Shown here in pieces: positions 1 through 64,000 of a DNA stretch of 64,000 bases. A program made the position numbers and the translations under genes. The stretch's first letter is position 1. The number at the start of each line of letters is the position of its first letter. Origin of the DNA: Candidatus Promineifilum breve. GTDB lineage: Bacteria; Chloroflexota; Anaerolineae; Promineifilales; Promineifilaceae. The DNA lies in contig NZ_LN890655.1 of NCBI RefSeq assembly GCF_900066015.1, positions 1,094,726 through 1,158,725 on the forward strand, read 5' to 3'. A model generated the notes under the pieces. The model saw only the letters and a program-made list of their open reading frames with translations. It was not told the DNA's origin and searched no databases.

Positions 1-319
1 TGCCGTCGCCGCCGATGACCACTAGGCCCTCGATCTCGTGCAACAGTAGATTGCGCGTGGCCCGCAGCCGGCCGGCCCGCTCGCGAAACTCCTTGCAGCG
101 CGCCGAGCCGATGATCGTGCCGCCGAGGTGGAGGATGCCGCCCACGTCGCTCCAGCGCATGGGCTTGATGCGGTCGCCGCCCTCCACCATGCCCGCATAC
201 CCCTCATAGATGGCGTAGATTTCCAGCCCGCGATTTAGCCCGGTGCGCACCACGGCCCGCAGAGCCGCATTCATACCGGGGGCGTCGCCGCCACTCGTTA
301 ATATTCCGATCCTTTTCAT
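1..319 (-). CDS. pfkA: 6-phosphofructokinase, N-terminal part (runs off the window)
   Basis: This is the first 106 residues of a cytosolic ATP- or PPi-dependent 6-phosphofructokinase, the committing step of glycolysis. The start ATG is at 319-317 and the reading frame is open to base 1. The N-terminus carries the nucleotide-binding glycine loop [15 protein letters not shown], followed by [10 protein letters not shown] and the [10 protein letters not shown] stretch, which are diagnostic of the family. The last visible residues, VVIGGDG, begin the second conserved phosphate-binding loop. The residue that separates ATP from PPi users lies near the cut end, so cofactor use cannot be decided here. 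Confidence 0.93.
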
Positions 320-513
320 GGTATAAGTCCAATGTTAGCCGCCGGATGAGTGGCGGCCGGTCGCGGCGTGTTGTGCCCAGGCCGATTTGTTTTCGGTCAA
401 GTTCATTACACAGCAGACCGCGTTTTGACTCTCAAGATTATTGGGCTATCAGCGTTCAGTGGTGTGGAAATTGCGACTCAATACTACAAGGATCGACGCG
501 GGAGGCAACCTAT

Positions 514-939
514 TTACACAGATTTAACAAGGGCAAGAACGTAACTTTTCCAGTCCGTGTCGATGGGTTCCCGCCCGGCGACGGTGGGCGGCCAACCGAC
601 GTAGACCCAGGCGATCACGTCACGGCCGCCGGCGGTAACGATCACGCGCCGCTCGCGCCGGAAGAGCGGCCGGCCCCACGATGCCTGGCCGATGCCCTCC
701 ACGCGATCCAGCAGGGCCATGATCCCGTCGTAGCGTTCCGGTCGCAGCGTGATGAGCAATCCACGGGCCTCCCCATCCGGCGCGTCGATCAGCATGGGGA
801 AGTAGCCCAGATCATACAGCCGCGCCCGCGGCAGGCGCGCCGTTTGCACGGCCGCCACCGCCCCACGCAGCAGCGGGTGATACCGCTCGCCCGGCAACAG
901 CGTACCATAGATGAAGATGGGCAGTTGAACACCTGGCAT
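514..939 (-). CDS. gamma-glutamylcyclotransferase (AIG2/GGCT) family protein
   Basis: This 141-aa cytosolic protein has the GGCT fold signature at its N-terminus, FIYGTLLPGE, followed by the ARLYDLGYFPMLID segment typical of the small bacterial AIG2-like branch. Family members release 5-oxoproline from gamma-glutamyl compounds, but many bacterial homologues are uncharacterised, so the substrate is not known. It stands alone: 194 bp separate it from the start of the phosphofructokinase gene and tRNA-Arg follows on the other strand. No unusual features are seen. Confidence 0.8.
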   Translation of the reverse strand: MPGVQLPIFIYGTLLPGERYHPLLRGAVAAVQTARLPRARLYDLGYFPMLIDAPDGEARGLLITLRPERYDGIMALLDRVEGIGQASWGRPLFRRERRVIVTAGGRDVIAWVYVGWPPTVAGREPIDTDWKSYVLALVKSV

Positions 940-986
940 ACGGCGGTAGTCATCTCCCGGTCATTCGGCTAAAATCCGGTCAGAGC

Positions 987-1058
987 GTCCTCGTAGCTCA
1001 AAGGACAGAGCAATCGCCTCCTAAGCGATAGATCACGGTTCGACTCCGTGCGGGGACA
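987..1058 (+). tRNA. tRNA-Arg (anticodon CCT)
   Basis: A complete cloverleaf can be drawn. The acceptor stem is GTCCTCG (987-993) with CGGGGAC (1051-1057), and the discriminator A is at 1058. The anticodon stem ATCGC/GCGAT encloses the loop CTCCTAA, which puts CCT at the anticodon and reads AGG. The T-arm contains GGTTCGACTCC. No 3' CCA is encoded, so it must be added after transcription. A heptad palindromic repeat starts four bases after the 3' end. Confidence 0.95.
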
Positions 1059-1061
1059 AGA

Positions 1062-1140
1062 TAATTAGGAATTACGAATTAGGAATTAGGAATTAAGAGC
1101 GCTCTTTATTCGTAATTCGTAATTCCTAATTCGTAATTTA
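1062..1140. repeat. heptad palindrome, AATTAGG/AATTACG family (copy 1)
   Basis: The left arm (about 1062-1100) is a run of degenerate 7-bp units AATTAGG, AATTACG and AATTAAG. The right arm (about 1105-1140) is the complementary run of AATTCGT and AATTCCT units, with GAGCGCTC at the centre. The element fills the whole space between the 3' end of tRNA-Arg and the stop codon of priA, which it touches. Placement suggests a bidirectional terminator or 3'-end element (inference). The second copy lies at 11371-11458. Confidence 0.9.
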
Positions 1141-4134
1141 TAACGTGCTTTCCGGGTCGATGTCCACCACCCAGGGCCGGGGGATGGGCAGATCATCCAG
1201 CAGGCGATGGGGGTCGGGGGTGTGGACGACGATGTGCCAGCGGTAGCGGCCGTCGAGCCGGGTGAAGAAGGCCGGCGTCGGCCCCAGCACGTCGGTGGCG
1301 GCCAGCGACCGCTCGCGCACGGCCAGATTCAGCACGCGGGCCATGTCGCGGGCCATTTCCTCAGCCCGGTCGTTCACCGGATCGCTCACCAGCAGGCGCA
1401 CGATACGCCGAAACGGCGGCAGCGCGCGCTGGGTGCGAAAGCGCATCTCGTCCAGATAGAACGCGGCGTAATCGTGCTCGGCCGCGGCCCGCACGGCGTA
1501 ATGCTCCGGGTTGTAGGTCTGGATGATGACCCGCCCGCCCAGCAAGCCGCGCCCGGCCCGCCCCGCCACCTGGGCCAGCACCTGGAAGACGCGCTCGCCG
1601 GTGTTGTAGTCGGGCAAGCCCAGGGCGATGTCGGCCGAAATGACCCCGACCAGCGTCACAAACGGCAAGTCCAGCCCCTTGGCGATCATCTGCGTGCCCA
1701 CCAGGATGTCGGACTCGCGATTGATGAACCCGGCCAGTAGCGCCTCGTGCGACCCCTCCTCGCCGGTGGTGTCGCGATCCCAGCGCACCAGCCGCGCCTC
1801 CGGCCAGCGCTCGCGCACCAACTCCTGTAGCCGCTCGGTGCCCAGCCCAAAGTAGCGGATGCGATCCGAGCCGCAATTAGGACAGACGTGGGGGTGAGGC
1901 TCACGCCGGGCGCACTGGTGGCAAACCAGCATCATTCGCGGCTGGTGGTAGGTCAGAGGGATGCCGCAGCGCGGGCAGTTCATCACGTGGCCGCAGTCGC
2001 GGCAATTGACGAAGGTCGCCGTGCCGCGCCGGTTCAGGAAGAGGATCGCTTGCTCGCCGCGGGCCAGTGTCTCGCTGACGGCCAACTCCAGCGCCCGGCT
2101 AAAGACGGAGCGGTTTCCCGCCCGCAACTCCTGGCGCATGTCGGTCACCTGAATGGGCGGCAGGGGGATGGTCAGGGCCTCGTCCAGGCGCATGATGTCG
2201 CCGCCGTCGCCGTCGCCGCCATCCGTCAACGGCTGGTAGCGACTGAGCACGTTGAGCCGCCCGGCCTGATCCTCGATACGCCGCCGGTGGCCCATGATGC
2301 GCTTGGGTAGTTCCAGCAACTGGTAGCGGCCGGAGCGCGCCCGGTGGTAGGTCACCACGTCGGGCGTGGCGCTGCCCAGGATGACCGCCGCGCCGGTGAA
2401 GGCTCCCAGGGCGATGGCCGCCTCGCGGGCGTGGTAGTAGGGCGGCGGCACGGGCGGCGTCTGCTTATAGCTGCTGTCGTGCTCTTCGTCCAGCACGATG
2501 ACGCCCAGATTGGGCAGCGGCGCGAACAGGGCACTGCGCGGCCCGATAGCGATATCGAACAGTCCGGCGCGGGCGCGCCGCCAGGTGTCGTACCGTTCGC
2601 CGTCGCTGAGGGCGCTATGGAGCACGGCCACGCGGCCGGGAAAACGGGCGGCAAAGCGGCGCACCGTCTGCGGCGTCAGGGCGATCTCCGGCACGAGCAT
2701 AATCGCCCGTTGGCCGCGGGCCAGGGCGTAGTCGATGGCCCGCATGTAGATTTCGGTCTTGCCGCTGCCGGTGACGCCGTGGAGCAGGAATGGGGTTGCG
2801 GCATCTAGCGGATCGACTTCATCGCCAGTGGTCGTGTCCGGCTCGTCGTCGTCGTCGAACGGCTCATCATCTTCGTCGTCGGCCTCGTCCTGGATCATGG
2901 CGACCTTGATGCGGCCCCAGACGCGGGCCTGATCGAGGGTCAACTCCGGCGGGTCGGCCGGGGCGAAGTCGCGGTCGGCCAGCGAGTCGCGCCAGACGTG
3001 TTCGTCGCCCAGCCGCACCAAATCCAGCGCGACCAGCTTACGCAGATGGTACAGCGTCGCCCCCGTAGTGGCATACACGTCGCTGAGAGCAACGGCCCGC
3101 GCTTCGTCGGCCAGATAATCGAGGATGCGGCCATATACCTCGGCCCGCCCCAGGCGCAGGATGTGACCCGTGACCCGCCGCGCCGGCACGGCCAGGCTGA
3201 CCGTCGCCGGCTGGGCCTCGACGCGCACCAGCCCGGCGGCCAGCCAGCCCGGCAACAGTTCCGGTCGGGGCAGCGCGTCCGGAGCCAGCGGCAACCGCGG
3301 CCGGACGGCCAGCAGTTCCGGCGGGGCCTTGGCCCGCGAGATGGGCACGACGACTTCGGCCGCCGGGCTACGGGTGATCAGCCCCGCGGCGGCCAACGCG
3401 TCCAGGTGTTTGATCGTAGCTCCGGTGGCGTCCAGCACGTCGGCCTCGGCCGGTAGTGGGTCGGCCGCGTCGGCCAGGTAGGCCAGCACGGCCGCCGCCT
3501 TGGTGGCGCGGCCCAACCGGGGCGCGGCGGCGCGGATGCGGGCCGGCCCGGCGATCAGTTCGACGGTGCGCACCTGCTTCGGCCGCACCCGCGGCGGATC
3601 GAGCACCGAGGCGCGGCGCAGAATACCCCGGTTAGTCAGTTGGGTGGCCGCGGCCGTCCATTTCTTGTCCTTCAGGTGGCGAGCGATCTGGCGACCGCGT
3701 TGATCGCCCCGTTCGAGCAGCAAATCGACCAGACGCTGCTGTAGCTCGGTCAGCTTGCCCTCGCCGTCCCAGCGGGGATTGATATCGTAGATGCTATCGG
3801 CCCAGCGCGTCAGGCCGGGCGGCAGCAGCAGGCGGAAGCAGGCGTTGAGCGGGGCCATGTAGCGGCGGCTGAGCCAGCGGGCCAGCTCGATCTGCCACGG
3901 CCACAGCACCGGCTCGGGGTCGATGAGCGAGATGACCGGCTTGGTCTCTTCGACCGGGGCGCTGTCGGCGAAACCGACGATGATGCCCTGGGCCAGGCGG
4001 CGGCCGAACTCCACTTCGACCAGGTGGCCGATGGCTAACGCCGGTCGTAAGTCGGCCGGGATGTGGTAGTGATAGGCGTCGGAGAGGGGCGTCTCCACGT
4101 TGACGACGACTTCGGCAAAGCGGCCGGTTTCCAT
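1138..4134 (-). CDS. priA: primosomal protein N' (replication restart helicase PriA)
   Basis: PriA is a superfamily 2 DNA helicase that recognises stalled forks and reloads the replicative helicase. At 998 aa this protein is much longer than the E. coli enzyme (about 730 aa). The N-terminal fork-binding region is followed by Walker A GVTGSGKTE near residue 451 and the DEEH box LDEEHD near residue 548. Eight cysteines near residues 711-756, in four CxxC pairs including CRDC, CPRC and CPNC, form the two-zinc strand-switch module. The extra length includes an acidic insertion rich in D and E at about residues 415-440, just before Walker A, and a long winged-helix-like middle region. The helicase motifs are intact, so it should be active. 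Confidence 0.96.
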   Translation of the reverse strand: METGRFAEVVVNVETPLSDAYHYHIPADLRPALAIGHLVEVEFGRRLAQGIIVGFADSAPVEETKPVISLIDPEPVLWPWQIELARWLSRRYMAPLNACFRLLLPPGLTRWADSIYDINPRWDGEGKLTELQQRLVDLLLERGDQRGRQIARHLKDKKWTAAATQLTNRGILRRASVLDPPRVRPKQVRTVELIAGPARIRAAAPRLGRATKAAAVLAYLADAADPLPAEADVLDATGATIKHLDALAAAGLITRSPAAEVVVPISRAKAPPELLAVRPRLPLAPDALPRPELLPGWLAAGLVRVEAQPATVSLAVPARRVTGHILRLGRAEVYGRILDYLADEARAVALSDVYATTGATLYHLRKLVALDLVRLGDEHVWRDSLADRDFAPADPPELTLDQARVWGRIKVAMIQDEADDEDDEPFDDDDEPDTTTGDEVDPLDAATPFLLHGVTGSGKTEIYMRAIDYALARGQRAIMLVPEIALTPQTVRRFAARFPGRVAVLHSALSDGERYDTWRRARAGLFDIAIGPRSALFAPLPNLGVIVLDEEHDSSYKQTPPVPPPYYHAREAAIALGAFTGAAVILGSATPDVVTYHRARSGRYQLLELPKRIMGHRRRIEDQAGRLNVLSRYQPLTDGGDGDGGDIMRLDEALTIPLPPIQVTDMRQELRAGNRSVFSRALELAVSETLARGEQAILFLNRRGTATFVNCRDCGHVMNCPRCGIPLTYHQPRMMLVCHQCARREPHPHVCPNCGSDRIRYFGLGTERLQELVRERWPEARLVRWDRDTTGEEGSHEALLAGFINRESDILVGTQMIAKGLDLPFVTLVGVISADIALGLPDYNTGERVFQVLAQVAGRAGRGLLGGRVIIQTYNPEHYAVRAAAEHDYAAFYLDEMRFRTQRALPPFRRIVRLLVSDPVNDRAEEMARDMARVLNLAVRERSLAATDVLGPTPAFFTRLDGRYRWHIVVHTPDPHRLLDDLPIPRPWVVDIDPESTL

Positions 4135-4204
4135 GATCTGAATTGTACCTCAGCCGTCAAATTAGACCATGTGTTCTATTATTGGTGAGATGCGCCTTGT
4201 GGAC

Positions 4205-4241
4205 AAAAAAACAGGCAACCGCTCCTGTAGCGGTTGCCTGT
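4205..4241 (-). terminator. intrinsic terminator of the PA14/SH3 gene
   Basis: A perfect 13-bp stem (4211-4223 with 4229-4241) encloses the loop CCTGT. On the minus strand it is followed by a run of seven T (4205-4211 read in reverse). It lies about 40 bp after the stop codon of the secreted protein gene, and is a textbook rho-independent terminator. Confidence 0.92.
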
Positions 4242-4279
4242 ATCACACGAGCCGCGAAACAATGAATAGCCGCGCGCTC

Positions 4280-5428
4280 TTACCTGGGTGATGGCAGCGT
4301 GGCAATATCCACGCCGGTGCGCACGTATTGGGCAAAGACCCAGCCCGTCGTCCCGCCGATGAGGTTGACCCCCACCCACTGGCGGTCGCCACTGACGAAG
4401 CCGGTCATGGGAACCGTGGCGCATGGCTCCAGTTGCGTCAGCGCCGGGAACTGCGTGCCAGGGCCTTGGCGCACGTTGAGACGTACAGAGGCGGTGACCT
4501 GCGCCTGCAATCCGGTGGGGGCGACGTTGCAATTACCAGGGTTGGCCGGTAGCGTGACCGCACCGCCGAGCGGGATGAGATCGACCTGTAAGAAGGCCGG
4601 GCCGTAGCTGTCGTAGAACTCCACGACGACGTTGGCCGTGTTGCCGCTGGCGACGATTTCGGCCGAGGCAGTGGTCTGCTGGTCAAGCCAGTTATCGATT
4701 ACCAGATTGCCGTTGATCCAGATACGCGACCCGTCGTCGCTGGTCAGGGTAACCCGATAGCGACCGGGTTGCACGGCCACCGCCCGCGTCCAGCGCGCCG
4801 ACCAGAAATCGGCATTGACGCCGGGGCCGGGTGAGCCTTCGCCCCAGTTCTGGTTCAGATAGCGGTCATCGCGCACGAGAACCGGCGCGCCGGCCAGGTT
4901 GGGCGTGTTGAAATAGACGCCCTGCCAGTTGGGGAATTGCGGGCCAGCGTTGCCGGCGCCGATGAGGTCCCAGGTGAAGATGGCCGTCGCCATCCCGCCG
5001 TCCTCAAAGTGCTCCACGCGGAAGTCGTGGTTGCCGGCCGACATGAAGCGATCGACCGAGACGGTGTGCTCCTGGCTGGGCGTCCAACTGTCGATGACCA
5101 GTTGACCGTCGATCCAGACGCGCATCCCGTCGTCCATTGTCGCCTGGAAGCGATAGTTGCCCGCGTCGAAGGCGACGGAGCGAGTCCAGCGGACGGAGAA
5201 GTTGTCGTCGCCGACGCGGGGGTCGGGCGCGCCGCCCCACCAGCGGAAATTGATACTGTTATCCCAGCGGGTGACGACGGGCGAGCCATTGAGGTTCTGG
5301 TTGTTGAAGAATTGGCCCAGCCATTGGGCATCCTGGGCCGCGGCCGGGCGGCTGCCCAAGAGTAACAAGGCCATCGCCGACGCGAATAAGGCCGCCAACC
5401 AGGCGGAACGACGAGATAAGAGAGACAT
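4280..5428 (-). CDS. secreted protein with two PA14-like domains and a C-terminal SH3b domain
   Basis: This 382-aa protein starts with a classical signal peptide (residues 1-31; hydrophobic core AALFASAMALLLLG, cleavage near PAAAQ). Two tandem beta-rich repeats follow, at about residues 33-160 and 165-290. Each contains the PA14-type core, a tryptophan-rich FSVRWTR/WSARWTR strand, a DDGMRVWIDG/DDGSRIWING turn and VIDSW/VIDNW. About residues 305-375 look like a bacterial SH3 domain (SVRLNVRQGPGT, GTTGWVFAQY). PA14 modules bind carbohydrates and SH3b modules bind cell-wall peptides, so it probably acts outside the cell on surface glycans or wall (inference). A good promoter precedes it, an AAGGAG ribosome site lies just before the ATG, and a strong terminator follows, so it is monocistronic. 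Confidence 0.85.
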   Translation of the reverse strand: MSLLSRRSAWLAALFASAMALLLLGSRPAAAQDAQWLGQFFNNQNLNGSPVVTRWDNSINFRWWGGAPDPRVGDDNFSVRWTRSVAFDAGNYRFQATMDDGMRVWIDGQLVIDSWTPSQEHTVSVDRFMSAGNHDFRVEHFEDGGMATAIFTWDLIGAGNAGPQFPNWQGVYFNTPNLAGAPVLVRDDRYLNQNWGEGSPGPGVNADFWSARWTRAVAVQPGRYRVTLTSDDGSRIWINGNLVIDNWLDQQTTASAEIVASGNTANVVVEFYDSYGPAFLQVDLIPLGGAVTLPANPGNCNVAPTGLQAQVTASVRLNVRQGPGTQFPALTQLEPCATVPMTGFVSGDRQWVGVNLIGGTTGWVFAQYVRTGVDIATLPSPR

Positions 5429-5500
5429 GGCTTGGGTGCTCCTTTATTGCGCAGCTGGTTGATTAAGGTGACGGAAAGGCCGCGCGATGTTGACGACTTT

Positions 5501-5530
5501 ATTGTACAATAGACGCAGAGTTGATGTCAA
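5501..5530 (-). promoter_or_regulatory. sigma70-type promoter of the PA14/SH3 gene
   Basis: On the minus strand the -35 box TTGACA (5530-5525) and the -10 box TACAAT (5506-5501) are 18 bp apart. Transcription should begin near 5494, giving a leader of about 65 nt. Confidence 0.75.
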
Positions 5531-5610
5531 CGTGGCGTAGGTCATTTTACTCATTTCAGGCGCCCCAAAATAGATGTTTGATCGATTGGACACACGTTTA
5601 AGGATAGATT

Positions 5611-6483
5611 ATGGAGTTATTGACATTTATTAATGATCATGGTTTGCCTGTTGTGGGTCTACGGCGTGGCGACGAAATTATCGACCTGTCCCCTTGTGTC
5701 TCCGACCTGCTTAGCCTGATTGACGGCGGCTCGGCCGCGCTGGAACAGGTGCGCGCCTATGCCGAAGGGGCGACGACGACCCTGCCGCTGGCCGGCGTCC
5801 GCTTGCTGGCCCCTATCCCAGTCCCCCGCCGCAACGTCATGTGCGTGGGCAAAAATTATGCCGCCCATACCCGCGAATCCTACGAGGCGCGCGGCGAAGC
5901 GGTGGAAGCCATCGACTACCCGGTCATCTTCACCAAGACGACGACCTGCGTCAACGGCCCCTATGACGATATTCCCTACGATGCCGCCGTGTCGGAGCAG
6001 ATCGACTACGAGGCCGAGCTGGCGGTCATCATCGGCCGCCGCGTCAAGAACGCCACGCGCGACGAGGCGATGGCCGCCGTCTTCGGCTACACCGTGCTCA
6101 ACGACGTGACCGCCCGCGACCTGCAAACATTGCACAAGCAGTTCTTCAAGGGCAAGAGCCTGGACGGCAGTTGCCCGATGGGGCCGTGGATCGTCACCGC
6201 CGACGCCGTCCCCGATCCCTACGCCCTGCGCATCACCTGCCGCGTCAACGGCCAATTGCGCCAGGACAGCGCGGCCGAGACGATGACCTTCGACATCCCG
6301 ACGATCATCGGCCATCTGTCGCGCGGCATGACCCTGCTGCCGGGCGACATCATCGCCACCGGCACGCCCAGCGGTGTCGGTTTTGCCATGAAGCCGCCCG
6401 TCTTCCTGCGGCCGGGCGATGTGGTGGAGTGTGCCATTGAGGGGATTGGGGTGATTCGTAATCGGGTGGCGGGTGGCGAGTAG
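5611..6483 (+). CDS. fumarylacetoacetate hydrolase (FAH) family protein
   Basis: This 290-aa cytosolic metal-dependent enzyme has the FAH catalytic fold from about residue 70. NVMCVGKNYAAH opens the domain, DYEAELAVIIG supplies acidic metal ligands, and FGYTVLNDVTARDLQ, KSLDGSCPMGPW and LLPGDIIATGTPSGVG are conserved family blocks. Relatives cleave C-C bonds in 2,4-dioxo acids or act as oxaloacetate decarboxylases and acylpyruvases; the substrate cannot be told from sequence. An AAGGA site lies six bases before the ATG. The last codons (RVAGGE and the stop TAG) are written in the heptad repeat that follows, so the native C-terminus was replaced or trimmed by the repeat. Confidence 0.88.
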   Translation: MELLTFINDHGLPVVGLRRGDEIIDLSPCVSDLLSLIDGGSAALEQVRAYAEGATTTLPLAGVRLLAPIPVPRRNVMCVGKNYAAHTRESYEARGEAVEAIDYPVIFTKTTTCVNGPYDDIPYDAAVSEQIDYEAELAVIIGRRVKNATRDEAMAAVFGYTVLNDVTARDLQTLHKQFFKGKSLDGSCPMGPWIVTADAVPDPYALRITCRVNGQLRQDSAAETMTFDIPTIIGHLSRGMTLLPGDIIATGTPSGVGFAMKPPVFLRPGDVVECAIEGIGVIRNRVAGGE

Positions 6484-6616
6484 CGAGTAGCGAGTAGCGA
6501 GTAGCGGGTAGCGGGTCGTGCGCCACCCGCCACCCGCCACCCGCCACCCGCCACCCGCCACCCGCCACCCGCCACCCGCCACCCGCCACCCGCCACCCGC
6601 CACCCGCCACACCCGC
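6464..6616. repeat. heptad palindrome, GGCGGGT/AGCGAGT family (copy 1, expanded)
   Basis: The left arm (6464-6516) is built of 7-bp units such as GGGTGGC, GAGTAGC and GGGTAGC. After a short spacer the right arm holds twelve perfect tandem CACCCGC units (6524-6607) and a degenerate tail to 6616. The right arm is much more homogeneous than the left, which suggests recent slippage expansion. The element covers the last codons and stop of the FAH gene and ends two bases before the -35 box of the rpsA promoter. Related elements are at 22646-22682 and 44623-44690. Confidence 0.93.
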
Positions 6617-6617
6617 A

Positions 6618-6645
6618 TTGACATAGTACCCAGCCCTGATATAAT
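6618..6645 (+). promoter_or_regulatory. consensus promoter of the rpsA-infA unit
   Basis: TTGACA (6618-6623) and TATAAT (6640-6645) are both perfect consensus boxes, 16 bp apart. The expected start of transcription is near 6652. The promoter directly abuts the expanded CACCCGC array. Confidence 0.85.
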
Positions 6646-6651
6646 TGGGAG

Positions 6652-6940
6652 TTGGCTGAGTGGGTTAGGGTAGGACGGCTGGAGAGAGTGTCGAAACGCC
6701 AGGATGCGACTTGTACGTGAATCTGGGGGTTTCTCAATTGCACCTCAAATGAGCTTCGTGCCCAGGGCATAGCCGGCCGCCCGGCACTGGTGGCGTGGAC
6801 ATTGCCCGCCAAATCCGGTGACGATAGCGACGCAAACTTGGCCGCTTATCGCGTTGTGGCGTGATAAATGGGTCGAGTTTTTTATTGAGGGTCTAGCTCA
6901 TCTAAACCCACTAAATATCAACCGTTGTCAGGACGAACGT
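6652..6940 (+). promoter_or_regulatory. long leader of rpsA (possible autoregulatory region)
   Basis: About 290 nt separate the promoter from the rpsA start. The stretch contains a short hairpin TTATCGCG/CGTGATAA (6846-6853 with 6860-6867), with a T6 run ten bases later (6878-6883). This could be a weak attenuator. Ribosomal protein S1 is known to repress its own mRNA in E. coli through a structured leader, so autoregulation is plausible, but I do not recognise a described RNA family here. An in-frame ATG at 6818 would give a 41-residue extension unlike any S1, and it lacks a good ribosome site. Confidence 0.4.
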
Positions 6941-8920
6941 ATGTCTGAAGAATCGATGAACTCCCTGGAAGATCTGCTGGACCAGCACGACTACGAATTG
7001 CCCGAACTGGGCGACATTCGTATGGGCGTGATCGTCGCCAATACGCCGCAAGGCATGATCATCGATCTGGGCTTGAAGCGGGACGGCATCGTGCCCCAAT
7101 CCGATCTGGCTAAGCTGGAACCGGAAGAGCGCGAGGCGCTCAAGATCAACGACGAAGTGCCGGTCTACATTGCCCAGACCGATGACCCCGAGACGCTGGT
7201 CGTCTCGATCCACCTGGCCCGTCTGAACCAGGATTGGATCGAGGCCGAGGCCCTGCTCACCAGCGGCCAGATCTTCGAGGGCGAGGTGATCGGCTATAAC
7301 AAGGGCGGCGTCATCGTGCCCTACGGCCGAATCCGCGGCTTCGTTCCCATCTCCCACCTCAGCGACGTGACGCCCGGCATGGGCGAGCGCCGCCGCCAGC
7401 AACGCCTGGCCCGTCTGCGTGGCGAATCGATCGGTGTCAAGATCATCGAGGTCGACCGCCACCGCCACCGGCTGGTCATGTCGCAGCGCGAGGCGCAAAA
7501 GGAGTGGGAGGAGAAGAAGCGCGGCGAACTGATGGAGACGTTGCAGCCGGGCGAAATCCGCACCGGCCGCATCAGCGGCATGCGCGAGTTCGGCGCGTTC
7601 GTCGACCTGGGCGGGGCTGATGGCCTCGTCCACATCTCCGAGTTGTCCTGGCATCGCATCGACCACCCGCGCGAGGTGGTCAAGCTGGGCGACGAGATCG
7701 AGGTCTACGTCCTCGGCGTCGATCAGGATTCGGGCCGCATCAGCCTGAGCCGCAAGAAGTTGCTGCCCAATCCGTGGGACACGGTAACCCAACGCTACAC
7801 CCAGAATGAATTGATCGAGGGCAAGGTCACCCGCATCCTCGATTACGGCGCGTTTGCCGAGATCGAGCCAGGCGTCGAGGGCTTGCTGCATATTTCGCAG
7901 CTTTCGCGCAACGCCGTCGAAGACCCGCGCGCGGTCGTCAAGGAAGGCGAGGTGCATTTGCTGCGCATCGTCAGCATCGACCAGAAGCGCCAGCGGATCG
8001 GGCTGAGCCTGAAGGCCGTGACGACCACCGAGCAGATCGAGTGGATGGCCCAAAAGGAACTGGCCGACGCCCTGCGGCGCGAAGAAGAAGAAGCGGCCGA
8101 AGCCGCCCGTGTGCCCACCCACCACGCCGCACCCGCTCCGGCTGCTGAACCGGCTCCGGCCGATGAGTCGGTGGCCGAAGCCCAGGCCGCGGCGGCAATG
8201 CCCGTTGTTGAGGAAGCGCCGGCTATGGCCGAGGCTGCCCCGCCGGCCGTCGAAGACACAGCCGTAGCCGAGGAACCGGCGTTGAGCCAGGCGGCGGTGG
8301 AAGCTGCCCCCGAAACAGACAATGACACGGCCGAAGAAGCGGCGGAATTGGCCGCCGGCGATATCGCCTTTGTCGAACCGGTCGAGACGGTCGAGACCGT
8401 GGTCGAAGCGGATGACGCCGCCGATGCCGTCGCAGAGACGGCCGAGGCGGCTGTTGACGCAGGGCATGAGGTTGTGGCCGACACGGCCGAACTGGTGGAC
8501 GACGGCGCGGATGCCGTCACCGATACGGTGGAGAACGCCGCCGATGCCGTTGAAGAGACGGCCGAGGCGGTTGTTGACGAAGGGCGCGAGGCTGTGGCCG
8601 ACGCGGCTGACTTCGTGGACGACGGCGCGGATGCTGCCGCCGATACGGTGGATGACGCCGCCGATGCCGTCGAGGAGACGGCCGAGGCAGCTGTTGACGC
8701 AGGACGCGAGGCTGTGGCCGACGCGGCCGACTTGGTGGAAGATGGCGTGGATGCCGTCGCCGACTCGGCCGAATCGCTGACCGAGACGGTTCAAGACGCC
8801 GCCGCCGCTGCGGTCGATGCCGTGAAGAACGTGTTCGGCTCGGTGGTCGACCGCATCGAAGCGGCCCTCACCGACGACGACAACAACCCGGCCGAAATCG
8901 CCGAGGAAAGCCAGGAATAA
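6941..8920 (+). CDS. rpsA: 30S ribosomal protein S1 with a repetitive acidic/alanine-rich tail
   Basis: S1 binds mRNA on the 30S subunit and helps start translation of weak or structured messages. From the chosen ATG the protein has 659 aa. Four S1 (OB-fold) domains lie at about residues 24-92, 108-190, 203-273 and 288-360; domains 3 and 4 are the most canonical (FGAFVDLGGADGLVHISELS and YGAFAEIEPGVEGLLHIS). From about residue 385 to the end there is no S1 domain. This part is a low-complexity, strongly acidic A/E/D/V tail with a threefold 40-aa tandem repeat. The start at 6941 was chosen because MSEESMNS opens a normal S1 N-terminus and an AGGA lies upstream. infA follows 43 bp later and is probably co-transcribed. 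Confidence 0.93.
   Translation: MSEESMNSLEDLLDQHDYELPELGDIRMGVIVANTPQGMIIDLGLKRDGIVPQSDLAKLEPEEREALKINDEVPVYIAQTDDPETLVVSIHLARLNQDWIEAEALLTSGQIFEGEVIGYNKGGVIVPYGRIRGFVPISHLSDVTPGMGERRRQQRLARLRGESIGVKIIEVDRHRHRLVMSQREAQKEWEEKKRGELMETLQPGEIRTGRISGMREFGAFVDLGGADGLVHISELSWHRIDHPREVVKLGDEIEVYVLGVDQDSGRISLSRKKLLPNPWDTVTQRYTQNELIEGKVTRILDYGAFAEIEPGVEGLLHISQLSRNAVEDPRAVVKEGEVHLLRIVSIDQKRQRIGLSLKAVTTTEQIEWMAQKELADALRREEEEAAEAARVPTHHAAPAPAAEPAPADESVAEAQAAAAMPVVEEAPAMAEAAPPAVEDTAVAEEPALSQAAVEAAPETDNDTAEEAAELAAGDIAFVEPVETVETVVEADDAADAVAETAEAAVDAGHEVVADTAELVDDGADAVTDTVENAADAVEETAEAVVDEGREAVADAADFVDDGADAAADTVDDAADAVEETAEAAVDAGREAVADAADLVEDGVDAVADSAESLTETVQDAAAAAVDAVKNVFGSVVDRIEAALTDDDNNPAEIAEESQE
8417..8776 (+). 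repeat. three 120-bp tandem repeats in the rpsA tail
   Basis: The sequence beginning GCCGCCGATGCCGT recurs at 8417, 8537 and 8657, exactly 120 bp (40 codons) apart. Each unit encodes a variant of ADAVEETAEAAVDAG, then EAVADAADLVDDGADAV. The third copy decays at its end. The encoded repeat looks amphipathic and helical, similar in flavour to LEA or phasin-like helices (inference). Confidence 0.9.
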
Positions 8921-8963
8921 GCGAATCAGTAGAAGAGAGTGATAATAAGGTTATTAAGGATTT

Positions 8964-9209
8964 ATGGCTAATAAGGAAGATAAGTTAGAGGTTGAGGGCA
9001 CGGTCATCGAACTGCTGCCGAATACGCAGTTCATGGTTGAGTTGGATAATGGTCACAAGGTGTTGTCCTATCTGTCCGGCCGGATGCGCAAGCATTACAT
9101 CCGCATCCTGTTGGGCGACCGCGTGCGCGTGGAGATGACGCCCTACGACCTGAAACGCGGCCGTATCACCTACCGCTATCGCCGCAACGTGCCGACGGCC
9201 GAGGCCTAA
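8964..9209 (+). CDS. infA: translation initiation factor IF-1
   Basis: IF-1 occupies the A-site of the 30S subunit during initiation. This 81-aa protein is a single S1-like OB fold and matches the family over its full length: [28 protein letters not shown]-like [18 protein letters not shown], and SPYDL-like [15 protein letters not shown]. It carries a few more C-terminal residues (NVPTAEA) than the usual 72. It follows rpsA by 43 bp in the same direction, so it probably shares the promoter at 6618. A TAAGG ribosome site precedes the ATG. Confidence 0.96.
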
Positions 9210-9269
9210 GCGCCCCACCCCACCCAATAACCCTTCCCGCCGTGATGCGACGCCCGGCGGGCCGTCCGC

Positions 9270-10193
9270 TCAGCGATGGCCCGCTATCAGCGTCACCCAG
9301 TCACCGGCGGTGATGGTTTGCGCCACCTTTCCCCCGGCGGCCACCAGCGCCGCTTCCACGTCGGGAGCCTGCTCCTCGATAATACCGCTCAGGATCAGCC
9401 GCCCCCCAGGCGTCACGTAGGCCAACAATCCATTCTCGGCCAACAACCCGATAATCACCGGGGCCAGGATATTGGCGACGACCACGTCCCATTGCGCCCG
9501 GCCGGTCTGCGGCGTCACGCTGTCCAGTTCGCCGCGCCAGACGTGGATGGCCGCCAGGGCGTCGTTGCGGGCGGCGTTGTCCTGCGTGGCGCGTACGGCC
9601 AGAGCGTCGGTATCGAAGGCGGCCACCGTGTCCGCGCCCAACTTCACCGCGGCGATAGCCAGGATGCCCGATCCCGTGCCCGCGTCCAGCACGCCCATCC
9701 CCGGCGCGACGATCTGCTCCAGCGCCTGCAAACAGCCCTGCGTCGTGGGGTGCAGGCCGGTACCGAAGGCCATGCCGGGGTCGAGGGTCAACACAACGTC
9801 GTCGGGGCGGCTATCCTCGGCCGCTGCCCGATCCAGCCAGGCCGGCCAGATGACGATCCGCTTCCCCAGGCGAAACGGCCGGTAATGCTCCTTCCAGGCG
9901 TTGGCCCAATCCTCGTCGGCCAACTCGCGGAACACCGGCTCCGGCAGCGGGTAGAGGCGGGCCAGGTGATAGAGGATCTCGGCGATGCGGCGGCGCAGCG
10001 CGGGGCTGTCGTCGTCCTCGGGTACGTAGATTTTGACGGTGACGAACGGCTCCAGCGCGTCTGGGTCGGCCGTCGCCTCGTCGCCCAACTGTTCCAGGAC
10101 GACGCTCTCTTGATAAGCAAAAGGCCGCAGCATCTCGGCCACGGCCTCGGCGCCCTCGCCATCGGTTCTAACGCTCACTTCCAGCCAATACAT
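9270..10193 (-). CDS. prmA: ribosomal protein L11 methyltransferase
   Basis: PrmA trimethylates ribosomal protein L11 using S-adenosylmethionine. This 307-aa protein has the family's N-terminal substrate-recognition region followed by the conserved DPGMAFGTGLHPTTQ loop, the SAM motif VLDAGTGSGILAIAA and the catalytic-site VVANILAPVI (NIL motif). It is the last gene of the heat-shock operon, 15 bp after dnaJ. The dnaJ-prmA adjacency is common in bacteria, which supports the call. Confidence 0.95.
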   Translation of the reverse strand: MYWLEVSVRTDGEGAEAVAEMLRPFAYQESVVLEQLGDEATADPDALEPFVTVKIYVPEDDDSPALRRRIAEILYHLARLYPLPEPVFRELADEDWANAWKEHYRPFRLGKRIVIWPAWLDRAAAEDSRPDDVVLTLDPGMAFGTGLHPTTQGCLQALEQIVAPGMGVLDAGTGSGILAIAAVKLGADTVAAFDTDALAVRATQDNAARNDALAAIHVWRGELDSVTPQTGRAQWDVVVANILAPVIIGLLAENGLLAYVTPGGRLILSGIIEEQAPDVEAALVAAGGKVAQTITAGDWVTLIAGHR

Positions 10194-10208
10194 CGGCCCA
10201 TTTCCCCC

Positions 10209-11366
10209 CTAACCAAACAGGTCGCCCAGCGCGTCTTTCAATTGCCCCAGGATGCCCTTGTCTTTCTGGGGAATGACTTCCTTGCCCAGCGTGCGCGCCA
10301 GTTGTTGGAAGAGGTCGCGCTGCTCGGTGGTCAATGTTTTGGGCGTCACCACGTTGATGATCACCAACTGGTCGCCCCGGCCGACGTTGGCCCCTCGGCC
10401 GCTGCGGTCGAGCTTGGGCACGCCCAGGCCGCGCAGGCGAAACACCCGGCCCGATTGTGTGCCGCCGGGCACGGACAGGGGCGTGTCCCCGTCCACGGTG
10501 GGCACAGTGAGTTCATCACCCAGCGCGGCCTGGGCGACGTTGATCTGCAAATCGAGCACGATGTCGTCGCCGCGGCGCTGGAAATAGTCGTGGGGCGTCA
10601 CATTGAGAACGACGAACAGATTGCCGGGCGGCCCGCCGTCCAGCCCGCCCGCGCCCTCGCCCGTCAGGCGAATCTGGGTGTCGTTATCGACGCCCGGCGG
10701 CACCTTGACCTTCTTGGTCACTGTGCGGTCGATCTGCTTGCGGCCGTTGCATTCGCGGCACACGTCAAGGATCATCTCGCCGGAGCCGTTGCAGGTGGGG
10801 CAGGTGGTCACATTGACGAACTGGCCCAGGATCGACTGCTGCACGCGGCGCACTTCGCCCGAACCGTTGCAGGTGGTACAGGAGATGGGCCGCGAGCCGG
10901 GTTCCGCGCCGCTGCCGCTGCACACCGGGCACGTCTCCGCCCGGCGATACTCGATATCCCGCTCGCCGCCGAAAACGGCTTCCTCGAAGGTGATGGTCAG
11001 ATCATAGCGCAGATCGGAGCCGCGCCGTGGGCCGCGCCGCCGCCGCCGCGTACCGGTCGCGCCGCCAAATGAGCCGAAGAACTCCTCGAAGATGTCGGCA
11101 AAACCGCCGTGGCCCTGGTCGAAGCCGGAGAAGCCACCGTTGCCCAGCCCGGCGTGCCCAAAGCGATCGTAGGCCGCGCGCTTGTCGTCGTCGGACAAGA
11201 CCTCGTAGGCCTCGCTGATCTCCTTGAAGCGCTCCCCGGCATCCGGCTCGTTGTTCACGTCAGGGTGATACTGCCGCGCCAGACTGCGGTATTGCTTCTT
11301 CAGTTCTTCCTTGGTTGCCGCCCGGGCCACACCCAGGACTTCGTAGTAATCGCGCTTTGCGGCCAT
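10209..11366 (-). CDS. dnaJ: chaperone protein DnaJ
   Basis: DnaJ is the Hsp40 cofactor that stimulates DnaK ATPase activity and delivers unfolded clients. This 385-aa protein has the J-domain with the HPD tripeptide (residues 1-70), a Gly/Phe-rich linker ([10 protein letters not shown]), and four CxxCxGxG-type zinc motifs ([30 protein letters not shown]). The C-terminal client-binding domains are followed by a dimerisation region. It is preceded not by a Shine-Dalgarno sequence but by the arm of a heptad palindrome ending eight bases from the ATG, which is unusual for a gene in the middle of an operon and may affect its translation. Confidence 0.97.
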
Positions 11367-11370
11367 AGGA

Positions 11371-11458
11371 TAATTAGGAATTAGGAATTACGAATTAGGA
11401 ATGACGATCGGGCAGGTTGATTCCCAATTCGTAATTCCTAATTCGTAATTCGTAATTG
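11371..11458. repeat. heptad palindrome between dnaK and dnaJ, AATTAGG/AATTACG family (copy 2)
   Basis: Four to five 7-bp units (AATTAGG, AATTACG) on the left (11371-11402) are complementary to AATTCGT/AATTCCT units on the right (11425-11458). The spacer between them is about 22 bp. It starts two bases after the dnaK stop and ends just before the dnaJ start. In the transcript it would form a long AU-rich hairpin inside the heat-shock operon. It is closely related to the element at 1062-1140. Confidence 0.92.
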
Positions 11459-11459
11459 A

Positions 11460-13370
<1,911 letters not shown>

Positions 13371-13400
13371 TGCTTCTAACCTCTCTCAATGATTGCTGTG

Positions 13401-13946
13401 CTAAGCGGCGACCGTCACCAGCGACGGCCGGATCACCCGATCGCCCAGACGGTAGCCGCGTCTCATTTCGCGAACGATAAGGCCGCTCTCGTAATCCTCG
13501 GACGTCTCCTCGGATAGCGCCTCGTGCAGATTGGGGTCAAACGGCTCGCCCACGGCCGGGATGTTTTGCACGCCCAGTTCTTCCAGGACGGCCAACATCT
13601 TGCGGAAGACGAGATTCACCCCGGCGATCCAGGGCGCGTCGCCCGTGCCGGCCGGCGCGGATTCGAGCGCCCGCTCCAGGTCGTCGATGACCGGCAGCAG
13701 CTTGGCCACCAGGTCGGCGTTGGCGTTGACGTAGGTCTCGACGCGCTGCTTCTCGAACCGCTTGCGGGCGTTGGCAAATTCGGCCTGGGTGCGCTGCCAG
13801 CCGTCCAGATTGCGCGCCGCCTCAGCCTGGGCCGCGGCCAACAGGTCCTCGATGGGGTGCGGTTGCTCGTCCAGGCCGTCGATCTCGGCTGTGTCCACCA
13901 TCTCGGCCACCTCATCACTCACTTGTTCGTCATTCGTCACGGTCAC
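13401..13946 (-). CDS. grpE: nucleotide exchange factor GrpE
   Basis: GrpE releases ADP from DnaK. The 181-aa protein has an acidic N-terminus, a long coiled-coil helix (residues 35-85, with AEFANARKRFEKQR) and the C-terminal beta-wing typical of the family (GVQNIPAVGEPFDPNLHEA, RRGYRLGDRVIRPSLVTV). Its start overlaps the end of hrcA by 17 bp, which points to coupled translation in the operon. Confidence 0.95.
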   Translation of the reverse strand: MTVTNDEQVSDEVAEMVDTAEIDGLDEQPHPIEDLLAAAQAEAARNLDGWQRTQAEFANARKRFEKQRVETYVNANADLVAKLLPVIDDLERALESAPAGTGDAPWIAGVNLVFRKMLAVLEELGVQNIPAVGEPFDPNLHEALSEETSEDYESGLIVREMRRGYRLGDRVIRPSLVTVAA

Positions 13947-15024
13947 GATTCAATTCCTCTAGTTGATACAGGGTGTTCGACCGGTTGTCGGCCGTATCCT
14001 GCGCGAAGTATTCATAGACAAAACCGCTCATCAGGTCGGCCACGAAGCGCACCGTGGCGACGTTGCGGTCGTAGGGCATACGCGTGGGGCCGACAACGGC
14101 CAACGTGCCCGAAAAGCTGTCGGTCACGCCGTAGCGCGAGAGGATCATGGTGCAATCGCGCAACTCTTCCCAGCGGCCGTCGCCGCCAATGACCACCTGC
14201 ACGCCCTCGCCCCCCTGCGCTTCCTGCTCGGCCAGAACCGAGGCCAACAGCGTGCGCTCTTCCAGCAGCCGGATGGCGTGGCGCGTGCCCTCGTCATCCA
14301 GGATATTGACCAGCCCGTCGCGGTAGATGTCGCTGATCGGCCGGTTGTCGGCCAGGCGCAGCGAGGCCAACACCAGCGTCGTGATGTCGCTCTCCAACCG
14401 ATCCAGATGGGCGGCGGCGGCGCGGGCGGCCACTTCTTCGGAATCGAGGTCCAGGAAAAGGGGGTTCAGATGATCGGCCGCGGCGCTGAGCCGGGCCTGC
14501 GATAGCGTCTCGGCCAGGGTCAGCATCTGCTGCTTCACCTCACCGCCATGCAGGACGAGCACCATCAGCACCAGCCGGCCCTGGGTGGCGATCAGTTGCA
14601 GATGCTTGAAGCGATTGGCCCGCACCTGGGGCGCGGTGACAAAGCTGGCGCTGCCCGACGTGCGGGCCAGGATGGCCGCCGACAGCCGCATCCATTGCTC
14701 CAGTTCCAGCCGCGCCTGGTGGAATTGGTGGCGGATCATCTGGCGCTCGTGGAGGGGTAAATGAAAATCGCCCAGCAGCTTCTGGACAAAGTAGCGATAG
14801 CCGCGTTCGGTGGGGATGCGCCCGGCCGAGGTGTGAAGTTGGGCCACGTAGCCCAGCTCGCCCAGCGTGGCGAAGTCGTTGCGCACCGTGGCCGAGCTGA
14901 AATCGAGGCCGAAATGCTCCACCAGCGCCCGCGAACCAACCGGCTTGCCCGTCTCGATAAAGGTGCGGACGACCATCGCCAGAATGCGCTCCTGACGTTC
15001 GGTTAGTTGCTGCAATTCACTCAT
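13930..15024 (-). CDS. hrcA: heat-inducible transcriptional repressor HrcA
   Basis: HrcA binds the CIRCE operator and represses the dnaK operon until chaperones are titrated by heat-damaged proteins. From the ATG at 15024 the protein has 364 aa. It has the N-terminal winged-helix (LTERQERILAMVVRTFIETG, SSATVRNDFATLGELGY) followed by the GAF-like dimerisation region and the C-terminal VVGPTRMPYDR block. A longer frame from 15117 exists but would start inside the CIRCE region, so the shorter start is preferred. It is the first gene of its own regulated operon, and one good CIRCE lies 87 bp upstream. Confidence 0.95.
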   Translation of the reverse strand: MSELQQLTERQERILAMVVRTFIETGKPVGSRALVEHFGLDFSSATVRNDFATLGELGYVAQLHTSAGRIPTERGYRYFVQKLLGDFHLPLHERQMIRHQFHQARLELEQWMRLSAAILARTSGSASFVTAPQVRANRFKHLQLIATQGRLVLMVLVLHGGEVKQQMLTLAETLSQARLSAAADHLNPLFLDLDSEEVAARAAAAHLDRLESDITTLVLASLRLADNRPISDIYRDGLVNILDDEGTRHAIRLLEERTLLASVLAEQEAQGGEGVQVVIGGDGRWEELRDCTMILSRYGVTDSFSGTLAVVGPTRMPYDRNVATVRFVADLMSGFVYEYFAQDTADNRSNTLYQLEELNRDRDE

Positions 15025-15110
15025 GGCTATCAAGCAATCATCGACCGGGCGGCCCAGCCCAAGGCGTGGCTCTCCCGGTCGCGTATCACATTCTATTCTC
15101 CAGCCCGGCG

Positions 15111-15137
15111 TTAGCAATCGACACTATCGAGTGCTAA
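15111..15137 (-). promoter_or_regulatory. CIRCE operator of the hrcA-grpE-dnaK-dnaJ-prmA operon
   Basis: TTAGCAATC (15111-15119), nine spacer bases and GAGTGCTAA (15129-15137) match the CIRCE consensus TTAGCACTC-N9-GAGTGCTAA with a single mismatch. It lies just downstream of the expected transcription start, the classical position for HrcA repression. Confidence 0.95.
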
Positions 15138-15152
15138 ACAGAGGCCGGTTAG

Positions 15153-15181
15153 ATCATAACATGGGGCCGGATCAGCGTCAA
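15153..15181 (-). promoter_or_regulatory. promoter of the heat-shock operon
   Basis: On the minus strand TTGACG (15181-15176) and TATGAT (15158-15153) are 17 bp apart. The start point would fall near 15146, immediately before CIRCE. This is a housekeeping-sigma promoter controlled by HrcA, not an alternative-sigma heat-shock promoter. Confidence 0.88.
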
Positions 15182-15198
15182 TTAGAAGCGCGTTAGAT

Positions 15199-16620
15199 TC
15201 AGGGGTGGGGTTCGGCCTTGCGCGGGTAGACGACTTGCCAGAGGGTGCGCAGCAGGATTTTGGTGTCGAGCAGGATCGACCAGTTCTCGGAATACCACAG
15301 GTCGTATTTGGTGCGCTCGCTGATGGAGCTATCGCCACGCAGGCCGTTGACCTGCGCCCAGCCGGTCATGCCCCCCTTTTCGCGGTGGCGATCCATGTAG
15401 CGCGGCACGTAGCGGCGGAACTGCTCCACGTAGTAGGCCTGCTCCGGTCGCGGCCCCACCAGACTCATCTCGCCCAGCAGGACGTTGATGAGATTGGGCA
15501 ATTCGTCGATCTCGCGCCGCCGCAGCCAACTGCCCAGCCGCGTCTGGCGCGGGTCGTTGCGCACCGTCCAGCCCGGGCCGTCCTTCTCGGCGTCGCTGCG
15601 CATGGAGCGGAACTTGATCATCATAAACTCGCGCCCGTCCAGCCCCATGCGCGGCTGGACGAAAAAGACCGGGCCGGGCGATTCGACCTTGATCGCCAGG
15701 GCGGTCAGGAACATCAACGGCGAGACGAATACCAGGCCGACGGCCGAACCGAAGAAATCGATCACCCGTTTTAGGGTCAGCAAGTAGCCGCGCAGGGCGT
15801 AATCGCGTACCGAGAGCAGCGGCAGCCCGCCCAGGTCTTCGATGCCGGCCGTCGTGGTGATGTACTGGAACAGGTCGGGAAAGACCTTGATCGTCACCCG
15901 ACCGCGCTCGCAATAGGAGATGACGTGGAGCGTCTCGCGGTGGCCCTTCTCCGGCACGGCGACGATGACCTCATCGACCTTGTACTCGTTGATCAGGTCG
16001 GGGATGTCTTCCGGCGCGCCCAGGATGGGCACGCCCAGAATTTCGGTCTCCTCCGTTTCGCCGTTGACGATGCCCACCAGGTCGTACCCCAGGCTGGGCG
16101 ACCAGACGATGCGCTGCAAGATCATCCGCGCCGTGTCGCCCGTGCCCACCAGCAGCACCCGATCCTTGCCGATGCCCCGATCCTGCAACCGCTTGCGCAC
16201 CCAATTGGTGACGAAGCGGCCGAACATGAGCAGGATGATCGTCAACGACCAGTTGTAGACCAGCATGGTGCGCGGATAATCGAGGATGGCCCGGTCGGTG
16301 CGGAAGAAGATGGTCGTCATGGCGACGGCAAACAGGATGCCGACGGAGACGCTGATGAAGACGTAATAGACCTGATCGATGCGCGAGACGGCGCGGGGGA
16401 TATAGTATTGGCGATTGAGGAACAGGACGCCGATGATGCCCACCGCCTGGGCCACGAAGAGGGACATATACTCGGCCAGGGGCACCTGATTCGCCAGCGG
16501 TTCGGGCCAATCGATCGACACCCGTAACTGATAGGCCAGCGTGAAGGCCAGGGCGATGAGCAGGAAATCCATGATCACCAGCCAGGCGGTGAAGAAAGTG
16601 CGCACCCGTTGCGTCGTCAT
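15199..16620 (-). CDS. polyprenyl glycosylphosphotransferase (exopolysaccharide initiation, WcaJ type)
   Basis: This 473-aa integral membrane protein has about four N-terminal transmembrane helices, a soluble CoA-binding-like NAD(P) domain (VLLVGTGDTARMILQ near residue 155), one more hydrophobic segment, and the C-terminal sugar transferase domain (residues 275-470). The last shows the family hallmarks KFRSMR, RRREIDELPNLINVL, MSLVGPRPE and KGGMTGWAQVNG. Such enzymes move a sugar-1-phosphate from a UDP-sugar to undecaprenyl phosphate, the first step of polysaccharide repeat-unit assembly. No other polysaccharide genes adjoin; recN lies nine bases upstream on the same strand. Confidence 0.92.
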   Translation of the reverse strand: MTTQRVRTFFTAWLVIMDFLLIALAFTLAYQLRVSIDWPEPLANQVPLAEYMSLFVAQAVGIIGVLFLNRQYYIPRAVSRIDQVYYVFISVSVGILFAVAMTTIFFRTDRAILDYPRTMLVYNWSLTIILLMFGRFVTNWVRKRLQDRGIGKDRVLLVGTGDTARMILQRIVWSPSLGYDLVGIVNGETEETEILGVPILGAPEDIPDLINEYKVDEVIVAVPEKGHRETLHVISYCERGRVTIKVFPDLFQYITTTAGIEDLGGLPLLSVRDYALRGYLLTLKRVIDFFGSAVGLVFVSPLMFLTALAIKVESPGPVFFVQPRMGLDGREFMMIKFRSMRSDAEKDGPGWTVRNDPRQTRLGSWLRRREIDELPNLINVLLGEMSLVGPRPEQAYYVEQFRRYVPRYMDRHREKGGMTGWAQVNGLRGDSSISERTKYDLWYSENWSILLDTKILLRTLWQVVYPRKAEPHP

Positions 16621-16629
16621 GGCAGCCCG

Positions 16630-18396
16630 CTAATACTCTTCGACCGGCAGGCCGTTCTTGGTCTGATCGACGTGCTCCAGGATGGAACGCGCCCCGCTGA
16701 CGGCCGTGTCGCCCTGTGTGCCCAGCATGGCCGCCAACTCGCGCACCCGGCCGTCGGTGTCCAGCGCCGTCACGTGGGTGGTGGTGCGCCCGTCGGCCAC
16801 GGCCTTGCTGACGTGGAAGTGGGCGTCGCCATAGCCGGCCAGCTGCGGCAGATGGGTGACGACGACGACCTGGTGATTGGCTTCGGCGGCCAGGCTCCAT
16901 AGCTTGCGGCCCACGATGTCGCCCACACGCCCGCCGATGCCCTGGTCGATCTCGTCGAAGATGAGCGTCGGCGTCTCGTCCACCCCGGCCAGCGCCGTCT
17001 TCAGGGCCAGCATCAGCCGCGCCGTCTCGCCGCCGCTGGCGACGCGGGCCATCGGCTTCAGCGGCTCGCCGGGGTTGGCCGAGATGAGGAATTCCACCTC
17101 GTCGATGCCCGACTGATCGAACGCCAGCCGCTGTTGCGCGCCATCGATGGTCACGTAGCAGCCGCCCGGCGACGGTTGGGCGCGAAAATCGACGCCGAAA
17201 CGCGCCCCGGCCATCTTGAGGTCGGCCAGATGAGCCTCAGCCGCCGCCGACAGGCGCTCGGCCGCGGCCCGCCGCTGGCGCGATAGCTCGCCGGCCAGGC
17301 GGCCCACGCTGCGCAGATAGGCCTCCTGCTCGGCCTCCAGTTCGGTCGTGCGCGCGCCGCTATTTTCCAGTGTGATGAGTTCGGCCTCGGCTCGATCGCC
17401 GGCGGCCAGCAGCCCGGCCACGTCGCTCTCGCCATACTTGCGCTTCAGATCGCTGATCGCCTCCAGCCGCGCTTCCACGCCGTTCAGCCGTTGCGGGTCG
17501 TATTCCAGCGAATCGAGGTAATCCTGAATGTCGGCCGCGGCCTCGTTGAGTTGAAAGCCCAACCCCTGCACGTTCGCCAGCGATTCGGCGCGGGTCTCGT
17601 CCAGCCGGGCCAGTTGGGCCAACGCATGCTCCACCCGGCCCAGCAAATCGACCACCGCCGGGCGATCCTCATCGACGGTGATCAGCAGGGCCACGGCCTC
17701 GCCGGCGAAGCGGCCCAACTGCTCGGCGTTGGCCAGCCGCACGCGCTCCACGCGCAACGTCTCTTCCTCGTCGGGGCGCAGCGCGGCAGCGGCGATCTCC
17801 TGGGCTTTGAACTGGAGCATCTCGATGCGTTGGGCCATGTCGCGTTGGCTACGGCGCAAGCTCTCCAGTTCGCGCTGCACGGCCTGGAGCTTGTGTACCT
17901 CGGCCGCCAGCGCGCGGCGCTCGCCGTCCAGCCCGCCGAAGGCATCAAGCAGCGGCAAATGGGCGCGCGGCCGCAGCAGCGACAGATGCTCCCCCTGGCC
18001 GTGGATGTCGATGAGCGGGTCGGCCAGTTGGCGCAGGATGGCCAGGCTGACGGTGCGGCCGTTGACGCGGCAAATGTTGCGGCCGTTGGCCCGCATCTCC
18101 CGCGCCAGGACGACGAACTCGCCCTCGTCCTCGTCCAGCCCCTCGGCCTCCAGCAGCGGTTGCAGCGTGTCGCGCAGGGCTGACTCCAGGCGGAAGGTGG
18201 CCTCCACGTAAGCCTGGTCGCTGCCGGCGCGGACGGCGGTCGTATCGGCCCGCCCGCCCAGCACCAGCATCACCGCGTCGAGGATGATCGATTTGCCCGC
18301 GCCCGTCTCGCCGGTCAGCACGTTGAAGCCGGGATCCAGCCGCAGACGTAGTTCTTCGATAATCGCGAAATTGCGAATGTACAGTTCCGATAGCAT
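16630..18396 (-). CDS. recN: DNA repair protein RecN
   Basis: RecN is an SMC-like ATPase that helps hold broken DNA during recombination repair. The 588-aa protein has the split ATPase head: Walker A FNVLTGETGAGKSIILDA near residue 30, ABC signature VASGGETARLMLAL and Walker B TLIFDEIDQGIGGRVG near the C-terminus. A coiled-coil middle lies between (about residues 160-370). The length is close to the normal 550-570. It lies in a same-strand run with the gene at 18409 upstream (12 bp) and the glycosylphosphotransferase downstream. Confidence 0.95.
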   Translation of the reverse strand: MLSELYIRNFAIIEELRLRLDPGFNVLTGETGAGKSIILDAVMLVLGGRADTTAVRAGSDQAYVEATFRLESALRDTLQPLLEAEGLDEDEGEFVVLAREMRANGRNICRVNGRTVSLAILRQLADPLIDIHGQGEHLSLLRPRAHLPLLDAFGGLDGERRALAAEVHKLQAVQRELESLRRSQRDMAQRIEMLQFKAQEIAAAALRPDEEETLRVERVRLANAEQLGRFAGEAVALLITVDEDRPAVVDLLGRVEHALAQLARLDETRAESLANVQGLGFQLNEAAADIQDYLDSLEYDPQRLNGVEARLEAISDLKRKYGESDVAGLLAAGDRAEAELITLENSGARTTELEAEQEAYLRSVGRLAGELSRQRRAAAERLSAAAEAHLADLKMAGARFGVDFRAQPSPGGCYVTIDGAQQRLAFDQSGIDEVEFLISANPGEPLKPMARVASGGETARLMLALKTALAGVDETPTLIFDEIDQGIGGRVGDIVGRKLWSLAAEANHQVVVVTHLPQLAGYGDAHFHVSKAVADGRTTTHVTALDTDGRVRELAAMLGTQGDTAVSGARSILEHVDQTKNGLPVEEY

Positions 18397-18408
18397 GACA
18401 CCCGAAGT

Positions 18409-19293
18409 TTAGCGCATTTGCCAATAGGCGGCACTGGCCCCAACGAACAGATAGATGGCCGGGCCAATCAGGTTGAATAAGCCCACCATGCCGGTCAGAA
18501 AGCCCAGAAACACTGGGATTGCCACGCCCAGCACCATCATGGCGACGACCAGGGCCGGCAGATAGCGCCCGCGCCGCCCGCCGATGGCCCGCTTGGTGAT
18601 GCGGCCGATGAAGCCGCCGACAGCCCCGCTGATGAAGAAGATGAGCAGGAAAAACACAAACATACCGCCGGCAAAGCGGGTCATCAGGTAACCGGCCAGC
18701 AAACTAATGGGCAACGAGACCAGCGCGGCCACCAGATAATCAATCGGGCGGCTATTGAAGAAAGCGTCCTCGGCGTCGCGCTGGCACTCGGGGCAGATGT
18801 AGCCGACGGGCGTCTTGTTGGCGCAACTGATGCAGATGGGCCGGTTGCAATTGTAGCAGCGCAGCGACGTGGGACGGTCGGGGTGGCGGTAGCAGACCAG
18901 TTCGTAGGCGGCGGCCTCCGGCTTGGCTTCGCCAGGAACGCCGAGGGCGCGCTCCAGGCTCGTGGCCGCTTCCGGCGGGGCGGCTGCTTTCACGACCTCG
19001 ACCGGGGCCAGCGCGGCCTCAACTTCCGGCGGGACGGGGCGGCCGTCCAGCCGGGCCAGCCCGGCCACGGCGGCGGGCATGTCGGGGGCCAGCGCCAGGG
19101 CGCGCTCGTAGGCGGCGCGCTTCTCGGCCGGGTCGCCGACGACCGCGGCCAGCCCGGCCCAGGCTTCGGCCACGTCGGGCGCGTCGCTCAATATTTGCCG
19201 GTACATGCTCTCGGCCGCCGCATTCTTGCCGTAGGAGGCATTGCGCTCAGCCTGCGTGAGCAACGTCCGCAATCTGGGGTCTGTGATCATCAT
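18409..19293 (-). CDS. membrane protein with N-terminal TPR and B-box-like zinc finger
   Basis: I do not recognise a named family for this 294-aa protein. Residues 1-95 look like two or three TPR-type helical repeats (AAESMYRQILSDAPDVAEAW, AAYERALALAPDMPAAVAGL). After an A/P-rich linker, residues 133-175 form a B-box-like zinc site with CYRHPDRPTSLRCYNC, CISC and CPEC. The C-terminal half has about four transmembrane helices and a basic loop (TKRAIGGRRGRY). Rhomboid-type and other membrane proteins in related bacteria often carry a B-box finger at the same position. The combination suggests a membrane-anchored scaffold (inference). It lies 12 bp upstream of recN. Confidence 0.7.
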   Translation of the reverse strand: MMITDPRLRTLLTQAERNASYGKNAAAESMYRQILSDAPDVAEAWAGLAAVVGDPAEKRAAYERALALAPDMPAAVAGLARLDGRPVPPEVEAALAPVEVVKAAAPPEAATSLERALGVPGEAKPEAAAYELVCYRHPDRPTSLRCYNCNRPICISCANKTPVGYICPECQRDAEDAFFNSRPIDYLVAALVSLPISLLAGYLMTRFAGGMFVFFLLIFFISGAVGGFIGRITKRAIGGRRGRYLPALVVAMMVLGVAIPVFLGFLTGMVGLFNLIGPAIYLFVGASAAYWQMR

Positions 19294-19409
19294 TACCTAC
19301 CTGGCTAACGCCGACAACTCGACAATGATTATCGCCGGGGCGATTTTGCCTGCCAATCGTTAATTTTTGCTCAATACCGGATGAGCGTCGACTAAATACC
19401 CATTCCATT

Positions 19410-19536
19410 GTTCGTAGTCAGGCGCTTTAGCGCCGTCGGGCGACAGGAGTCACCTCTAGTCGGGCGACAGGAGTCGCCTACCGTCGGGTGACAAGAGTCG
19501 CCTCGAAGAACGCAACTAAAGTTGCTGACTACGAAC
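19410..19536. repeat. nested-palindrome repeat, GTTCGTAGTCAG family (copy 1)
   Basis: The outer ends are inverted: GTTCGTAGTCAG at 19410 and CTGACTACGAAC ending at 19536. Inside are further small palindromes, GGCGCTTTAGCGCC and GCAACTAAAGTTGC, plus three degenerate copies of GTCGGGCGACAGGAGTCGCC. It begins four bases after the nadK stop codon in transcript direction. The remaining 116 bp up to the next gene (19293) show nothing else. The sister copy is at 56969-57046. Confidence 0.9.
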
Positions 19537-19539
19537 GTT

Positions 19540-20409
19540 TTAAAAGCGTCCGTCGCGGTTCTGGCCGATATTCAAGTGGGGCCAGCTAAAGCCCAGCCGG
19601 CCCATCAACCGGCGATAGAAAAAGCCGGCGCTCTCCACCCGCGCGAAGCTGCACGTCCGCTCGTGGCGGGTGATGACGATCTCGTCGCCGTCCTGCACCA
19701 ACGTGCTCTTCTGGCCGTCGGCGGTCAGATAAGCCTCGTAGCCGCGCTCGACCTGAATGGCGATGCGGGCGTTCTCGTGCAGCACCAGCGAGCGGTTCAG
19801 GCTCAGATGGGCCGCCACCGGGACGATGACCAGATTCTGCAACTGTGGCGGCAGCAGCGGCCCGCCGGCGGCCATGGCGTAGGCCGTGGAGCCGGTCGGC
19901 GTGGCGACGATGAGGGCGTCGGCGATGTAGGTCGTCACCAGATCGTCATCGACGCGCAGATGCAGCTGAATGACCCGCGCCTGCGCGCCGCGGCCGATCA
20001 CCACTTCGTTGAGCGCGGTAAACGGCTCGATCAGTTGCCCGCCGCGCCACAACTCAGCGTGGAGCAGCAGCCGCCGCTCGATCCAGTAGTCGCCGCCCAG
20101 CAGCCGCTCCAGCTTTTGCGGCCAGTTCTCCGGCGTGGCCTCGCTCAGAAAACCCACGCGGCCGACGTTGATGCCGAAGATGGGCACGCCAAAGGGCACG
20201 GTCAGGCGCGCCGCCCGCAGCGTGGAGCCGTCGCCGCCCAGCACGATGAGTAACGACGAGCCGTCGATGGGCGCGTCGAGAGCCTCGTCGTCGAGCGGCG
20301 CGGCCGTCCATGAGGCAATGCCGCGCGCCGCCAGCCACGCCTCCACCTGCCGCGCCAGGGGCGCGGAGTCGGGCAGGCGCGGTTGCTCCAGGATGCCGAT
20401 GCGATTCAT
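19540..20409 (-). CDS. nadK: NAD kinase
   Basis: NAD kinase phosphorylates NAD to NADP in the cytosol. From the ATG at 20409 the protein has 289 aa. It has the family's GGDGSTLRAAR nucleotide site, the INVGRVGFLSE block in place of the usual NLGFLTE, the substrate stretch ALNEVVIGRG, and TPTGSTAYAMAAGGPLL. The reading frame remains open far upstream inside hisS, but only the 20409 start gives a normal N-terminus. It lies 14 bp after hisS and is probably co-transcribed with it. Confidence 0.94.
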   Translation of the reverse strand: MNRIGILEQPRLPDSAPLARQVEAWLAARGIASWTAAPLDDEALDAPIDGSSLLIVLGGDGSTLRAARLTVPFGVPIFGINVGRVGFLSEATPENWPQKLERLLGGDYWIERRLLLHAELWRGGQLIEPFTALNEVVIGRGAQARVIQLHLRVDDDLVTTYIADALIVATPTGSTAYAMAAGGPLLPPQLQNLVIVPVAAHLSLNRSLVLHENARIAIQVERGYEAYLTADGQKSTLVQDGDEIVITRHERTCSFARVESAGFFYRRLMGRLGFSWPHLNIGQNRDGRF

Positions 20410-20423
20410 GGGCCAGAAAGCGC

Positions 20424-21707
20424 TCAGGCGGCCAGCCGTTCCCGGAGCCAGTCGACGACGCCAGCCAACGCGACCGGCGTCTGTTCTTTGTCGCCCATCA
20501 TCAGCCGGGCGGCGACCAGCCCCTCGGCCAGCTCGTTCTCGCCGATGATGAGGGCGTAGCGGGCATGGTGGTTGTCCGCCTCGCGCATCTGGCTCTTCAG
20601 GCTGCGACCGTGCCGGGCAAAGGCCAGGCGTGTGCCGATGCCCGCGTCGCGCAGGCGGTCGGCCAGTTGGACGGCGGCCGTCTTGGTGGCCCCGCCGAAG
20701 TGGGCGATGAGCACCGGCAGCGGCGTGGCTGGGGGCGGCGCCACCCCCTGCTCCTTCATGCCCAGCGATACCCGCTCGACACCGATGCCCACGCCGACGC
20801 CGGGCGTGGAATCGCCGCCGATGTCCTCGGCCAGCCCGTCGTAGCGCCCGCCGCCGCATAGCGCCGCCTGCGCACCGATGCCCTCCTGCCACACCTCGAA
20901 GACCGTCTTGGTGTAGTAGTCGATGCCCCGCACCAGCCGGAAATTGATGCTATACGATTGGCCCAGCGCGTCGAGCAATTCGCGCACCCCGGCGAAGTGG
21001 TCGCGGCAATCGTCGCACAGGTGATCGGCGATATGGGGCGCGCCGGCCAGCAGCTCGTCCATGCCGGTGGCCTTGCTATCGAGCACGCGCAACGGGTTCT
21101 TGGTCAGCCGCTCCTTGTCGATGCCGGCCAGCTTGTCGTAATGGTCATTCAGATAGGCCACCAGCAGGGCCAGATAGCCCGGCCGGCACACCCGGCAGCC
21201 GGTGCTGTTGAACTGGAAGGTCAGCCCCTTGAAGCCCAGATCGCGGAAGAGGCTCATCGCCAGCATCATAATTTCCACGTCGGCCGCCGGGTCGTCCTCG
21301 CCCAATATCTCGCAATTGATCTGGCTGAACTGGCGCAGGCGTCCGGCCTGGGGGCGCTCGCGGCGGAAGGAGGGGCCGATGGTGTAGAGCTTCACCGGCC
21401 TCGGCCAGGCTTTCATGCTGTTCTGAATATAGGCACGCACGAACCCGGCGGTGAATTCGGGCCGCAGGGTGATGCTGGAGCCGTCATCCTCCTTGATGGT
21501 GTACATCTCTTTCTGGACGAAGAAATCGGAGCCTTCGCCCACGCCGCGGCTGAATAACTCTGTGGCCTCGATGATCGGCGTCTCGATGTGCTGAAAGCCA
21601 TAGCGCCAGGTCACGGCCTCGGCCGCGGCGATGATGGCATCCCAATAACGGCGCTCATCGGGCAGCACGTCGGGCATGCCGGTGAGCCGCTGGATAGTTG
21701 TGGACAA
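20424..21707 (-). CDS. hisS: histidine--tRNA ligase
   Basis: This class II aminoacyl-tRNA synthetase charges tRNA-His. The 427-aa protein has motif 1, motif 2 (SFRRERPQAGRLRQFSQ), the histidine-specific LVRGIDYYTKTVFE and CGGGRYDGL loops, and the C-terminal anticodon-binding domain. The best start is TTG at 21707: GGGAGG lies five bases upstream, and the next residues (STTIQRLTGMPDVLPDE) are typical for the family. The longer frame back to 21740 lacks a ribosome site. A promoter is predicted at 21762-21790. Confidence 0.95.
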   Translation of the reverse strand: MSTTIQRLTGMPDVLPDERRYWDAIIAAAEAVTWRYGFQHIETPIIEATELFSRGVGEGSDFFVQKEMYTIKEDDGSSITLRPEFTAGFVRAYIQNSMKAWPRPVKLYTIGPSFRRERPQAGRLRQFSQINCEILGEDDPAADVEIMMLAMSLFRDLGFKGLTFQFNSTGCRVCRPGYLALLVAYLNDHYDKLAGIDKERLTKNPLRVLDSKATGMDELLAGAPHIADHLCDDCRDHFAGVRELLDALGQSYSINFRLVRGIDYYTKTVFEVWQEGIGAQAALCGGGRYDGLAEDIGGDSTPGVGVGIGVERVSLGMKEQGVAPPPATPLPVLIAHFGGATKTAAVQLADRLRDAGIGTRLAFARHGRSLKSQMREADNHHARYALIIGENELAEGLVAARLMMGDKEQTPVALAGVVDWLRERLAA

Positions 21708-21761
21708 AGTAACCTCCCACCGTCGGCGCGCGCGAGCCACGCCGCCAAATTGTAGGCGTCT

Positions 21762-21790
21762 ATTATACCGGGCAACAGGGAGATTGGGAA
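21762..21790 (-). promoter_or_regulatory. promoter of hisS-nadK
   Basis: On the minus strand TTCCCA (21790-21785) and a perfect TATAAT (21767-21762) are 17 bp apart, giving a start near 21755 and a leader of about 48 nt. No tRNA-like T-box structure is seen in so short a leader. Confidence 0.6.
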
Positions 21791-21802
21791 ACGGAGGAAA
21801 GA

Positions 21803-22351
21803 TCAGGCCAATCGACGGTCGCAGGCGGCGCGTACACCGCAGGCCACGCAGCGCCGCCGGTCGTCGTGGCCGGGGTCGGGGTCTTCTTCTTCGCGGGCGG
21901 CGCGCATTTCGTCCAGCACATCGAGCAAATCCGCTTCCAGATCGGGGGTATAGTCGATGGCGAAGGCGCGATCTTTATATTGCAGAATGCCGTAGGGCGG
22001 CCGGACGCCGTAGTTGGTCTCCACCAGCAGGCAGTAGGCGGCCAATTGCAACACCTGCCCCTCCCACGGCGTGGTCGGGGCCGGGCTGGATTTCAGCTCG
22101 ACGGGGATGATTGTGCCGTCGTTCTGCTCCACCAGATAATCGGGCTTGCCCACCAGGCGCAGGTGGGCGGCGTGGAGCACGTCGTTATTGGCCCGCCAGG
22201 CGCCGGTGTCGGTGTAGATCACCTGCCAGGCCGGCAGCCCGCTCTCCCGGCGCATATCGCGGCCACGGAACCAGAGCACGGCGGCCACGAAGAGCAGCAG
22301 CAACACCACCGCCAGGGGTAAGCCGCTCATCATCATGGTTTGCCCGGTCAT
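21803..22351 (-). CDS. Cas4/RecB-like PD-(D/E)XK nuclease, C-terminal half with a membrane anchor
   Basis: This 182-aa protein starts with one transmembrane helix (PLAVVLLLLFVAAVLWF). The rest is the catalytic half of a Cas4/RecB-type nuclease: metal motifs II and III GKPDYLV and IPVELKS (D..ExK), motif IV QLAAYCLL, and a C-terminal three-cysteine cluster CVACGVRAAC like that binding a 4Fe-4S cluster in Cas4. Motif I and the fourth cysteine are missing here but are present in the gene just upstream (22373-22612). The two are in the same frame, separated by a UGA and seven codons. A GGGAG site precedes this ATG, so separate translation is possible. No cas genes or CRISPR array are nearby. Confidence 0.78.
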   Translation of the reverse strand: MTGQTMMMSGLPLAVVLLLLFVAAVLWFRGRDMRRESGLPAWQVIYTDTGAWRANNDVLHAAHLRLVGKPDYLVEQNDGTIIPVELKSSPAPTTPWEGQVLQLAAYCLLVETNYGVRPPYGILQYKDRAFAIDYTPDLEADLLDVLDEMRAAREEEDPDPGHDDRRRCVACGVRAACDRRLA

Positions 22352-22372
22352 CGCCTCATCTCCCTTGCCCCG

Positions 22373-22612
22373 TCAGCCGGATAGCAATTGGAAGACCAGC
22401 ATGGCCACGGCCACGAACAGGGCCACGTAGGCCAGGCGGCGGAACAACATCGACCGCTCCACCAGGCGGCCATGGCGGGCATGGTGGGCCGTGCCGGCGC
22501 GCATCTCGGTCACATTCGACGAGGACACGGCCCGCACCCGGCGCAACCACCAGGCCCGACGGCAATAGATATAGTCGCCAATTTCGCTGGCGCGAATCCA
22601 GGGATAGCTCAT
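22373..22612 (-). CDS. Cas4/RecB-like nuclease, N-terminal half with a membrane anchor
   Basis: This 79-aa protein begins IRASEIGDYIYCRRAWWL, the N-terminal signature of Cas4-like nucleases with the single conserved cysteine. It continues through MRAGTAHHARHGR, which fits motif I (G..H). It ends with a transmembrane helix, LAYVALFVAVAMLVFQLL, and a UGA stop at 22375-22373. The reading frame then continues RGKGDEA into the next gene. Together the halves rebuild a nuclease of about 269 residues with a two-helix membrane hairpin between motifs I and II. Either this is a genuine split enzyme or a nonsense-interrupted gene. The start is nearly leaderless, with a -10 box seven bases upstream. Confidence 0.72.
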   Translation of the reverse strand: MSYPWIRASEIGDYIYCRRAWWLRRVRAVSSSNVTEMRAGTAHHARHGRLVERSMLFRRLAYVALFVAVAMLVFQLLSG

Positions 22613-22619
22613 ATGTTCT

Positions 22620-22654
22620 ATTGTAGTTATAATGGGGGCGGCGTCAAGTGGCAA
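22620..22654 (-). promoter_or_regulatory. overlapping promoters of the Cas4-like gene, partly inside a repeat
   Basis: Two overlapping promoter solutions are visible on the minus strand. One is TTGCCA (22654-22649) and TATAAC (22631-22626), 17 bp apart. The other is TTGACG (22647-22642) and TACAAT (22625-22620), 16 bp apart. The first -35 box lies in the 7-bp repeat run at 22646-22682. The second would start transcription at or next to the ATG. Confidence 0.55.
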
Positions 22655-22682
22655 GTGGCGAGATGCGGGTGGCGAGTGGCCG
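22646..22682. repeat. single-arm heptad repeat, GTGGCGA family
   Basis: Five degenerate 7-bp units, GTGGCAA, GTGGCGA, GATGCGG, GTGGCGA and GTGGCCG, stand in tandem. Unlike the related elements at 6464 and 44623 there is no complementary arm. It lies between the end of the YihY-family gene and the start of the Cas4-like gene. Confidence 0.75.
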
Positions 22683-22695
22683 TGAGAAGGCGATT

Positions 22696-23604
22696 CTAAT
22701 CGCTCGCGGCGGGCAGCACCGCCGAGGCGGCCATATAGCGATTGAAATAGGCCCCGGACAAGAGGATCAGACTGCTGATGTAGGTCCAGGTCAGGAAGGC
22801 GATGATCGTCCCCACCGACCCGTAGACGAGGTTGGAGCGCGAGAGGTAATTGGCGATAAAGTGGACAAACAACTGCTTGGCGATCTGCCACAAAATCCCG
22901 GCCAGAATCGCCCCCGGCAGCACCTCGCGCCAGGTCACCGGGACGTGGGGGATGAAGTAGTACAGCAGCGTGAACAGCGTGACGTTTAGAAAGACGGCCC
23001 AGAAGCTGGTCGTGAACGGCCCGATGCCCGCCAGCCCGTTCGGCAACAGGGAGTTGATGATGGTCAGGATCGTGCCCTCGATGGTGGAGGCCAGCAGCAA
23101 CAGCCCGGTGATGATGAGCACCATGATGACCGCCAGCGTGCGGTGGCGCCACACCGAGCGCCGGTGGTTAATGTCCGCACCCCAGATGCGATCCATGGCC
23201 CGCGTCACGACGTTGAACACGCTGGACGCCGACCAGATGAGCACCAACGCGGCGATACCGGTCACCGGGCCGCGCGCGGCGGCCAGATTTTGTAGATTCT
23301 CGCCCAGTAGTTCGTTAAGGCCGGGGACGACGAACTCCAACTCGGCCACAATGCGCGTCTCAGCCAGCAGCGGATCGAGCCAATTGCTGGCCAGGGCAAT
23401 GACCAGCAGCGCCAGCGGGAAGAGCGAGAACAGGGTGAAATAGCCGATGGATGAGGCGATCAGTTGCGATTCGGGGGCCAGCGCGTCTTGCATCGAGCGC
23501 ACGGCCAGACCGCCCCACAGCTTGAGCGATGGCAAGAAGGTGATCGCCGCCGCCTGCAAACGGTCGAGCGGCGCGACGGGTTGTTCCGGTGTTACTTTGC
23601 CCAT
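22696..23604 (-). CDS. YihY/BrkB-family inner membrane protein
   Basis: From the ATG at 23604 the protein has 302 aa and six transmembrane segments. It shows the YihY/virulence-factor-BrkB pattern: an N-terminal ASSIGYFTLFSLFPLALLVI helix, SASSVFNVVTRAMDRIWG, and a C-terminal YGSVGTIIAFLTWTYISSL. Despite old names linking it to RNase BN or serum resistance, the family's function is unknown. A start at 23688 is possible but adds a non-conserved N-terminus. The stop codon is followed at 14 bp by the single-arm repeat. Confidence 0.88.
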   Translation of the reverse strand: MGKVTPEQPVAPLDRLQAAAITFLPSLKLWGGLAVRSMQDALAPESQLIASSIGYFTLFSLFPLALLVIALASNWLDPLLAETRIVAELEFVVPGLNELLGENLQNLAAARGPVTGIAALVLIWSASSVFNVVTRAMDRIWGADINHRRSVWRHRTLAVIMVLIITGLLLLASTIEGTILTIINSLLPNGLAGIGPFTTSFWAVFLNVTLFTLLYYFIPHVPVTWREVLPGAILAGILWQIAKQLFVHFIANYLSRSNLVYGSVGTIIAFLTWTYISSLILLSGAYFNRYMAASAVLPAASD

Positions 23605-23692
23605 AGTTCTCGTTGGCCGCCGCATATCGGCAAGCGGCTGGAGTATAGTCCCACTGCGGCCCGTGCTCCAACAAATTTTGGCAATCAATTAT

Positions 23693-23730
23693 CTAGAAAC
23701 CGAGTTTTTCGGAAAAAACTCGGTTTCTAG
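23693..23730. repeat. GAAACCGAGTTTTT hairpin repeat (copy 1)
   Basis: This is a near-perfect 38-bp inverted repeat beginning CTAGAAACCGAG and ending CTCGGTTTCTAG around TTTTTCGGAAAAAA. It lies between the divergently transcribed YihY-family gene and recJ. Sister copies are at 34352-34384 and 44116-44150. Confidence 0.92.
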
Positions 23731-23764
23731 GAGCCATGCGGCTTTTTGAGGATAACCAACGACC

Positions 23765-25555
23765 ATGCTACCATATACTCATATGCACCGACCCGCCTCC
23801 CTACGCCACTATCGCTGGCTCGTGGCCCCGGCCATCCCCGATGATTCGCCGCTACGGGCGGCCGACGAGGGCGTTCACCCCATCCTGCGCCAGATCCTCT
23901 ACAATCGCGGTCTGACGCAGCCGGGGCAAATCCAGACCTTCCTGGCTAACCATTACCTGTCCTCGCGCGATCCCTTTCTGTTGGCCGACATGGAGCGGGC
24001 GGTCGAGCGCATCGGCCGCGCCCTGCGTGACGGCGAGATGATCGTCGTCTATGGCGACTTCGACGCCGACGGGGTGACGGCCACCGTGCTGCTGACCCAG
24101 GCGTTGCGGCGCATGGCCGACGACCGCCGCCTCATCCAGCCCTATATCCCCGACCGGGTGGATGAGGGCTACGGCCTGAACCTGGAGGCGCTGACCGCCT
24201 TGCGCGCCAAGGGGGCCTCCGTAGTCATCAGTGTCGACTGCGGCATCCGCTCGCCGGTCGAGGCCGCCCACGCCCAGGCCATCGGGCTGGACCTGATCAT
24301 CACCGACCACCACAGCCTGGGGCGCGAATTGCCGCCGGCCGCGGCGGTCATCAACCCCAAGCGCCCCGATTCCACCTACCCGGAGAAAATGCTGGCCGGC
24401 GTCGGCATCGCCTATAAGCTGGCCCAGGCGCTGCGGCTGGCCTATCCCGACCGGGCCATGGGCGAAGAGTCCGATTTGCTCGATCTGGTCGCCATCGGCA
24501 CGGTGGCCGACCTGGCCCCGCTGGTGGGCGAAAACCGCAAGCTGGTGGCCGAGGGGCTGGCCGTATTGAACGAAGTGCGCCGGCCGGGCATCGCCGCGCT
24601 GATGAATGTCAGCGGCTTACAGGCGGGACAGATGACGGCCGAGAGCATCGGCTTCGCCCTCGGCCCGCGCATCAACGCCGCCGGCCGCCTGGCCCACGCC
24701 TACGACGCCGCCCGCCTACTCATCGCCGCCGCCCCCGATCATGCCCAGGAGCAGGCCCGCCTGCTGGACGAGCTAAACCGCCAGCGCCAATCGCTGACCC
24801 GCCGCCTCAGCGCCCTGGCCGAACAACTCATCGACCCCGACGCGCCGATCATCATCGCCGGCAACCCCGAATTCAAGTCGGGCGTCGTCGGTCTGGTCGC
24901 CAGCCGGTTGGCCGAGAAGACCTATCGCCCGGCCATCGTCATGGAGTTGGGCGAGGCCGAGAGTCGCGGTTCGTGCCGCTCCATCCCCGAATTCCACATC
25001 ACCCACGCCCTGGACGAGGTGGCCGATCTGCTGGTGCGCCACGGCGGCCACGCCCAGGCCGCCGGCTTCACCATCCGCAACGAAAACCTGCCGGCGTTCA
25101 TCGAGCGCATGACGGCCATCGCCGGCGAACAGTTATCCGGGGCCGATCTGCGGCCGGGGCTGGAGATTGACGCCGCCCTACCGCTGCGCGATGTCGATTG
25201 GGCGCTGCACGGCACGCTGGAACAACTGGAGCCGACCGGTAACCAGAACCCCCAGCCGCTGCTGCTCAGCCGTGGCGTCGAGGTCGTCAGCCATCGCCCG
25301 GTGGGCACGGACGGCAGCCACCTGCAACTCTACCTGGTGGACGGCCACAACGGCGCGGCCCGCTACGGCGGCGCGCGCGGCCGCCCGGCCCAAGCTTTCC
25401 CGGCCATCGCCTTTCGCCAGGGGGAGTGGGCCGGGGCGCTGCCCAAATACGTCGATGTCGTCTATCGTGTCGGCCTCAACCGTTGGAACGGCAACACCAA
25501 TCTGCAACTGGTCGTCGAGGACATCTGCCCGGCCGAGGACGGGAGCACACCATGA
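23765..25555 (+). CDS. recJ: single-stranded-DNA-specific exonuclease RecJ
   Basis: RecJ is a 5'-3' ssDNA exonuclease of recombination and mismatch repair. The 596-aa protein has the DHH-phosphoesterase motifs: VVYGDFDADGVTATV near residue 96, ISVDCGI, ITDHHSLGRELP near residue 179 and INPKR. Next come the DHHA1 domain (GPRINAAGRLAHAYDAARLL; GGHAQAAGFTI) and a C-terminal OB fold. All metal-binding Asp/His residues are present. An alternative ATG lies at 23783. The stop overlaps the ATG of the next gene (ATGA), so the two are translationally coupled. Confidence 0.96.
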   Translation: MLPYTHMHRPASLRHYRWLVAPAIPDDSPLRAADEGVHPILRQILYNRGLTQPGQIQTFLANHYLSSRDPFLLADMERAVERIGRALRDGEMIVVYGDFDADGVTATVLLTQALRRMADDRRLIQPYIPDRVDEGYGLNLEALTALRAKGASVVISVDCGIRSPVEAAHAQAIGLDLIITDHHSLGRELPPAAAVINPKRPDSTYPEKMLAGVGIAYKLAQALRLAYPDRAMGEESDLLDLVAIGTVADLAPLVGENRKLVAEGLAVLNEVRRPGIAALMNVSGLQAGQMTAESIGFALGPRINAAGRLAHAYDAARLLIAAAPDHAQEQARLLDELNRQRQSLTRRLSALAEQLIDPDAPIIIAGNPEFKSGVVGLVASRLAEKTYRPAIVMELGEAESRGSCRSIPEFHITHALDEVADLLVRHGGHAQAAGFTIRNENLPAFIERMTAIAGEQLSGADLRPGLEIDAALPLRDVDWALHGTLEQLEPTGNQNPQPLLLSRGVEVVSHRPVGTDGSHLQLYLVDGHNGAARYGGARGRPAQAFPAIAFRQGEWAGALPKYVDVVYRVGLNRWNGNTNLQLVVEDICPAEDGSTP

Positions 25556-26514
25556 CGATTCTGGTCACCGGCGCGGCCGGATTCATCGGCAGCCATACGG
25601 CCGAGCGCCTCTGTCGCCGGGGCGATACGGTCATCGGGCTGGACAATTTCAACGACTACTACGACCCGGCCCGCAAGCGCGCCAATGAGCAACGGCTGAA
25701 CGCCTACCCCAACTTTCGCATGGTCGAAGCCGACGTGCGCGACCGCGACGCCCTGTTCGCCCTGTTCGCGGCCGAAAAGATCGACGCCGTGGCCCACCTG
25801 GCGGCCATGGCCGGCGTCCGCGACGCCATGAAGCTGCCCGCTCTGTACGTCAACGTCGATCTGAACGGCACGCAGAACGTGCTCGACGCGGCGCGGGCGG
25901 CCGGCAATGTGGGCAATTTCGTCTTCGCCTCCACCTCGTCGGTCTACGGCAATACCACGCAGATCCCGTTCATCGAGACCGACCCGTGCGACCGGCCGCT
26001 GCAACCCTATGCCGCCGCCAAGCGGGCGGCCGAAATTCTGGGCCACAGCTATCACCACCTCTTCGGCCAGAATTTCACCGCCTTGCGCTTTTTCACCGTC
26101 TATGGCCCCCACGGCCGGCCCGACATGATGGCCTATCTGCTGGCCGATAGCATCGTCAAGGGCAAGGAGATTCCGCTCTACGACAACGGGCAGATGTACC
26201 GCGACTGGACGTTCATCGACGACAATGTCAGTGGCATCGTCGCCGCCCTCGACCGGCCGCTGGGGTATGAGATCATCAACCTCGGCCGCGGCGAGCCGGT
26301 TCTGTTGAAGGATTTCGTGGAGATGATGGAAGAGTTGAGCGGGCGCAAGGCCAATCTCGTGCCCACGCCGCGCCTGGCGGCCGACTTTGTGCGCAACGTG
26401 GCCGACATCAGCAAGGCCCGCCGCCTCCTCGATTATCAGCCCTCGGTGCCCGTGATCGAGGGTGTGCGTCGCTTCTGGGAATGGTATCAAGCATATGACG
26501 CCGGACGCGCATAA
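25552..26514 (+). CDS. NAD-dependent sugar epimerase (UDP-glucuronate 4-epimerase-like)
   Basis: This 320-aa protein is an extended short-chain dehydrogenase. It has the NAD-binding loop TGAAGFIGSH, a LDNFNDYYD segment typical of UDP-glucuronate/galactose epimerases, catalytic serine and tyrosine in STSSVYGN and YAAAKRAAE, then FFTVYGPHGRPDM and YRDWTFIDD. The NFNDYYD stretch and the RPDM block favour a UDP-glucuronate 4-epimerase-like enzyme, but substrate is not certain. It overlaps recJ by four bases and the following RNase D gene by 20, so the three form one transcript. It may supply galacturonate for surface polysaccharide (inference). Confidence 0.9.
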   Translation: MTILVTGAAGFIGSHTAERLCRRGDTVIGLDNFNDYYDPARKRANEQRLNAYPNFRMVEADVRDRDALFALFAAEKIDAVAHLAAMAGVRDAMKLPALYVNVDLNGTQNVLDAARAAGNVGNFVFASTSSVYGNTTQIPFIETDPCDRPLQPYAAAKRAAEILGHSYHHLFGQNFTALRFFTVYGPHGRPDMMAYLLADSIVKGKEIPLYDNGQMYRDWTFIDDNVSGIVAALDRPLGYEIINLGRGEPVLLKDFVEMMEELSGRKANLVPTPRLAADFVRNVADISKARRLLDYQPSVPVIEGVRRFWEWYQAYDAGRA

Positions 26515-27646
26515 CCAGCCGCCCCTGGCCCCCTTCCGTTACGTGGCCGGCCGCGCCGCCTGGCAGGCGTGCCTGCGCGACCTGCAAGCCGCGCCCCGTC
26601 TGGCCATCGACCTGGAGGCCAACAGCATGTTCGCCTATCGCGAGCGCGCCTGCCTCATTCAGATCTCCACCGCCAACGCCGACTACATCCTCGATCCCCT
26701 GGCCGACCTCGACTTCAGCCCGCTGGGTGTCATCATCGCCAACCCCGCCGTGGAGAAGATCTTCCACGCCGCCGAATATGACCTGATCCTGATGGGCCGC
26801 GATTACGGCTGGCAGCTCAGCAATTTATTCGACACGATGTGGGCGGCGCGCATCCTGGGCTACCAGCAGATCGGGCTGGCGAACTTGCTGGACAAGTATT
26901 TCGGCCTGCACATCAGCAAGCGCTTCCAGAAAGCCAACTGGTGCCACCGGCCGCTCTCGGCCGGCGAACTGGCCTATGCCCAGAAGGATACCCACTACCT
27001 GCCGGCGCTGCGCGACCGGCTGGCGGCCGAATTGGACGCCCGCGGCCACACGGTGGAGGCGGCCGAGATATTCGCCGAGCAAACCCACGTGCGCCTGCCC
27101 GACAACGGCTTCGACCCCGACGGCTTCTGGCATATCAACGGCGCCTACGATTTGGCCCCGGCGGAGCAGGCGGTGTTGAAGGCGCTCTACCTCTTCCGCG
27201 AGCGCGAGGCCAAACGGCGCGACGCGCCCCATTTCAAGGTGTTGAGCGACCGCACGTTGCTCGAATTGGCGACGACCGCACCCACGCGGACGGCCGACCT
27301 GGGGCGGATTCACGGCATGTCGGAGGGGCAGCAACAGCGCTACGGCCGCAACATCCTCCACGTTATCGCCGAGGCCGCCGACGCGCCCCCGCCCCAGCCG
27401 CCCAAACGCCAGCCGCGCCTGCCCGAGGCCGTCCTCAACCGCTATGACCTGCTGCACCGCTGGCGCAAGGCCCGCGCCCAGGCTCGCGGCGTGGAATCGG
27501 ACGTGGTGATGAGCCGTGATTCACTGTGGGCCATCGCCAAGGCCAACCCGCGCACCCTCGACGAGTTGCAGGCGCTCAACACCCTCGGCCCCTGGCGTCT
27601 GGCAACCTATGGCGACGAACTACTAAGAATAGGGGCTAGGGACTAG
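26495..27646 (+). CDS. rnd: ribonuclease D-like 3'-5' exonuclease with HRDC domains
   Basis: RNase D trims the 3' ends of tRNA precursors and other small RNAs. The 383-aa protein has the DEDDy exonuclease domain (residues 1-190): AIDLEANSMF (DxE), IFHAAEYDLILM (third Asp) and YAQKDTHYL (Asp and catalytic Tyr). Two HRDC-like helical domains follow (about 215-290 and 305-380). The start overlaps the upstream epimerase by 20 bp. The final residues (IGARD) and stop TAG are encoded by the first units of the CTAGGGA heptad palindrome, so the true ancestral C-terminus is lost or altered. Confidence 0.93.
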   Translation: MTPDAHNQPPLAPFRYVAGRAAWQACLRDLQAAPRLAIDLEANSMFAYRERACLIQISTANADYILDPLADLDFSPLGVIIANPAVEKIFHAAEYDLILMGRDYGWQLSNLFDTMWAARILGYQQIGLANLLDKYFGLHISKRFQKANWCHRPLSAGELAYAQKDTHYLPALRDRLAAELDARGHTVEAAEIFAEQTHVRLPDNGFDPDGFWHINGAYDLAPAEQAVLKALYLFREREAKRRDAPHFKVLSDRTLLELATTAPTRTADLGRIHGMSEGQQQRYGRNILHVIAEAADAPPPQPPKRQPRLPEAVLNRYDLLHRWRKARAQARGVESDVVMSRDSLWAIAKANPRTLDELQALNTLGPWRLATYGDELLRIGARD

Positions 27647-27710
27647 GTGCTAGGTTCTAGGGAAGAGCGTTCTTCCCTAGAACCTAGCACCTAACACCTA
27701 GCCCCTAATT
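27628..27710. repeat. heptad palindrome, CTAGGGA/CTAGGTG family
   Basis: The left arm (27628-27670) consists of 7-bp units CTAGGGA, CTAGGTG, CTAGGTT and CTAGGGA. The right arm (27671-27710) is its near-perfect complement, so the two fold into a stem of about 40 bp with the centre GAAGAGCGTTCTTC. It contains the stop codon of rnd and ends just before the AAGGAG ribosome site of the next gene. Confidence 0.93.
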
Positions 27711-27722
27711 AAGGAGATTAGG

Positions 27723-29129
27723 ATGGAGATTACATTCTTTGGAGCGGCGCGCACTGTGACCGGCTCGCAACACCTGCTCGACGTGAACGGCAAGCGCATC
27801 CTGCTCGATTGCGGCCTCTATCAGGGGCCGCGCCAGGAGAGCACCGACCGCAACCGCCATCTGCCGTTCGACGCCCGGAGCGTGGACGTGCTCATCCTCT
27901 CCCACGCCCACATCGACCACAGCGGCAACATCCCCAATCTGGTGCGTAGCGGCTTCGACGGCGACATCATCTCCACCTTCGCCACCCGCGACCTGTGCAA
28001 CATCATGCTACGCGACAGCGCCAAGATTCAGGAAGGGGACGTGGAGTATCTGAACAAAAAGCGGGTGCGGGCCAATCTGCCGTTGCTGGAACCGATCTAC
28101 ACCATGGCCGACGCGATGACCGCCCTGAAGCTGTTCATCGGCATCGGCTATGAGCGCGCCTATCAGGTAGCACCGGGCATCAGTCTGACTTTCTACGACG
28201 CCGGCCACGTGCTGGGGTCGGCCATTGTGGCCCTGGATATTGAAGAAACGGGCCGGCCGCCGACACGCCTCGTCTTCAGCGGCGACCTCGGCCGCGCCCA
28301 CCGCCCCATCCTCAATGACCCCGTCTTTCTGGACCGGGCCGACATCCTCATCCTGGAAAGCACCTACGGCAACCGCGAGCATCCCGCAGACGAGGATACC
28401 GATCACCTGCTGGAAGGCATCATCCGCGAAACGGTGAAGCAAGGGGGCAAGGTCATCGTGCCCGCCTTCGCCATCGGCCGCACCCAGGAGCTGGTCTACC
28501 GTCTGAACAATCTGGTCGAGAACGGCGATCTGCCGCCCAACCTGCAAGTCTACGTGGACAGCCCGCTGGCGATTGACGCCACCGGCATCTTCCGCGCCCA
28601 CCCCGAAGCCTACGACGCCGAAACGGCCGAAATTATGATGACCGACAAGGATCGCGATCCCTTCGGCTTCAACCTGATGCGCTACACGCGGGCCACCCAG
28701 GAATCGAAGGCGCTCAACTTCCTGAAGAACCCGGCGGTCATCATCAGCGCCAGCGGCATGGCCGAGGCCGGGCGCATCCTCCACCACCTGAAAAACAACA
28801 TCGAAGACCCGCGCAGCACCGTGCTCATCACCGGCTACCAGGCGGAGCATACACTCGGCCGGCGCATCGTGGACGGCGAGAAGCGGGTCAAAATCTTCGG
28901 CGAGGATTACGACGTGCGGGCGCGCGTGGCCGCCCTCAACGGCCTGAGCGGTCACGCCGACCGCTCGGAACTGTTGGACTGGGCCGGCCACCTGCAACAG
29001 CCGCCGCGCCGCACCTTCCTGGTCCATGGCGAATTGGCGCCGGCCCAATCATTGGCCGAGGGCTTGCGCGCCCAACTCGGCTTTCCGGCGGTCGATATAC
29101 CCGAACTGGGACAGCGCTTTACGCTATAA
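27723..29129 (+). CDS. metallo-beta-lactamase fold hydrolase with beta-CASP and RMMBL domains
   Basis: This 468-aa protein belongs to the CPSF/Ysh1-like branch of the metallo-beta-lactamase superfamily, which contains RNA endo- and exonucleases. It has the zinc motif HAHIDHSGN (about residue 60), [20 protein letters not shown] (metal ligand), the beta-CASP insertion, [30 protein letters not shown] and the terminal RMMBL histidines (GLSGHADR and VHGE). A role in RNA processing is likely from the family. An AAGGAG site precedes the ATG. Its stop overlaps the end of the convergent kbl gene by 11 bp. Confidence 0.92.
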
Positions 29130-30306
29130 CGCCCAATTCGCGACCGACGCGGCCGAACGTCTCCAGGGCGATCTCGATGTCGCCGGGGTTGTGGGCGGCC
29201 GAGTTCATCACCCGGATGCGCGCCTTGCCCTGGGCCACCGTCGGGTAGCCGATAGCCATGGCGAACACCCCTTCCTCGAACAGGCGGCGGCTGAACTGCT
29301 GGGCCAGCTTGGCCTCGCCCAGCATCACCGGCACGATGGGCGTCTGGCTGGAGCCGGTATTGAAGCCCATCGCCTGCATCTCGCGCCGGAACAGTTCGGC
29401 GTTGGCCCATAGGCGGTCGATCAGCTCGGTCGATTCGCCCAGGATGGTGACCGCCTCGATGCAGGCCGCGGCGTCGGGCGCGGTCATGGCGCTGCTGAAG
29501 AGGAACGGCCGGCCGCGCTGGCGCAACCAGTCGATGATGACCGCCTTGCCGGCCACCAGCCCGCCGACGACACCGAACGCCTTGCTCAGCGTGCCCACTT
29601 CCACGTCAACCCGGCCATGCAGGCCGAAGTGATCGACGATGCCCCGCCCGCCGTGGCCCAGCACCCCCTCGCCGTGGGCGTCATCGACCATCAGCATGAT
29701 GCCGTGCTCCTCGGCCACGGCGGCGATCTGGTCCAGCGGGGCGATGTCGCCGTCCATGCTGAACACGCCGTCGGTGATGATGAGGCGGCGCTTGTAGTCG
29801 GCGCGGGCGGCGATCTTTTGGCGCAGGTCGTCGGTGTCGTTGTGGCGGTAGCGGATGGTCTCGGCCCGGCTCAGGCGACAGCCGTCGATGATGCTGGCGT
29901 GGTTTAGCTCGTCGGAGAAGATGAGATCGCCCGGCCCCACCAGGGCGGCGATGGTCGCCAGATTGGCCGTGAAGCCGCTCTGGAACGTCAGGCAGGCTTC
30001 AGCGTGCTTGAACTCGGCCAGCTTTTGCTCCAGCGTGGCGTGGAGCGACGTCGTGCCGGCGATGGAGCGCACCGCCCCCGGCCCCACGCCGTAGTCGTCG
30101 ATGCCGCGCTGGGCCGCCTGGCGCACGCGCGGGTGGTTAGCCAGCCCCAAATAATTATTGGCGCAGAAGTTGAGCAGGCGGCGGCCGTCGATGGTCACCC
30201 AGGCGTCCATTGGCGAATCAATCGTGCGAATGTGGTTATAGAGGCCGGCGGCCTTCAGATTGTCGATCTCGGCTTGCAGCCAATCGGTGCGTCCGTCTTG
30301 CGTCAT
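29119..30306 (-). CDS. kbl: glycine C-acetyltransferase (2-amino-3-ketobutyrate CoA ligase)
   Basis: Kbl is a pyridoxal-phosphate enzyme of the alpha-oxoamine synthase family that cleaves 2-amino-3-ketobutyrate with CoA to glycine and acetyl-CoA in threonine breakdown. The 395-aa protein shows [10 protein letters not shown], the [12 protein letters not shown] and [11 protein letters not shown] cofactor blocks, and the PLP-lysine region [12 protein letters not shown] (about residue 240). Threonine dehydrogenase, its usual partner, is not next to it in this window. AGGAG lies six bases before the ATG. BioF is a close relative, but length and loops match Kbl better. Confidence 0.9.
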
Positions 30307-30321
30307 TGGTTTCTCCTATGG

Positions 30322-30417
30322 AACACAGAGATCACAGAGGAGTCACAGAGAGCACCGAGGAAATGTTAACGCTTACGATCTCTGTGTCCTCTGTGAATTC
30401 TCTGTGTACTCTGTGTC
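30322..30417. repeat. CACAGAG-type palindromic repeat (copy 1)
   Basis: Degenerate tandem units of 9-12 bp based on CACAGAGGA form a left arm (30322-30360). The complementary CTCTGTGT units form the right arm (about 30380-30417). It lies in the divergent space between kbl and the HNH gene, upstream of both starts. A second copy is at 46495-46594, also between divergent genes. Confidence 0.92.
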
Positions 30418-30458
30418 GTTTTTATCCTCATTTAGGCCCCGACTTCAACAGGGCCGGA

Positions 30459-30487
30459 TTGACGATTTACCTCTCTCTGGCTATACT
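30459..30487 (+). promoter_or_regulatory. promoter of the HNH gene giving a near-leaderless mRNA
   Basis: TTGACG (30459-30464) and TATACT (30482-30487) are 17 bp apart. The ATG is at 30497, only nine bases after the -10 box, so transcription should begin about 0-3 bases before the start codon. Confidence 0.8.
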
Positions 30488-30496
30488 CACGGCTCT

Positions 30497-31018
30497 ATGA
30501 GCAGTGATGGGCTATTGCAAGAGCCAGTGCTCATTCTGAACGTGACATTCGAACCGATGCACGTTTGCAGCACGAAGCGGGCCTTGGCTCTGGTACTTTC
30601 CGGTAAAGCTGAGATCGTCATCAATGGTCGCGGGACCATTCGTAGCGCCGCATCTGTATTTGAAATCCCCTCGGTCATCAAGCTCAGTTACATGGTCAGG
30701 CGACCCCGGCCGCGCATCGCCCTGTCGAAGCGCGAGATCTTGCGCCGCGACGACTACACTTGCCAATACTGTGGCCGCAAGATGCGCACGCTGACGCTGG
30801 ATCACGTCGTGCCCCGGCGGCAGGGCGGCAGCCACACCTGGGAAAACCTGGTGGCCGCTTGTTCGCCTTGCAACCGGCGTAAGGGCGGCAAGCTGGCCGC
30901 CGAAGCCGACATGATCCTGCAACGCCCGCCCTTCGAGCCTAGCCCCTCGGCCGCCTACCGTTTCGGCACCCATCTGGAACAGCGCCAGGAGTGGGCCGAA
31001 TTCATCGAAGGTTGGTAA
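30497..31018 (+). CDS. HNH endonuclease family protein
   Basis: This 173-aa protein has a small N-terminal domain (VLILNVTFEPMHVCSTKRAL and a GRGTIRS strand). The treble-clef HNH domain follows at about residues 80-135: RRDDYTCQYCGRK, LTLDHVVPRRQGG, TWENLVAACSPCNRRKG. All metal and zinc residues are intact. Stand-alone proteins of this layout are widespread in Chloroflexota, Cyanobacteria and Actinobacteria and their function is largely unknown. The start at 30497 lies almost at the predicted transcription start with no Shine-Dalgarno sequence. A longer frame back to 30260 would translate the repeat and was rejected. Confidence 0.88.
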   Translation: MSSDGLLQEPVLILNVTFEPMHVCSTKRALALVLSGKAEIVINGRGTIRSAASVFEIPSVIKLSYMVRRPRPRIALSKREILRRDDYTCQYCGRKMRTLTLDHVVPRRQGGSHTWENLVAACSPCNRRKGGKLAAEADMILQRPPFEPSPSAAYRFGTHLEQRQEWAEFIEGW

Positions 31019-31032
31019 ATCGCCGCCAATCG

Positions 31033-31530
31033 TTAGCGCGTCTGTCGGGCCGGTGGGCGACGGGCGGCGTTGTCCTGGGCCAGCATAATGATGCGGTTCA
31101 ACCCGCCGTCGATCACCTCGCTCAGGTCGGCATACATGCGCTCGTACTCCGCCAGCGGCCCGCCATAGGGATCGGCGATGTTGTAGACGCGGCCGATCAT
31201 CTCGCTCAGTTGGTACACCTTGTACCCCTGTTCGGCGAACTCGGAGCGCAACGCTTCGGCGTGGCCGTCTTCCATCGTCAGCACCAGATCGGCCTCGCGC
31301 AGAAACGCCTCATCGACCATGGTCGAGCGGTGGCCGCTAATGTCCAGCCCGTTGCGCGCCGATACCTGGACGCTATAGCGCGACGCCCCGCGCGATTCCA
31401 TGGCCCACGTGCCGGCCGAGCCGACCTGCCAATCCGTCAGGCCGCGCCGCCGCAGCCGGTCGCGCAGCAGAGCCGCGGCCACCGGCGAGCGACAGATATT
31501 GGCCGTACAGATGATTAGAATTTTGGCCAT
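31033..31530 (-). CDS. low-molecular-weight protein-tyrosine (or protein-arginine) phosphatase
   Basis: The 165-aa protein has the phosphatase P-loop CTANICRS (C-x5-R-S) next to its N-terminus, GSAGTWAMESRGAS in the substrate loop, and the general-acid loop DPYGG near the C-terminus. Family members act on phosphotyrosine, for example in polysaccharide regulation, or on phosphoarginine. The loop residue after the catalytic cysteine is Thr, as in arginine phosphatases such as YwlE, which hints at that group but is not decisive. The ATG at 31530 was chosen because MAKILIICTANICRS matches the family start; a longer frame would overlap hpf. Confidence 0.9.
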   Translation of the reverse strand: MAKILIICTANICRSPVAAALLRDRLRRRGLTDWQVGSAGTWAMESRGASRYSVQVSARNGLDISGHRSTMVDEAFLREADLVLTMEDGHAEALRSEFAEQGYKVYQLSEMIGRVYNIADPYGGPLAEYERMYADLSEVIDGGLNRIIMLAQDNAARRPPARQTR

Positions 31531-31549
31531 CAGCCGGAAATCGCCCGCG

Positions 31550-32107
31550 CTAACCCATTTCGGGTTGCAACAAGCCGAACGTCCCATCGCGCCGGCGGTA
31601 GATGACGTTCACCCCATCCTCGTCGGCGTTGAAGAACACGTAGAAATCGTGGCCGAGCAATTCCATCTGATCGACGGCCTCTTCGGGCGACATGGGATGG
31701 AGCGCGAACCGCTTGTGGCGCACGATGACCTGTTCCTCTTCGACAAACTCCTCGGCGATGGGCAACGGCTCGCCCAGGTCTTGTTCCTCGCCCTTGCCGC
31801 GGGTCTTGGCCTTGCGCTTGCCGCGATAGCGCTCGATCTGCCGGTACAGTTTATCGACCACGGCGTCGATGGCGGCAAACATATCGCTGTGGCGTTCCTC
31901 GGCGCGCAGGATGGTGCCGCGCTCGTCGCGAATGGTGATTTCGGCCACGTGGCGTTGGACGGCGCTGCGCGTGTTTTCCATCGCCAGCGTGACCTGGATG
32001 CCGGTCAGGCTGGGGAGGTAGCGGTCCAGGCGCGCCGTTTTCTTCTCGACGTAGGTGCGCAAGCGTGGAGTCACTTCCATGTTGTTTGAGGTTATTTGCA
32101 GTTCCAT
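31550..32107 (-). CDS. hpf: ribosome hibernation promoting factor, long form
   Basis: Long HPF binds the decoding centre of idle ribosomes and dimerises them into 100S particles in stationary phase. The 185-aa protein has the S30AE/YfiA domain (residues 1-105; VTPRLRTYVEKKTARLDRYL) and the C-terminal dimerisation domain (about 125-185; VRHKRFALHPMSPEEAVDQMELLGHDF, with FNADEDGVNVIYRRRDGTFGLLQP). A TATAGT box and AAGGAG lie upstream of the ATG. Confidence 0.95.
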   Translation of the reverse strand: MELQITSNNMEVTPRLRTYVEKKTARLDRYLPSLTGIQVTLAMENTRSAVQRHVAEITIRDERGTILRAEERHSDMFAAIDAVVDKLYRQIERYRGKRKAKTRGKGEEQDLGEPLPIAEEFVEEEQVIVRHKRFALHPMSPEEAVDQMELLGHDFYVFFNADEDGVNVIYRRRDGTFGLLQPEMG

Positions 32108-32218
32108 AAGCCTACACCTGCTCCTTGGTACTATATCGGGGACGTAGTTGGAAAGCCCGCCGGCTGGAAATGGGCGAGCCGTGTCGTGCTCACCCTGGTA
32201 TTTTCTATTATCCCATGA

Positions 32219-32959
32219 CTAGTTCACACGCGCCAAGCAATAGGCCGCGACTCCGGCGGCCCCGGCGGCCAATAACGCCTCGGCCGCGGCCGACATGGTG
32301 GCCCCGGTGGTGAGCACGTCGTCGATCAGCAGCACGTGGCGGCCGACGACGGCCACCCCCGCCTCGAATGCGCCGCGCACATTGGCCTGGCGCTCGTCCG
32401 GCCCCAGGCCGACCTGGGGCACGGTGTGGCGCGTGCGCTGCAGGACGGCCGTATCGACGGCAATTCCCAGCGCCCGCGCCAACGGCCGGGCCAGCAATTC
32501 GGATTGGTTATAGCCGCGCTGCCGCCGTCGTCGCGCGTGCAGGGGAATGGGCAGGATGAGATCGGGCGGCTGCTCCCAGCGCGGCCAGGCGGCGATCATC
32601 TGCTCGGCCAGCAGCGCGCCTAGAGAGGAAAAACCCTCGTACTTGAAGCGATGGATGACGCCGCTGGTCGGCTCCTGATAGCGCAAGGCGGCGCGCATCT
32701 GGGTCAATGGGTGGGGGGCGGCGCGACACTCGCGGCAGGGAACAGCCGGCCGCCGGTCAGCCTCTCCGGCCAGATGGCGGCCGCAGCGCGGACAAATCGG
32801 CTCGGCCACGCGCACCATCCGCGCCGCGCAGGCCGCGCACAACGGCGCGCCGACTGCCCGGCAGCCAACGCATACCGGCGGGAAGACGACATCGAGGCAG
32901 AAAGCCGCCAGTTGGCGCAAGCGCGTCGCGGGCCACGACGGTAAATCGACGCCGCTCAC
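32219..32959 (-). CDS. comF: ComF family protein (double zinc ribbon and phosphoribosyltransferase)
   Basis: ComF proteins are needed for DNA uptake in naturally competent bacteria. The 246-aa protein has the N-terminal zinc ribbon ([27 protein letters not shown]), a central [15 protein letters not shown] segment, the DLILPIPLH and [14 protein letters not shown] blocks, and the phosphoribosyltransferase PRPP loop [18 protein letters not shown]. The start is GTG at 32959, overlapping the stop of the upstream CpaF-like fragment (GTGA), so translation is coupled to it. Confidence 0.92.
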
Positions 32960-33264
32960 GGCCGGCTATCGAGCAGGTCGGCGACGATGGCCTCCAGTAA
33001 CTGGCGCTTTTCGCCGCGATTGAGCACGATGCCGCGCTCGGCCAATAAAACATCCAGCCGGTCATGGACGTAGGGCCGCAGTTGCGCGCGCTGGCCCACG
33101 TCGATACTCGGGTCGAGTTGGGCCGTGATCTGCGCGCCTAATTGTTTCTTGAGATCGAGAAAGGCATCGCGCGACCCAGGCGCGGGAGAATCGCGCCGCA
33201 CGCGAATATCGCGCAGGTCATCCGCGCCACCCGCTGCTGTGTTGTCCGTTTTATTTGCCGCCAC
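32956..33264 (-). CDS. short protein resembling the N-terminal domain of CpaF/TadA ATPase
   Basis: The C-terminal 70 residues of this short protein, including [19 protein letters not shown] and [20 protein letters not shown], look like the helical N-terminal region of CpaF-type secretion ATPases. The frame then stops exactly where CpaF normally continues into LGLGPLEPLL and its ATPase domain. It is therefore a truncated remnant or a free-standing domain of the Tad pilus motor. A GTG start at 33264 (102 aa) avoids overlap with the pilin gene; an ATG at 33342 (128 aa) would overlap it by 44 bp. It lies between an Flp pilin gene and comF and is translationally coupled to comF, which argues against simple decay. 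Confidence 0.6.
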
Positions 33265-33298
33265 TTTCCCAAAGACCCCCAAATAGATTGCGTCGACG

Positions 33299-33466
33299 CT
33301 AACTGCTACCGAGTAGTTGGCGAAACCACTCAGCCGCGCCACGGAGCCAATCGCCGATATATGGCCCCAATATAGCCAACACGGCGATCAATACGATCGC
33401 CACAAAGACGAGTATCAGCGCGTACTCGACCAATCCCTGCCCATCATCGCCCCTGAAGAAGCGCAT
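33299..33466 (-). CDS. Flp-type (type IVb) pilin, 55 aa
   Basis: This short gene encodes MRFFRGDDGQGLVEYALIL, then a hydrophobic helix FVAIVLIAVLAILGPYI and a short amphipathic tail ending GSS. The GQGLVEYALI stretch is the prepilin-peptidase and assembly signature of Flp pilins (Gly before the cleavage site, Glu and Tyr after it). GGAGG lies nine bases before the ATG. Flp pilins build Tad pili for adhesion and DNA uptake. No tad secretion genes other than the CpaF-like fragment are in this window. It lies between a LuxR-type response regulator and comF. Confidence 0.9.
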   Translation of the reverse strand: MRFFRGDDGQGLVEYALILVFVAIVLIAVLAILGPYIGDWLRGAAEWFRQLLGSS

Positions 33467-33514
33467 ACGTTCATTCCTCCGCGATCACTCGCCCGCAACA
33501 GTGCCCATCATTGT

Positions 33515-34210
33515 TCAGTTAGACGAGGTTGTATCCAGCCGCACCCAGCCGTGGCGCAAGGCATAGACGGCCGCCTGGGTGCGATCGTCCACGTGCAATT
33601 TGCGCAGGATGGCCGTCATATGGTTCTTGACCGTTTGCTGACTGATGTTCAATTGCAAGGCGATTTCCTTGTTGCTGGCGCCGCGCGTCACCATCTCCAA
33701 AATCTCCATCTCGCGCGGCGAAAGCGGCGTATAGCTGTCGGCCGCCTGCTCATCCAATGGGTAATTGTAGCGCCCCAGGCGCTGCTGCACCCAGACGATC
33801 ACTTCCTCGTAGGACATGACCTGCCCATGAACGACAAAGCGGCCATTAAAGACCGCGTGCACCGTATTCAACAGCCCCTCGGGCGGGATGTCCTTGGAGC
33901 AATAGGCCGCCGCGCCCAGGCGCAAGGCATGAAAAACCTGCTCAGCGTCGTCATAGCCGGTCAGGATAATGATCTTGGTCTGGGGCAGTTCGTTCAGGAT
34001 TTGGCGCGTCACCCGCAGGCCGTTGGCGTTGGGCAGGTTGACGTCCATGAGGATGATGTCCGGGCGATGCTCCAGCGCGCGCCCCAGGGCTACCTCGCCA
34101 TCGGCCGCCTGGGCCACCACGCGCAACTCCGGATCGGTCTCCAATACGTCAACAAGCCCCTGGCGAAACAGGGGGTGGTCGTCAACGATGAGAAGCTTGA
34201 TTGGATCCAT
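33515..34210 (-). CDS. NarL/FixJ-type response regulator with LuxR DNA-binding domain
   Basis: The 231-aa protein has a receiver domain (IKLLIVDDHPLFRQGL with the acidic pocket, phospho-acceptor Asp in ILMDVNLPNANGL, conserved Thr and Lys in ILTGYDD and CSKDIPPEG). The LuxR helix-turn-helix follows (LSPREMEILEMVTRGASNKEIA, ISQQTVKNHMTAILRKL). It controls transcription in response to an unseen sensor kinase; no kinase is adjacent. It lies 48 bp upstream of the Flp pilin gene on the same strand, so pilus regulation is a reasonable guess. A TTG start six bases upstream of the ATG is the alternative. Confidence 0.93.
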   Translation of the reverse strand: MDPIKLLIVDDHPLFRQGLVDVLETDPELRVVAQAADGEVALGRALEHRPDIILMDVNLPNANGLRVTRQILNELPQTKIIILTGYDDAEQVFHALRLGAAAYCSKDIPPEGLLNTVHAVFNGRFVVHGQVMSYEEVIVWVQQRLGRYNYPLDEQAADSYTPLSPREMEILEMVTRGASNKEIALQLNISQQTVKNHMTAILRKLHVDDRTQAAVYALRHGWVRLDTTSSN

Positions 34211-34351
34211 GAGCAAGGTATTTTGTCCTTTCGCCGTTCGCGGGAGTATATCACGATCTCCAGGAACGTCCCATTGAGCAGCCTCGACTCTCTCAGGGCA
34301 ATCCCATTCGAGCCTGCGTCGCTCACAAAGTGCTCAGAACCGGGAAGGCTT

Positions 34352-34384
34352 GAAACCGAGTTTTTCGGAAAAAACTCGGTTTCT
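34352..34384. repeat. GAAACCGAGTTTTT hairpin repeat (copy 2)
   Basis: This is an inverted repeat, GAAACCGAG and CTCGGTTTC around TTTTTCGGAAAAAA. It begins four bases after the stop codon of the methyltransferase gene in transcript direction, so it can act as its terminator. The core is identical to 23693-23730. Confidence 0.9.
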
Positions 34385-34388
34385 ATTC

Positions 34389-35291
34389 TCAGAGGCGACG
34401 ACTGATAAACGTCCTCAAGTCGCCGAAGTTGACCGGGATAGCCGCCTCGCGCAGCCCCAGACCGTTGACCGTGGCCCGCGTCAGCCGCCCCAGCCCGGAT
34501 TGCAGCCCTTCCAGCCGCGACGTGAGATAGCCCAACCGCAGATAGCGCCCTTGCGCCCCTTGCCAGACCACCTCGTAGCCGTGTTCGCTGAGCATCCGGC
34601 CCAGCGTCCGGCCGCTAAAAAAGTAGAGGTGCATGTCCATCAGCCACGGCCAGCGCCGGCCCATGAGGCGGGCGAAGGGCGCGTCGATGTCCATCGTATG
34701 GACGATCAGCCAGCCGCCGGGGCGCAAGAGCCGCCGCGCCCGTTCCAGTTCGGCCGCCGGATCGACAAGATGTTCGATCACGTCCCACAGGGTCACCATG
34801 TCGAACGACTCGGCCGGCCATTCCACCGTCGCCAGCGTGCCGACGGTCACGTCCAGCCCGCGCCGGCAAGCCTCGGCCGCGGCCCAGGACGACGGCTCGA
34901 CCCCCTGCGCTCGCCAGCCCGCCGCCCCGGCTACCTCGACAAAGACGCCAATGTAGGCCCCCACGTCGAGCAATCGGCGGCCGGCGGCCGGGCCGATAAT
35001 GCGCTCCATCCGGCGCAAATGATGGCGAAAGGTTAGCTCGCGCCCCAGACGCTCTTCGACGTAGGTCTCATCTTCGACGGCCGAATAGGCATCGAGCACA
35101 AAGTCGCTGGGCCAGCGCGGGTTGGCATAGACCAGGCCGCAATGGCGGCATTCCACGATTTGCCCGTGGTGGCCGTAGCCGGAATGGGTGCAGCGAAAGG
35201 CATCGACCTGCAACGCGGCGCCGTCGGCCGTGGCCGGAAAGCGGACGCGGAACTCATCCCGGCCGCACAGATTACAGTTGACGGTGATCAT
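34389..35291 (-). CDS. class I SAM-dependent methyltransferase with N-terminal zinc-binding region
   Basis: The 300-aa protein begins with a zinc-ribbon-like segment (CNLCGRDEF and CRHCGLVYANPRW), a common arrangement in methyltransferases acting on sugar nucleotides or surface glycans. The Rossmann methyltransferase domain follows: motif I RRLLDVGAYIGVFVEVA (about residue 103), DMVTLWDVIEHLVDP, and RLLRPGGWLIVHTMD. The C-terminal part is the usual MT-associated region. It overlaps the upstream glycosyltransferase by 20 bp, so both are probably made together and may modify a glycolipid (inference). A longer frame from 35429 lies inside the neighbouring gene and was rejected. Confidence 0.85.
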   Translation of the reverse strand: MITVNCNLCGRDEFRVRFPATADGAALQVDAFRCTHSGYGHHGQIVECRHCGLVYANPRWPSDFVLDAYSAVEDETYVEERLGRELTFRHHLRRMERIIGPAAGRRLLDVGAYIGVFVEVAGAAGWRAQGVEPSSWAAAEACRRGLDVTVGTLATVEWPAESFDMVTLWDVIEHLVDPAAELERARRLLRPGGWLIVHTMDIDAPFARLMGRRWPWLMDMHLYFFSGRTLGRMLSEHGYEVVWQGAQGRYLRLGYLTSRLEGLQSGLGRLTRATVNGLGLREAAIPVNFGDLRTFISRRL

Positions 35292-36045
35292 TAGCGGGGG
35301 AAACGTGAATGGCCGGGCGGCGCGGCTCGCCGCCGCGCATACGGCGCAGAAACAGGCGGAAGACGGTATATTGGGCCTTGAAGATCTCTTGCCGCGAAAT
35401 CTTGGTCTGCCCCTTGCGCCGGTCTTCAAAGATGATGGGCACTTCGCCGATCTGCCAGCCGCGCCGCTGGCAGAGAAACAGCATCTCCACCAGAAAGGAG
35501 TAGCCGCTGGAGAAGATCTCGTCCAGCGGGATGGACAGCAGCACCTCGCGCCGGTAGAGGCGGAAACCGGCCGTGGCGTCGCGCGCCTTCAGGCCGAGCA
35601 GGGCGCGGGCCACAAAGTTAGCCACGCGGCTCAGGAAGATGCGCCGGCCGCTGCAATTGCGCGTGCCGCCGCCGGGCACGTAGCGCGAACCGATGACGAC
35701 GTGTTTGGCGCGGCTCAGGGCGATCAGATCGGGGATGTAGCGCGGGTTATGGGAGAAGTCGGCATCCATCGTCAGGATGCGCTCGGCGGCCAACTGGTGG
35801 ACGGCCAGCTTGAAGCCGGCGATGTAGGCCGTGCCCAGCCCCAGCTTGGCCGGGCGATGGATGACGTGGACGGCCGCCGGGTGGGTCGCGGCCCAGCGGT
35901 CGGCCATGTCGCCCGTGCCGTCGGGCGAGTTGTCGTCCACCACGATGGCCCCCACCGGCGTGGGCAGGTCTAGAATCTGTTGTAACAGGTCATCCAGGTT
36001 GTCGGCCTCGTTATAGGTGGGGACGATGACAAAGGTATCGATCAT
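35272..36045 (-). CDS. polyprenol monophosphomannose synthase (DPM1-type GT2)
   Basis: This 257-aa family 2 glycosyltransferase has VIVPTYNEADNLDDLL, the nucleotide-sugar binding VVDDNSPDGTGD, the catalytic MDADFSHNP (DxD), VIGSRYVPGG, and the acceptor-site RDATAGFRLYRREVL and FSSGYSFLVEML. These define dolichyl/polyprenyl-phosphate mannose synthases. It lacks the C-terminal membrane helices found in some homologues. The product would feed membrane mannosyltransferases or glycolipid synthesis. It overlaps the methyltransferase gene. Confidence 0.9.
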   Translation of the reverse strand: MIDTFVIVPTYNEADNLDDLLQQILDLPTPVGAIVVDDNSPDGTGDMADRWAATHPAAVHVIHRPAKLGLGTAYIAGFKLAVHQLAAERILTMDADFSHNPRYIPDLIALSRAKHVVIGSRYVPGGGTRNCSGRRIFLSRVANFVARALLGLKARDATAGFRLYRREVLLSIPLDEIFSSGYSFLVEMLFLCQRRGWQIGEVPIIFEDRRKGQTKISRQEIFKAQYTVFRLFLRRMRGGEPRRPAIHVSPANDHRQL

Positions 36046-36152
36046 GCCGGCTGCTCCACTGCGACCCGATTGTAACGGCAGGCGGACGGGCGGTCAAAGC
36101 GGGCTACTTAATAGTAGCCAATAGCTACCCGGCGGCGGACAATTGGGCCGTT

Positions 36153-37076
36153 ATGCGCATCGGTATCCTCTCTCGCAACCCCGCGCTCTATAGCACGCAA
36201 CGGCTGGCCGCGGCGGCGCGGGCGCGCGGCCACCAGGCCACCGTCATCGACACCACCGCCGTCGCCGTCCATATCGGCCGGGACGATCAGCCACCCGGCG
36301 CGGCCGAGCTGCTCGTCGGCGGGCTGCCCGGGCTGGCGGCCACGGTGCAGTTGCCGGCCCTCGATGCCATCATCCCGCGCATCGGCGCGTCGGTGACGTT
36401 CTACGGGCTGGCCGTGGTGCGCCGCTTTGAGGCCGCCGGTGTCCTGACCACGGCCTCGGCCGACGCCATCGCCCGCTCGCGCGACAAACTCCACAGCCTG
36501 CAACTGATGGCCCAGGCCCGGCTGCCCATCCCGCGCACGGCCGTCGTCGCCCGCCCCGAAGACCTCTACGCGGCAGTGCAGGCCGTCGGCGGGCTGCCGG
36601 CCGTGGTCAAGCTGATCCACGGCACGCAGGGGCGCGGCGTCTTTCTGGCCCATCATCTGGCAACCGTGGCCGCCATGCTGCAACGGGTGGAGGAACTGAA
36701 CCGCCAGGCCATCGTCCAGGAGTTCATCGCCGAGGCGAGCGGGCGCGACCAGCGACTGATTATCGTCGATAACCACTGCGTGGCGGCCATGGAGCGACGC
36801 GCGCCGGACGGCGAATTTCGCGCCAATCTGCATCGTGGGGGCACGGCCATCGCCATCACGCCCGACGCGGCCACCGTGGCCCTGGCGACGGCCGCAGCCC
36901 GCGCCCACGGCCTGGCCGTGGCCGGCGTCGATCTGCTGGTCTCGGCTCGCGGACCGCTGCTGCTGGAGGTCAACTCCTCGCCCGGCCTGGAGGGCATCGA
37001 ACGCGCCACCGGGGCCGACGTGGCCGGGGCCATCGTGGCCTACGTCGAGAAGGCCGCCCGGCGCAGCCGGCGCTAA
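36153..37076 (+). CDS. RimK-family alpha-L-glutamate ligase (ATP-grasp)
   Basis: The 307-aa protein has an N-terminal preATP-grasp domain (IGILSRNPALYSTQRLAAAA). The ATP-grasp fold follows: TASADAIARSRDKLHSLQLM, PAVVKLIHGTQGRGV, VQEFI, RLIIVDNHCVAAMERRAP, GVDLLVSARGPLLLEVNSSP. Relatives add glutamates to ribosomal protein S6, to coenzyme F420 or to lysine-biosynthesis carrier proteins. None of those partners is adjacent, so the substrate is open. A terminator shared with the convergent ABC gene follows the stop. Confidence 0.9.
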   Translation: MRIGILSRNPALYSTQRLAAAARARGHQATVIDTTAVAVHIGRDDQPPGAAELLVGGLPGLAATVQLPALDAIIPRIGASVTFYGLAVVRRFEAAGVLTTASADAIARSRDKLHSLQLMAQARLPIPRTAVVARPEDLYAAVQAVGGLPAVVKLIHGTQGRGVFLAHHLATVAAMLQRVEELNRQAIVQEFIAEASGRDQRLIIVDNHCVAAMERRAPDGEFRANLHRGGTAIAITPDAATVALATAAARAHGLAVAGVDLLVSARGPLLLEVNSSPGLEGIERATGADVAGAIVAYVEKAARRSRR

Positions 37077-37079
37077 ACG

Positions 37080-37109
37080 AAACCGCCGGCGCTGGGCCGG
37101 CGGTTTGCT
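37080..37109 (+). terminator. terminator between rimK-type gene and the ABC operon
   Basis: An 11-bp stem AAACCGCCGGC/GCCGGCGGTTT (37080-37090 with 37096-37106) encloses the loop GCTGG and is followed by GCTTT. It lies in the 34-bp space between convergent genes and can serve both strands. Confidence 0.8.
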
Positions 37110-37110
37110 T

Positions 37111-38208
<1,098 letters not shown>

Positions 38209-38219
38209 CCGTTTCTCCT

Positions 38220-39272
<1,053 letters not shown>

Positions 39273-39307
39273 GTTGCACTGTACTCCCCTTGATAAGGCG
39301 GGCGAGA

Positions 39308-40285
39308 CTAGAGTTTCAGACGCGGGTCAATCGCGTCGCGCAGACCATCGCCCAGATAATTGAAGGCGAGGGTCGTGACGAAGATCATCAGGCCGGGATA
39401 GAGGGCTTTCCACGGCGCGGTGAACATGTCTTTCTGCACACCCTGGAGCATATTGCCCCAGGTGGCGACCGGCGGCTGGATGCCGAAGCCCAGGAAGCTG
39501 AGGGCCGACTCCAGCACGATCACTCCGCCCAGGGCCAGCGAGGCGCTGACGATAATCGGCGGCAGGGCGTTGGGCATCATGTGGCGGGCGATGATATTGA
39601 GATCCGACATGCCCAGCGCGCGCGAAGCCTCGGTGAACTCCTGATTGCGCAGGCTCAGCACCATGCCGCGCGCCAGACGGCAAGCCCCTGTCCAGCCGAA
39701 AAGGGTCAGGATGGCGATGATGACGAAGGCCTGGCTCCATTCCGGTGGCAGGAACGGGATTTGCAGGTCGCGCAAAATGGACGACAGGGTGAGCAGCAGC
39801 GGCAAGGTGGGCAGGATGATGACGAACTCGGTGAAGCGCTGGATCAGGTTGTCGGTCCGGCCGCCGTAATAGCCGGACAAAGCGCCCATAAACATGCCGA
39901 ACGTCTCGGACAGGATGGTGACCGTAAAGGCGATGAATAGCGACAGCCGCCCGGCCATGAGGATGCGGAAGAACACGTCGCGGCCCAGCTCGTCCGTGCC
40001 CATCAGATGGTCACGCGACGGGGCGGCGTTGATATTGCGCAAGTCCTGAGCATCGCGCGAATAATTCATCTCGATGCCCTGGGCATGATTGAAGTAGGTC
40101 ATGCGCGACATGATGATCGGCCCGACGATGACCAGGACGATGATGGTGATGAGCAAGATGAGGCTGGCCGTCGCCAGCTTGTGCCGCCGCAAACGCTTCC
40201 AATAAGTCAGGACCAACGGCTCCGGCTTGGTCGATAATAAGGCATCAGCCTGTAGGCTGCTAAGGTCGATTTCGGTTACGGTCAT
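39308..40285 (-). CDS. peptide ABC transporter permease (DppC/OppC type)
   Basis: The 325-aa inner membrane protein has six predicted transmembrane helices. Its N-terminal OppC segment is LVLTYWKRLRRHKLATASL, the periplasmic HLMGTDELGRDVFFRILMAG motif is conserved, and the EAA loop that contacts the ATPases is EASRALGMSDLNIIARHMMPN. It forms the channel with the OppB-type permease just upstream. Confidence 0.95.
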   Translation of the reverse strand: MTVTEIDLSSLQADALLSTKPEPLVLTYWKRLRRHKLATASLILLITIIVLVIVGPIIMSRMTYFNHAQGIEMNYSRDAQDLRNINAAPSRDHLMGTDELGRDVFFRILMAGRLSLFIAFTVTILSETFGMFMGALSGYYGGRTDNLIQRFTEFVIILPTLPLLLTLSSILRDLQIPFLPPEWSQAFVIIAILTLFGWTGACRLARGMVLSLRNQEFTEASRALGMSDLNIIARHMMPNALPPIIVSASLALGGVIVLESALSFLGFGIQPPVATWGNMLQGVQKDMFTAPWKALYPGLMIFVTTLAFNYLGDGLRDAIDPRLKL

Positions 40286-40303
40286 ATGGCTATCCCCCTT
40301 TCA

Positions 40304-41491
40304 TTAATCAAAGCGGATGCGCGGATCGACAACGGTATAGAGAATATCGCCGATGAGGGTGGCAAAGACGACCAGGATGGCCGAGATGAACAGAATAGCC
40401 ATCACGATGGGCCAGTCGTCGCGGCCCAGGGCATCGATGAACAACCGCCCCATGCCCGGATAATTGAAGATCGTCTCGGTCAGGATCGCGCCGCTAAAGA
40501 TGCCCGGTATCTGGAAGACCACGATGGTGATGAGCGGGATGAGGGCGTTGCGGGCGGCGTGCTTGGCGATGACGGCCCGCTCGTGCAAGCCCTTGGCGCG
40601 GGCGGTGCGCACGTAGTCCTGGCGCAATACTTCCAGCATCGACGAGCGCATGAAGCGGCTCCAGCCGGCCAGATAGAGCAGGGTCAACACCGTAACCGGC
40701 AGGATGAGATGGACGATACGGTCGGCCAACGTGCCGGGGACGATGTTGAACACATCCTGGACACTGCCCGGCGTGACGCGCGTGGTAAACACGTCGCCGG
40801 ACGGGAAATAGGGCAGGCCCCACTCGCGAAATTTCAGCGTGAACAGGATGATCATCAGCAGCCCAAACCAGAACACGGGCATGGAGATGCCGAAGAAGCT
40901 AAACGTTGTGACGGCGTAATCCATCCGGGAGTACTGCCGCACGGCGGAGATGATGCCGATGGGTATGGCGATCAGCAGGGAGATGACCGTCACCGTCGAC
41001 ATCAAGATGAGCGTGTTTTTGATGCGGCTGCCAATGACGCTGGTAACGGTTTGGCCGCGGGCCAGCGCCCACGACTCGCCCCAGTCCCAGCGCAGTACCC
41101 CCCGGCTGCATGGAAATTTCTTCTCCGGGTCAGCGCCGCGATTGGTGCCGCCGGCGGCCTGGCAACCGGGCGACTGGAAGTCGGCCCACGTGCCGGTGAC
41201 GGCCATCTTTTCCGCCGAACCGGGGTTGCCGATGGCATTGCCGACCTCATCGACCCAGTCCTCGCCCAATAGCCAGGTCAGATAGGCCAGATAGAACGGC
41301 TTGTTGAGACCCAACGTCGCCTCGATGCGGGCGATTTCCTGGGGGCTGAGGCGATTCTTGGCCCCCACAGCCATATTCAGGCCGGAGAGCGGCCCACCCG
41401 GCACCGCGTTGAGCAGAGCGAAGATAGCCACGGTAGCCAGCAGGACGACCACGATCATCTGCAATCCGCGACGGATAAGATAACTGGTCAT
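40304..41491 (-). CDS. peptide ABC transporter permease (DppB/OppB type)
   Basis: The 395-aa inner membrane protein starts with the OppB helix YLIRRGLQMIVVVLLATVAI. The usual periplasmic loop is longer than average, about 75 extra residues around the segment KMAVTGTWADFQSPGC. The conserved WFGLLMIILF helix and the EAA loop TARAKGLHERAVIAKHAARN follow. The enlarged loop is common in this branch of the family. It lies 18 bp upstream of the OppC-type gene. A 223-bp space containing a long hairpin separates it from the binding-protein gene. Confidence 0.94.
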   Translation of the reverse strand: MTSYLIRRGLQMIVVVLLATVAIFALLNAVPGGPLSGLNMAVGAKNRLSPQEIARIEATLGLNKPFYLAYLTWLLGEDWVDEVGNAIGNPGSAEKMAVTGTWADFQSPGCQAAGGTNRGADPEKKFPCSRGVLRWDWGESWALARGQTVTSVIGSRIKNTLILMSTVTVISLLIAIPIGIISAVRQYSRMDYAVTTFSFFGISMPVFWFGLLMIILFTLKFREWGLPYFPSGDVFTTRVTPGSVQDVFNIVPGTLADRIVHLILPVTVLTLLYLAGWSRFMRSSMLEVLRQDYVRTARAKGLHERAVIAKHAARNALIPLITIVVFQIPGIFSGAILTETIFNYPGMGRLFIDALGRDDWPIVMAILFISAILVVFATLIGDILYTVVDPRIRFD

Positions 41492-41655
41492 GGTTCACCT
41501 CCAGGGTTTTGTGATGGCCCGCCGCGCCGGAGAAACGCCGGTCGGACACACCCCATCAGCCCACCACAGATGGAAAATTATAGCAATTGCGCCGGTCGAA
41601 CGCCATACCATTTGAAATCGGGTAGTGGGCGTCGGCCTTCGCACCGATGGCTACT

Positions 41656-41695
41656 TAAACGTGGCGGCGACACTTGCGCGTCGCCGCCACGTTTA
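41656..41695 (-). promoter_or_regulatory. 16-bp stem hairpin between the binding-protein and permease genes
   Basis: A perfect 16-bp stem (41656-41671 with 41680-41695) with the eight-base loop ACTTGCGC lies 19 bp after the stop of the binding-protein gene. There is no T-run after it, so it is more likely an mRNA-stabilising or partial-attenuation structure that raises binding protein over permease levels than a full terminator (inference; such hairpins are known in other ABC operons). Confidence 0.75.
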
Positions 41696-41714
41696 GGTTA
41701 GCTGCGGTCGAACC

Positions 41715-43685
41715 TTACTGTTGCAGGTCGATCTCTTCGATGTTGTAGAGGTGGGAGTTCTGGGTCGGGTCGATACCGTAATTCAGAACTTCGGGCCGGG
41801 TGACGCCGGTCTTCACACTCAGGAATACCGGGATGACCGGCACTTCCTGCGAGAAGATCTGCTGGGCCAGGGTGTGGCCTTCCACGTACTCCGGCGTGCC
41901 GGGCAGCGAGCCGAGCGCCTGGGCACAGGCCGCGTCGTACTCTTCGGTGTTCCAACCGGTGTTGTTCTGGCCGCCCCAGCCGCTGCCGAAAGGCTGGCCG
42001 GTGCGCGGGTTGGTCTCATCGGCCGGGCCGGGGATCTGCGAACCCATGTACAGTTCGCACGCCGGCTGCACGCCCGTCAACCAGGCGAACAGACCGAGGT
42101 CATAGCGGCGACCGAACAGCGGCCCTTCGGGGCCATCGGCGAACCACTCGGCTGCCGGCAGGTAGTACAGGGAAACGTCGATGCCGCAGGCCGCCATGTT
42201 CTCCTTGAAGATCTGGGTCATGCCCTGGCGCAGGACGTTACCGGCGGTCGTGCCCAGCGACGGGGCGAAGCGGACGCCATCGGGGTCGATGCGGAAGCCT
42301 TCGTCGTCGCGCTGGTCGTAACCGGCCTCATCCAGCAGCGCGTTGGCCGCTTCGGGATCGAAAGCCCATTCGGTCAGGCCCTCGGTCGGGTACAGCGGGT
42401 GGACGCTGGGGATGTAGGTGTGGATGATCTCCGAACGGCCAAAGAGCAGGTTATCGACCATGCCCTGGCGGTCGGTGCACATCGTCATGGCCTGGCGGAC
42501 GCGGACGTCCTCGAACCAGTCATAGCGCGTGTCGGTGTAGTCGCCCCAGGTATCGACGGCGAAGTCGATGTGCTGGAAGGTCGTGCCGGTCTGGAAGTAG
42601 GGCACCAGCAGGCCGGAGGCCTCGGCTTCAGTCAGGAACGGCGCGTCGGCGACTTCGAGACCCGGCTCGGGCACGATGTCGCATTGGCCGGACAGAACCT
42701 GGGCCAACAACTGGTTGGTGTCGGGGATGAACTTGAAGGTGACGCTATCCAGATAGGGCAGGCCCTCATCGGCGCGATAGTAATTCTCGTTGCGCACCAT
42801 GCGGATGCTGTCGCCGGCGATCCACTCTTCGAGGACGAACGGGCCGTCACCGATGGGCATACGGCTCGATTCTTCGGCCTCCAGCAGTTCGGCGGCCGTG
42901 AACGCGCCCCAGATGTGCTCCGGGTACGGTTGCCAGAAGTTGATAAAGTAGGTGGAATCGCGGAAGCCGGGCAGGCCCGTCCAGCGCGTGCTCAGATCGC
43001 CCGTCGCCTCATAGCTGGCGGTGCGCTCGGCGGTGTACTTGGTGCTCGGCGTGTCCGGGTCCAGCAACAGGTTGAAGCTGTAGACCGAGTCCGAAGCATT
43101 CACCGGCGTACCGTCGGAAAAGACCGTGGGCTTCATCGTGAAGTCGACGACCAGTTGATCCATCATCACCGGCGTGCCGTCGAAGGTCACTTCTTCGCCG
43201 GCGGAGTTCATCACGATGTCGCCGGCGGCCAGGGGGCCAACCACGTCACCGACCTTGAGGACGACGTCGCCCTCATTCACTTCCACGGAGTTGAGGACCG
43301 CGTCGCCATCTTCCAAACTCGGAATCTTCTCCAGGGCATCGGCCTGGAAGGCATAGGAGAGCGTGGTGATGTAGTCTTCAAAAATGGCGTGCTGCACATT
43401 GGTGGCAGCCAGCATGGAACCACCATACGGGTACAGGGTTTCCGGTTCCTGGGATTGGCAGATCACCAGGTCTTTCGGCATCACCGGGGCTTCGGTCGGC
43501 ACGGCAGTCACTTCGACGATTTGCTCGACGACGCGCGTCACTTCGACCTCGGCGCCTTCTTCGGTAATCGTCTCGGTGACCACGCGGGTCACTTCGACGG
43601 TCTGCGCCTGAGGCTGACAGGCCACCAGCACAAAGGCTCCCAACAACACAAACAGGGCTACAAAAACCCAAACTTTCTTCGACAT
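41715..43685 (-). CDS. peptide-binding lipoprotein of an ABC transporter (SBP family 5)
   Basis: The 656-aa protein has a lipoprotein signal with the lipobox LVAC (cysteine at about residue 23). A V/T/E-rich linker with repeated VEVTRVV follows, typical of Chloroflexota binding proteins, then the family 5 extracellular solute-binding fold: WTMKP-like DFTMKPTVFSDGTPVNASDS, TYFINFWQPYPEH, LDSVTFKFIPDTNQ and ERNENYYR-like RMVRNENYYRADEG. It captures peptides or other solutes outside the membrane and hands them to the permeases downstream. A GAGGA site precedes the ATG. It is the first gene of the operon, behind a long structured leader. Confidence 0.94.
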   Translation of the reverse strand: MSKKVWVFVALFVLLGAFVLVACQPQAQTVEVTRVVTETITEEGAEVEVTRVVEQIVEVTAVPTEAPVMPKDLVICQSQEPETLYPYGGSMLAATNVQHAIFEDYITTLSYAFQADALEKIPSLEDGDAVLNSVEVNEGDVVLKVGDVVGPLAAGDIVMNSAGEEVTFDGTPVMMDQLVVDFTMKPTVFSDGTPVNASDSVYSFNLLLDPDTPSTKYTAERTASYEATGDLSTRWTGLPGFRDSTYFINFWQPYPEHIWGAFTAAELLEAEESSRMPIGDGPFVLEEWIAGDSIRMVRNENYYRADEGLPYLDSVTFKFIPDTNQLLAQVLSGQCDIVPEPGLEVADAPFLTEAEASGLLVPYFQTGTTFQHIDFAVDTWGDYTDTRYDWFEDVRVRQAMTMCTDRQGMVDNLLFGRSEIIHTYIPSVHPLYPTEGLTEWAFDPEAANALLDEAGYDQRDDEGFRIDPDGVRFAPSLGTTAGNVLRQGMTQIFKENMAACGIDVSLYYLPAAEWFADGPEGPLFGRRYDLGLFAWLTGVQPACELYMGSQIPGPADETNPRTGQPFGSGWGGQNNTGWNTEEYDAACAQALGSLPGTPEYVEGHTLAQQIFSQEVPVIPVFLSVKTGVTRPEVLNYGIDPTQNSHLYNIEEIDLQQ

Positions 43686-44012
43686 GTTAGATTGTCCTCC
43701 TCTAACAACTTACAACTTAAGTTTCACTGACTTAACCCGGCCTATCCAGCAGCACGGCCGGGTTACGCCGCTCGGCGTCTACAATCTCTGAGGTAATCCT
43801 GGCGATTGTTTCGTCGCCAACAGTCAGGCATCAGACAGATGCACCACCTCCTTCAATGGGTTATTTAGCTACGCCTTGCAAAAACGAAAAACACAGCCAT
43901 GTCCTTCGCGCCCTGCGCGAGGAAGGCTGTGTTCAAGCTACCCCTGCCGATTATGCAGCATTATGAATTCGCAGCGAACAGACACACCGAAGTGAAAGAT
44001 TGCTTAGAAGTA
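43686..44012 (-). promoter_or_regulatory. structured leader RNA of the peptide ABC operon (candidate regulatory RNA)
   Basis: About 327 nt lie between the predicted transcription start and the binding-protein ATG. In transcript order it contains a terminator-like hairpin (43933-43881), an AAGGAGG sequence (about 43854-43848), and a chain of small perfect hairpins: GCATC/GATGC, GGCGA/TCGCC, ACGCC/GGCGT and TAACCCGGCC/GGCCGGGTTA (43765-43733). A 22-codon reading frame (43831-43763; starts MPDCWRRN, ends CRRRAA) runs through these hairpins, and its TAA is the first triplet of the last stem. This arrangement suggests attenuation or a riboswitch-like switch. I do not recognise a described family. 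Confidence 0.55.
43881..43933 (-). terminator. terminator-like hairpin in the operon leader (attenuator candidate)
   Basis: The outer stem AACACAGCC/GGCTGTGTT (43933-43925 with 43898-43890) encloses a second stem of TCCT/AGGA and CGCGC/GCGCG around an AGG loop. On the minus strand it is followed by TTTCGTTTTTGC. It lies about 80 nt after the predicted start point and 195 nt before the coding region, so it would stop transcription unless it is opened. Confidence 0.7.
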
Positions 44013-44018
44013 TGGGGG

Positions 44019-44047
44019 ATTATAGTGGGGTGTTATCGTCCTGTCAA
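44019..44047 (-). promoter_or_regulatory. perfect-consensus promoter of the peptide ABC operon
   Basis: On the minus strand TTGACA (44047-44042) and TATAAT (44024-44019) are exactly 17 bp apart, all twelve bases matching the consensus. The predicted start is near 44012. The strong promoter combined with a terminator-like leader hairpin suggests control after initiation. The stretch 44048-44106 shows nothing else. Confidence 0.88.
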
Positions 44048-44106
44048 ATTAGGGACAAAGGAGTGACGGAAAGGGAGCAGAGGGGGTGGGAAGGGAAGGG
44101 GATGGA

Positions 44107-44150
44107 GAAAAGAAAGAAACCGGGTTTTCAGGAAAAAACCCGGTTTCTAG
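44107..44150 (-). terminator. terminator of ssrA, formed by the GAAACCGGG hairpin repeat (copy 3)
   Basis: The inverted repeat GAAACCGGG/CCCGGTTTC (44116-44147) around TTTTCAGGAAAAAA begins four bases after the mature tmRNA 3' end. On the minus strand it is followed by TTTCTTTTCTCC. It is a variant (CCGGG in place of CCGAG) of the repeats at 23693 and 34352, here plainly working as an intrinsic terminator. Confidence 0.88.
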
Positions 44151-44560
44151 TGGAGATGGCGGGAATCGAACCCGCGTCCGAAAAATTCGACCTCCAGATG
44201 TCTACAAGCTTAGTCGACCTTTTAGTTTGGCGGTCGGGCGCCCCGGTCAACTGGGTCAGCCGCCCGCTATCCGATTGCCCCCGAGAGGGCGTCTCTAGCC
44301 GCGCCTATCGGAGTTAGCGCGGAGCACGTTGGCATTAATGTCGCCCGCTAATGCCCGGCCAACGAACGGACAAAAGCGAACGGGTTCCTTGTTTAGGGGA
44401 ACATCTGGCTATCCCTAAGCTACTTTACGCAGCCATCGGGAGAGCACTGTAGGCATTGGTGCGGTTGGCACTTATGCGTGTGCTTCCAGTTTTACGAGAT
44501 GTGAAGCGTGCTCGGCTTGCAATCCAGGGCCAGCCTTCCCCGTCGAAGCCAGTCATCCCC
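44151..44560 (-). ncRNA. ssrA: transfer-messenger RNA (tmRNA)
   Basis: tmRNA rescues stalled ribosomes and tags the nascent chain. The 5' end GGGGATGACTGGCTTCGACG (from 44560) pairs through GGGGATG with CATCTCC near the 3' end (discriminator at 44151), forming the tRNA-like acceptor. The T-arm GGGTTCGATTCCCGC is intact. No CCA is encoded. The tag reading frame is at 44469-44425, GCC AAC CGC ... GCG TAA, giving ANRTNAYSALPMAA. The tag ends in MAA and not the common LAA. Length (410 nt) is normal for a one-piece tmRNA, with pseudoknot-rich GC sequence between tag and 3' domain. Confidence 0.96.
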
Positions 44561-44572
44561 GAATGTGACTAT

Positions 44573-44601
44573 AGTATAGCACAGGATTGGCGGGGCGTCT
44601 A
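44573..44601 (-). promoter_or_regulatory. promoter of ssrA
   Basis: On the minus strand TAGACG (44601-44596) and TATACT (44578-44573) are 17 bp apart. The start would lie a few bases upstream of the mature 5' end, consistent with 5' trimming by RNase P. Confidence 0.7.
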
Positions 44602-44622
44602 TCGGAGAAAGGTTAGAAGGGG

Positions 44623-44690
44623 GGCGGGTGGCGAGTAGCGAGTGGCGGGTCTCTCTTAACCCGCCACCCGCTACCCGCCACCCGCTACTC
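44623..44690. repeat. heptad palindrome, GGCGGGT/AGCGAGT family (copy 2)
   Basis: The left arm (44623-44650) has units GGCGGGT, GGCGAGT, AGCGAGT and GGCGGGT. The right arm (44659-44690) is complementary ACCCGCC, ACCCGCT, ACCCGCC, ACCCGCT units, and CTCTCTTA lies between. It starts about three bases after the stop of the ABC permease gene and separates it from the ssrA promoter. Confidence 0.92.
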
Positions 44691-44693
44691 TTC

Positions 44694-45485
44694 TCACTTC
44701 CAGCGCGTCAGAATCGTCTCGCGCCGGAAGAGGCGGATCGCCAGATAGAGCAGGGCCACGTCGAGCAGCAGCACGATGAGGCCCAGCCACAGCATCACCT
44801 GCCGGTCGATGAGGATGAGGCCCACGGACTGGCCGATGATAAGAAAGATCAGCGGCAGGATGACCAGGGCCGATAACTGTTCGGCCACCCGCGGGTCGGT
44901 CACCCGCGACGAGACGATGACGGCGATGCACGTCGAGAGAATAGTCAGCAGCGGCGCGACGACGAAGATCGCCAGCAGCCAGTGGGGGCTATAGAACGCG
45001 GCGAAGACCGCCGGCGGGGCCAACAGCCGCGCCCCGACGAAAAACAGGGCAAACGCCAGCCACGTCGCGCCGATGGCCGGCAGCGCGGCGGCGATGATCT
45101 TGGCCGCCAACAGTTCGATGGTCGTGATCGGCGTCGCCAGCAGCGGCTCCAGGCTGCGCGTGGTCTTCTCGCCCACGATGCTGTAGGCGGCGATGGTCAC
45201 CGGGATCGCCACGGGCAGGATCATAAACATCAGCACGAACAGGTTCAACGTGTAAACCAGACTGCAATCCAGCGGATTCAGGCCCACGCACATCTGCCCG
45301 GCCAGCTGGGCTATCTCTGGGTCGGCCATTTCGGCTTCCATGCCCTCGACGTGGGCAAAGGCGTACAACATGCCCAGCGGAATGATGGCCAGGATAATCG
45401 GCAAAAACAGCACCGATGAGAACACCAACTTGTTACGAAAAACCTCGGCCCACTCCTTGCCGATAATCGTCGTGATCTTGTCCAT
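44694..45485 (-). CDS. ABC-2 type transporter permease
   Basis: The 263-aa inner membrane protein has six predicted transmembrane helices in the ABC-2/NatB pattern. Its cytosolic N-terminus (ITTIIGKEWAEVFRNKLVF) precedes helix 1, and the conserved GEKTTRSLEPLLATPITTIELLAAKI loop, which couples to the ATPase, precedes helices 3-4. Its ATG overlaps the stop of the ATPase gene by one base (TGATG), so the two are coupled. The substrate is unknown; sodium, drug and lipid exporters all share this layout. Confidence 0.9.
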   Translation of the reverse strand: MDKITTIIGKEWAEVFRNKLVFSSVLFLPIILAIIPLGMLYAFAHVEGMEAEMADPEIAQLAGQMCVGLNPLDCSLVYTLNLFVLMFMILPVAIPVTIAAYSIVGEKTTRSLEPLLATPITTIELLAAKIIAAALPAIGATWLAFALFFVGARLLAPPAVFAAFYSPHWLLAIFVVAPLLTILSTCIAVIVSSRVTDPRVAEQLSALVILPLIFLIIGQSVGLILIDRQVMLWLGLIVLLLDVALLYLAIRLFRRETILTRWK

Positions 45486-46414
45486 CAGCTTTCCCTCCCG
45501 GCCGCCGGCTCGTCTTTCACCAACTGGAGATAAACGTCTTCCAGCGAGTGGCGCAGCTCGCCGACGAACTGGATGCCGGCCCCAGCGGCCACCAGGGCGT
45601 GGATGATGGCCGGGTTATGCGTCTCCGGGTCGTCCAGGGTCAGGGTGAGCTTGTTGCCGTCAACCTCGGCCGCCTGCACGAACGGCAGCGCCGCCACGCC
45701 GGGCAAGAACGGCTCGGCTGGGCCGCCCAGTTGAAAGAGGACTTGCCGCCCGTAGACCTGCCGCCGCAGCCGGGCGGGCGTGTCCACCACGCGCAGATGG
45801 GTTTTGAACACGGCCACGCGGTCGCACAGCCGGTCCGCCTCGTCCAGGTTGTGGGTGCAGAGGAAGATCGTCCGGCCGCGCCCCTTCAGTTCGGCGATGA
45901 AGTCATGTACCAGGCGCGACGCTTCCGGGTCGAGGGCGGCCGTCGGCTCGTCCAGAAAGAGCACCCGCGGCTCGTGGAGCAAGGCCCGGCCGATAGCCAG
46001 CTTCTGGCGCATCCCCTTGCTGAATTCGCCCACCGGGTCGTCGCGCCGCTCCCACAGGCCCAGCAGTCGCAGATACTTCTCCACCTGCGCGTCAACTTGC
46101 GCCACCTCGTAGAGCCGGGCGAAGATGGTCAGGTTGCGCCGCGCCGACAGGCGATCATACATGCCCGGCGTCTCGGTCAGGATGCCCACGTTGCGGCGGA
46201 TCTGGGCGTCGTCGCGGCCCACCTCGTAGTTGAGCACGCGCGCCCGGCCCGAAGTAGGGGCAATGAGGCTGCATAACATGCGAATAGTGGTCGTCTTGCC
46301 GGCCCCGTTCGGCCCCAGAAAACCGAACACTTCCCCCTCGGCGATGTCGAGATTCAGCCGGTCAACGGCCACCTGATCGCCAAACTGCTTGGTCAGGTCT
46401 TCGGTGTGGATCAT
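45485..46414 (-). CDS. ABC transporter ATP-binding protein (exporter, CcmA/NatA type)
   Basis: From the ATG at 46414 the protein has 309 aa. It shows Walker A FLGPNGAGKTTTIRML, signature EFSKGMRQKLAIGRALL, Walker B VLFLDEPTAALDPEA and H-loop LCTHNLDEADRL. A C-terminal regulatory region of about 90 residues follows. It works with the downstream permease as a two-component exporter. A longer frame upstream translates the CACAGAG repeat and was rejected. Confidence 0.93.
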   Translation of the reverse strand: MIHTEDLTKQFGDQVAVDRLNLDIAEGEVFGFLGPNGAGKTTTIRMLCSLIAPTSGRARVLNYEVGRDDAQIRRNVGILTETPGMYDRLSARRNLTIFARLYEVAQVDAQVEKYLRLLGLWERRDDPVGEFSKGMRQKLAIGRALLHEPRVLFLDEPTAALDPEASRLVHDFIAELKGRGRTIFLCTHNLDEADRLCDRVAVFKTHLRVVDTPARLRRQVYGRQVLFQLGGPAEPFLPGVAALPFVQAAEVDGNKLTLTLDDPETHNPAIIHALVAAGAGIQFVGELRHSLEDVYLQLVKDEPAAGRES

Positions 46415-46494
46415 GGTAGGAGCTCCCGCGTATGAGGGCACTGTAACGCGATGGCCAGGCGGTGTCAAGTCAGAGAAGCCAGCAAAGAGGTGGG

Positions 46495-46594
46495 AACACA
46501 GAGGACACGGAGGGACACAGAGGGACACAGAGGACACAGAGCAAACAGGTCTCTTTCCTCTGTGATCTCTGTGTCCCTCCGTGTCCTCTGTGTC
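46495..46594. repeat. CACAGAG-type palindromic repeat (copy 2)
   Basis: Tandem units of 9-10 bp (CACAGAGGA, CACGGAGGGA, CACAGAGGGA) form the left arm, up to about 46545. The complementary CTCTGTGT/CCTCCGTGT units form the right arm to 46594. It lies between divergent genes, ten bases upstream of the promoter at 46604. Sister of 30322-30417. Confidence 0.92.
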
Positions 46595-46603
46595 CAATTG
46601 GCG

Positions 46604-46633
46604 TTTACGTAGGGCCACGGGATGTGCTATGAT
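46604..46633 (+). promoter_or_regulatory. promoter of the J-domain gene
   Basis: TTTACG (46604-46609) and TATGAT (46628-46633) are 18 bp apart, predicting a start near 46640, 14 bases before the ATG. Confidence 0.55.
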
Positions 46634-46653
46634 GTCCCTAGCGAGACGAAAGT

Positions 46654-47646
46654 ATGGACAGCGACCTGGTACATGCGGGCGAGAATTGGGCCGAGCGCGC
46701 CCGCGAATGGCAAAGCCTGCTGGACGAACTGCGCCCGCAACTCATCGACGCCGAGGCCCGGCTGGCCGAACAACTGGCGGCCATCAGCGCCTTCGAGTAT
46801 CGCCTGCGCGCCCGGCTGGAATCGCTCAGCCGCCGTCTCGATGCGCTCCAGGCCGAGATCGACGCCCTGCGCGGCGAACTGCGCCGCTTCCGCGATACCT
46901 TCCTGGACACGGCCGACACCCCGCCCCCCGGCCAGGCCGCGTGGCGCTTCGAGGGCGGCCCGGCGGCGGCGGCCGGCGAGTTCCGCTATCGGGCCAGGGT
47001 CGAGGCCGCCCGCCCCGCGCCGGAAGGCAAGCGGCTGGCGGCCATCAAGCAGCTTTATCGCCGCCTGGCCCGCCGCTTCCACCCCGACCTGGCCCCCGAC
47101 GAGACCGACCGCGCCTACCGCACCGACCTGATGATGGCGATCAACGCCGCCTATACCGCCGGCGATCTGGAAGAACTGGAGCGGCTGGCCGAGGAGCCGG
47201 ACAGCATGTCGCGCGCGCCGCAATCGCCCGAAGAATTGGCCGCCGCGCTGCAGCGGGAAGTCGAGCGCTGCCGCCGCCGTCTGGCCGAGATCGCCACGGA
47301 GATGGCGACACTGGAGCAGCACAACAGCACGCGCCTGCTGCGTCGCGCCGAGCGGGCCGAGGCCGAGGGGCGCGACCTGCTGGCCGAGCTGGCCGCCGAC
47401 CTGCGCCGGCGCATCGCCGAGAAGATGGTCGAGCGCGACGTATTGCAGACGCAATTAGCGGAGATGGAGCAGGAAGGGGTGGAGATGACCGCCGCCGATC
47501 TGGCCGACGTCGTCTACAACCTGGGGCTGGAGCAGGCCGACGCCAGCGATCTGTTGGGGGCGGCCGGCTGGCGGCCGCGCAAGCTGCGCCCCTGGGAATC
47601 GAACGACGGTCGGGAAGAAGAGGACGACATCGACGACGTCTATTGA
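46654..47646 (+). CDS. coiled-coil protein with an internal J-domain
   Basis: This 330-aa protein is predicted to be mostly helical. Residues 10-85 are coiled coil (EWQSLLDELRPQLIDAEARL, LSRRLDALQAEIDALRGEL). Residues 125-180 resemble a J-domain with the DnaK-activating HPD tripeptide (LYRRLARRFHPDLAPDETDR). Residues 185-290 are a second coiled coil, and the acidic end is EEEDDIDDVY. It lacks the zinc and client-binding domains of DnaJ, so it is probably a specialised co-chaperone that recruits DnaK to a partner (inference). It stands alone behind a promoter at 46604. Confidence 0.8.
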   Translation: MDSDLVHAGENWAERAREWQSLLDELRPQLIDAEARLAEQLAAISAFEYRLRARLESLSRRLDALQAEIDALRGELRRFRDTFLDTADTPPPGQAAWRFEGGPAAAAGEFRYRARVEAARPAPEGKRLAAIKQLYRRLARRFHPDLAPDETDRAYRTDLMMAINAAYTAGDLEELERLAEEPDSMSRAPQSPEELAAALQREVERCRRRLAEIATEMATLEQHNSTRLLRRAERAEAEGRDLLAELAADLRRRIAEKMVERDVLQTQLAEMEQEGVEMTAADLADVVYNLGLEQADASDLLGAAGWRPRKLRPWESNDGREEEDDIDDVY

Positions 47647-47667
47647 CGCGGCCGCCGGTCGGGCGCG

Positions 47668-47916
47668 CTACGGCCCGAAGAGATCGAGCACCGGGGCATA
47701 GACGGCATTGCAGCCGCCCACGCGCGAACAACCCTCCAGCGGCAGTTCGGGCACGTTGTCCAACTCGTAGGCGCCCTCGAAGGCCCGGCAGACGGGGCAG
47801 GCGTCGGGGGCCACCAGAATCCGCACCCGCGTCGCCAGCCCGTTGCGAATGCGCTCCAGCGCGGCCTTCTGCTCGGCGCGGCGCTGCTCGTCCGTGATTT
47901 CTCTTACCATTGCCAC
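47668..47916 (-). CDS. small protein with four-cysteine zinc-site pattern
   Basis: No named family is recognised for this 82-aa protein. A basic helical start (ITDEQRRAEQKAALERIRNG) is followed by LVAPDACPVCRAFEGAYELD, VPELPLEGCSRVGGC and YAPVL. The four cysteines (CxxC, then C-x5-C) are spaced as in a small treble-clef-like zinc site, similar in look to the C-terminal metal site of phage head-maturation proteins. There is no phage gene nearby. It lies between the convergent J-domain gene and the divergent CHAD gene. Confidence 0.65.
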   Translation of the reverse strand: MAMVREITDEQRRAEQKAALERIRNGLATRVRILVAPDACPVCRAFEGAYELDNVPELPLEGCSRVGGCNAVYAPVLDLFGP

Positions 47917-48033
47917 AGTGTCGCTCCTGATGCCCGGCGCGGCCGATTGCCTTGCCGATCTCAGGGGATTATACGGTCGGTCGTGGACAGGGGCAAACGC
48001 TGCCCCGACATTTGTGATAAAATGCGGGCGAAC

Positions 48034-49029
48034 ATGATGCCGACAATTATTACACCCGAACTACCCGACCCTACACAGCCCGTCGCCACGCTGCCCATCG
48101 CTGAGATGTCCATCGCCGAGATGCCCATCGCCGAGATGCCTATCGCTGAGATACCCATCGCCGAAATACCAATCGCCGAGGCGGGCCGGCTTCTGATGGC
48201 CGGGGAATTGGCGATCATTCAGACCCATTGGCCGGCGCTGCGGTTGGCGGCCGACACGACGGCCGTCCACGAGACGCGCAAGGCCATTCGCCGTACCTTC
48301 ACGCTTTTCAAGCTGTTTGCGCCCTACTTCGCGCCCGACGAACTGGAGCCGCACCGGGCCACGTTGCGGCGGATGATGCGCCGCCTGGCCCCCTGTCGCG
48401 ACGCGGCCGTCTTTCGCCTGAAGCTGGCTGCCTATAACGAGACGGCCGAGCCGCCGTTGACGAAGCTGGCCGACCATTGGGATGAGCGGCAGGCGCGTGC
48501 CGATGAGAAGTTACGCGAATACCTCGGCCGGCGGCCGGTCATCCGCCGTCTGGATCGCTACACCCGCCTGACCGTCAGTCCGGGTATGGGGCTGCCGCGC
48601 GGCAAAGACCGGGCCGCGCCGCTGCTGGTGGGCCACGCCCTGCCCGCCCTGCTGTTCCAGCGCGTGGGCGCGGTGCGGGCCTGGGGCGCGCTGTTGCCCA
48701 CGGCCACCCCGGCCCAATTCCACCAGTTGCGCATCCAGTTCAAGGAACTGCGCTATACCCTGACCTTCTTCGAGCCAGTCCTGAGCGGGTGCGCCGACCT
48801 CATCGATCTGAGCCGGCAAATTCAGGATCATCTGGGGGCCTTGAACGATGCCAGTGTGGCGGTGGAGTTGCTGGAGGGGATGAAACACCACCACGACGAA
48901 GCGGATCGCTATCGCGCCTTCCAACAAGCCGAGTTAGAGCGGCTGACGGCCGGGTTCCTGCCCCTCTATGCCGCCTTCGACCGGCCCGAGGTGCGCCGGG
49001 AGCTGGCGCTGACGCTGGCCGACCTTTAG
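48034..49029 (+). CDS. CHAD domain protein with N-terminal PIAEM repeats
   Basis: CHAD domains are all-helical, histidine- and lysine-rich modules that bind polyphosphate. From the ATG at 48034 the protein has 331 aa. Residues 20-50 are six tandem pentapeptides of the type PIAEM/PIAEI. Residues 60-325 are the CHAD domain: VHETRKAIRRTFTLFKLF, RDAAVFRLKL, FHQLRIQFKELRYTLTFFEP and LQDHLGALNDASV-like IQDHLGALNDASVA. All basic helices are intact. A TAAAAT box lies ten bases before the ATG, consistent with a leaderless start. The usual CYTH/triphosphatase or polyphosphate-kinase partner is not adjacent. Confidence 0.88.
   Translation: MMPTIITPELPDPTQPVATLPIAEMSIAEMPIAEMPIAEIPIAEIPIAEAGRLLMAGELAIIQTHWPALRLAADTTAVHETRKAIRRTFTLFKLFAPYFAPDELEPHRATLRRMMRRLAPCRDAAVFRLKLAAYNETAEPPLTKLADHWDERQARADEKLREYLGRRPVIRRLDRYTRLTVSPGMGLPRGKDRAAPLLVGHALPALLFQRVGAVRAWGALLPTATPAQFHQLRIQFKELRYTLTFFEPVLSGCADLIDLSRQIQDHLGALNDASVAVELLEGMKHHHDEADRYRAFQQAELERLTAGFLPLYAAFDRPEVRRELALTLADL
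48094..48183 (+). repeat. 15-bp coding tandem repeat (PIAEM)
   Basis: Six consecutive 15-bp units of the form CCCATCGCCGAGATG (48094-48183) encode PIAEM, SIAEM, PIAEM, PIAEI, PIAEI, PIAEA. Third-position differences show the array is not brand new. Confidence 0.92.
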
Positions 49030-49050
49030 ACCGGATGGAGTTGCCAAACG

Positions 49051-49416
49051 ATGGGATTTCTAAAGAAACTGTTCGGCGGCCAGGAAACGGGCCGCCAGGC
49101 CAATAAGCCCTACGTCGATAGCCAGGGCGTCTACTTCTACGTGCAATGCGACCACTGCGGCACGCCCGTCCGGCTGCGGGCCGACAAACAGCACGATTTG
49201 CTAAACGAGGGCGACGGCTACGTCTGGCACAAGACCATCGTCGATAATCGCTGCTTCCGGCCCATGCCGACCGTGGTCACCCTCAACGCGGCCTACGAGA
49301 TGACCGCGCACGAGATCAGCGGCGGCCATTACATCACCGGGGAAGAGTACGAGGCATTATGGGCAGCCCGCAACGCGCCGGCCGAACCGCCCGCCGAACC
49401 ACCGGCCGAAGGCTGA
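49051..49416 (+). CDS. conserved small protein with CxxC site and proline/alanine tail
   Basis: This 121-aa protein has no recognised function. It begins with a short amphipathic helix (MGFLKKLFGG). The core is VYFYVQCDHCGTPVRLRADK, with a CxxC that could bind zinc, and DGYVWHKTIVDNRCFRPMPT, which adds a His and a Cys. It ends in a low-complexity APAEPPAEPPAEG tail. The arrangement resembles a rubredoxin- or ribbon-like fold of about 90 residues. It lies 21 bp after the CHAD gene in the same direction and may be co-transcribed. The tail may be slippage-prone. Confidence 0.7.
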   Translation: MGFLKKLFGGQETGRQANKPYVDSQGVYFYVQCDHCGTPVRLRADKQHDLLNEGDGYVWHKTIVDNRCFRPMPTVVTLNAAYEMTAHEISGGHYITGEEYEALWAARNAPAEPPAEPPAEG

Positions 49417-49426
49417 TGCCCGCCGC

Positions 49427-51088
49427 CTAATCGCCGTCCTGCCGCTTCTCGCGCCGTCGCTCCAGATAGAGCAGCGTCGCCGACAGGATACCGGCGGCCG
49501 AGACGATGCTCCAGCCCAACTGCCCCACGCGCTTCTCCAGCCGCTCCTGCTGGCGCAGCCCGTCGCGGTCGGACTTCAACTGCACCCGCAAGCGCCCTTT
49601 TTCGGCCTCCTCCAGCAGGCGCTGGATGCGCAGCGGGGTTTCCAGGTAAGGGCGGGCCGCTTCCAGCAGCCCGCTGAGGCCACGCTCGCGCAGAAAGGCC
49701 ACGCTTTGGCTGCGGAGGAGTTGTTGGCCGTAGCGCTCGATCTTGCGCCACGGGTTGATCTGCGGGTCAAGCTGGGACACCAGCCCGGAGATCATGCCCA
49801 TCGCCCGCCCCAGATAGATGAAGTCCTGCGGGATTTGGAAGGGGAAGTCGTAGAGTAGATCGCGGAACTCGCGGCCGATGGCCTCGATCTCGCGCGGGTC
49901 GGGCTGGGCCAGGTCGAGCAGGTTGCGGCCCCACACCTGCGTGAGGACGGTGTCTATCGCCTCTTCGATGCGCTCCATATCGGCCCCGGGCAGGAAGAAA
50001 CCCAGTTCGCGAGCGGCCTCGGTCAGTTGCCCGGCGTCGCGCTGGGTGACGCCAAACAGCACCTTGCGCAGGCTCTCGCCCGTGGCGGGGGGCACGCGCA
50101 CGGCCATGCCGAAATCGACAAAGATGAGCTGGAACGACGGCCCGCCGGCCCCGATCAATTCGCCCGGCGCGGCCGATTGCGGGCGCACGAACAGGTTGCC
50201 GGGGTGGGGGTCGGCGTGGAAGAACTCGGCCACGAAAACCTGCTTGAAGTACGCCTCCAGCAGTAGATCGGCCACGTCCTTGGTGTCGATGCCGGCCTCG
50301 GTCAGCGCGTCCACGTCGGCGATCTTCAGCGACTCCACGTCTTCCAGCACGACGACGCGCTTGGTGGAATGCTCGCGATAAACCCTGGGGATGTAGATGC
50401 GGTCGTTGTCGGCGTGAATCCGGGCGAAATGCTCGGCGTTGTCGGCTTCCGATTGATAGTCCAACTCTTCCCACAGGGTGCGGGCGAACTCTTCCATCAG
50501 GGCCGGGACGTTGGCGCGGCGGCGAATGGGCTTGTAGCGCATGAGCCAGCGGGCGACGACGCGCAGCGCGGCCAGATCGGTGCGCACCATGCTTTCGATT
50601 TGCGGCCGTTGCACCTTGATGACCACCGCCGCGCCCGGCCCCGATTCGCCGCGCGGCGGCTTTAGCCGCGCCCGATAGACTTGCCCCAGCGAGGCAGCAG
50701 CCAGCGGATCGGGCGCGATGTATTCAAAGCGGCGGTCGATGTCGCCCAACTGTTCGCGCAGCAGGCCCATCACCTGGGCCGTGTCGGCCGGCGGCACCTC
50801 GTCCTGCAAGCCCTTGAGTTCCTGGGTGATCTCCGGTGGCAAGACGTCCACCCGCGAACTGAGGAACTGGCCGAGCTTGATCATCACCCCGCCCATCTCA
50901 ATCGCCAGGCCGCGAAAGTCGCGCGACAACTCGCGATAGCGATCCGAGCGCGACGCCAGGGCGCGTTGGCGGGTCACCGGTACGCGCCGCATCACCAGGT
51001 CCCACCAGAGGATGCGGGCGATCACCCCCGAAAAAAATTGCAGGATGCGCCGGTAGCGATAGGTATCGATTTGCGATTCGCTATTCAT
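49427..51088 (-). CDS. AarF/UbiB (ABC1) family atypical kinase
   Basis: The 553-aa protein has the UbiB kinase-like fold: the KxGQ-type segment VMIKLGQFLSSRVDVLP in place of a classical glycine loop, AAASLGQVYRARL, the VVIKVQRP lysine, the HADPHPGNLFV catalytic segment and FVDFGMAVR metal site. A C-terminal amphipathic region and one transmembrane helix (SIVSAAGILSATLLYLERRR) follow. UbiB proteins extract or move isoprenoid lipids such as quinones inside the membrane. No quinone genes adjoin. Confidence 0.92.
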   Translation of the reverse strand: MNSESQIDTYRYRRILQFFSGVIARILWWDLVMRRVPVTRQRALASRSDRYRELSRDFRGLAIEMGGVMIKLGQFLSSRVDVLPPEITQELKGLQDEVPPADTAQVMGLLREQLGDIDRRFEYIAPDPLAAASLGQVYRARLKPPRGESGPGAAVVIKVQRPQIESMVRTDLAALRVVARWLMRYKPIRRRANVPALMEEFARTLWEELDYQSEADNAEHFARIHADNDRIYIPRVYREHSTKRVVVLEDVESLKIADVDALTEAGIDTKDVADLLLEAYFKQVFVAEFFHADPHPGNLFVRPQSAAPGELIGAGGPSFQLIFVDFGMAVRVPPATGESLRKVLFGVTQRDAGQLTEAARELGFFLPGADMERIEEAIDTVLTQVWGRNLLDLAQPDPREIEAIGREFRDLLYDFPFQIPQDFIYLGRAMGMISGLVSQLDPQINPWRKIERYGQQLLRSQSVAFLRERGLSGLLEAARPYLETPLRIQRLLEEAEKGRLRVQLKSDRDGLRQQERLEKRVGQLGWSIVSAAGILSATLLYLERRREKRQDGD

Positions 51089-51207
51089 ACATTCGATTCG
51101 CCGAGCGACAAGCGCGGGAACGACTCCCCGTTTGGCTGAATAGCCCTTGCCTTGTATTCCTTATTGTAGCAGATTAGAGGGGGAAGGTTCCACTCAATCG
51201 TAATGCT

Positions 51208-52386
51208 TTACGACCACTCATCGACTATAGCCCGCAGGGCATCGAGATCGACGGTCAAATCGAGGTCGCGGGCTGCCGAATAGAGAGGACCATCGGACGG
51301 CCCGGGCAGCGGTTCGTTATCGACCAATTCCAGCGGGTATAGATAGCGATACTCCTGCCCCAGGGCCAGGGTCAGGAAGAAATAGACCGGCGTCACGGCC
51401 CGGCTGGCGAATTCCAGCACGGGGACGGGCGGCGCAAAAAGTAGGTTCGCCAGCCCGGCCCCGTGCGGCGCAATCACCATTTCCGCGTCGCGGAAGAGGC
51501 GCACCTGGTCGGCGAACGGTAACTCCTCCAACCGGTAGGGCCGGAAGCCGCGCGTCTGCAACAGTTCCACGACGGCCGCTTCGTTGATGACCCGGCGGAC
51601 GCGCGCCCGATCGCGCAAGATGTAAATTCGTTCGCCGGGTACTAGGCGTGGCGGCAACCCGGCCGCGCCGATGAGCCGATCGCGCACATGGGCCAGATGA
51701 TTATGAGGTGGATAGGCAAAATCCCATTGCGTCGTCAGAAAGGACGGCAAGACGAAGCGCTCGACTCGCACCCGACGATTGGCCGGAATGAACCGCACCG
51801 TTACGTCAGGCGGCAGGCAGGCGGCCAACTGTTGCCGGCGGTCGGCCGGCAGGCCATCGGGCATGAGCAATGTGATCGGCTCCGGATAGGAAGATAGCGA
51901 GTGGAGGCGGGGCAGAGATTCGATAAACCAATGGAAGACGTTGCCGGAGATGGGGCCGGCGATTGAGGAATAAGCACCCGCCAATGTGCCGGGGGCGATG
52001 GGCGTGGCCGCAACGTGCTTCAGCCGGCCGGCGTTCTTGATCGAATCCAACACCAGCGCGCCATCGGCAGCCCAGACCGCGCCACTATGGGGGTCGAAGG
52101 TCACTTCGCGCAACGTGGCCCGGAACGCTTCCTCGGTCTGGAACGCGCCATCGACGTTGGGCACGGCCGTCTGGCGGGCCAGAAAGGCGCGCTGCCGTTC
52201 GTCATCGAGCCGCACGGCGCGGACCGGTTGGAGGACGGTAAATTCCTCTATGCCCGCCGCCTCAGCCCGGCCGCCGCATAGCGAGACCACCGGTCCGGCA
52301 TAGGCCGGCAGCTCCGCCCGATCGGCGGTGCGGCGCAGTCGGCCGCCGCTGGCGCGATCAAGGTTGGTAATCAACTGCCTGAACAT
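51208..52386 (-). CDS. glycosyltransferase family 61 protein
   Basis: The 392-aa protein has the DUF563/GT61 pattern. The conserved middle block is NVFHWFIESLPRLHSL, then ERIYILRDRARVRRVINEAA and GFRPYRLEELPFADQVRLF. The C-terminal catalytic-site-like segment is AEMVIAPHGAGLANLLFA, followed by PVLEF. GT61 enzymes transfer pentoses or other sugars to glycans, in bacteria often in capsule or surface polysaccharide. A start at 52395 (three codons longer) is equally possible; a TATGCT box lies directly upstream of it, so the message is close to leaderless. tRNA-Glu lies upstream on the same strand. Confidence 0.85.
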   Translation of the reverse strand: MFRQLITNLDRASGGRLRRTADRAELPAYAGPVVSLCGGRAEAAGIEEFTVLQPVRAVRLDDERQRAFLARQTAVPNVDGAFQTEEAFRATLREVTFDPHSGAVWAADGALVLDSIKNAGRLKHVAATPIAPGTLAGAYSSIAGPISGNVFHWFIESLPRLHSLSSYPEPITLLMPDGLPADRRQQLAACLPPDVTVRFIPANRRVRVERFVLPSFLTTQWDFAYPPHNHLAHVRDRLIGAAGLPPRLVPGERIYILRDRARVRRVINEAAVVELLQTRGFRPYRLEELPFADQVRLFRDAEMVIAPHGAGLANLLFAPPVPVLEFASRAVTPVYFFLTLALGQEYRYLYPLELVDNEPLPGPSDGPLYSAARDLDLTVDLDALRAIVDEWS

Positions 52387-52440
52387 TGCCCTCATTCTAG
52401 CATAGAGTGGGGAACAAACGGCGCAAACAAAACATGAAAT

Positions 52441-52476
52441 CAAAAAATCCGCCGGTGATTGATTCACCAGCGGATT
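52441..52476 (-). terminator. terminator after tRNA-Glu
   Basis: A 13-bp stem, AATCCGCTGGTGA/TCACCGGCGGATT on the minus strand (52476-52464 with 52458-52446), has the loop ATCAA and is followed by TTTTTTG. It lies three bases after the tRNA 3' end. Confidence 0.9.
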
Positions 52477-52479
52477 AAG

Positions 52480-52552
52480 TGCCCCATAGGGGACTCGAAC
52501 CCCTGTTTCGGCCTTGAGAGGGCCGCGTCCTGGGCCACTAGACGAATGGGGC
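52480..52552 (-). tRNA. tRNA-Glu (anticodon CTC)
   Basis: The acceptor stem is GCCCCAT/ATGGGGC (52552-52546 with 52487-52481), with the discriminator A at 52480. The anticodon stem CGGCC/GGCCG encloses CTCTCAA, so the anticodon is CTC, reading GAG. The T-arm contains GGTTCGAGTCC. No CCA is encoded. A strong terminator follows directly. Confidence 0.95.
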
Positions 52553-52589
52553 CAGCGACGAGGAATTTTAGCAGAGTCGCGGGCGGGTG

Positions 52590-53906
52590 TCAAACGGCCT
52601 GATTGCCGCCATCGCGCCGGTCGATTAGCACTTTGTCGATGCGATTGCCGTCCATATCGACGATCTCGAAGCGATAGCCGCCCCATTCCACGTAATCGCC
52701 GGCGCGCGGCAAGCGGCCGAGCCGGAACAGCACAAACCCGCCGAGCGTCTGGAAATCCCCCTCGCCCGGCAATTCATCGACGGCCAACAACGCCTTCAGG
52801 TCTTCCACGTCCAGAAAGCCCTCGACCAGATAGGAGCCGTCGTCGCGGCGCACCACCGGCGGCGCGGCGATCTCCTCGCGCGAGGGGATATCGCCGACGA
52901 TGGCCTCCAGAATGTCGAAGAGCGTCACCATGCCCTCCACCCCGCCGAACTCATCGACCAGCAGCGCGCCCTGGACACCGGTCTCCTTGAAGCGCTCCAG
53001 CGCGCGCAGGGCGAGCATCGACTCCGGCAGCAATAACGGCGGCTGCGCGATAGCCCGCAGGTCGAACGGCGCGGCGGCCCAACTGTGGGACAGCAAATCT
53101 TTGGTATGCACGAAACCGACGATATGATCCAACGTCCGGTCGCCCACCGGAAAGCGCGTGTGGGGCGATTGGCTGATGGTCTCGCGTATGGTCGGCTCCG
53201 CATCGTTGACGTCGAGCCAGACCAGCTCCGTGCGCGGCGTCATCAGTGAGCGCAGCCGCCGGTCGCCCAGATGGAAGATGCTTTCCACCATAACCCGCTC
53301 GGCTTCCTCGAAGACACCGCTCCGCGTGCCCTGTTCCACCAGGAGCTTGATCTCTTCTTCGGTGACGACCTGCTCGCTGACGTCATTACTCACCCCCAGA
53401 AGGCGCAAAAAGAAAGCGGTGGCCAGCGTGAGCACACGCACCACCGGCCGGGCGATGGTCGCCAGCAAACTCATCGGCCGGGCCACCGAGGCGGCGATGC
53501 GCTCCGGGTTGCGCAGCGCCAGCCGCTTGGGCACCAGTTCGCCCAGCACGACACTGAAGAAGGTGATGGCCCCCACGACGATGATGAGAGCGATGGTGCG
53601 GCTATAGGGACCAACACCCGGCAATGGTTCCAGCCACAGTGCCAACTCGTCCGTCAGCGCCGCGCCGCCGAACGCGCCGGCCAGAATGCCGATGAGGGTG
53701 ATGCCGACCTGAGCCGTCGAGAGCAAGGCCGTCGGCTCCTGCAACATGCGCAGGGCGATGACCGCACCCGGGTGGCCGTCGTCGATCAGCGCCTGCAACC
53801 GTTCGCGCCGCGACGAGACAATCGCCAACTCGGCCAGGGCAAACAGGCCATTGAGCAGGATCAAAAGGAAAAGGAGGATTATTTCGAAGAGTAGTCGAGA
53901 GTTCAT
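52590..53906 (-). CDS. CNNM/CorC-HlyC family membrane transporter
   Basis: The 438-aa protein has the DUF21 (CNNM) membrane domain at residues 1-190 with LNGLFALAELAIVSSRRERL and GELVPKRLALRNPE. A CBS-domain pair follows at about 215-330 (RSLMTPRTELVWLDV; ALLVDEFGGVEGMVTLFDIL), and a C-terminal CorC_HlyC domain at 345-430 (FQTLGGFVLFRLGRLP, FEIVDMDGNRIDKV). Relatives export magnesium, cobalt or sodium; the old name hemolysin C is misleading. It stands alone, divergent from pcrA. Confidence 0.93.
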   Translation of the reverse strand: MNSRLLFEIILLFLLILLNGLFALAELAIVSSRRERLQALIDDGHPGAVIALRMLQEPTALLSTAQVGITLIGILAGAFGGAALTDELALWLEPLPGVGPYSRTIALIIVVGAITFFSVVLGELVPKRLALRNPERIAASVARPMSLLATIARPVVRVLTLATAFFLRLLGVSNDVSEQVVTEEEIKLLVEQGTRSGVFEEAERVMVESIFHLGDRRLRSLMTPRTELVWLDVNDAEPTIRETISQSPHTRFPVGDRTLDHIVGFVHTKDLLSHSWAAAPFDLRAIAQPPLLLPESMLALRALERFKETGVQGALLVDEFGGVEGMVTLFDILEAIVGDIPSREEIAAPPVVRRDDGSYLVEGFLDVEDLKALLAVDELPGEGDFQTLGGFVLFRLGRLPRAGDYVEWGGYRFEIVDMDGNRIDKVLIDRRDGGNQAV

Positions 53907-54028
53907 GGACGATCCACATCAAAAATCCCGCATCGCTCCTACCAGTATAAACGAATACGCCCAAGCGGGCAGATTAGCCGGGCGCGCCGGACCTGCCTGG
54001 AAACGCCGGATGCTATAGAATTACAAGC

Positions 54029-56335
54029 ATGGATTTGCTTGCGAACCTAAATGAAGCTCAACGGGCCGCCGTCAGTGCCCCGGCCGGCGCGCTCCTGGTC
54101 GTGGCCGGCCCCGGCAGCGGCAAGACGCGCGTCCTCACCCATCGCATCGCCTACCTCATCCGCGAGATGCGCGTATCGCCCTGGCACATCATGGCCGTCA
54201 CCTTCACCAACAAAGCAGCGCGGGAAATGGAGCACCGCATCGAGCAGCTGCTCGACGGCCGCCCGCAAGGGTTGAACATGGGCACGTTCCACGCCATCTG
54301 CGCCCGCCTCCTGCGCCGCGAGGTGGACACCCTGACCCATTACCAGCGCGATTTCGTCATCTTCGACACCGCCGACCAGTTGCAGGTCATCAAACAGGCC
54401 CTGGCCGAACTCAACCTCGACGACAAGAAGTTCCCGCCGAACAAGATGCTCAACGGCATCAGCAACGCCAAGAACGATCTCATCACCCCCGCCGAATACG
54501 TGGCGACCAACTACACCGGCGCGGCCGTCCAGCGCGTCTACGAGCGCTACCAGATGACGCTGCGGGTCAACAACGCCATGGACTTCGACGACCTGATGAT
54601 GAACGTCGTGCTGCTTTTCGATGAACAGCCCGAGGTCATGGCCCGCTATCAGGAGCGCTACCACCACGTGCTGGTGGACGAATTTCAGGATACCAACGCC
54701 ACCCAGTACCGCCTGCTGCGCCAACTGACGGGCGACCACAACAGCATCTTCGCCGTCGGCGACTCCGATCAATCGATCTACAAGTGGCGCGGCGCGGATT
54801 ACCGTAACATCCAGAACTTCTACCGCGACTACCCGGCGTCGCGGACGATCTTGCTGGAGCAGAATTATCGCTCGACCCAGGTCATATTGGACGCGGCCAT
54901 CGAGGTCATTCGCCACAACCGCGACCACATCCCCAAGAAGCTGTTCACCGAGCGGCCGGGCGGCACGAAGATCAGTCTGCGCGAAGCCTACAACGAGTCC
55001 GACGAGGCGGCGACGATTGTCGATACGATTGAAAGCCTGATGCTGAAGAACCGTAACGGCAACGACTTCGCCGTGATGTACCGCACCAATGCCCAATCCC
55101 GCGCCATCGAAGAGGCGTTCGTGCAGGCCGGGCTGCCCTATCGGCTGGTGGGGGCCACGCAGTTCTACCAGCGGCGCGAGGTCAAGGACATCATCGCCTA
55201 TCTGCGGCTCATCCACAACCCGCTCGATGCCGTCAGCTTCAACCGCGTCCTCAACGTGCCGACGCGCGGCATCGGCCAGCAGACGCAGGCCCAATTCAAC
55301 GCCTGGGCGGCCGCCGGGGGACGTCAACCGGCCGAGGCGCTGCTGCGTCTGGCGACCGACCCCGACGCCCAGCACCCCTTCACCGGCCGGGCCTATAAAG
55401 CCCTCTACCAGTTCGGCTCGCTCTATGCCGCCTGGCGGACGCTGAGCGAGCGGGTGAGCGTGGGCGAACTGCTCGACGCCGTGCTGGAGCAGATCAACTA
55501 CCGCGCCTATCTGGAAGACGGCACCGAGGAAGGCGAGGATCGCTGGGCCAACGTCATGGAGTTGCGGGGCGTGGCCGGGGTGGACAGCCAGATGGCGCTG
55601 GGCGACTTTTTGCAACAGGTGTCGCTGGTGGCCGAGACCGACAACCTGGACAGCGAGGCCCAGGCGACGACGCTGCTGACCCTCCACGCCGCCAAGGGGC
55701 TGGAGTTCCCCGTGGTCTTCATCACCGGGCTGGAGGAGGGGCTGCTGCCCCACAGCCGGTCGATGGACGATGAGGATGAGCTGGCCGAGGAGCGCCGCCT
55801 GTTCTACGTCGGCCTGACCCGCGCCAAGGATGCGATCTACCTCTCCCACGCTTTTCGGCGCACGTCGTGGGGGGATAGCTCGGTGGCCGTGCCCTCGCGC
55901 TTCCTGTCCGACCTGCCCGACGCGCTGGTCGATGGGCAGCGGCCGGGCAATCGCCGCCGCGAGAGCATCGACCGGATGAGCACGTGGGGCGACAAACCGC
56001 GTACGAGCGGCGGCCGTCCGACGTCCCCCTCGACCTCGAGCGGCGACCGCCGGCCGCCGGTCACCAACAACGTGTGGGGCAATTCATCGGGGCGACCGGC
56101 CCAGGACGAGCGCCGTCTGCCGCCGCCGAACACGGCCGGCGACCCACCCCGGCGGGAGCGCCCGGTGTCGGCCCGCTACAAGACCGGCCAGAAAGTGCGC
56201 CACGCCAAATTCGGCGACGGCACGGTCATCGAGACCAAGGTGACCGGCAGCGACGAAGAAGTCGTGGTCGCCTTTCCCGGCCTGGGTATCAAGCGGCTGG
56301 CGGCCAGCATCGCCGCGCTGGAGATCATCGAGTAG
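54029..56335 (+). CDS. pcrA: ATP-dependent DNA helicase PcrA/UvrD
   Basis: This 768-aa superfamily 1A helicase unwinds DNA 3'-5' in nucleotide-excision and replication-linked repair. Motifs in order: Q-motif LNEAQRAAV, Walker A GPGSGKTRVLTHRIA (residue 28), TFTNKAAREM, LVDEFQDTNATQ, GDSDQSIYKWRGA, LEQNYRST, MYRTNAQSRAIEEA, TLHAAKGLEFPVVFITGLEE and VGLTRAKD. About 110 disordered P/R/S-rich residues then lead to a C-terminal Tudor-like RNA-polymerase-binding fold (GQKVRHAKFGDGTVIE). A TATAGA box nine bases before the ATG suggests a leaderless message. The stop is three bases before the NYN gene. Confidence 0.96.
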   Translation: MDLLANLNEAQRAAVSAPAGALLVVAGPGSGKTRVLTHRIAYLIREMRVSPWHIMAVTFTNKAAREMEHRIEQLLDGRPQGLNMGTFHAICARLLRREVDTLTHYQRDFVIFDTADQLQVIKQALAELNLDDKKFPPNKMLNGISNAKNDLITPAEYVATNYTGAAVQRVYERYQMTLRVNNAMDFDDLMMNVVLLFDEQPEVMARYQERYHHVLVDEFQDTNATQYRLLRQLTGDHNSIFAVGDSDQSIYKWRGADYRNIQNFYRDYPASRTILLEQNYRSTQVILDAAIEVIRHNRDHIPKKLFTERPGGTKISLREAYNESDEAATIVDTIESLMLKNRNGNDFAVMYRTNAQSRAIEEAFVQAGLPYRLVGATQFYQRREVKDIIAYLRLIHNPLDAVSFNRVLNVPTRGIGQQTQAQFNAWAAAGGRQPAEALLRLATDPDAQHPFTGRAYKALYQFGSLYAAWRTLSERVSVGELLDAVLEQINYRAYLEDGTEEGEDRWANVMELRGVAGVDSQMALGDFLQQVSLVAETDNLDSEAQATTLLTLHAAKGLEFPVVFITGLEEGLLPHSRSMDDEDELAEERRLFYVGLTRAKDAIYLSHAFRRTSWGDSSVAVPSRFLSDLPDALVDGQRPGNRRRESIDRMSTWGDKPRTSGGRPTSPSTSSGDRRPPVTNNVWGNSSGRPAQDERRLPPPNTAGDPPRRERPVSARYKTGQKVRHAKFGDGTVIETKVTGSDEEVVVAFPGLGIKRLAASIAALEIIE

Positions 56336-56338
56336 GCG

Positions 56339-56953
56339 ATGCACTACCTGATCGACGGCCACAATCTCATCGCCCGCACGCCGGGGCTGTCGCTGGCCGA
56401 CCCCGACGACGAGGCCAAACTGTCGGCGCTGCTCCGGCGCTGGGCGGCGGCCGACCCGCGGCGCAAGGTGACGGTGATCTTCGACGCCGGGTTGCCGGCC
56501 GGCGAGGCGCGCCACCTGTCGGGCGGCAATGTGAAAGCTATCTTTGCCCCCAACAACTCCTCGGCCGACGCGGCGCTCATCCGGCGCATCGAAGCGTTGG
56601 GCAACCCGGCCGAGTTCGTCGTCGTCAGCAGCGACAACGCCGTGCTGGCCGCCGCCGCCCGGCGGCGCGTCGCCACGCAGCGGTCGGAGGCGTTCGCCAC
56701 GGCCATGCTCAACGACCGCCATTTCGGGAACCGCGAGCAAGCGCCGGCTCCCCGACCCGACGCGCCGGCCATGTCGCCCGACGAAATGCAGGAGTGGCTG
56801 GCCCTCTTCGGCCCGGAGCCGGAGACGCCCCGCCCCAGCCGCCCGCCGCGCCAACCCGCCCCACCCCCCGCCCCGCCCAAGAAGAAACCGAAAACGGACG
56901 ACGAAGCCGACGACATCGACGAATGGCTACGGCTGTTTGGCTACAAAGAGTAA
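56339..56953 (+). CDS. NYN (PIN-like) domain ribonuclease-like protein
   Basis: The 204-aa protein has the YacP-like NYN fold: YLIDGHNLIART at the N-terminus, KVTVIFDAGLPAG, NNSSADAALIRRIEAL and FVVVSSDNAVLAAAARRR. The four conserved acidic residues of the PIN-like metal site are visible (D6, D54 region, D75 region, D100 region). The C-terminal 70 residues are P/K-rich and disordered, ending in an acidic helix EADDIDEWLRLFGYKE. It starts three bases after pcrA, so both are surely co-transcribed. A role in RNA turnover is inferred from the family. Confidence 0.85.
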   Translation: MHYLIDGHNLIARTPGLSLADPDDEAKLSALLRRWAAADPRRKVTVIFDAGLPAGEARHLSGGNVKAIFAPNNSSADAALIRRIEALGNPAEFVVVSSDNAVLAAAARRRVATQRSEAFATAMLNDRHFGNREQAPAPRPDAPAMSPDEMQEWLALFGPEPETPRPSRPPRQPAPPPAPPKKKPKTDDEADDIDEWLRLFGYKE

Positions 56954-56968
56954 TCCCAATTTCGATTC

Positions 56969-57046
56969 GTTCGTAGTCAGCAACTTTAGTTGCGTTCTTA
57001 GCAATGATTTGTGTCACCCGACGGCGCTAAAGCGCCTACTACGAAC
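56969..57046. repeat. nested-palindrome repeat, GTTCGTAGTCAG family (copy 2)
   Basis: The outer ends GTTCGTAGTCAG (from 56969) and CTACTACGAAC (to 57046) are inverted. Inside are GCAACTTTAGTTGC and GGCGCTAAAGCGCC, each a palindrome around TTTA or TAAA, and GTGTCACCCGAC. It fills the gap between the convergent NYN and galT genes, starting 16 bp from one stop and 12 bp from the other. Confidence 0.9.
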
Positions 57047-57057
57047 ACAATATTTCT

Positions 57058-58107
57058 TCAGCGAATGCGTAGCTTGTAATGTTCTATAGGCGTTTCGCGC
57101 AGCCGGGCCGCGGCCTGTTCGGCCGTCAGGTCGCGCTGGGCCTCGGCCAGTAGTTCATAGCCGACCATGAACTTCCTGATCGTCGCCGAGCGCAACAGCG
57201 GCGGCAGGAAATGGGCGTGGAGTTGCCAATGATCCTGCGCTTCCGGGCCGAAGGGCGCGCCGTGCCAGCCCATCGAATAGGGGAACGAGGTGGAGAACAG
57301 GTTGTCATAGCGGATCAGCAACCGCTTGAGAATTTCGGCCAGCGCTTGCCGCTCAGCCTCGTCTAGCTCGGGCAGCCGCCGCACGTGGCGTCGCGGCAAT
57401 AGCAGCAGCTCGAACGGCCAGATGGCCCAGTAGGGCACGACCGCCAGCCAAGCCTCGTTCGCTTCCACCACGCGCTCGCCCGCTGCCTCTTCCACGGCGG
57501 CGTAGTCCAACAGCAACGGCCGGCCCTCTTTCTCAAAATATAGGCGCTGGTGGATATCTTCCTTGGCCGGCTCATTGGGCAGTGTGTCGATGCCCCATAT
57601 CTGGCCGTGGGGGTGGGGGTTGGAACTGCCCATGAGCGCGCCCTTGTTCTCGAACAGTTGCACCCAACGGTAGCGGCGGCCCAGATCGGCCGTCTGCTCG
57701 GCCCACGTCTCGATCACCTTACGGATGGCCGCTATTTCCATCTCCGGCAGCGTCAGGTCATGGCGCGGCGAAAAGCAGATAACCCGCGCCGTGCCGGGCA
57801 CGGTCTCGGCCCGCAGCAACCCCGCCGGGCCGGGGGCGGGTTCGGGGGCGGGCGGCGCGTCGGGCAGCACGGCGGCGTAATCATTGGTGAAGACAAACGT
57901 ATCCGTATAAGCCGGGTTGCGCGCGCCACCCGCCCGCGCGTTGCCGGGGCAGAGGTAGCAGTCGGGGTCATAGGTCGGGCGCGCGCCGGCCGGGGCCTCA
58001 TCGACGTGGCCCTGCCACGGCCGTTGCAAGCGGTGGGGCGAAACCTGCACCCATTCGCCGGTCAACGGGTTATAGCGGCGGTGGGGATGGCGGGCGGGAT
58101 CGAACAT
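57058..58107 (-). CDS. galT: galactose-1-phosphate uridylyltransferase
   Basis: GalT exchanges UMP between UDP-glucose and galactose-1-phosphate in the Leloir pathway. From the ATG at 58107 the protein has 349 aa. It has the zinc and substrate residues [15 protein letters not shown] and [12 protein letters not shown], and the catalytic histidine triad [12 protein letters not shown] (about residue 160). The second-half WHGAPF and [12 protein letters not shown] follow. The catalytic His in HPHGQ is intact. No galK or galE lies nearby. A TATGCT box nine bases before the ATG suggests a near-leaderless transcript. Confidence 0.94.
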
Positions 58108-58148
58108 CGTGGACACAGCATACCACCACAAGCCAACCCCGGCAGCGG

Positions 58149-60245
58149 TTAATTCTCCAGATTGCCGATCTCGCGCGCCCAGAGGCGAGCGGTCAACTCC
58201 TCGATGCCCGACCGCAAATGGCGGCGGTAGGTACTGAAGGGCAGATCGATGACCTCGGCCGCCTGCTCCTGGGTCATGGCCGGCTGGAAGTAGGTGTGGT
58301 AGACGGCGCGGTAATACTTAGCCAGCCGGGGCGACTTCTGGAGCGATTCGGCCGTCTCGCGCACGATCTTGCGCAGGGCGGCCACGCGGGCGGCCGGCGT
58401 GTCGCCGCCCCCGGCGGCCAGCACAAAGCGGGAGCGGACGAGCGGGTTGGCCGTCAGGGCCGCCGTGTCGGTGTAATCGCGCAGGGCATCGCGCACGGCG
58501 GTGGCGAAATCGGCCTCGCTGAGGACGATCAACGATTCGGCCGCCGTCTTGACGCGCGGCCCGGCCGCCGCCATATTCATCTCGCGCTCGGCCAATAGCT
58601 CGAACCAGGCCAGCGGCGGCCGCACCCGCCAGTCGTGACCGTAGACCCCATAGCGCCGCTGCCCGACGGTGAAATCGGCCTCCGGCAGCCGCTCCATGTC
58701 GGAATACTCAAAGGCCATGCGCCAGAACTCCGGGTCGGCCAGCGGTACGAAGGTGTAGGCCAGACCGGGGGTGATCAGGTAATCCTGGATGATGTTGAGC
58801 ACCAGGCGCGTCTGCTCCGGCGAGACGGATTGATACGACTCGGCGGCCATCCAGAAGCGGAAGAGCAGCGCCGTCTCGCCGCTGCGTAGCGGCTTATGGG
58901 CCAACACGTCCCAAGCCGCGGCTACGGCCGGGTCAAGCTGGCGGTCGCCCGGCGTGGTGGCCTCCAGCGTGACGCGGGCCAGAAAGCCGACCGGTTCACC
59001 CGTGGCCCCGCGCAACACGCTGACGTTGTGCGGCTGGCGTGATAGCCAGTGGACGGCCAGCGCGGCCGACGCCGCGCCCTCGTGTCGTTCCACCATCTCG
59101 GCCAAAAGCTCAACGTCGTCGGGGCGCATCCCGTCGGTGAAGACCGTGCCCACCTCCTGCCACAGAAAGAAGGGCCGCACCGAAGGGTTTTCGCGATGGA
59201 GATAGATCAGTTCGGACAGAATTCGGCGTTGTTCCTGGCCCGCCGCCCGCCGGATGCGCGTCATGTAGTAAGCGCGGGCGCGCGTGTGTAGCTCGGTGAA
59301 CCAGTCGAAGTTGCGCCAGCGGATGTCGGCCGTCAGCGCCTCGCGGGCCAGATCGTGGGGAAAGACGCCACGCCGGTCGGCCTCCATGAACGATAGGCCG
59401 CGCAACCATTCAAATAGATCGTGCACGTCATCCTGGGCCAATAAGGCCGCCAGCAGGGATTCGGTCATCAGCTTGACCAGCGACGTGGCCTCCAGCGCCG
59501 CCCGATGCAGCGGGCTGGGAACCTGCCTGATCAATTGATCGAGCAGCGTGTGGATCACGTCCGGCGCGGCTTCGGGTTTGAATTGCGTGTCCGGCCCCTG
59601 ATCGTACACGTCGGCCACCAGCGACAGGGCCAGCGCGTGGCCGTGGGTGAAGTCGAGCACGGCGTCGATCTGCCCATCCGGCACGCCGCGCAGTTGCAAA
59701 TAGGCGCGGCTCTCATCGGGACCGAGGTTGCGCAAGGGCAGAATGCGCACCAGGGCCTGCCAGCCGGTGTCGGTGCGCCAGGGCAGCGCCGGCGGCTGGC
59801 GGCCGGCCAGGACAACGAAGATGTCATCGCGCAAGCCCGGCAAGAACTGTTCGCGCAGCCAGCCGTCGATGGGCGTCAGCAGTTCGTAGGTATCGACCAG
59901 TAGTAACAGGCGGCCGGTGTGGCTAGCCAGATAGTCGAGTGGGTCCGAACCCGGCGACAGGTTGAGCGCCACGCCCACGGCCCGCAGAAAGGAATCGGGC
60001 GAGGGATCGACGTTGCGGCCGTCGATGAGGGCCACGGGCAGGCCGTGGTCATGGGCCAGCGCCGCGAATTCGCGCATCAGGCTGGTCTTGCCGATGCCGC
60101 CGGGGCCAAAGACGTGGAGGACAAAGAAGGGCAATTCGGCCGCCGTCAGCGTGGCGCGCAGCAGTTCGCGCTCGCTTTCGCGACCGACAAACCGGCGGCG
60201 GCGGGCCTGTTCCAACCGCTGTTGCAAAGAGGAGCCCTCACTCAT
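58149..60245 (-). CDS. STAND-type ATPase regulator with C-terminal helix-turn-helix
   Basis: From the ATG at 60245 the protein has 698 aa. An N-terminal [15 protein letters not shown] segment leads into a NACHT/AAA-type ATPase: Walker [18 protein letters not shown] (about residue 45), Walker [11 protein letters not shown], and VVLAGRQPP. Residues 250-400 are winged-helix and helical. The middle (about 430-560) contains [15 protein letters not shown] and reads like a divergent acetyltransferase-type fold. The last 45 residues are a sigma-region-4-like helix-turn-helix ([21 protein letters not shown]). This is a signal-transduction ATPase whose activation may drive DNA binding; the ligand is unknown. 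It is divergent from the small gene at 60423. Confidence 0.8.
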
Positions 60246-60422
60246 CCCAACAATAAATTGTGAATCTTTTCTCTGGAATGTCAATCCCCTGAGGCGGAAT
60301 AGTTCACGCCGGCCGGGCAATTTGGACGGAAAATGAACAACGATTGGCCTGTCATACGATGCAGGTTGGCCTTAAGATGCAGACAGATCGGATAGGAAAA
60401 TTTTTTTCAAGGAGACAATCTA

Positions 60423-60692
60423 ATGGCCCATCTGTTGATGCAGCAAGAAGTGGCGGATTACGAGAAGTGGCGCGCCGTTTTCAATTCCTTGGAAGGTCTA
60501 CGGCGATCGGTTGGCGCGCGGAGTGAGCAGATTTTCCGCGGCGCGGACAACCCGAACGCCGTCACCCTCTTGATCACCTGGGATCATCTGGACAACGCGC
60601 GGGCCTGGATGGGCGATCCCCGCCTCCGCGCGGCCATGAAAGACGCCGGTGTCATCGGCCAACCGGCCATTACCTACCTTGACGAGTCGTAG
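60423..60692 (+). CDS. small alpha/beta-barrel (ABM/Dabb-like) protein of unknown function
   Basis: The 89-aa protein (LLMQQEVADYEKWRAVFNSL, then AVTLLITWDHLDNARAWM, then a final strand AITYLDES) has the strand-helix-strand-strand-helix-strand pattern of small ferredoxin-like barrel proteins such as antibiotic-biosynthesis-monooxygenase or DUF-type cyclase-like folds. No catalytic residues can be named. AAGGAG lies seven bases before the ATG. The 176-bp divergent region upstream contains a TTGACA...CACAAT pair for the STAND gene and otherwise nothing notable. murJ starts two bases after its stop. Confidence 0.7.
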   Translation: MAHLLMQQEVADYEKWRAVFNSLEGLRRSVGARSEQIFRGADNPNAVTLLITWDHLDNARAWMGDPRLRAAMKDAGVIGQPAITYLDES

Positions 60693-60694
60693 AC

Positions 60695-62278
60695 GTGACG
60701 ATCACAGCCCCCATTTCGGCAAGCGAATCCCCGGCACTGAAGCCACCTCGCCGCGTGCGCCTGGGTGGCATCACCGCCCTGGCCCAATCGGCCTGGATGG
60801 GCTTCCCGCTGGGCAGCGAAATCCTGGAACCGATTCGCCTGGCCCCCGGCGCGGTTCGGCGCTGGACACAGGTCGTGCGCCCCCACTGGCCGGCCGGCGG
60901 CCTGAGCCTGCGCGGCCTGTGGCGGCGCGAGTTCGGCATCGCCGAGGCCAGCTTCCTGCTCATGGCCTCGTTCTTCCTCTCGGCCGCTCTCGGCTCGGTG
61001 CGGCAGGTGCTGTTCAACGCCCAATTCGGCGTGAGCATGGAGGCCAATGCCTACTACGCCGCCTTCCGCCTGCCCGATACGCTGTTCAGTCTGGTGGCCG
61101 GCGGCGCGCTCAGCAGCGCCATGATCCCCGTGCTGCTGACCACGCGGCAGGATCGGGGGGAATCGGCCGCCTGGCAACTGGTGAGCCTGGTGCTGACCGC
61201 CCTGCTGGCCTTCATGGCCGTCATCATCGTCATCGTCGGCATTTTCACCCCGTTTTTCGTCGAGAATCTGCTGGCTCCCGGCTTCGACGCCGCCACCAGC
61301 CGCCTGACGGTGCAACTGACGCGCATCATGCTCATCCAGCCGCTTATCCTGGCCGTGGGCAGCGTCGCCACGGCCGTGCTCAATAGCCGCAACCAGTTCT
61401 TCCCCACGGCCCTTTCGGTCGTCAGCCACAATATCGCCCTGATCATCGGTATCCTGGCCTCGACCACCATCGACGGCCTGGGCATCCTGGGGCCGACGCT
61501 GGGCGTCATCGGCGGGGCCACGCTGCAACTGCTGATCCTGCTGCCGGGGCTGTTCGACCGCAACGGCCACATCGCCATGGCCTTCAACTTCGCCGACGAA
61601 AGACTACGCGAAGTCATTCGCCTGCTCATCCCCAACGGGCTATCGGTCGGCGTCAACTACTCCGGCTTCATCGTCGATACGTCCTTCGCCACCCGCGCCC
61701 CGGAGACGGCTGGGCTGGCCGCGCTCTACAACGCCTTCCTGCTGGTCGGGCTGCCCATCGCCCTGCTGGGTCAGGCCGTGGGCCAGGCCGCCTTCCCGCG
61801 CCTGACGGCCCACGCCGAGCGCGGCGAGTGGCGGCCCATGCGCCGCACGCAGTTCGTCGCGCTGGGCGCGGCCGTGGGGCTGGCGCTGGGGGCGGTGGTC
61901 GGGCTACTGCTGCTCGGGCGGCCGGTCATCCGCTTTCTGTTCGAGCGCGGCGCGTTCGATGCCGCCGCCGGCGATCTGACCTACCGCGTGCTGGTCATCT
62001 ACGCCGTCGCCCTGCCGGCCTACGTCGCCACCGAGGTCATCACCCGCGGCCTGATCGCCCTGCGCGACACGCGCACACCGCTGCTGACCAACACCGGCCA
62101 ACTCATCAGTCGCATCATCCTGATCAGCCTGCTTATCCAGCCCTGGGGCGTGGTCGCCATCCCGGCTGCCTTCGCCATCACCAGCACGCTGGAGACGCTG
62201 GCGCTGGGCGGCGTCCTGTGGCGCAAGCTGAACCGGCGTATCACTGTGTCGCCCGCCACGGAGGAAACAACGCCATGA
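60695..62278 (+). CDS. murJ: lipid II flippase MurJ with an N-terminal extension
   Basis: MurJ moves lipid II across the membrane for peptidoglycan synthesis. The 527-aa protein starts with GTG at 60695 and carries about 80 residues of proline-, arginine- and tryptophan-containing cytosolic sequence not found in typical MurJ. The MATE-like core of 14 helices then begins: SFLLMASFFLSAALGSVRQ, YYAAFRLPDTLFSLVAGGAL, VLNSRNQFFPTALS, IPNGLSVGVNYSG and the C-terminal helices. It starts two bases after the preceding small gene and its stop overlaps the next ATG (ATGA), placing it in a tightly coupled operon. Confidence 0.93.
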   Translation: MTITAPISASESPALKPPRRVRLGGITALAQSAWMGFPLGSEILEPIRLAPGAVRRWTQVVRPHWPAGGLSLRGLWRREFGIAEASFLLMASFFLSAALGSVRQVLFNAQFGVSMEANAYYAAFRLPDTLFSLVAGGALSSAMIPVLLTTRQDRGESAAWQLVSLVLTALLAFMAVIIVIVGIFTPFFVENLLAPGFDAATSRLTVQLTRIMLIQPLILAVGSVATAVLNSRNQFFPTALSVVSHNIALIIGILASTTIDGLGILGPTLGVIGGATLQLLILLPGLFDRNGHIAMAFNFADERLREVIRLLIPNGLSVGVNYSGFIVDTSFATRAPETAGLAALYNAFLLVGLPIALLGQAVGQAAFPRLTAHAERGEWRPMRRTQFVALGAAVGLALGAVVGLLLLGRPVIRFLFERGAFDAAAGDLTYRVLVIYAVALPAYVATEVITRGLIALRDTRTPLLTNTGQLISRIILISLLIQPWGVVAIPAAFAITSTLETLALGGVLWRKLNRRITVSPATEETTP

Positions 62279-62928
62279 GCCAACCAATCACCCCCCGCGC
62301 CGACCGCATCGCCCGCATCGAAACCGAACTGTGGGAGGCTTATTACCAACGGGATTGGCCGCGCGAGTTGCGGCTGCTGGTCGCCATGCACCGTGAATTT
62401 ATGGGCATGAGCCTGCTAACCGCTGTGCGCGCCTCTTATTTATCGGGTCGGGCGGCCATCGCCTTTGCGCCGCTGGAGGGCAGCGACCCGGACAAGGCCC
62501 GCCGCTATCTCGTCCGCTATTACACGATCGTGCGCCGCGCCCTGGGCTGCGCGGCCGAGGCCGACGACCTGGCCGGGCGCGAGTTGCACTACTGGATCAC
62601 CCACCGCGCCGTGGCCCGCCGGCGGCGGGCCGAGGTTCTCGCCGGCCGTCCGGTGGACGATCCCGACCTGGACGAGATCGCCCCGGTCAGCGATGCCTTT
62701 GCTCGGCTCCATGCCGGACTGTTCAATGCCACGCCGGAGGCCATGGGCGAATCGGGCATCCGGCGCGCCCAGGCCGCGGCGGTGGTCGACCGCATTTCCG
62801 GCGGCTATTCGCCCGATGTGGCCGCCGACTGGGCGCGGGTGGAGTCGTATCTGCGGCAGGCCTACCAGGCCATTGAGACCGTGACCCAGGCCAGGGAACA
62901 GACACCAGACAAGGAGATGAGCCGATGA
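62275..62928 (+). CDS. unknown helical protein in the murJ cluster
   Basis: No family is recognised for this 217-aa soluble, mostly helical protein. It is rich in Arg and Ala, with paired segments RIARIETELWEAYYQRDWPR, ALEGSDPDKARRYLVRYYTI-like text, AAEADDLAGRELHYWITHRA and a final long helix. No cysteines suggest a metal site and no signal peptide is present. Its ATG overlaps the murJ stop by four bases and its stop overlaps the next start (ATGA), so its product is made in step with MurJ and the following protein. It may be a partner of them (inference). Confidence 0.7.
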   Translation: MSQPITPRADRIARIETELWEAYYQRDWPRELRLLVAMHREFMGMSLLTAVRASYLSGRAAIAFAPLEGSDPDKARRYLVRYYTIVRRALGCAAEADDLAGRELHYWITHRAVARRRRAEVLAGRPVDDPDLDEIAPVSDAFARLHAGLFNATPEAMGESGIRRAQAAAVVDRISGGYSPDVAADWARVESYLRQAYQAIETVTQAREQTPDKEMSR

Positions 62929-63566
62929 ATCAGCAAATCGTCAATCCCCCGTTTGACGCGCGCCATCTGAGCGACGTCTCCGTGGAGGCGGCCGAGACCT
63001 ACATCCGCGCCGCCCAACGCCGCATGGCCAACGACCGCGCGGCGGGCATGGCCTGCCTGGACGATATGTTTCGCGCCGGACGGCCGCCGCAAGAGATGAA
63101 CGGCCGCTACCGGGGCGAAATGCTGGCCGTCGACCTGTGGCCCGGCCTGACCCACTATGCGGTCTTCGTGCAGAACCGCTTCCAGCCCTGGCGCGGCAAA
63201 CGCTTTGACGCGCCGAACGAGCGGGGCGACAACATCCTGGCGAACAATGCCCGCCCCTGGCTGCGCGTGTTCATGCCCGCCTACCGTGGGCCAAAGCCGG
63301 ACACGGCCGAGACGTTTCGCGCCTTCGACTTCCGCACCTACACCGCGCCGGGGCTGCTCGATCCTGACGTGAACGTGCTCAAGATCGACTATGACTTGCC
63401 GCAAAACCCGGCCCTCATCCGCCGCGTGCTGGATGAGTTGGTGGAAGTGGCCGGCAGCTACTACCTCGGCCGGGCCTACCTGCGCGGGCGGTCAGCGTGG
63501 CGGCGTGTGGCCCATTTCAGCCTGCGGATTAGCCCTGACGCGGAGGCAGCGTTATCATCCACGTGA
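62925..63566 (+). CDS. unknown alpha/beta protein in the murJ cluster
   Basis: This 213-aa protein matches no family I know. It contains an N-terminal helical stretch (VEAAETYIRAAQRRMANDRA), then a beta-rich part with AVDLWPGLTHYAVFVQNRFQPWRGKRFD, NARPWLRVFMPAYRGPKP and FRAFDFRTYTAPGLLDPDVN. It ends with a helix VLDELVEVAGSYYLG. No signal or transmembrane segment is seen. It overlaps the upstream gene by four bases and the membrane glycosyltransferase gene starts immediately after its stop. A protein of this size between murJ and a GT39/PMT-like gene may work on envelope lipids, but this is only context. Confidence 0.68.
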   Translation: MNQQIVNPPFDARHLSDVSVEAAETYIRAAQRRMANDRAAGMACLDDMFRAGRPPQEMNGRYRGEMLAVDLWPGLTHYAVFVQNRFQPWRGKRFDAPNERGDNILANNARPWLRVFMPAYRGPKPDTAETFRAFDFRTYTAPGLLDPDVNVLKIDYDLPQNPALIRRVLDELVEVAGSYYLGRAYLRGRSAWRRVAHFSLRISPDAEAALSST

Positions 63567-64000
63567 ATGGATGATCTGTCCCCGGCGTGGCGGCGTCGCC
63601 TCAATCCGCTGTGGCTCACGGCGCTCATCGTGGCGGCGGGCGCGGCCCTGCGCTTCATGCAGCTGGGCCAGATTCGCTACACCTACGACCAGAGCTACCC
63701 CGCCTTCCAGGCTCTGGGCCTGCTCGACGGCGGCGTCTGGCCGCGCATCGGCCAGCCATCATCGGTTTTCCTCGACAACCCGGCGCTGATGGCCTACCTC
63801 CAGGCGCTGCCGCTGCTCCTGTTCCGCTCGCCGGGGGCGGTGCAGGCATTGATCCTCGTCCTCAACAGCGCCGCAGTGTGGTTCGTCTGGCGCGTGGCGA
63901 CCGATTTGCTGGGCCGCCGCGCCGGTTGGCTGGCCGCCGCGCTGTTCGCCTTCAGCCCGTGGGTCGTCTTTTTCAGCCGCATGACCTGGGTGCAGTCGCT
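63567..64000 (+). CDS. membrane glycosyltransferase (GT39/PMT-like), N-terminal part
   Basis: The frame opens at ATG 63567, directly after the preceding stop, and runs to the window edge (144 residues). After a basic cytosolic start, helix 1 (LWLTALIVAAGAALRFMQLG) is followed by IRYTYDQSYPAFQALGLLDG. This loop, with an acidic residue after the first helix, is the usual acceptor/metal region of ArnT/PMT-type polyprenyl-sugar transferases. Two or three more helices follow (ALMAYLQALPLLLF, ALILVLNSAAVWFVWRV, AGWLAAALFAFSPWVVFFSR). It probably uses polyprenyl-phosphate sugars, as made by the DPM1-type enzyme at 35272 (inference). Confidence 0.8.
   Translation, partial: MDDLSPAWRRRLNPLWLTALIVAAGAALRFMQLGQIRYTYDQSYPAFQALGLLDGGVWPRIGQPSSVFLDNPALMAYLQALPLLLFRSPGAVQALILVLNSAAVWFVWRVATDLLGRRAGWLAAALFAFSPWVVFFSRMTWVQS

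Follow-up and report, generated by a model that had tools for sequence, protein, structure and literature searches.

A candidate two-chain, membrane-anchored Cas4-family nuclease encoded by separate genes in Chloroflexota

On the minus strand of the window, the whole stretch of 64,000 nucleotides of Candidatus Promineifilum breve DNA that was analysed, two short genes follow each other between positions 22612 and 21803. The upstream gene (22373..22612), here called the N half, encodes a 79-residue chain corresponding to the N-terminal part of Cas4; its translation opens with MSYPWIRASEIGDYIYCRRAWWLRR and closes with LLSG in front of a TGA stop at 22375-22373. The downstream gene, the C half (21803..22351), encodes a 182-residue chain with the remainder of a Cas4-type nuclease. 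Its start is ambiguous and may be the ATG at 22351 or ATGATGATG at about 22336, the point at which several relatives start (MMMSG). The two genes are separated by a spacer of seven codons (22352..22372, same strand), the length and frame of which vary in relatives, and in the window N-half frame, TGA, spacer and C-half ATG are all in one frame. At one contig start among the relatives (L010 / L058) the C-half frame is joined to translated sequencing-adapter-like sequence (FFFFFQAEDGIRDLVRSRGLGDVYKRQ), which is assembly contamination at a contig end.

The N half is preceded by a consensus-like promoter on the minus strand (22620..22647) with TTGACG at 22647-22642, 16 intervening nucleotides and TACAAT at 22625-22620, and the ATG starts 7 nucleotides past this -10 box. 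In 60 of the 76 N halves a TAnnnT box occupies positions -17..-10 relative to the start. This position just upstream of the ATG, kept in the relatives, suggests leaderless initiation, and the N-half mRNA is probably leaderless. In front of the C-half start SD-like four-mers are found in just 10 of 80 relatives, so that translation of the C half is likely to be coupled to that of the N half where the genes touch. The GGGAG site before the second ATG, which had originally been taken as evidence for a two-chain design, is therefore not a conserved feature.

Do the two chains together constitute a Cas4? The NCBI Cas4 profile TIGR00372 (cut-off 65) matches the N half over positions 2-48 with 24.6 bits and the C half over positions 60-178 with 58.2 bits, both under the cut-off, whereas the halves joined through the stop score 78.9, above it. 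The scores with PF01930 are 37.9 bits for the C half and 49.0 for the joined chain, both above the cut-off of 22.7. The 4Fe-4S cluster of Cas4 is held by one N-terminal and three C-terminal cysteines, and the four Cas4-type cysteines are distributed in this 1+3 manner across the two chains. The N half contains the first of them (C17), the CRRAWW motif and the motif I histidine (H44), the C half GKPDY (D71), PVELK (E85, K87), Q102/Y106 and C168-x2-C171-x5-C177. In alignments of relatives C17, H44, D71, E85, K87, Q102, Y106 and C168/171/177 are invariant or near-invariant, and all 81 C halves examined from Anaerolineae have the PD, ExK and QxxxY motifs. Some relatives from other classes have GKPTY, ARPAY or GKPSY instead and hence no catalytic aspartate, suggesting that nuclease activity is not universal in the family. 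The C-terminal cysteine cluster is retained in the five loci noted for this loss (L149, L150, L157, L161, L162). Each chain moreover contains a hydrophobic segment predicted to form a transmembrane helix, at the C-terminal end of the N half (residues 60-78; window KD 2.36) and near the N-terminus of the C half (residues 10-28; window KD 2.71).

An AlphaFold2 model of the joined chain, for which the alignment was composed of N-only rows, C-only rows and six read-through rows from relatives, reached a pLDDT of 91.8 and a pTM of 0.87, with helices at 34-85 and 97-124, the proximity of the halves being assumed in the input of a single read-through chain. This model superimposes on Cas4 of a Cas4/Cas1/Cas2 complex (7mi4_A) with a Z score of 20.4 and an rmsd of 2.4 Å over 179 aligned residues. 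Helix hairpins yield chance matches in such comparisons, yet the rows with Z 12-20 are all Cas4- or RecB-type nucleases. By profile, residues and predicted fold the joined protein is a member of the Cas4 family. The original prediction had been made from two frames in register, separated by TGA and seven codons, from complementary Cas4 signatures and from one membrane helix in each half, and all three observations were confirmed, by translation, by the adjoining profile matches and by the hydrophobic segments, respectively.

What does the TGA between the halves signify? Within the same GTDB family the C half is found in 48 of 52 genomes, and wherever the contigs allowed it the N half lies just 5' of it as a frame of its own. 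In these pairs the upstream gene ends with TAA, TAG or TGA, the relative frame is 0, 1 or 2 and the spacing ranges from overlap to 161 nucleotides; across a wider set of relatives it extends from overlapping (-10) to more than 700 nucleotides. In a second collection consisting of MAGs, profile searches detected the N half in the locus of 75 of 80 C halves, 52 of these pairs within 300 nucleotides (frames 14/14/24) and 23 farther apart, with TGA (29), TAA (28) and TAG (18) as N-half stops and many ATGA overlaps. Among 121 genomes with both positions listed, 62 pairs are within 300 nucleotides (frames 15/19/28). As the frames vary in this way and 15 of these 62 pairs share one frame, close to the one third that chance predicts, the shared frame in the window is a one-in-three accident. 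A further 31 pairs have up to 3 kb between the halves and in 25 genomes the halves are on different contigs. The longer gaps contain a whole gene, encoding a helical-repeat-like or a small secreted-looking protein. The helical-repeat-like protein (211-220 residues, same strand, no Pfam match) lies between the halves in many Anaerolineales (L078, L089, L099, L115, L118, L120, L126), and 22 of 80 loci have it 5' of the C half; in L074 and L111 a secreted-looking protein of 140-151 residues takes its place. An in-frame stop at a conserved position, the mark of genes with UGA read-through, was not encountered among the relatives, in which identity, frame and spacing vary and the halves are sometimes unlinked. 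Three N halves (G058, G126, G205) appeared to have stops inside; the two that were read directly have normal ends, with the match reaching their own stop. Early apparent fusions among the relatives were overlapping genes on inspection.

A single protein produced by reading through the UGA or recoding it, for instance as tryptophan or selenocysteine, could be imagined from the window, where the halves share a frame and only one stop intervenes, and a change of one base would join the frames there, as would be the case if a gene for a single chain had been misread in sequencing or had recently acquired a nonsense mutation. Read-through is nevertheless most improbable in view of relatives that use any of the three stops, differ in frame, overlap, have a gene between the halves or carry them unlinked, and because the apparent internal TGAs, in the two cases read directly, are matches that run up to the normal stop of the N half. 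Error or mutation is more remote still, since two genes are found in genomes of the same genus and in all families with readable context, both halves are under purifying selection in the genus (dN/dS 0.08-0.31 for the N half and 0.06-0.22 for the C half, one saturated pair set aside) and the source genome, in 3 contigs, has a completeness of 99.96%. Judged from these sequence comparisons, the UGA is the ordinary end of a 79-residue gene, neither a mutation nor a recoded codon. The heading of the original prediction, a nuclease interrupted by UGA, consequently had to be given up. Of the explanations it had offered, recoding is refuted by the varied stops, the three frames and the unlinked halves, and mutation by the conserved two-gene arrangement. 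The two-chain option is upheld by separate genes that vary in stop, frame and spacing and sometimes have a gene between them or lie apart. It had also been considered that homologues might all be single uninterrupted chains, which fails as those in Chloroflexota are mostly two chains and only two fused copies were found.

Are these separate genes also partners? Profile searches in 298 class-level genomes detected the N half in 198 and the C half in 201; 196 genomes have both, 5 only C, 2 only N and 95 neither (Fisher p 7e-69, phylogeny ignored). In the single-contig genome G271 the halves are 434 kb apart and in G205 182 kb, on opposite strands. From unlinked halves together with such strict co-occurrence it follows at the sequence level that N and C are independent genes that nonetheless travel together. 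In addition, both are missing from seven genomes that are at least 95% complete and belong to families otherwise carrying both (G041, G090, G091, G092, G107, G285, G303), which argues for repeated joint loss. Beyond the class, the pair is present in Chloroflexus aurantiacus (G439), Herpetosiphon aurantiacus (G432) and further Chloroflexota families outside Anaerolineae, the homologue searches having been centred on Chloroflexota with the outside of the phylum sampled in part. Judged from this distribution the split is old and predates the divergence of Anaerolineae and Chloroflexia. No relatives of the pair were found in the viral contigs searched.

Furthermore, in two members of family f75 (L161, L162) the halves are fused into single open frames of 353 and 330 residues, with both membrane helices as a two-helix hairpin between the Cas4 motifs. 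Split relatives of these chains exist (L149, L150), one of them in the same genus. Both fused copies are from draft assemblies, in which a frameshift error at an overlapping junction is possible, though less likely with two separate cases. The two fused copies point to a joint action of the halves as a single protein; whether the fused chains are ancestral or were re-fused is judged from their position within a family that is otherwise split.

A single hydrophobic helix is present at the end of 76 of 76 N halves and at the start of 79 of 79 C halves. The mean number of lysines and arginines around the N-half helix is 3.6 before versus 0.2 after, and around the C-half helix 0.03 before versus 2.9 after, the excess being before the helix in every N half and after it in every C half. 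By the positive-inside rule this charge bias would place the soluble parts of both chains in the cytoplasm and the two helices antiparallel, like a hairpin cut at its outer turn.

The reading of the pair as a two-chain, membrane-anchored Cas4-family nuclease has in our estimate a probability of about 0.8, based on sequences and the predicted structure. Briefly, the N chain would provide one of the cluster cysteines as well as the motif I histidine, and terminate in a membrane helix, and the C chain would open with a membrane helix and provide the aspartate, the ExK and QxxxY residues and three cysteines. Within the membrane the helices could associate as a hairpin with a cut outer turn, and the halves would thereby form a single Cas4 domain that has one active site and one [4Fe-4S] cluster shared between the chains. 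Such an enzyme might have a housekeeping function at the membrane, in repair or in the processing of DNA ends, independently of CRISPR. That the chains pair physically in the cell, bind the cluster, act as a nuclease and have a housekeeping role is what we infer from the sequences. The wider proposition, an ancient phylum-wide two-subunit nuclease that is activated by assembly in the membrane, with shared cluster and active site, and places DNA-end processing there, is favoured by a narrow margin over its negation.

How does the pair compare with known nucleases? Cas4 elsewhere is a compact, single-chain, soluble nuclease. The pair is like Cas4 (TIGR00372/PF01930; 7mi4, 8d3l, 4ic1, 4r5q) in the PD-(D/E)XK fold, the 1+3 cysteines, the histidine, the aspartate, ExK and QxxxY, but consists of two chains, has a membrane helix on each and lies outside a CRISPR locus. 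RecB-family domains also match the fold (AdnA Z 15, EXO5 Z 13, Dna2 Z 12, AddB Z 10) and share the Fe-S nuclease logic; the domains of AdnAB, AddAB, Dna2 and EXO5, however, are single-chain, mostly helicase-fused and soluble. An Fe-S enzyme cut within its catalytic domain, with membrane-tied halves and ligands divided 1+3, is to our knowledge unusual. Solo-Cas4 genes, i.e. those outside cas loci, are reported by Hudaiberdiev et al. (2017; PMC5704561) to occur in many Chloroflexi and to be monophyletic there. These may include C halves of the pair; passages of that account retrieved by term search make no mention of a split, two-gene or transmembrane organisation. No paper on a split or membrane Cas4 was found in a search that covered the literature without most subscription journals, and as far as this literature shows the two-chain membrane design is undescribed. 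The pair is easily missed because each half falls under the NCBI Cas4 cut-off. It would represent a natural split enzyme whose halves could be exchanged and recombined and, for a phylum in which DNA repair has received little study, a tangible candidate for DNA processing located at the membrane. With Chloroflexus aurantiacus and Herpetosiphon aurantiacus as cultured carriers it is open to testing.

As to the function, the genes downstream of the C half, all on the minus strand and assigned by Pfam, are hisS (20424-21740), nadK (C-terminal part of the ORF 19540-20892), a gene for a membrane protein with TPR and B-box-type zinc finger (18409-19293) and recN (16630-18396). Among 59 Anaerolineae loci with at least 4 kb of downstream sequence, nadK, the TPR/B-box protein and recN are found 3' of the C half on the same strand in 50, 50 and 49, respectively. 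Adjacency of nadK and recN is known from many bacteria in any case. Unlinked N halves adjoin smc (L131, L135) or recA (L133). The gene before the pair encodes an M50 protease in Chloroflexia and an HD-domain protein in family f75, and since the neighbours differ between classes the context points to repair in Anaerolineae only. In the source genome the pair (1116531-1117337) does not lie next to cas1 or cas2; the genome's other Cas4, at 2644998, sits beside the only cas1 found (C1:2646268). The original statement that no CRISPR or cas genes are nearby is thereby upheld. Its suggestion of a general role in DNA repair or uptake fared unevenly, as repair is better supported by the nadK-recN context, and uptake, proposed because of comF and Flp pilin genes in the window, is not, neither being among the recurrent neighbours in the survey of relatives' loci. 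From gene context, a role of the pair in DNA repair may be regarded as an even bet.

Alternatively, the Cas4 fold could have been kept for its cluster, in a membrane Fe-S module for DNA binding or redox sensing that is not a nuclease. The frequent neighbour nadK and the loci in which the aspartate is lost and the cysteines are kept (L149, L150, L161, L162) would fit such a function, but with PD, ExK and QxxxY kept in all 81 Anaerolineae C halves it appears unlikely. Comparably doubtful is a nuclease acting on DNA that crosses the membrane, be it in competence or in degrading incoming phage or plasmid DNA: the membrane anchoring and the kinship of Cas4 to defence nucleases would agree with it, whereas comF and pilin genes do not recur beside the pair, and its class-wide spread and absence from viral contigs look like housekeeping rather than defence. 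As a separate observation on the locus, the TPR/B-box membrane protein is kept between nadK and recN across Anaerolineae.

Follow-up and report, generated by a model that had tools for sequence, protein, structure and literature searches.

An extended Shine-Dalgarno box upstream of solute-binding lipoprotein genes in Anaerolineae: a candidate STAB-SD-like element, placed behind a conserved terminator in one leader

Solute-binding lipoprotein (SBP) genes of Anaerolineae often carry an extended Shine-Dalgarno (SD) box far upstream of their own ribosome-binding site (RBS), the core of which, GGAGGTG, was the commonest 7-mer at -260 to -50 among the lipoprotein SBPs of 20 genomes (31 of 71 non-redundant genes). 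We tentatively propose, as a reading that falls somewhat short of an even chance, that Anaerolineae use this dedicated non-coding box for 30S docking and thereby as an mRNA-stability tag on lipoprotein SBP genes, which would form a STAB-SD regulon setting how much binding protein is made relative to permease. In the window the box would be stacked behind a conserved terminator, with transcript number and transcript lifetime set separately.

The window is the whole stretch of DNA analyzed, 64,000 nucleotides from Candidatus Promineifilum breve. Within it a minus-strand leader sits between ssrA and a family-5 SBP gene, the start codon of which lies at 43685. The features of this locus are as follows:

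44148..44560, minus strand: ssrA (tmRNA), the upstream neighbour (RF00023, 146 bits)
44148-44115, minus strand: ssrA's own terminator
44019..44047, minus strand: sigma-70 type promoter TTGACA-17-TATAAT (12/12 match), RNA start assumed near 44012
43880..43934, minus strand: intrinsic terminator, stem 43934-43925 with 43898-43889, then TTCGTTTTT
43841..43853, minus strand: box AAGGAGGTGGTGC, an extended SD and proposed 30S docking site, distinct from the SBP RBS
43790..43797, minus strand: possible anti-box ATTACCTC, a potential pairing partner of the box; shared with G006, so present in 2/7 leaders
43733..43765, minus strand: GC-rich hairpin TAACCCGGCC/GGCCGGGTTA (inverted repeat 4); helix 3 of the alignment, 6/10 pairs changed on both sides, 84% of cells paired
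43686..43706, minus strand: RBS AGGAGG (43701-43696) in the loop of GTTAG/CTAAC; helix 4 of the alignment, nearly invariant
41715..43685, minus strand: family-5 solute-binding lipoprotein, first gene of the transporter operon (PF00496, 204 bits)
37111..41491, minus strand: remaining operon, with permeases at 40304-41491 and 39308-40285 and ATPases at 38220-39272 and 37111-38208

From 43685 downwards the operon comprises five genes, namely the SBP, two permeases and two ATPases, and is of the oligopeptide type.

The leader and its conservation in the genus

A DNA search of 59 relatives led to the identification of the leader in congeners, and seven leaders were compared (the window, G001, G002, G003, G004, G005 and G006). 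A common plan was found in all seven genomes, consisting of a consensus promoter, an intrinsic terminator, the box, a GC hairpin, an RBS and the SBP gene. TTGACA and TATA(A/C)T are present in 7/7 leaders, and a scan for a promoter nearer to the SBP gene found none. The terminator is also present in 7/7 (-20.8 to -28.7 kcal/mol), and its end lies 115-123 nt past the assumed RNA start; in the window the hairpin 43934-43889 with TTCGTTTTT reaches -28.7 kcal/mol, and the 71-nt stretch around it gave z = -3.8 against shuffles. The perfect promoter and the terminator-like hairpin with a T-rich tail, both described in the first-pass annotation of this DNA, were thus recovered. The box follows 28-39 nt past the terminator as AAGGAGGTGRTGC or a close variant, and an RTGC after it is kept in 7/7 leaders.

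In the seven-genome alignment 10 of the 29 named pairs were altered on both sides, a count that is lowered by two sequences shifted in the terminator and favoured by a structure taken from the consensus, and the covariation score exceeded all 500 shuffles and all slid controls. The leader folds better than shuffled sequence (z = -2.7), and the 136-nt stretch containing the box and the hairpins gave z = -3.1 against shuffles. This comparison supports a terminator maintained by compensatory change and indicates that the window leader is a real, conserved non-coding leader of the SBP gene. Premature termination within the leader is plausible because the conserved leader carries a covarying intrinsic terminator, and the terminator of the window probably attenuates transcription.

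The first-pass annotation had suspected a new regulatory RNA upstream of the transporter operon, under ligand or leader-peptide control, and had recommended a search for covariation in relatives. The leader proved conserved, with helices that covary among the seven genus genomes, rather than lacking both; the conserved leader with its covarying terminator therefore stood, and the ligand and leader-peptide parts found no support. With respect to a ligand, Rfam scans of the window leader and of a set of related leaders yielded nothing that reached the gathering score, and low-scoring matches to unrelated families were all that appeared at E <= 10. RNAalifold on the seven sequences found no helix lying within the promoter-to-terminator stretch. 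The intrinsic terminator expected of an attenuator or riboswitch is present; a conserved sensing domain ahead of it was seen neither as a consensus helix nor as an Rfam match.

Four perfect short hairpins and a 22-codon frame (43831-43763) had also been reported. All four inverted repeats and the frame do exist in the window, and repeat 4, the GC-rich hairpin, covaries; repeats 1-3 are not conserved, and repeats 3 and 4 share base 43765. In the seven-genome alignment, read by eye, repeat 1 (GCATC/GATGC) occurs in the window only, the position of repeat 2 carries a hairpin in 2/7 leaders, made of different letters, and repeat 3 occurs in 3/7. The two nearest relatives, G006 and G002, lack the ATG of the 22-codon frame at the corresponding position. 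A leader-peptide attenuator would have a conserved ORF overlapping hairpins ahead of the terminator; the frame of the window lies downstream of the terminator and is unconserved, and behind the box stop codons come at equal distances in all three frames. Attenuation by a leader peptide is not supported. The letters of the GTTAG/CTAAC stem around the SBP RBS are the same in 6/7 genus leaders and are too invariant for the comparison to judge the importance of the stem.

The first-pass annotation correctly placed AAGGAGG at 43853-43847 and took it as a detail, missing the extended SD box that recurs before other SBP genes; by the comparisons described below, this AAGGAGG is part of the most widely conserved element of the leader. 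The box of the window lies 166 nt before the SBP start, and the SBP has its separate RBS at 43701-43696. The 16S tail in the window genome is GGCTGGATCACCTCCTT, to which the box is complementary over up to 11 nt. The window box is predicted to be paired; masking of the box by the anti-box would be at most a local trait, as five of the seven leaders lack the anti-box.

With regard to the neighbouring ssrA, the leader of G002 lies between two tandem SBP genes and not beside ssrA, and in G005 an SBP gene without a leader intervenes between ssrA and the leader; these arrangements separate the leader from ssrA and keep it with the SBP gene. Near the SBP leaders of other genera no tmRNA was detected. 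As G002 and other genera have such leaders without an adjoining ssrA, a functional part for ssrA was rejected. In an eighth genus genome (G007), for which only the gene next to ssrA was considered, another SBP gene without a leader follows ssrA. Direct succession of ssrA and an SBP gene lacking both leader and box was recorded in G005 and G007 (L022/L212 and L023/L082), and tandem SBP copies occur near ssrA in the genus. A search of a phage collection gave no match.

Distribution of the box across lipoprotein SBP genes

An exact-pattern search for AAGGAGGTGRTGC was carried out in 52 genomes of the family and found it in 47, with at most 8 sites each; the reversed pattern was far less frequent. 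A total of 129 distinct sites were read, 57 of which precede a lipoprotein gene; 56 of these 57 lipoprotein leaders passed the distance and frame rule, giving 45 clusters. To avoid circularity, a box-independent set was gathered from 20 genomes by Pfam family of the SBP genes. It comprised 110 regions, with the start codon assigned by a simple scoring rule, of which 78 had a lipobox and 75 had enough upstream sequence, giving 71 clusters; 60 of the strips were chosen from the SBP list regardless of the box. In this set the 31 GGAGGTG sites lie at -76 to -205, with 20/46 within the family and 11/25 outside it, and the count is 29/69 when L302 (a site already in the exact-pattern list) and L217 (the window) are excluded.

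Controls gave much lower numbers. Reversed GGAGGTG was found in 3/71 and its reverse complement in 0/71; elsewhere upstream GGAGGTG occurred in 1/71 at -400 to -261 and in 0/71 at -59 to -20, and 100 dinucleotide shuffles gave a mean of 1.09 and a maximum of 3. Control genes with intergenic starts, taken with a crude gene caller, had the box in 0/91 cytosolic-type and 0/21 other secreted-type cases; lipoproteins in the same comparison had it in 9/24, mostly SBP genes gathered by similarity and so not independent. A chance SD was rejected on the 7-mer ranking, the control genes and the shuffles. In the same genes TG follows GGAGG in 2/37 ordinary RBSs versus 31/54 upstream occurrences, and the box as an ordinary RBS was ruled out, TG after GGAGG being rare at RBSs and usual upstream. 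In the window's genome no genome-wide excess of GGAGGTGRTG was found (37 versus 33 reversed); among the 30 of these 37 sites that were read, 5 lie 87-166 nt before a lipoprotein gene. Of the 31 sites in the box-independent set, 7 could be contained in an upstream ORF 80 or more codons long.

Little else is shared by these sites. The 45 independent exact sites show no strong conservation beyond the box, and their stop distances behind it have medians of 11, 12 and 11 codons in the three frames; a conserved leader peptide behind the box was rejected for the SBP class, the peptides being unrelated and the stop distances equal in all frames. The box has no constant local structure and is no more open than with shuffled flanks (0.312 versus 0.301), so an open box as a conserved structural trait was not found. 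A terminator beside the box was seen in 2/31 unbiased and 8/45 exact sites (0.9 and 1.1 in shuffles); a terminator next to every box was accordingly discarded, and the terminator and box layers are independent because most box sites lack an adjoining terminator. An RTG start codon follows the box in 16/31 unbiased sites (13/20 in the family, 3/11 outside), and this excess, more than 16S pairing requires, speaks against a pure docking role; at some boxes ribosomes may initiate and stop soon afterwards.

Among lipoprotein SBPs from outside the class, 3/18 had the box (reversed 1/18), and in further class members in 1/3 (reversed 0/3). With only the best SBP taken from each of 29 genomes in this phylum check, the case for generality of the box over the whole phylum is weak.

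The SBP leaders of other genera have no sequence likeness to the window; many contain the box, and some contain a promoter and a terminator-like hairpin. In a second genus 6/6 leaders have a promoter, a strong hairpin with a T-rich tail and the box 38-66 nt later, with the start codon 86-99 nt past the box. The leaders of this genus (L024, L026, L028, L032, L037 and L044) also show a hairpin of the CTGTTGAT/ATCAACAG type near the assumed start, about 250-270 nt ahead of the SBP start; an invariant CCCTCAAA occupies its loop and extends past it.

A second kind of leader was encountered in the same bacterial family, in which the box is followed by a leader ORF some 16-21 codons in length (often MDSNLSKRTVALPP...) and then by a terminator. 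The set comprises 21 leaders (L090, L091, L094, L096, L098, L101, L104, L109, L137, L149, L153, L165, L178, L191, L192, L195, L200, L201, L204, L205 and L210), located mostly before a homoserine dehydrogenase-like (hom) gene, with single cases before an argJ-like gene and an AAA/Lon-like gene, all named by eye. Within the leader ORF, ACC GTA GCG CTA CCT CCT mirrors the box (GGAGGTGGTGC with GCGCTACCTCC) and is also an arm of an alternative hairpin. In the 21 sequences 14 of the 29 consensus pairs were altered on both sides, and Rfam gave no match in the 7 loci scanned. This hom-type leader has the look of a so far undescribed attenuator whose SD is switchable. It shares with the window leader the identical box AAGGAGGTGGTGC and an ACCTCC anti-box; it differs in its conserved leader ORF, its conserved pairing of box and anti-box and its own terminator behind the box, none of which is conserved in the window leader.

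Known systems and competing explanations

In the STAB-SD of cry3A (Bacillus thuringiensis), an SD-like sequence at the -129 end of the message is described as binding the 30S subunit without translation and blocking RNase J1 (PMC4113751), and a review summarizes that strong SDs stabilize some messages without start codons (PMC7509114). The Anaerolineae box resembles this system in its position far upstream of the RBS (mostly -76 to -205 here), in its complementarity to the 16S tail and apparently in needing no coded product. An enzyme of the RNase J kind is encoded here as well (TIGR00649, 564 bits, above cut-off), so that three features of a STAB-SD, namely a 16S-complementary SD-like sequence in the 5' UTR, its location far upstream of the gene's own RBS and an RNase J, were found; position, sequence and enzyme fit. 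On a further feature, that the sequence does not direct translation, the observations point both ways, with no frame bias or peptide conservation on one side and the RTG behind the box in 16/31 sites on the other. The differences are that the Chloroflexota box belongs to another phylum and precedes one functional gene class, that it carries a TG(R) extension, frequently with an RTG after it, that in the window it lies behind a terminator, and that stabilization is here a prediction. The SD given for Anaerolineae in a survey is AAAGGAGG (PMC10783764), and the TG(R) extension of the box therefore exceeds the SD recorded there. Among the listed open-licence PMC articles that contain the term STAB-SD (29 of 31), judged by title and start of abstract, none concerns Chloroflexota, and the literature listings gave no report of this box.

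Ribosome-dependent 5' stabilizers similar to STAB-SD are present in hbs, aprE and gsiB of B. subtilis, and in hbs initiating ribosomes reportedly protect the message. Riboswitches and transcription attenuators share with the window leader an intrinsic terminator within a conserved leader, but the latter has no conserved sensor or Rfam match. A transcription attenuator or riboswitch, in which the first 120 nt or a factor senses a signal and selects between termination and read-through with the box being secondary, is nevertheless a serious candidate, although we would not put it quite at even. The fixed distance between promoter and terminator in 7/7 leaders, the covariation of the terminator and the same order of elements in 6/6 leaders of the second genus are consistent with it, whereas the absence of a conserved helix before the terminator in the alignment, the lack of an Rfam match and the majority of boxes without a terminator argue against it. 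The attenuator and the 30S-docking readings can be true together. The same promoter and terminator at constant distance could also delimit an independent gene for a small RNA some 120 nt long, placed before the SBP gene by chance, which we consider very improbable: the unit moves with the SBP gene and not with ssrA (G002, G005 and other genera), and the scan found no promoter nearer to the SBP gene.

Two further explanations, both of which we regard as unlikely, assign the box to translation. If it were the RBS of a real leader ORF controlling the SBP gene by coupling, re-initiation or arrest, the ATG, GTG or TTG at spacing 2 in 17/31 sites, the RTGC in 7/7 genus leaders and the leader ORF preceded by the same box at usual spacing before hom would be accounted for; yet the peptides are unrelated, range from 2 to 71 codons and show no frame bias, RTG is missing in 8/11 sites outside the family, and initiation is inefficient with only 2 nt between SD and start codon. 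Leader-peptide attenuators likewise resemble the window in its short frames and hairpins and differ from it in that the window frame is unconserved and behind the terminator. Alternatively, the box could be a standby or ribosome-loading site at which a 30S subunit waits before being passed to the SBP RBS, with a gain in translation and not in stability. The same 16S pairing and the enclosure of the SBP RBS in a small hairpin in 6/7 genus leaders are in line with this explanation, but 75-205 nt, at a spacing that is not constant, is a long distance for a standby site, and a near-perfect SD should release the subunit slowly.

Proposed role of the box and its meaning

A STAB-SD-like reading is preferred here because the position of the box, its 16S complementarity and the presence of RNase J fit the cry3A model, and the box is best read as a variant of the STAB-SD kind, an extended SD that is the most general part of these leaders. 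For the window itself, we judge it evenly poised whether the box is a STAB-SD-like 30S-docking site blocking 5'-3' decay by RNase J, with the terminator placed in front. Under this model RNA polymerase would start near 44012, and the terminator at about +120 would end part of the transcripts, by attenuation or as a short RNA, the rest being read through. The box, (A)AGGAGGTG(R), would then dock a 30S subunit or an initiating ribosome making a few meaningless codons, and the particle parked at 43853-43841 would stop RNase J digesting from the 5' end after the leader had been cut or dephosphorylated, the read-through RNA being cut or trimmed as far as the parked 30S. The SBP message, translated from the RBS at 43701-43696, would be left with its 5' end shielded immediately before the box and would outlive the rest of the operon, and stabilization of this kind, which we infer, would yield binding protein in excess of permease.

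Importers need their binding protein in excess over the permease, and if the reading is true the box helps to explain how this overproduction is achieved. STAB-SD elements are known from few Firmicute messages, and the box stands before about 4 in 10 of the sampled lipoprotein SBP genes in a class of another phylum; if it is a STAB-SD, 30S-mediated mRNA protection would be a regular device and not an oddity. The box sites also provide a list of loci at which the STAB-SD model is testable, and they caution against taking every strong SD far upstream of a gene for the start of a missed small gene.
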